The translations under genes were made by a program, and so were the position numbers. A stretch of 8,320 nt of DNA from Pseudomonadota bacterium (lineage in GTDB: Bacteria > Pseudomonadota > Alphaproteobacteria > Rhizobiales > Xanthobacteraceae): positions 1-8,320 of the forward strand of contig JAJYAH010000280.1 of the NCBI GenBank assembly GCA_021779635.1, in the 5' to 3' direction. Below are positions 1 through 8,320 of the stretch, in pieces. Each line of letters opens with the position of its first letter. The stretch's first letter is position 1. A model generated the notes under the pieces. It was not told where the DNA came from. It saw only the letters and a list, made by a program, of their open reading frames with translations, and did no database searches.

Positions 1-98
1 CGCGCTTCGCGTTCAGCCCGCAACGCCTCACGTTCGATCAACAGCGCCGCCTGGGCGCTGGCAAGATCCGAAGGAAGATCATCCGGCTTCAAACTCAT
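1..98 (-). CDS. tnpC: IS66-family TnpC transposase, N-terminal fragment (cut by window edge)
   Basis: Only the first 32 codons are present; the gene continues past the left edge. The reading starts at an ATG at 98 and begins MSLKPDDLPSDLASAQAALL, then a charged, Glu/Arg-rich helix. Full-length IS66 TnpC is a DDE transposase of roughly 500 residues whose N-terminus carries a leucine-rich coiled coil, and this fragment fits that segment. It lies 44 bases downstream of tnpB on the same strand, in the standard IS66 order tnpA-tnpB-tnpC. No strong ribosome binding site is visible ahead of the ATG. Whether the catalytic part is intact cannot be seen here. Confidence 0.82.
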   Translation of the reverse strand, partial: MSLKPDDLPSDLASAQAALLIEREALRAEREA

Positions 99-142
99 GA
101 AGCCAGTGAATCAGATTTTCCGGTAGATTCAATTGCAGAATG

Positions 143-490
143 CTATCCAACCCGCGTTGGACGCAAAGTTTCTTGAGGATTTCGCCAGTCGATCCCAGAC
201 AGCAGGTAAGAAAGCTGTGCCGGGGAGATCGTCACTGCTTCACCGGCAGCCGAAGGCCAGATGAATCTTCCTCTTTCGAGTCTTTTTGTAAACAGGCATG
301 CTCCCTGAGAATCGTGCCAAATGACTTTTATCAGATCTGAACGGCGTCCCCTGAAGCAAAACAAATGACCCCCCAGTGGGTCATGCTTCAAGACCTCCTG
401 CACCTGCAAAGCCAAGCTCGGAAAGCCGCGCCGCATATCGGTATGGCCCGTCGCCAGCCATACCCGCACGCCAGAGGGGATCGGAATCAT
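143..490 (-). CDS. tnpB: IS66-family accessory protein TnpB (IS66 Orf2)
   Basis: This 115-residue protein starts MIPIPSGVRVWLATGHTDMR and has the conserved IS66 Orf2 features: the TDMRRGF motif near residues 17-23, the GGHLFCFRGRR segment, the DLIKVIWHD strand and the LFTKRLERGRF segment. Its length is normal for the family. The start at 490 is preferred over an upstream in-frame codon at 541 because family members start at this MIP and because the ATG overlaps the tnpA stop (ATGA at 490-487), which indicates translational coupling. TnpB is required with TnpA and TnpC for transposition of several IS66 elements, but its biochemical role is not well defined. The frame is intact. Confidence 0.94.
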   Translation of the reverse strand: MIPIPSGVRVWLATGHTDMRRGFPSLALQVQEVLKHDPLGGHLFCFRGRRSDLIKVIWHDSQGACLFTKRLERGRFIWPSAAGEAVTISPAQLSYLLSGIDWRNPQETLRPTRVG

Positions 491-831
491 CGCAGCGCCT
501 TCAACACCGCCGACACCAGCAAGGGCGGCGCCGACCCGCAAATCCTGATCCGCCCGCTCCCCGTCAATTCCACCACGATCACTTCACCGGACGGCGCCGC
601 TTCCTTGATCGGCTCCGCTTTCATCGCCGCTTCCACAAAGCCCTGTTCAGCAAGATCCTGGCGAAGCCGGCGACGCCAAGTGTAAATCAGACCCGTCGAA
701 ATATCGTGATCCCGCGCAACCTGCGCCACACACGATCCCGGCGCAAAGGCCTCCGCAACGATCCGGCACCGTTCATCCTCGCTCCAACGCCGCCGGCGTT
801 CCGGCCCCGTAAGCACCGAAATCTGACCCAT
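487..831 (-). CDS. tnpA: IS66-family TnpA (IS66 Orf1, helix-turn-helix protein)
   Basis: This 114-residue protein has an N-terminal helix-turn-helix of the IS3/IS911/IS66 Orf1 type at about residues 13-58: RRRRWSEDERCRIVAEAF, then VAQVARDHDIST and LIYTWRRRLRQ. The C-terminal half (EVIVVELTGSGRIRI...) is a conserved beta-rich segment of IS66 Orf1. The ATG at 831 is chosen; a TTG immediately before it at 834 would add one residue. The stop overlaps the tnpB start by four bases. The protein probably binds element DNA and cooperates with TnpB and TnpC. It appears full length and unbroken, so this end of the element may still be functional. Confidence 0.92.
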   Translation of the reverse strand: MGQISVLTGPERRRRWSEDERCRIVAEAFAPGSCVAQVARDHDISTGLIYTWRRRLRQDLAEQGFVEAAMKAEPIKEAAPSGEVIVVELTGSGRIRICGSAPPLLVSAVLKALR

Positions 832-879
832 CAACCGCTCTTAAGCTCGCTCTTAAACACGTGCTTATGAGTGCTCAAT

Positions 880-900
880 CCGCCTCTCAGAACAAGGCGG
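880..900. repeat. 6-bp inverted repeat beside the IS66 end
   Basis: CCGCCT at 880-885 and AGGCGG at 895-900 form a 6-bp stem with a 9-base loop. It lies in the 232-base gap between the IS66 tnpA start and the antitoxin gene. No T-run follows on either strand, so a terminator role is doubtful. Confidence 0.35.
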
Positions 901-903
901 TCT

Positions 904-942
904 TCATCGTAGGCGTACAATGTTACTCACTGGCACCTCCTT
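904..942 (-). other. Strong ribosome binding site with an 8-codon mini-frame (leader or gene remnant)
   Basis: On the minus strand AAGGAGGTG (942-934) sits five bases from a GTG at 930, giving the frame MSNIVRLR and a TGA at 906-904. A second ATG at 907 overlaps that stop and closes after six codons. The ribosome binding site is one of the best in the window, yet nothing long follows before the IS66 element. It could be a leader peptide or the start of a gene broken by, or next to, the IS66 insertion. Confidence 0.3.
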
Positions 943-1029
943 GATTACCTGCCGATCAACGCGAAACCGCGACTCAGCACCGCAAGAATTACGGCAGCAG
1001 TCGCGCACTCTGTCAACACGTGGCCTTCA

Positions 1030-1057
1030 TTGCGGATTTTCTTCCTTGGCCTATACT
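1030..1057 (+). promoter_or_regulatory. Candidate promoter of the toxin-antitoxin pair (leaderless)
   Basis: TATACT at 1052-1057 matches the -10 consensus at five of six positions; TTGCGG at 1030-1035 is a weak -35 with a 16-bp spacer. The -10 ends only six bases before the antitoxin ATG at 1064, so transcription would start at or next to the start codon. No Shine-Dalgarno sequence precedes that ATG, which agrees with a leaderless message. Confidence 0.45.
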
Positions 1058-1063
1058 TCTCGC

Positions 1064-1291
1064 ATGACCACCGTGAAAGAGTTGTTGGAGCGGATCGACA
1101 GTTGGCCGAAGGACGCGCAGGACGAACTCGCCCGCTCGATGACCGAAATCCAAAGTCGCTACATTAAAGTTTACCGCGTAGATCAGGAAGAGCGCGAGGC
1201 GCTGGCGCGGAGCGCTGACGACGTTCGCAACAATCGGTTCGCATCCGACGCGGATGTCGAGGACACATTCTCTCGATTTCATCGAGCATGA
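1064..1291 (+). CDS. Antitoxin of a RelE/ParE-type toxin-antitoxin pair
   Basis: This 75-residue protein begins MTTVKELLERIDSWPKDAQD and is mostly charged and helical, ending DVEDTFSRFHRA. It has no obvious ribbon-helix-helix motif; it resembles the short helical antitoxin-like proteins often found directly upstream of ParE-type toxins. The call rests mainly on size, charge and context. The stop overlaps the toxin start in an ATGA (1288-1291), the usual antitoxin-first coupled order. An upstream in-frame ATG at 920 is not used here because the segment 920-1063 codes for a low-complexity, unfamily-like peptide. Its job would be to bind and neutralise the toxin and possibly repress the operon. 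Confidence 0.78.
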   Translation: MTTVKELLERIDSWPKDAQDELARSMTEIQSRYIKVYRVDQEEREALARSADDVRNNRFASDADVEDTFSRFHRA

Positions 1292-1575
1292 AGGTTCGAT
1301 ATACCGAAACCGCCCTCTACGAGGTCGAAGAAATCCTGGCCTACATCGCGAAGGAAAATCCCCTTGCTGCCGACGAGGTCGCGGCTGTGATCCGCGCGTC
1401 CATCGATCGACTGGCAAACTTCCCACGCCTTGCCATTGAAACCGATGTGACTGGTGTACGCGTGGCCCCTGTTCTCCCCTATCGGTATCTGGTTTTCTAC
1501 AGTGTCACGGACGGCGCTGTCGTTGTGCGCAACATTCGACATTCGTCTCGCGATCCGCAGGACTTCACCGAGTAG
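1288..1575 (+). CDS. RelE/ParE superfamily toxin
   Basis: This 95-residue protein has the layout of the ParE/RelE plasmid-stabilisation fold. It starts with a beta strand (MKVRYTETALYE), followed by helices holding EEILAYIAKENPLAADEV and IRASIDRLANFPRLA, and then the strand block VRVAPVLPYRYLVFYSVTDG and VVVRNIRHSSRDP. The PYRYLVFY core and the IRHSSRDP ending are characteristic of the family, and the length is typical. ParE members poison DNA gyrase and RelE members cleave mRNA on the ribosome; the sequence looks more ParE-like, but the target cannot be decided from sequence alone. It is translationally coupled to the upstream antitoxin, as expected of a plasmid or island stability module. 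Confidence 0.9.
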   Translation: MKVRYTETALYEVEEILAYIAKENPLAADEVAAVIRASIDRLANFPRLAIETDVTGVRVAPVLPYRYLVFYSVTDGAVVVRNIRHSSRDPQDFTE

Positions 1576-1633
1576 CGATAGGGTCCTGCCAACCTGGGTA
1601 TTCCGGCACTTCTCCATCACCATCTTGGCGGCC

Positions 1634-1713
1634 CCCGGCAGCAGGCCGGGTCACGCTCTATCCCCCGGCATACGCCGGGTGACCGAGCCCCGCGCCCAGA
1701 TCGCGGGTCTCGG
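1634..1713. repeat. Tandem GC-rich hairpins, REP/BIME-like element
   Basis: Three stem-loops follow each other in 80 bases. CCCGGC/GCCGGG pairs at 1634-1639 with 1645-1650, and the same arms recur at 1664-1669 with 1674-1679. A 12-bp stem with one mismatch pairs 1683-1694 with 1702-1713. GGTCAC near 1649-1654 and GTGACC near 1679-1684 are also inverted. Just beyond lies AACGATCGTT (1725-1734), a perfect 10-bp palindrome. The pattern fits repetitive extragenic palindromes seen many times in alphaproteobacterial genomes; it may also stop or stabilise the toxin-antitoxin transcript. Confidence 0.6.
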
Positions 1714-1747
1714 CCCATACGGGTAACGATCGTTGCCGCACGCTCGC

Positions 1748-1792
1748 CCAAACTTCGGTCCAGCAGAGGCAATTCGAACCTCCAAACTTTGG
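1748..1792. repeat. Direct repeat of CCAAACTTYGG (possible operator pair)
   Basis: CCAAACTTCGG at 1748-1758 recurs as CCAAACTTTGG at 1782-1792, with starts 34 bases apart. The second copy is itself a dyad (CCAAA-C-TTTGG). Between them GAGG (1766-1769) and CCTC (1779-1782) face each other. Together they could be regulator sites upstream of the small gene at 1861. Confidence 0.35.
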
Positions 1793-1848
1793 CAACGGCA
1801 CCGTCCACAGTAACGGCCAATCTTCAAGCCAGCCGGCCGACCGTGGGC

Positions 1849-1854
1849 TACAAT
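1849..1854 (+). promoter_or_regulatory. Candidate -10 box directly before a small gene
   Basis: TACAAT at 1849-1854 ends six bases before an ATG at 1861, the same geometry as at the toxin-antitoxin pair. No clear -35 is seen at the right distance (TTCAAG at 1823-1828 is 20 bp away). No Shine-Dalgarno sequence precedes the ATG. Confidence 0.35.
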
Positions 1855-1860
1855 GTTTGC

Positions 1861-1983
1861 ATGTCACTCGATGACGACGATTGTCCGGCAGTCGCCGAGC
1901 ACCAGCCCCGCGAGGCTGAAGATCAGTTCGACGAGGATTTGATGCGCGACTTGGAGCGGCAACAATCCTCGCCATCACGCTAA
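1861..1983 (+). CDS. Possible small acidic protein of unknown function
   Basis: This frame gives a 40-residue, strongly acidic peptide that starts MSLDDDDCPAVAEHQPREAE and ends in a charged helix and a short basic tail. I do not recognise it. In favour of a real gene are the -10-like TACAAT placed for a leaderless transcript and the GC-rich third codon positions typical of this genome. Against it are its small size, the lack of a ribosome binding site, and the lack of a recognised family. An in-frame ATG at 1789 would add 24 residues, but that segment overlaps the repeated sequences upstream and is unconvincing. Confidence 0.35.
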   Translation: MSLDDDDCPAVAEHQPREAEDQFDEDLMRDLERQQSSPSR

Positions 1984-1986
1984 CGA

Positions 1987-2040
1987 CCCCGACATACTCC
2001 CCCACTTGCGGCCCCACATACCGTATGTGGTCCCGACATG
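1987..2040. repeat. Three CCC(G/C)ACAT repeats with a 17-base palindrome
   Basis: CCCCGACATAC (1987-1997), CCCCACATAC (2012-2021) and TCCCGACATG (2031-2040) are related direct repeats with starts roughly 20-25 bases apart. The middle copy lies in a perfect dyad: CCACATAC (2014-2021) with GTATGTGG (2023-2030) around one central base. The spacing and dyad resemble sites for a DNA-binding replication or partition protein, but none of this type is encoded in the window. Confidence 0.4.
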
Positions 2041-2080
2041 TGGTGGCACTCTCCCAATTCCTCAACAATCTCAACAAATT

Positions 2081-2305
2081 CCGCACACACAGCCCGTCAG
2101 CCTTACGGCACGACTCCAATAGGCTTCACTTCGCCTTACGGCTTCGTGCTCCGCCCACTCATTCATGGTTCCCCAAAGTTCGCTCCTCACTGCCTGCTCA
2201 ATAAATGAGACAGGCAGATATCGTCGCTTCATTGGGGATACACATGAACTTGGGGAATCCTATTGGAGTCGTGCCCTTTCGGGCAACGACGGGACTGTGT
2301 GGCGG
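2081..2305. repeat. Long imperfect foldback with branched interior
   Basis: GGCACGACTCCAATAGG at 2107-2123 is matched perfectly in inverted orientation at 2259-2275. The pairing continues outward with small indels: CCCGTC (2093-2098) with GACGGG (2288-2293), and CCGCACACACAG (2081-2092) with CTGTGTGGCGG (2295-2305). Inside, TTCCCCAAAGTTC (2169-2181) faces GAACTTGGGGAA (2246-2257), and a tip hairpin pairs CTGCCTGCTCA with TGAG-A-CAGGCAG (2190-2217). GCCTTACGGC is repeated directly at 2100-2109 and 2133-2142. The result is a branched structure that could act as a structured RNA, a DNA cruciform or a small mobile repeat. Confidence 0.6.
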
Positions 2306-2320
2306 AGCATTCCACAGTGA

Positions 2321-2336
2321 GACAAGTTCACTTGTC
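2321..2336. repeat. 16-base palindrome (7-bp arms)
   Basis: GACAAGT (2321-2327) and ACTTGTC (2330-2336) are perfect inverted arms around a two-base centre. The compact two-fold form is typical of a dimeric repressor site. It sits between the long foldback and the 17-bp hairpin. Confidence 0.4.
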
Positions 2337-2346
2337 ACCATTCACG

Positions 2347-2386
2347 CGAACACAAAAGTTTCGCACCGACGAAACTTTTGTGTTCG
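2347..2386. repeat. Perfect 17-bp inverted repeat, 6-base loop
   Basis: The arm at 2347-2363 (CGAACACAAAAGTTTCG) is fully complementary to 2370-2386, with the loop CACCGA between. The stem is AT-rich and no long T-run follows, so a factor-independent terminator is unlikely. Inverted repeats of this size beside a cleavage site are common in origins of transfer, and the downstream genes fit that setting; a repressor-binding site is the alternative. Confidence 0.55.
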
Positions 2387-2422
2387 ATTTTGCAATTTCC
2401 GACAATCGCGAAATTCTCTTTT

Positions 2423-2455
2423 TTGAGTTTTCAAAACTTTTGCATTGTACAATGC
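2423..2455 (+). promoter_or_regulatory. Candidate operon promoter with operator palindrome
   Basis: TACAAT at 2448-2453 is a good -10 box, with TTGAGT at 2423-2428 as a possible -35 at a long 19-bp spacing. The -10 lies inside the perfect 14-bp palindrome GCATTGTACAATGC (2442-2455), so a dimeric protein bound there would block RNA polymerase. AAACTTTTG occurs at 2434-2442 and 2372-2380, and inverted at 2352-2360. Transcription would begin near 2460, leaving an untranslated leader of about 170 bases before the ATPase gene. Confidence 0.45.
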
Positions 2456-2502
2456 GATGGGGTCGCCAAAAGTGGTGGCCGGGGATGACCCCTGCGAGCG
2501 GG

Positions 2503-2521
2503 CGCCGGCCACAAGCCGGCG
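2503..2521 (+). repeat. GC-rich leader hairpin
   Basis: CGCCGGC (2503-2509) pairs with GCCGGCG (2515-2521) around CACAA. It lies in the presumed untranslated leader of the ATPase gene. A little downstream GCGTAGTG is repeated at 2528-2535 and 2544-2551. Confidence 0.4.
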
Positions 2522-2570
2522 TGGCGAGCGTAGTGTTACCGACGCGTAGTGAAGGCGAAAGTGACACACC

Positions 2571-2619
2571 GAGGGTTAAGCCGGCCCAGGGCAACCCTCT
2601 GCCCTGCACGACGCAGGGC
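2571..2619 (+). promoter_or_regulatory. Competing hairpins before the first ATPase gene (attenuator-like)
   Basis: Three stems share bases. GAGGGTT (2571-2577) pairs with AACCCTC (2593-2599). CAGGGC (2587-2592) pairs with GCCCTG (2601-2606). GCCCTGC (2601-2607) pairs with GCAGGGC (2613-2619). The second excludes the third, so the leader could switch between folds. No Shine-Dalgarno sequence lies between 2619 and the ATG at 2632, which leaves room for leader-controlled translation. The switching role is inference. Confidence 0.35.
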
Positions 2620-2631
2620 TCCCCTCTGGCC

Positions 2632-3903
2632 ATGACTTCCGAACATATCACCATCGGTACCGCCACGCGCGGGCTCTCGTCGAACGTTCCGGTCACCATC
2701 GATCCGGCCGCTCGTGCCCGGCATACTTTCATTTCCGGCCAAACCGGCACCGGCAAGTCCGTGTTGCTCCGCAACATTGCCGCGCAGCTCGCCGCCAGCG
2801 GTAGCGGCTTTGCCTTTATTGACCCGCATGGAGAGAACGCCGAAGCCCTCGTCTCTCTGATCCCCTCTTCTCGCGCGGCCGAGCTGGTCTACATCGACCT
2901 TTCCGACACAGCGAACTCTATCGGCCTCAACTTTTTAGCCGACGTGCCCGCGGCGAAGCGAGCGACGGCGGCCGCAAACGTAGTTGCGGCCTTCGTGCAC
3001 ATCTGGGGTAAGGAGGCCGTCGGTGATCGGTCGCAGGAAGTCCTTCGAAACTCTCTAATCGCGTTGATGGAGGCGGGCGAAGCGACCCTGCTTTCCGTTC
3101 TTCGGCTCTTGCGAAGCGATACCTACCGTACGGAAATCATTTCCAAAGTCGAAGACCCGTTGGTCAGAAGTTATTGGGTCGAAGCATTCGGAACGTGGGA
3201 CGACCGCTTCCGCGATCAAGTTACCGCGCCGATCAGCAACAAGCTGGATGCTTGCCTGACCCACCCCGCCATCCGCAACATCGTGAGCCAGCCGAAGAAT
3301 ACCATCGACATTCGCAAGATGATGGACGAACGGCGCATCCTGATTGCAAACTTGAACAAGGGCGGCGTCGGCGAACAGACCTGCCGGTTCTTCGGCGCAT
3401 TGCTGGTTTCGGCGATCTCAAGCGCTGCATTCTCGCGCAGTGATATTCCCGAAGATCAAAGGGTGCCGTTCGATCTGGTCCTGGACGAGTTCAGTTCCGT
3501 CATCACCACCGATATCTCCACCATTCTTTCCGAGGCCCGCAAGTATCGTCTTCAATTGACGCTCGCCACCCAATACCTCGATCAGATACCGCCGGACATC
3601 CTGTCGTCCGTCTTCGGCAACACTGGCACTTACATTTCGCTGCGGCTCGGCGCCGACGACGCCCGCGAGATGGCAAAGCAGTTCGGCGTCGACGGCCGGG
3701 CTTTTCTTGATCTAAAAAACTTCACCGCCAGGGCCCGGCCGCTTATGAACGGCGATCCGGGCACTCCCGAATATGTCGTCCTGCTACCGCCTGCCCTTCC
3801 GCTCCACTCCCGGGCCGGCCAGCTCATTCAAAACTCGACCACGCGGTTTGCTCGCAAGCGCGAAGAGATCGAAGCCCGCATCAAACGACTGTTCGCCGTG
3901 TAG
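2632..3903 (+). CDS. Soluble VirD4/TraG-HerA-like P-loop ATPase (putative DNA-transfer motor)
   Basis: This 423-residue protein is a P-loop ATPase of the FtsK/HerA/VirD4 superfamily. From the ATG at 2632: Walker A GQTGTGKS at residues 36-43; the FIDPHGE motif at about 62-68, typical of conjugation coupling ATPases and HerA; Walker B VLDEFSS at 283-289; and the ARKYRLQLTLATQYLDQI segment at 302-319, like the TraG/VirD4 C-terminal ATPase block. No membrane segment or signal peptide is seen, unlike classical VirD4. The ATG at 2632 is chosen because the protein resembles its family from ITIGTAT onward; an in-frame ATG at 2263 would add 123 residues translated from repeat-rich, non-protein-like DNA. 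There is no clear ribosome binding site. It probably acts as a DNA motor with the second ATPase downstream. Confidence 0.88.
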   Translation: MTSEHITIGTATRGLSSNVPVTIDPAARARHTFISGQTGTGKSVLLRNIAAQLAASGSGFAFIDPHGENAEALVSLIPSSRAAELVYIDLSDTANSIGLNFLADVPAAKRATAAANVVAAFVHIWGKEAVGDRSQEVLRNSLIALMEAGEATLLSVLRLLRSDTYRTEIISKVEDPLVRSYWVEAFGTWDDRFRDQVTAPISNKLDACLTHPAIRNIVSQPKNTIDIRKMMDERRILIANLNKGGVGEQTCRFFGALLVSAISSAAFSRSDIPEDQRVPFDLVLDEFSSVITTDISTILSEARKYRLQLTLATQYLDQIPPDILSSVFGNTGTYISLRLGADDAREMAKQFGVDGRAFLDLKNFTARARPLMNGDPGTPEYVVLLPPALPLHSRAGQLIQNSTTRFARKREEIEARIKRLFAV

Positions 3904-4005
3904 CGGGAGGTCGAGATCAGGCTCAAAAAGTTTCCCCGACAGGCTTGACTCTCACGTATCTTCTGGATCACTCTACTTTTCGTTGCGGCACAGCGGGGGC
4001 TGAAT

Positions 4006-4548
4006 ATGCGCGTGACCATCGAGCATCGCGAGCAGCCGTCGGGCATGCTCGGCAATCACACCGACTGCTACATCGACTGCAATGTTGAGTTTAGTGAGGA
4101 GGAGCGCGCCATCATCAAGGCGCGAGACCTCTACCGCGAAGGCTTCACGATCCGCGCCGCAACGCCGCAAGTGACCAGGGCCGCGTTCTGGGGTTCTGGA
4201 TTGATGCGCATCGCCGGCCGGGTCCTGATCGTCGTGGGCATCTTGCGCGTTCTCTATGAGGGCTTTGGCCATATTCCGACGAACTATGGCGTTCCGCTAC
4301 TCGTTCTCGGCATCGCCCTGGAAGTCTGGGGCTTTGTGCGCCAGCGCGGGGCAAACAAGCGCATGGATAATGACGAGCAGGAGATCACCATCAAGCAGTT
4401 GCTATCGAACCCGCGCTTTACCGTGCACACCATTAACGCGGCGGTCTCCAAAGTCATTGAAGACGAAATTCGCGAACACCTCACCGCCTTGAAAAACCTG
4501 ATCCAAAACAGCGCCGAGCTTCGCACGAAGCAGACCTTCGAGCTATGA
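4006..4548 (+). CDS. Two-helix membrane protein of unknown function
   Basis: I do not recognise this 180-residue protein. Its N-terminal 60 residues are soluble and charged, with a CYIDC pair of cysteines at 21-25. Two hydrophobic segments follow, about residues 66-84 (RIAGRVLIVVGILRVLY region) and 94-112 (GVPLLVLGIALEVWGFV region), joined by a short loop. The C-terminal 65 residues are charged and helical, ending in an amphipathic stretch (AAVSKVIEDEIREHLTALKN). The stop overlaps the start of the membrane-anchored ATPase gene in an ATGA at 4545-4548. That coupling suggests a membrane partner or anchor for the ATPase, made in matched amounts. The gap of 102 bases from the first ATPase gene holds no strong promoter that I can identify. 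Confidence 0.8.
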   Translation: MRVTIEHREQPSGMLGNHTDCYIDCNVEFSEEERAIIKARDLYREGFTIRAATPQVTRAAFWGSGLMRIAGRVLIVVGILRVLYEGFGHIPTNYGVPLLVLGIALEVWGFVRQRGANKRMDNDEQEITIKQLLSNPRFTVHTINAAVSKVIEDEIREHLTALKNLIQNSAELRTKQTFEL

Positions 4549-6803
4549 GCGGCAAGGACGACTGGCTGCACGGGCTGACCGGTTCGAACGATCCGATCAT
4601 GAACGCCGCGGTCGCCGTGTTCCTGGCAATAACGGCGATCGTACTCATCGTGGCCGGCGGCCTCTTCCTGTTGCCCGTCGTGATCGTGATCGGAATTGCC
4701 AAGGGCGCGCATTGGTACATGACGCGTCCGACGCCGACTGACCAGCTCTATGCCCAGGCCCAGCAGCGCACCATCGCCGCGAATTTCCCAGAGCCGGAGA
4801 AGTTCAACACGGCTTTCGTCGAGCGTTTTCTCGACGTGCTCGGCGACAGCCTGCCGACGTATCAACTCTTTGCTGGCATCGCACATGTCGTGGACCAGCT
4901 CTACACGGCAGAAAACCTCTCCAATCCCCTCCCCCCGTTAGCGCCCGATAGCCCGATTGAAGAGGGCCGCTACCGCGACGAGCTCATCGCGCATCACCGC
5001 AAGACCGCGGACGCCCCACGTACCCTAGAGATCATCAACGCCACCCTGGGCAAGGCCCTCCTCGGGTTCGCCTCCAACCTGCCGCCGCTTGCCAAAATGA
5101 CGCGAGACGAATTTGCAGACAGCGACGAAGTCGAGGAGTTCGCTAGCTTTCCTCTCATCGATACTCTCCAAGACGTGGACCAAGCCGTTGTGCGTTTAAC
5201 GGTTCCGTTTTTCGCGGAGGAGGTGACGGAGCTCGGCTTGTTTACGACCTTGCGCCGGCAACTAGATCGCAACTACCGCGCTGTCTCCGCCGCGCGCGGC
5301 CGATCGGATCGGCTGGTTACGCCGGATGAGCACAAAGGCACGCCAGAGCAGATCATATTCGACTACCTCGGCAATACCCCGTTTGAATTGCTGTTCGCGG
5401 CGCCGATACCGTTCGCCTTCACCGACGAGCGCCGATTCGAACACATGCACATCGTCGGCGGCTCCGAGCACGGCAAGACGCAGTTGCTGCAACATCTGAT
5501 CTTGCACGATTTGCGCCGGGACGATGCGCCTTCCCTGATCGTGATCGACAGCCAAGGCGAGATGCTGCGCAAGATTCAAGCGCTCGAATTGTTCGCCGAC
5601 CAACCCGACCGCCTGATCGTCATCGACCCCGAGCAATATTCCCCCGCCCTAAACATGTTCGATACCAGCAACGCTCGGGCCGAAGGCTACAACGAGCTGC
5701 ACCGCGAGCAATTGCAGGCCGGCGTCATCGAACTTTACAATTACATCTTTGCCTCGATCGCGGCGGAGATGACGAGCCGCCAGAGCACAGCGTTTGCCTT
5801 CGTCGCCCGGCTGATGCTCTCGATCCCCAACGCGACCATCCACACGTTGCGGGAGCTGATGGAAGACCCCGCCGCGTCCCTCGCCCACAGCCCATTCCGC
5901 GAGTTCATCGAGCGACTGGAGCCGACCGCGCGGTCGTATTTCGAGAATCAGTTCTTCACCAAGCGCTACGGCGACCTCAAGCAACAGATCGCGCGTCGGC
6001 TATACGGCGTGCTCTCGGTGCCCGCGTTCGACCGAATGTTTTCAGCCAAAGAATGCAAACTCGATATGTTCGAGGCGATGCAGACTGGCAAGGTGGTGCT
6101 CGTCAACACCAGCAAGGCGCTTTTGAAATCCGACGCCTCGGCGCTGTTCGGCCGCTACGTCATCGCGCTGGTGATCCGTGCGGTGTTCGAGCGGGTCGCA
6201 AGCCGCGTTCGCCGCCCGACCTTTCTGATCGTCGACGAGGCTTCCGAATATTTCGATGACAATATCCAGATGCTGTTGGAGCAGGCGCGCAAGTTCAATG
6301 TCGGCATCGTACTCGCCCACCAGCACCTTGACCAACTCACCACTGGATTGAAGAGCGCCATCGCCGCCAATACCGCCATCAAATTGGCGGGCGGGGTCAA
6401 CGACCGCGATGCCCGCGCACTCGCCCCCGACATGCGCACCTCCCCGGATTTCATCGCGTCGATGCAGAAGTACCCCAAGTCCACCGAATTTGCCTGCTAT
6501 GTCCGTAACACCACGGCACAGGCGTTGCGACTCACCATCCCGTTCGGGGCGCTGGAAGCCGCACCCACCATGTCATCCAAGGAAGCCGCAAAAGTCGTTA
6601 CGCGGGACCGGGAGCGCTACGCGACATTACCCGACAAGCCGCGACCCGACGCGGCCAACCTCGACAAGCCGCCGCTAGACGCGACATCGCAGCCGACGCC
6701 CACAGTAGGGCCAGAAGACCAGGCGACACAGCCGAAGGCGGAAGGCCCAGAAGCGCCGAAAGAACCGGCGGTCGATCCGAACAAGAAACAATGGCCAATG
6801 TAA
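4545..6803 (+). CDS. Membrane-anchored VirD4/TraG-HerA-like ATPase (second putative DNA-transfer motor)
   Basis: This 752-residue protein has one or two N-terminal transmembrane helices within residues 20-55, a long region to about 290 with no motif I recognise, and then an ATPase core. Walker A is GGSEHGKT at 305-312; VIDSQGE at 333-339 takes the place of the DPHGE motif; Walker B is FLIVDEASEYF at 560-570; and ARKFNVGIVLAHQHLDQL at 581-598 matches the same block in the first ATPase. The shared ARK(Y/F)xxxxxxLAxQxLDQ pattern shows that the two are paralogues. Residues 696-752 are a Pro/Ala/Glu-rich, probably disordered tail. The membrane anchor resembles VirD4 coupling proteins. Translation is coupled to the 180-residue membrane protein. 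It may form a heteromeric or membrane-docked motor with its soluble paralogue. Confidence 0.88.
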   Translation: MSGKDDWLHGLTGSNDPIMNAAVAVFLAITAIVLIVAGGLFLLPVVIVIGIAKGAHWYMTRPTPTDQLYAQAQQRTIAANFPEPEKFNTAFVERFLDVLGDSLPTYQLFAGIAHVVDQLYTAENLSNPLPPLAPDSPIEEGRYRDELIAHHRKTADAPRTLEIINATLGKALLGFASNLPPLAKMTRDEFADSDEVEEFASFPLIDTLQDVDQAVVRLTVPFFAEEVTELGLFTTLRRQLDRNYRAVSAARGRSDRLVTPDEHKGTPEQIIFDYLGNTPFELLFAAPIPFAFTDERRFEHMHIVGGSEHGKTQLLQHLILHDLRRDDAPSLIVIDSQGEMLRKIQALELFADQPDRLIVIDPEQYSPALNMFDTSNARAEGYNELHREQLQAGVIELYNYIFASIAAEMTSRQSTAFAFVARLMLSIPNATIHTLRELMEDPAASLAHSPFREFIERLEPTARSYFENQFFTKRYGDLKQQIARRLYGVLSVPAFDRMFSAKECKLDMFEAMQTGKVVLVNTSKALLKSDASALFGRYVIALVIRAVFERVASRVRRPTFLIVDEASEYFDDNIQMLLEQARKFNVGIVLAHQHLDQLTTGLKSAIAANTAIKLAGGVNDRDARALAPDMRTSPDFIASMQKYPKSTEFACYVRNTTAQALRLTIPFGALEAAPTMSSKEAAKVVTRDRERYATLPDKPRPDAANLDKPPLDATSQPTPTVGPEDQATQPKAEGPEAPKEPAVDPNKKQWPM

Positions 6804-6910
6804 TGTAAAATTAAATGGCATGAACATCGCTCATCAAGGTATCGCGTCGCATTCCGTAGCTTCACTTGCCGAACGTTTTCTCCCCGCCGGGCTTCCGGCA
6901 TATCACCGGT

Positions 6911-7960
6911 ATGGAGCCTCGCACTGAACGACAGCGCCGACCGCGCAATCGAGCACAGAAAACCACCGGCGTGTTGGTCAGAACCGACCACGACGCCCGT
7001 GGCATCGCCGAACCCCTGGAACGTTACGGCGAACTGTTGACCTGCCAGATCGTCGCCCTCTACAACGCGATCCACGGCTTGCCGCCGCGCAGCGCGCACA
7101 CGCTGTCTCGGCTCAAGCAGCTTTTCCACGAATCAGAGGGATTGCCGGCCACCAGCAAAGTGCTGCTGCGGCCCGACTACCAGTGGCGTTACGGCTACAA
7201 CCATCAGACCATCTATCGCCGCGCCGCCGGGACTGGCCGCCTGCTCCACGCCAAGGGGCTGTTCGACCCGATGATGGCGCGCTGGGCCAACACCAGCCGG
7301 ATCGTGCAGCTCTCCGATGATCCCTGGCAGGAGCCTTCAGACCATGACGCGGCGCTCTCGCTCGTGATGTCATCGATCGAGATCGGCATTCGGCGCGATC
7401 CCCATCTGCGGTTCATCACTCATCTCGATATTCTCGGTCATGCATCGAGCGAGGCGCAGAACGCGCAAAGCCCGCTATCTATTCCCCTGCCGAAATTGCA
7501 GCACACCTTCGCCGACGGCAACACCGTCTCGCTTGCCGATGTGCACGTAAAGCCGGACGCCATGTTCGGCGTCGGGTATGAGGACGATCATAAATTCTTC
7601 GCTCTGGAGTACGATCGCAGTACCGAAGATGTCGAACCAACCAAGAATTTGCAGCGCGCCTCCTGGCTTCGGAAGATCCTGTCGTATTCCGCTGTCTCGT
7701 CGAAGCCGAAGCCGGTTTACCGAAGCTATCTGAAAATCCCCAGCCTTCTTGTGCTCTGCGTCTTCTCGGATGCTACCCGCATGGCACACGTCATGCGCCT
7801 CACCAAATCGCACGCGGTCTATCCGACCCAATTTCTCTTCAAGACAATCCCACCGGTCGATCCGCTTTTGAACGCAACCACGCTGCTCCACCTCGCGACC
7901 GAGCCGTGGCAGCGCATCGGCGGCACGTTCAATCTTTTAACAACTGACGAAGGGAGGTGA
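6911..7960 (+). CDS. Replication-relaxation (Replic_Relax-like) family protein
   Basis: From the ATG at 6911 this is a 349-residue protein. Residues 38-115 look like a winged-helix DNA-binding region (ERYGELLTCQIVALYNAI, then the RSAHTLSRLKQLF helix and IYRRAAGTGRLL). The C-terminal half has the pattern VKPDAMFGV (213-221), FFALEYDRSTED (229-240) and SWLRKILSY (251-259), which I associate with Replic_Relax proteins, a family linked to plasmid replication and DNA relaxation. The PD...ExD spacing also recalls PD-(D/E)XK nucleases, though the usual Lys is absent. The start is uncertain: a TTG at 6866 would add 15 residues, and neither start has a good ribosome binding site. It follows the membrane ATPase by 107 bases. 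It probably binds or processes plasmid DNA. Confidence 0.72.
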   Translation: MEPRTERQRRPRNRAQKTTGVLVRTDHDARGIAEPLERYGELLTCQIVALYNAIHGLPPRSAHTLSRLKQLFHESEGLPATSKVLLRPDYQWRYGYNHQTIYRRAAGTGRLLHAKGLFDPMMARWANTSRIVQLSDDPWQEPSDHDAALSLVMSSIEIGIRRDPHLRFITHLDILGHASSEAQNAQSPLSIPLPKLQHTFADGNTVSLADVHVKPDAMFGVGYEDDHKFFALEYDRSTEDVEPTKNLQRASWLRKILSYSAVSSKPKPVYRSYLKIPSLLVLCVFSDATRMAHVMRLTKSHAVYPTQFLFKTIPPVDPLLNATTLLHLATEPWQRIGGTFNLLTTDEGR

Positions 7961-7961
7961 T
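7950..7961 (+). promoter_or_regulatory. Very strong Shine-Dalgarno sequence that fixes a TTG start
   Basis: AAGGGAGGTGAT is an almost complete complement of the 16S rRNA 3' end. It overlaps the stop codon of the upstream gene (TGA at 7958-7960). It stands at the ideal distance, about eight bases after GGAGG, from a TTG at 7966, and too close to a GTG at 7957. It therefore selects the TTG as the start of the zinc-knuckle gene. Confidence 0.8.
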
Positions 7962-7965
7962 TGTT

Positions 7966-8145
7966 TTGGATATCGACAGCCAGATCGCCCGTGTCAAAGA
8001 CCTCATTGCAAAGCGCGAGGAGATAGACACGGAGCTTTCGACAATGTTGGGCGTGACGGCGAAAGCCCGGAAGCCGCAGCGATGCTCGAATTGCAACGAG
8101 GAGGGTCATAGTGCTCGTACCTGTCCACAGTTGCTGGCACAATAA
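7966..8145 (+). CDS. Small CCHC zinc-knuckle protein with helical N-terminus
   Basis: From the TTG at 7966 this is a 59-residue protein. The first 28 residues form a charged heptad-like helix (IARVKDLIAKREEIDTELSTML) suited to a coiled coil. A basic linker (AKARKPQR) follows, then CSNCNEEGHSARTC at about 40-53, which is exactly the CX2CX4HX4C zinc-knuckle pattern of retroviral nucleocapsid and eukaryotic RNA-binding proteins. Such knuckles bind single-stranded nucleic acid and are uncommon in bacteria. A GTG at 7957 in the same frame is rejected because it lies inside the ribosome binding site. The strong ribosome binding site implies high expression from the end of the operon. A role holding single-stranded DNA or RNA for the Replic_Relax protein or the ATPases is inference. 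Confidence 0.8.
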   Translation: MDIDSQIARVKDLIAKREEIDTELSTMLGVTAKARKPQRCSNCNEEGHSARTCPQLLAQ

Positions 8146-8150
8146 AGGTA

Positions 8151-8176
8151 TTGGGCTGGCCTAACGGCCAGCCCAA
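8151..8176. terminator. Perfect 11-bp stem-loop between convergent genes
   Basis: TTGGGCTGGCC (8151-8161) pairs perfectly with GGCCAGCCCAA (8166-8176) around TAAC. It starts six bases after the zinc-knuckle stop and lies 24 bases from the stop of the convergent gene. No good T-run follows on the plus strand; on the minus strand TACCTTTATT follows, which is somewhat T-rich. A two-way terminator is the likely role, and the stem may also protect the operon's mRNA end. A smaller hairpin, CCGCA/TGCGG, lies at 8185-8196. Confidence 0.65.
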
Positions 8177-8199
8177 CTCTTGCACCGCATCTGCGGTTG

Positions 8200-8320
8200 T
8201 TATTCGTCCGCTGGCTCGTCGTCCGGCAGCAGCGGCGGAAGCAAGATCAACGTCCCGTCCCATTGTCCAACCGGCAGCGTGTTGAGCTTCACTGAAAAGC
8301 CCTCCTCGCCGTTCTTCCGT
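8200..8320 (-). CDS. C-terminal end of an unidentified protein (cut by window edge)
   Basis: On the minus strand an open frame enters from the right edge and stops at TAA (8202-8200). The visible 40 codons read through KNGEEGFSVKLNTLPVGQWD and end in a proline- and acid-rich tail (LLPPLLPDDEPADE). The beta-strand-like GFSVKLNTLPV segment resembles the ends of small plasmid-borne proteins of unknown function, but I cannot name a family. It converges with the operon on the other strand, with a stem-loop between. The start and most of the protein are outside the window. Confidence 0.6.
   Translation of the reverse strand, partial: RKNGEEGFSVKLNTLPVGQWDGTLILLPPLLPDDEPADE

Follow-up and report, generated by a model that had tools for sequence, protein, structure and literature searches.

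The stretch of DNA analysed here (the window) comprises 8,320 nucleotides of contig JAJYAH010000280.1 from a member of the alphaproteobacterial Xanthobacteraceae. It carries five adjacent genes on one strand, which encode two motor ATPases (ATPase1 and ATPase2), a small protein (M), a Replic_Relax-like protein (RR) and a zinc-knuckle protein (CCHC). Open reading frames and Pfam comparisons agree with the positions and domain types given for these genes in an initial annotation of the DNA. That annotation had missed a structured non-coding element just 5' of the span that it reported. The ATG assigned to ATPase1 sits within a longer open reading frame listed from 2263 and is identical in the nearest relative, L005, a Bradyrhizobium chromosome. 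As for the ATGA overlaps described earlier, M and ATPase2 do overlap by ATGA, whereas the overlap of RR and CCHC is GTGA. The features are listed in Table 1. The left edge of the window is occupied by IS66 TnpB (PF05717) and an HTH_Tnp_1 transposase frame (143-834, minus strand). A ParE toxin gene (1288-1575) follows a small open reading frame, the pair spanning 1064-1575, and ParE-like genes also lie near ATPase1 in L007, L010 and L055. A small acidic frame (1861-1983; about 40 residues from an internal ATG) precedes the non-coding element and looks conserved in L005. Two perfect inverted repeats were also observed: one of 17 bp with a 6-nt loop immediately after the element (2347-2386), which is absent from that place in L005, and one of 11 bp directly 3' of the CCHC gene (8151-8176), possibly the end of the transcription unit.

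Table 1. Features of the window, with the assignment of each and its basis
Feature	Position	Strand	Assignment	Basis
Candidate oriT	2078..2313		non-coding 236-bp hairpin: basal stem, GAC/GTC inner stem, small side hairpins	folding z, identity to L005, relatives
ATPase1	2632..3903	+	soluble HerA/VirD4-type P-loop ATPase, 423 aa	Pfam DUF87/AAA_10/TraG-D_C; Walker A; 21/22 genomes
M	4006..4548	+	180 aa, beta/alpha core with inserted helical hairpin, membrane location predicted	model; usual place directly 5' of ATPase2
ATPase2	4545..6803	+	predicted type IV coupling protein with membrane anchor, 752 aa	TrwB_AAD_bind 6.7e-10; segment 31-49
RR	6866 (TTG) or 6911 (ATG)..7960	+	predicted MOBC-like relaxase, winged helix and PD-(D/E)XK-like domain	PF13814 family matches, model, conserved residues
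CCHC	7957..8145	+	zinc-knuckle protein, 62 aa, optional partner	zf-CCHC 3e-5

ATPase2 is predicted from its sequence to be a TrwB-type coupling protein, its match to TrwB_AAD_bind (PF10412) lying above the Pfam cut-off. The N-terminal hydrophobic segment has a mean hydropathy of 3.06, and on the same simple scale such a segment is found in 38 of 84 relatives; ATPase1 contains none, which bears out the earlier division into one soluble and one membrane-anchored ATPase. At least 638 homologues of ATPase2, query included, were found at E<=0.001. A search of phages gave one weak relative, and a sequence search of the PDB returned nothing.

RR is a predicted MOBC-like relaxase on the strength of its family matches and of a structure model. 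The name 'MOBC-like' was chosen because the window protein itself matches PF13814 (Replic_Relax) at 1.1e-3 and 19.6 bits, below the Pfam cut-off of 25.3; 39 of 43 family members, the window included, match at E<=0.01. The model (pLDDT 91.8) consists of an N-terminal winged helix and a PD-(D/E)XK-like domain, and its structural matches are restriction enzymes or nickases and winged helices. Residues H160, P230 and D231 are invariant and E248 and Y274 nearly so in alignments of 43 and 41 sequences (H160 is nearly invariant when 72 sequences are compared), and a PD...E-x-[DE]-R motif is common to RR and the seven MOBC-type proteins compared with it. CloDF13-type MobC matches PF13814 at 1.2e-21 and the RR profile matches the RR of Bacillus plasmid pBM69 at 1.3e-7; since direct comparison of RR with CloDF13-type MobC gave no significant match, the connection between them runs through PF13814 and the pBM69 protein. 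A tblastn search for RR among plasmids found none, and a sequence search of the PDB gave nothing meaningful. In the accessible portion of one source, Replic_Relax is classed within the MobC/MOBC relaxase superfamily (PMC5357655), so the earlier remark that no classical relaxase was visible is misleading. MOBC relaxases are described, in the part available of another, as a restriction-endonuclease-like family related to PD-(D/E)XK enzymes; the same part attributes a winged helix to the MOBC relaxase TraX of pAD1 and reports that a covalent DNA intermediate was not seen for it (PMC12857230). The suggestion that the genes point to DNA transfer was sound, and the window indeed contains no type IV secretion system (T4SS) gene.

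Scanning genome contigs led to 108 confirmed relatives; among the best 80 of these 108, which were kept, 73 loci are alphaproteobacterial by title and 15 lie on contigs >500 kb and are therefore probably chromosomal. Plasmid relatives occur in Sulfitobacter and Methylomagnum, and IMG/VR contigs account for four loci; a single-sequence scan of viral contigs gave one pattern match, and none was confirmed. The window and loci L001-L087 make up a set of 88 sequences with some redundancy (L001 and L002 are one plasmid, L060 and L085 are seemingly the same stretch by their maps, and L015 and L017 are near-identical). The block is more than a chance association: RR was found in 73/88 sequences and an open reading frame with ATPase1 as its best match in 44/88 (three are short pieces), but the complete order with CCHC occurs in only three, namely the window, L005 and L010, and in L010 the slot of M is taken by another protein cluster (c2).

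From the genomes behind these loci, 22 isolate genomes were picked. ATPase2 was found in all 22 and ATPase1 in 21, the two lying no more than 25.5 kb apart on one contig in 17, so that the rare co-occurrence envisaged as a counter-argument in the initial annotation is not what is seen. PF13814 is matched above the cut-off in 20 of the genomes and not in G001 and G002, which carry the closest relatives. Nor did the second counter-argument, an element with a standard relaxase and mating-pair genes of which these genes are just the coupling part, find backing: VirB4 occurs in 12 of the genomes, PF03432 in 15 (14 above cut-off) and PF03389 in seven, and no copy of any of the three was nearer than 450 kb to ATPase2 on a shared contig in any of the 22. 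In two genomes one of them shares the ATPase2 contig at a distance of more than 450 kb; contig breaks blur the distance elsewhere. For T4SS genes and classical relaxases, the search covered these three families. The ten genomes that lack VirB4, like the retention of two paralogous motor ATPases together, would suit a helper-independent process in which two motors and a nuclease move DNA without any T4SS, a process loosely resembling FtsK-type transfer in Streptomyces. We consider this very unlikely, as a relaxase/oriT-like pair implies strand nicking and ATPase2 matches FtsK_SpoIIIE only at 0.16; moreover, helpers may merely be missing from the sequenced strain, and we know of no pore protein belonging to such a system.

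The hairpin at 2078-2313 is probably an origin of transfer (oriT), judging from its predicted folding and its conservation. It folds far better than shuffled sequences (z of -10.2 and -13.3 for the two strands). The window and L005 are collinear over 6.9 kb at 72.5% identity; the 80-nt bins covering 2080-2319 are 87-98% identical, the adjacent bins 79% and 35%, and no bin outside 2080-2319 exceeds 92%. Identity to L005 is 88% for RR, 77% for ATPase1, 60% for ATPase2 and 58% for M, and the better conservation of RR, ATPase1 and the hairpin fits a relaxase and origin that may have stayed matched while other parts were exchanged. The hairpin is single-copy in the L005 genome and was not found in the genomes of five other relatives. 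Searches of Rfam with the window and L005 (E<=1), of plasmids by blastn with the hairpin and of viral contigs with a 17-letter hairpin pattern gave no match.

The same hairpin architecture is present in nine sequences (the window and eight relatives) and in four mobC-bearing gammaproteobacterial plasmids, one of them CloDF13-like. In L086 and L087 it lies 5' of the ATPase2 and RR genes and ATPase1 was not found; in the four plasmids it lies 5' of the coupling protein and mobC genes (the ATPase region of the Acinetobacter plasmid is annotated as two frames). MAFFT/RNAalifold misaligned the stems (15 pairs, covariation term -0.05), and a script was therefore used to tabulate the inner stem. GAC/GTC is present in 13/13 hairpins with compensatory changes around it, in a table that is anchored on the GAC/GTC pairs of each fold, and so favours pairing at the anchor, and that draws on hairpins which are not all independent (L015 and L017 are close, as are the window and L005). 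The inner-stem GGTG-GTC is presumably resembled by the CloDF13 nic sequence; the oriT of pAD1 has a large inverted repeat.

Two hairpin descriptors were used, both composed after the hairpins had been seen. The first gave 11 matches in the 88 real sequences compared with 1, 3, 3, 1 and 0 in five shuffles, and nine of the 11 were accepted, the others being L003 and the minus strand of L017. The second gave 18 merged matches in 16/88 sequences, against unmerged counts of 5, 2, 10 and 11 in four shuffles, and the nine accepted hairpins have the lowest basal energies among its matches (<= -34.5; next -27.9). A sequence-free scan of 19 loci placed extreme hairpins 5' of ATPase1 in several divergent loci and also away from it, for example in L004, L007 and L008. 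In an upstream hairpin test, values below -2.5 were obtained for 16 of 40 ATPase1 genes and seven of 250 control genes sampled from 607 available (p 1.5e-8), with near-duplicates among the 40 and controls not matched for intergenic position; the share was 17% among the 72 M-type genes and 3% among the 73 RR genes, and none of the 85 ATPase2 genes had such a value. Another very stable type of hairpin, whose apical stem resembles CGGAAAGG..CCTTTCCG, was seen 5' of ATPase1 in L039, L052, L061 and L081.

The unusual part of the module is the soluble paralogue ATPase1. Its Pfam matches are DUF87 (1.2e-8), AAA_10 (2.7e-8) and TraG-D_C (6.7e-5), a sequence search of the PDB matched it to TrwB (1.3e-4), and comparison of the family profiles (E 2.9e-35 over 396 columns) confirms the earlier view that the two ATPases are paralogous. 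The Walker A pattern is kept in all 41 relatives of at least 350 residues and a predicted membrane segment is absent from 39 of 41; ATPase1 itself lacks the membrane anchor of coupling proteins. Its profile also matches, at about 1e-60, the only ATPase of DUF87 type in each of two Bacillus plasmids that carry Replic_Relax, which hints that ATPase1, like ATPase2, may descend from a coupling protein. Mirror-tree correlations (without a permutation control) were 0.909 for ATPase2 and RR, 0.631 for the two ATPases and 0.53 for ATPase1 and RR, and the lower values suggest that ATPase1 is the looser partner. A second ATPase of this type was not found in the MOBC plasmid stretches examined, and the Methylomagnum plasmid, read whole, has ATPase2 only. 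In roseobacter-type loci a serine recombinase often adjoins ATPase1, and a role in excision instead of transfer is therefore possible. In G008, the genome of L034, each of four contigs carries an ATPase1 copy and neither of the two ATPase2 contigs does. Pairs of HerA and a nuclease occur in defence, and both ATPases match the PADLOC mad8 profile (8.1e-17 for ATPase1, 5.9e-18 for ATPase2), ATPase1 also matching HerA (8.1e-11). A defence island of HerA-like ATPases with a nuclease is nevertheless extremely improbable here: mad8 is one P-loop profile, M, RR and CCHC had no match in the PADLOC scan of the five proteins, and RR and the hairpin match plasmids that bear mobC.

M has no Pfam match above cut-off. 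Its model (pLDDT 87.8, pTM 0.67) contains a hydrophobic hairpin that is an insertion, with one segment above threshold (residues 65-83); such a segment is present in 4/49 relatives found with the M profile, and the fold search was uninformative, its matches being limited to the helical hairpin. Relatives of M usually lie directly 5' of ATPase2. The c2 cluster occupies this position in 39 loci and has at least one predicted membrane segment in 28/39 members; in 28 loci a separate cluster, for which two or more membrane segments are predicted, is nearby, mostly 5' of M. The zf-CCHC match of the last gene exceeds the Pfam cut-off, and its profile finds matches in only 6/88 sequences, the window included. 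Serine and tyrosine recombinase clusters occur in 24/88 and 17/88 sequences, respectively, and not in the window; no att repeats were found in L060 and no tRNA target in 16 loci. Other recurrent neighbours are AlpA (37 loci), DUF3768 (32), XRE (31), H-NS (10) and CHC2 zinc-finger (9) clusters. The last of these is primase-like and, with an HTH_36 gene near some copies, the ParE toxin gene 5' in the window and the 'replication-relaxation' name of PF13814, would agree with a replication or maintenance system in which RR is the initiator, the hairpin an origin or partition site and the ATPases serve segregation. That reading is very unlikely given the loci that are probably chromosomal (15 of the best 80), the two other annotated replication initiation genes of the Methylomagnum plasmid, the repA/repB of the Sulfitobacter plasmid, the TrwB-like nature of ATPase2 and the resemblance of the ATPase2-RR pair to the coupling protein and MobC pairs of plasmids typed as MOBC by MOB-suite.

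CloDF13 is among the closest known systems. It is mobilisable and has no T4SS of its own, according to the accessible part of PMC7431656. In its MobB-MobC (MOBC1) arrangement, as in the CloDF13-like plasmid p4_0.3 (L093, used as the intact reference because the CloDF13 record L088 has no annotated mobC), the coupling protein gene is directly followed by a PF13814 relaxase gene, and in L093 a long hairpin with a GAC/GTC inner stem and a CGTC..GACG basal stem precedes the pair, as in the window. The stretch read contains one ATPase, whereas the window adds a soluble ATPase and M; the relaxase is far from RR in sequence, and many of the window's relatives are probably chromosomal. Citrobacter L095 (MOBC and MPF_T) and Klebsiella L096 (MOBF and MPF_F) also have the coupling protein and mobC pair, with a hairpin of this design some 240-250 bp 5' of it, but they are typed as conjugative and the stretch read contains a single coupling protein. 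The ATPases of Bacillus pBM69 (L091) and the BJ3-2 plasmid (L090) are nearer to ATPase1 (about 5e-60) than to ATPase2; these plasmids likewise pair a DUF87-type ATPase with Replic_Relax behind a long hairpin, but the hairpin design differs and one such ATPase is present in the stretch read. Genes for a 'conjugal transfer protein' and a lytic transglycosylase adjoin the pBM69 pair. Streptococcal integrative mobilisable elements of class 8 also combine a MobC (PF13814) relaxase with their own VirD4 coupling protein; they are integrative with a serine integrase and, as far as the accessible portions of the sources go, differ in being Firmicute elements with one VirD4 and no counterpart of ATPase1 (PMC5357655, PMC5704250). 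Integrative mobilisable elements of Mesorhizobium are given as MOBF and MOBQ types in the available part of PMC8627217, and the open-licence literature yielded no description of an alphaproteobacterial two-ATPase MOBC element. Because PF13814 is the MobC family and CloDF13-type MobC matches it, the idea of a distinct DNA-processing system gives way to that of a MOBC-like relaxase and coupling protein as in CloDF13, joined by an extra paralogous ATPase, and not a wholly separate kind of system.

The window thus very probably holds a MOBC-like mobilisation module with a likely oriT, for which another element would supply the T4SS; as for the complete element, an integrative mobilisable element or a mobilisable plasmid of Alphaproteobacteria is most likely. 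In the mechanism that we propose, the winged helix of RR would bind the hairpin and its PD-(D/E)XK-like domain would nick the origin, probably at or near the invariant inner-stem GTC. ATPase2 and M would be anchored in the inner membrane, where ATPase2, as the coupling protein, would pass the nicked DNA to the T4SS channel of the other element. The first gene following the origin encodes ATPase1, which may act in the same step by loading, unwinding or pushing DNA. A bolder and rather doubtful version has the duplicated coupling-protein-type motors working jointly in one transfer, soluble ATPase1 at the nicked hairpin and anchored ATPase2 at the channel, in an alphaproteobacterial element family that uses many helper channels or needs only part of one. 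MOBC is one of the less understood relaxase families, and an alignable, covarying origin-like hairpin in an alphaproteobacterial branch makes the nick site and recognition code directly testable, while the paired ATPase raises the question of how hitch-hiking elements pass DNA to a borrowed channel. The Sulfitobacter and Methylomagnum carrier plasmids are typed as non-mobilizable by MOB-suite in PLSDB, and such elements may therefore be missed.

One further protein cluster recurs among the loci. A conserved 160-residue protein without a Pfam match, encoded at 6771-7250 in L051 and present in 34 loci, often lies beside an XRE regulator and is RuvC/RNase H-like in appearance, as judged by eye.
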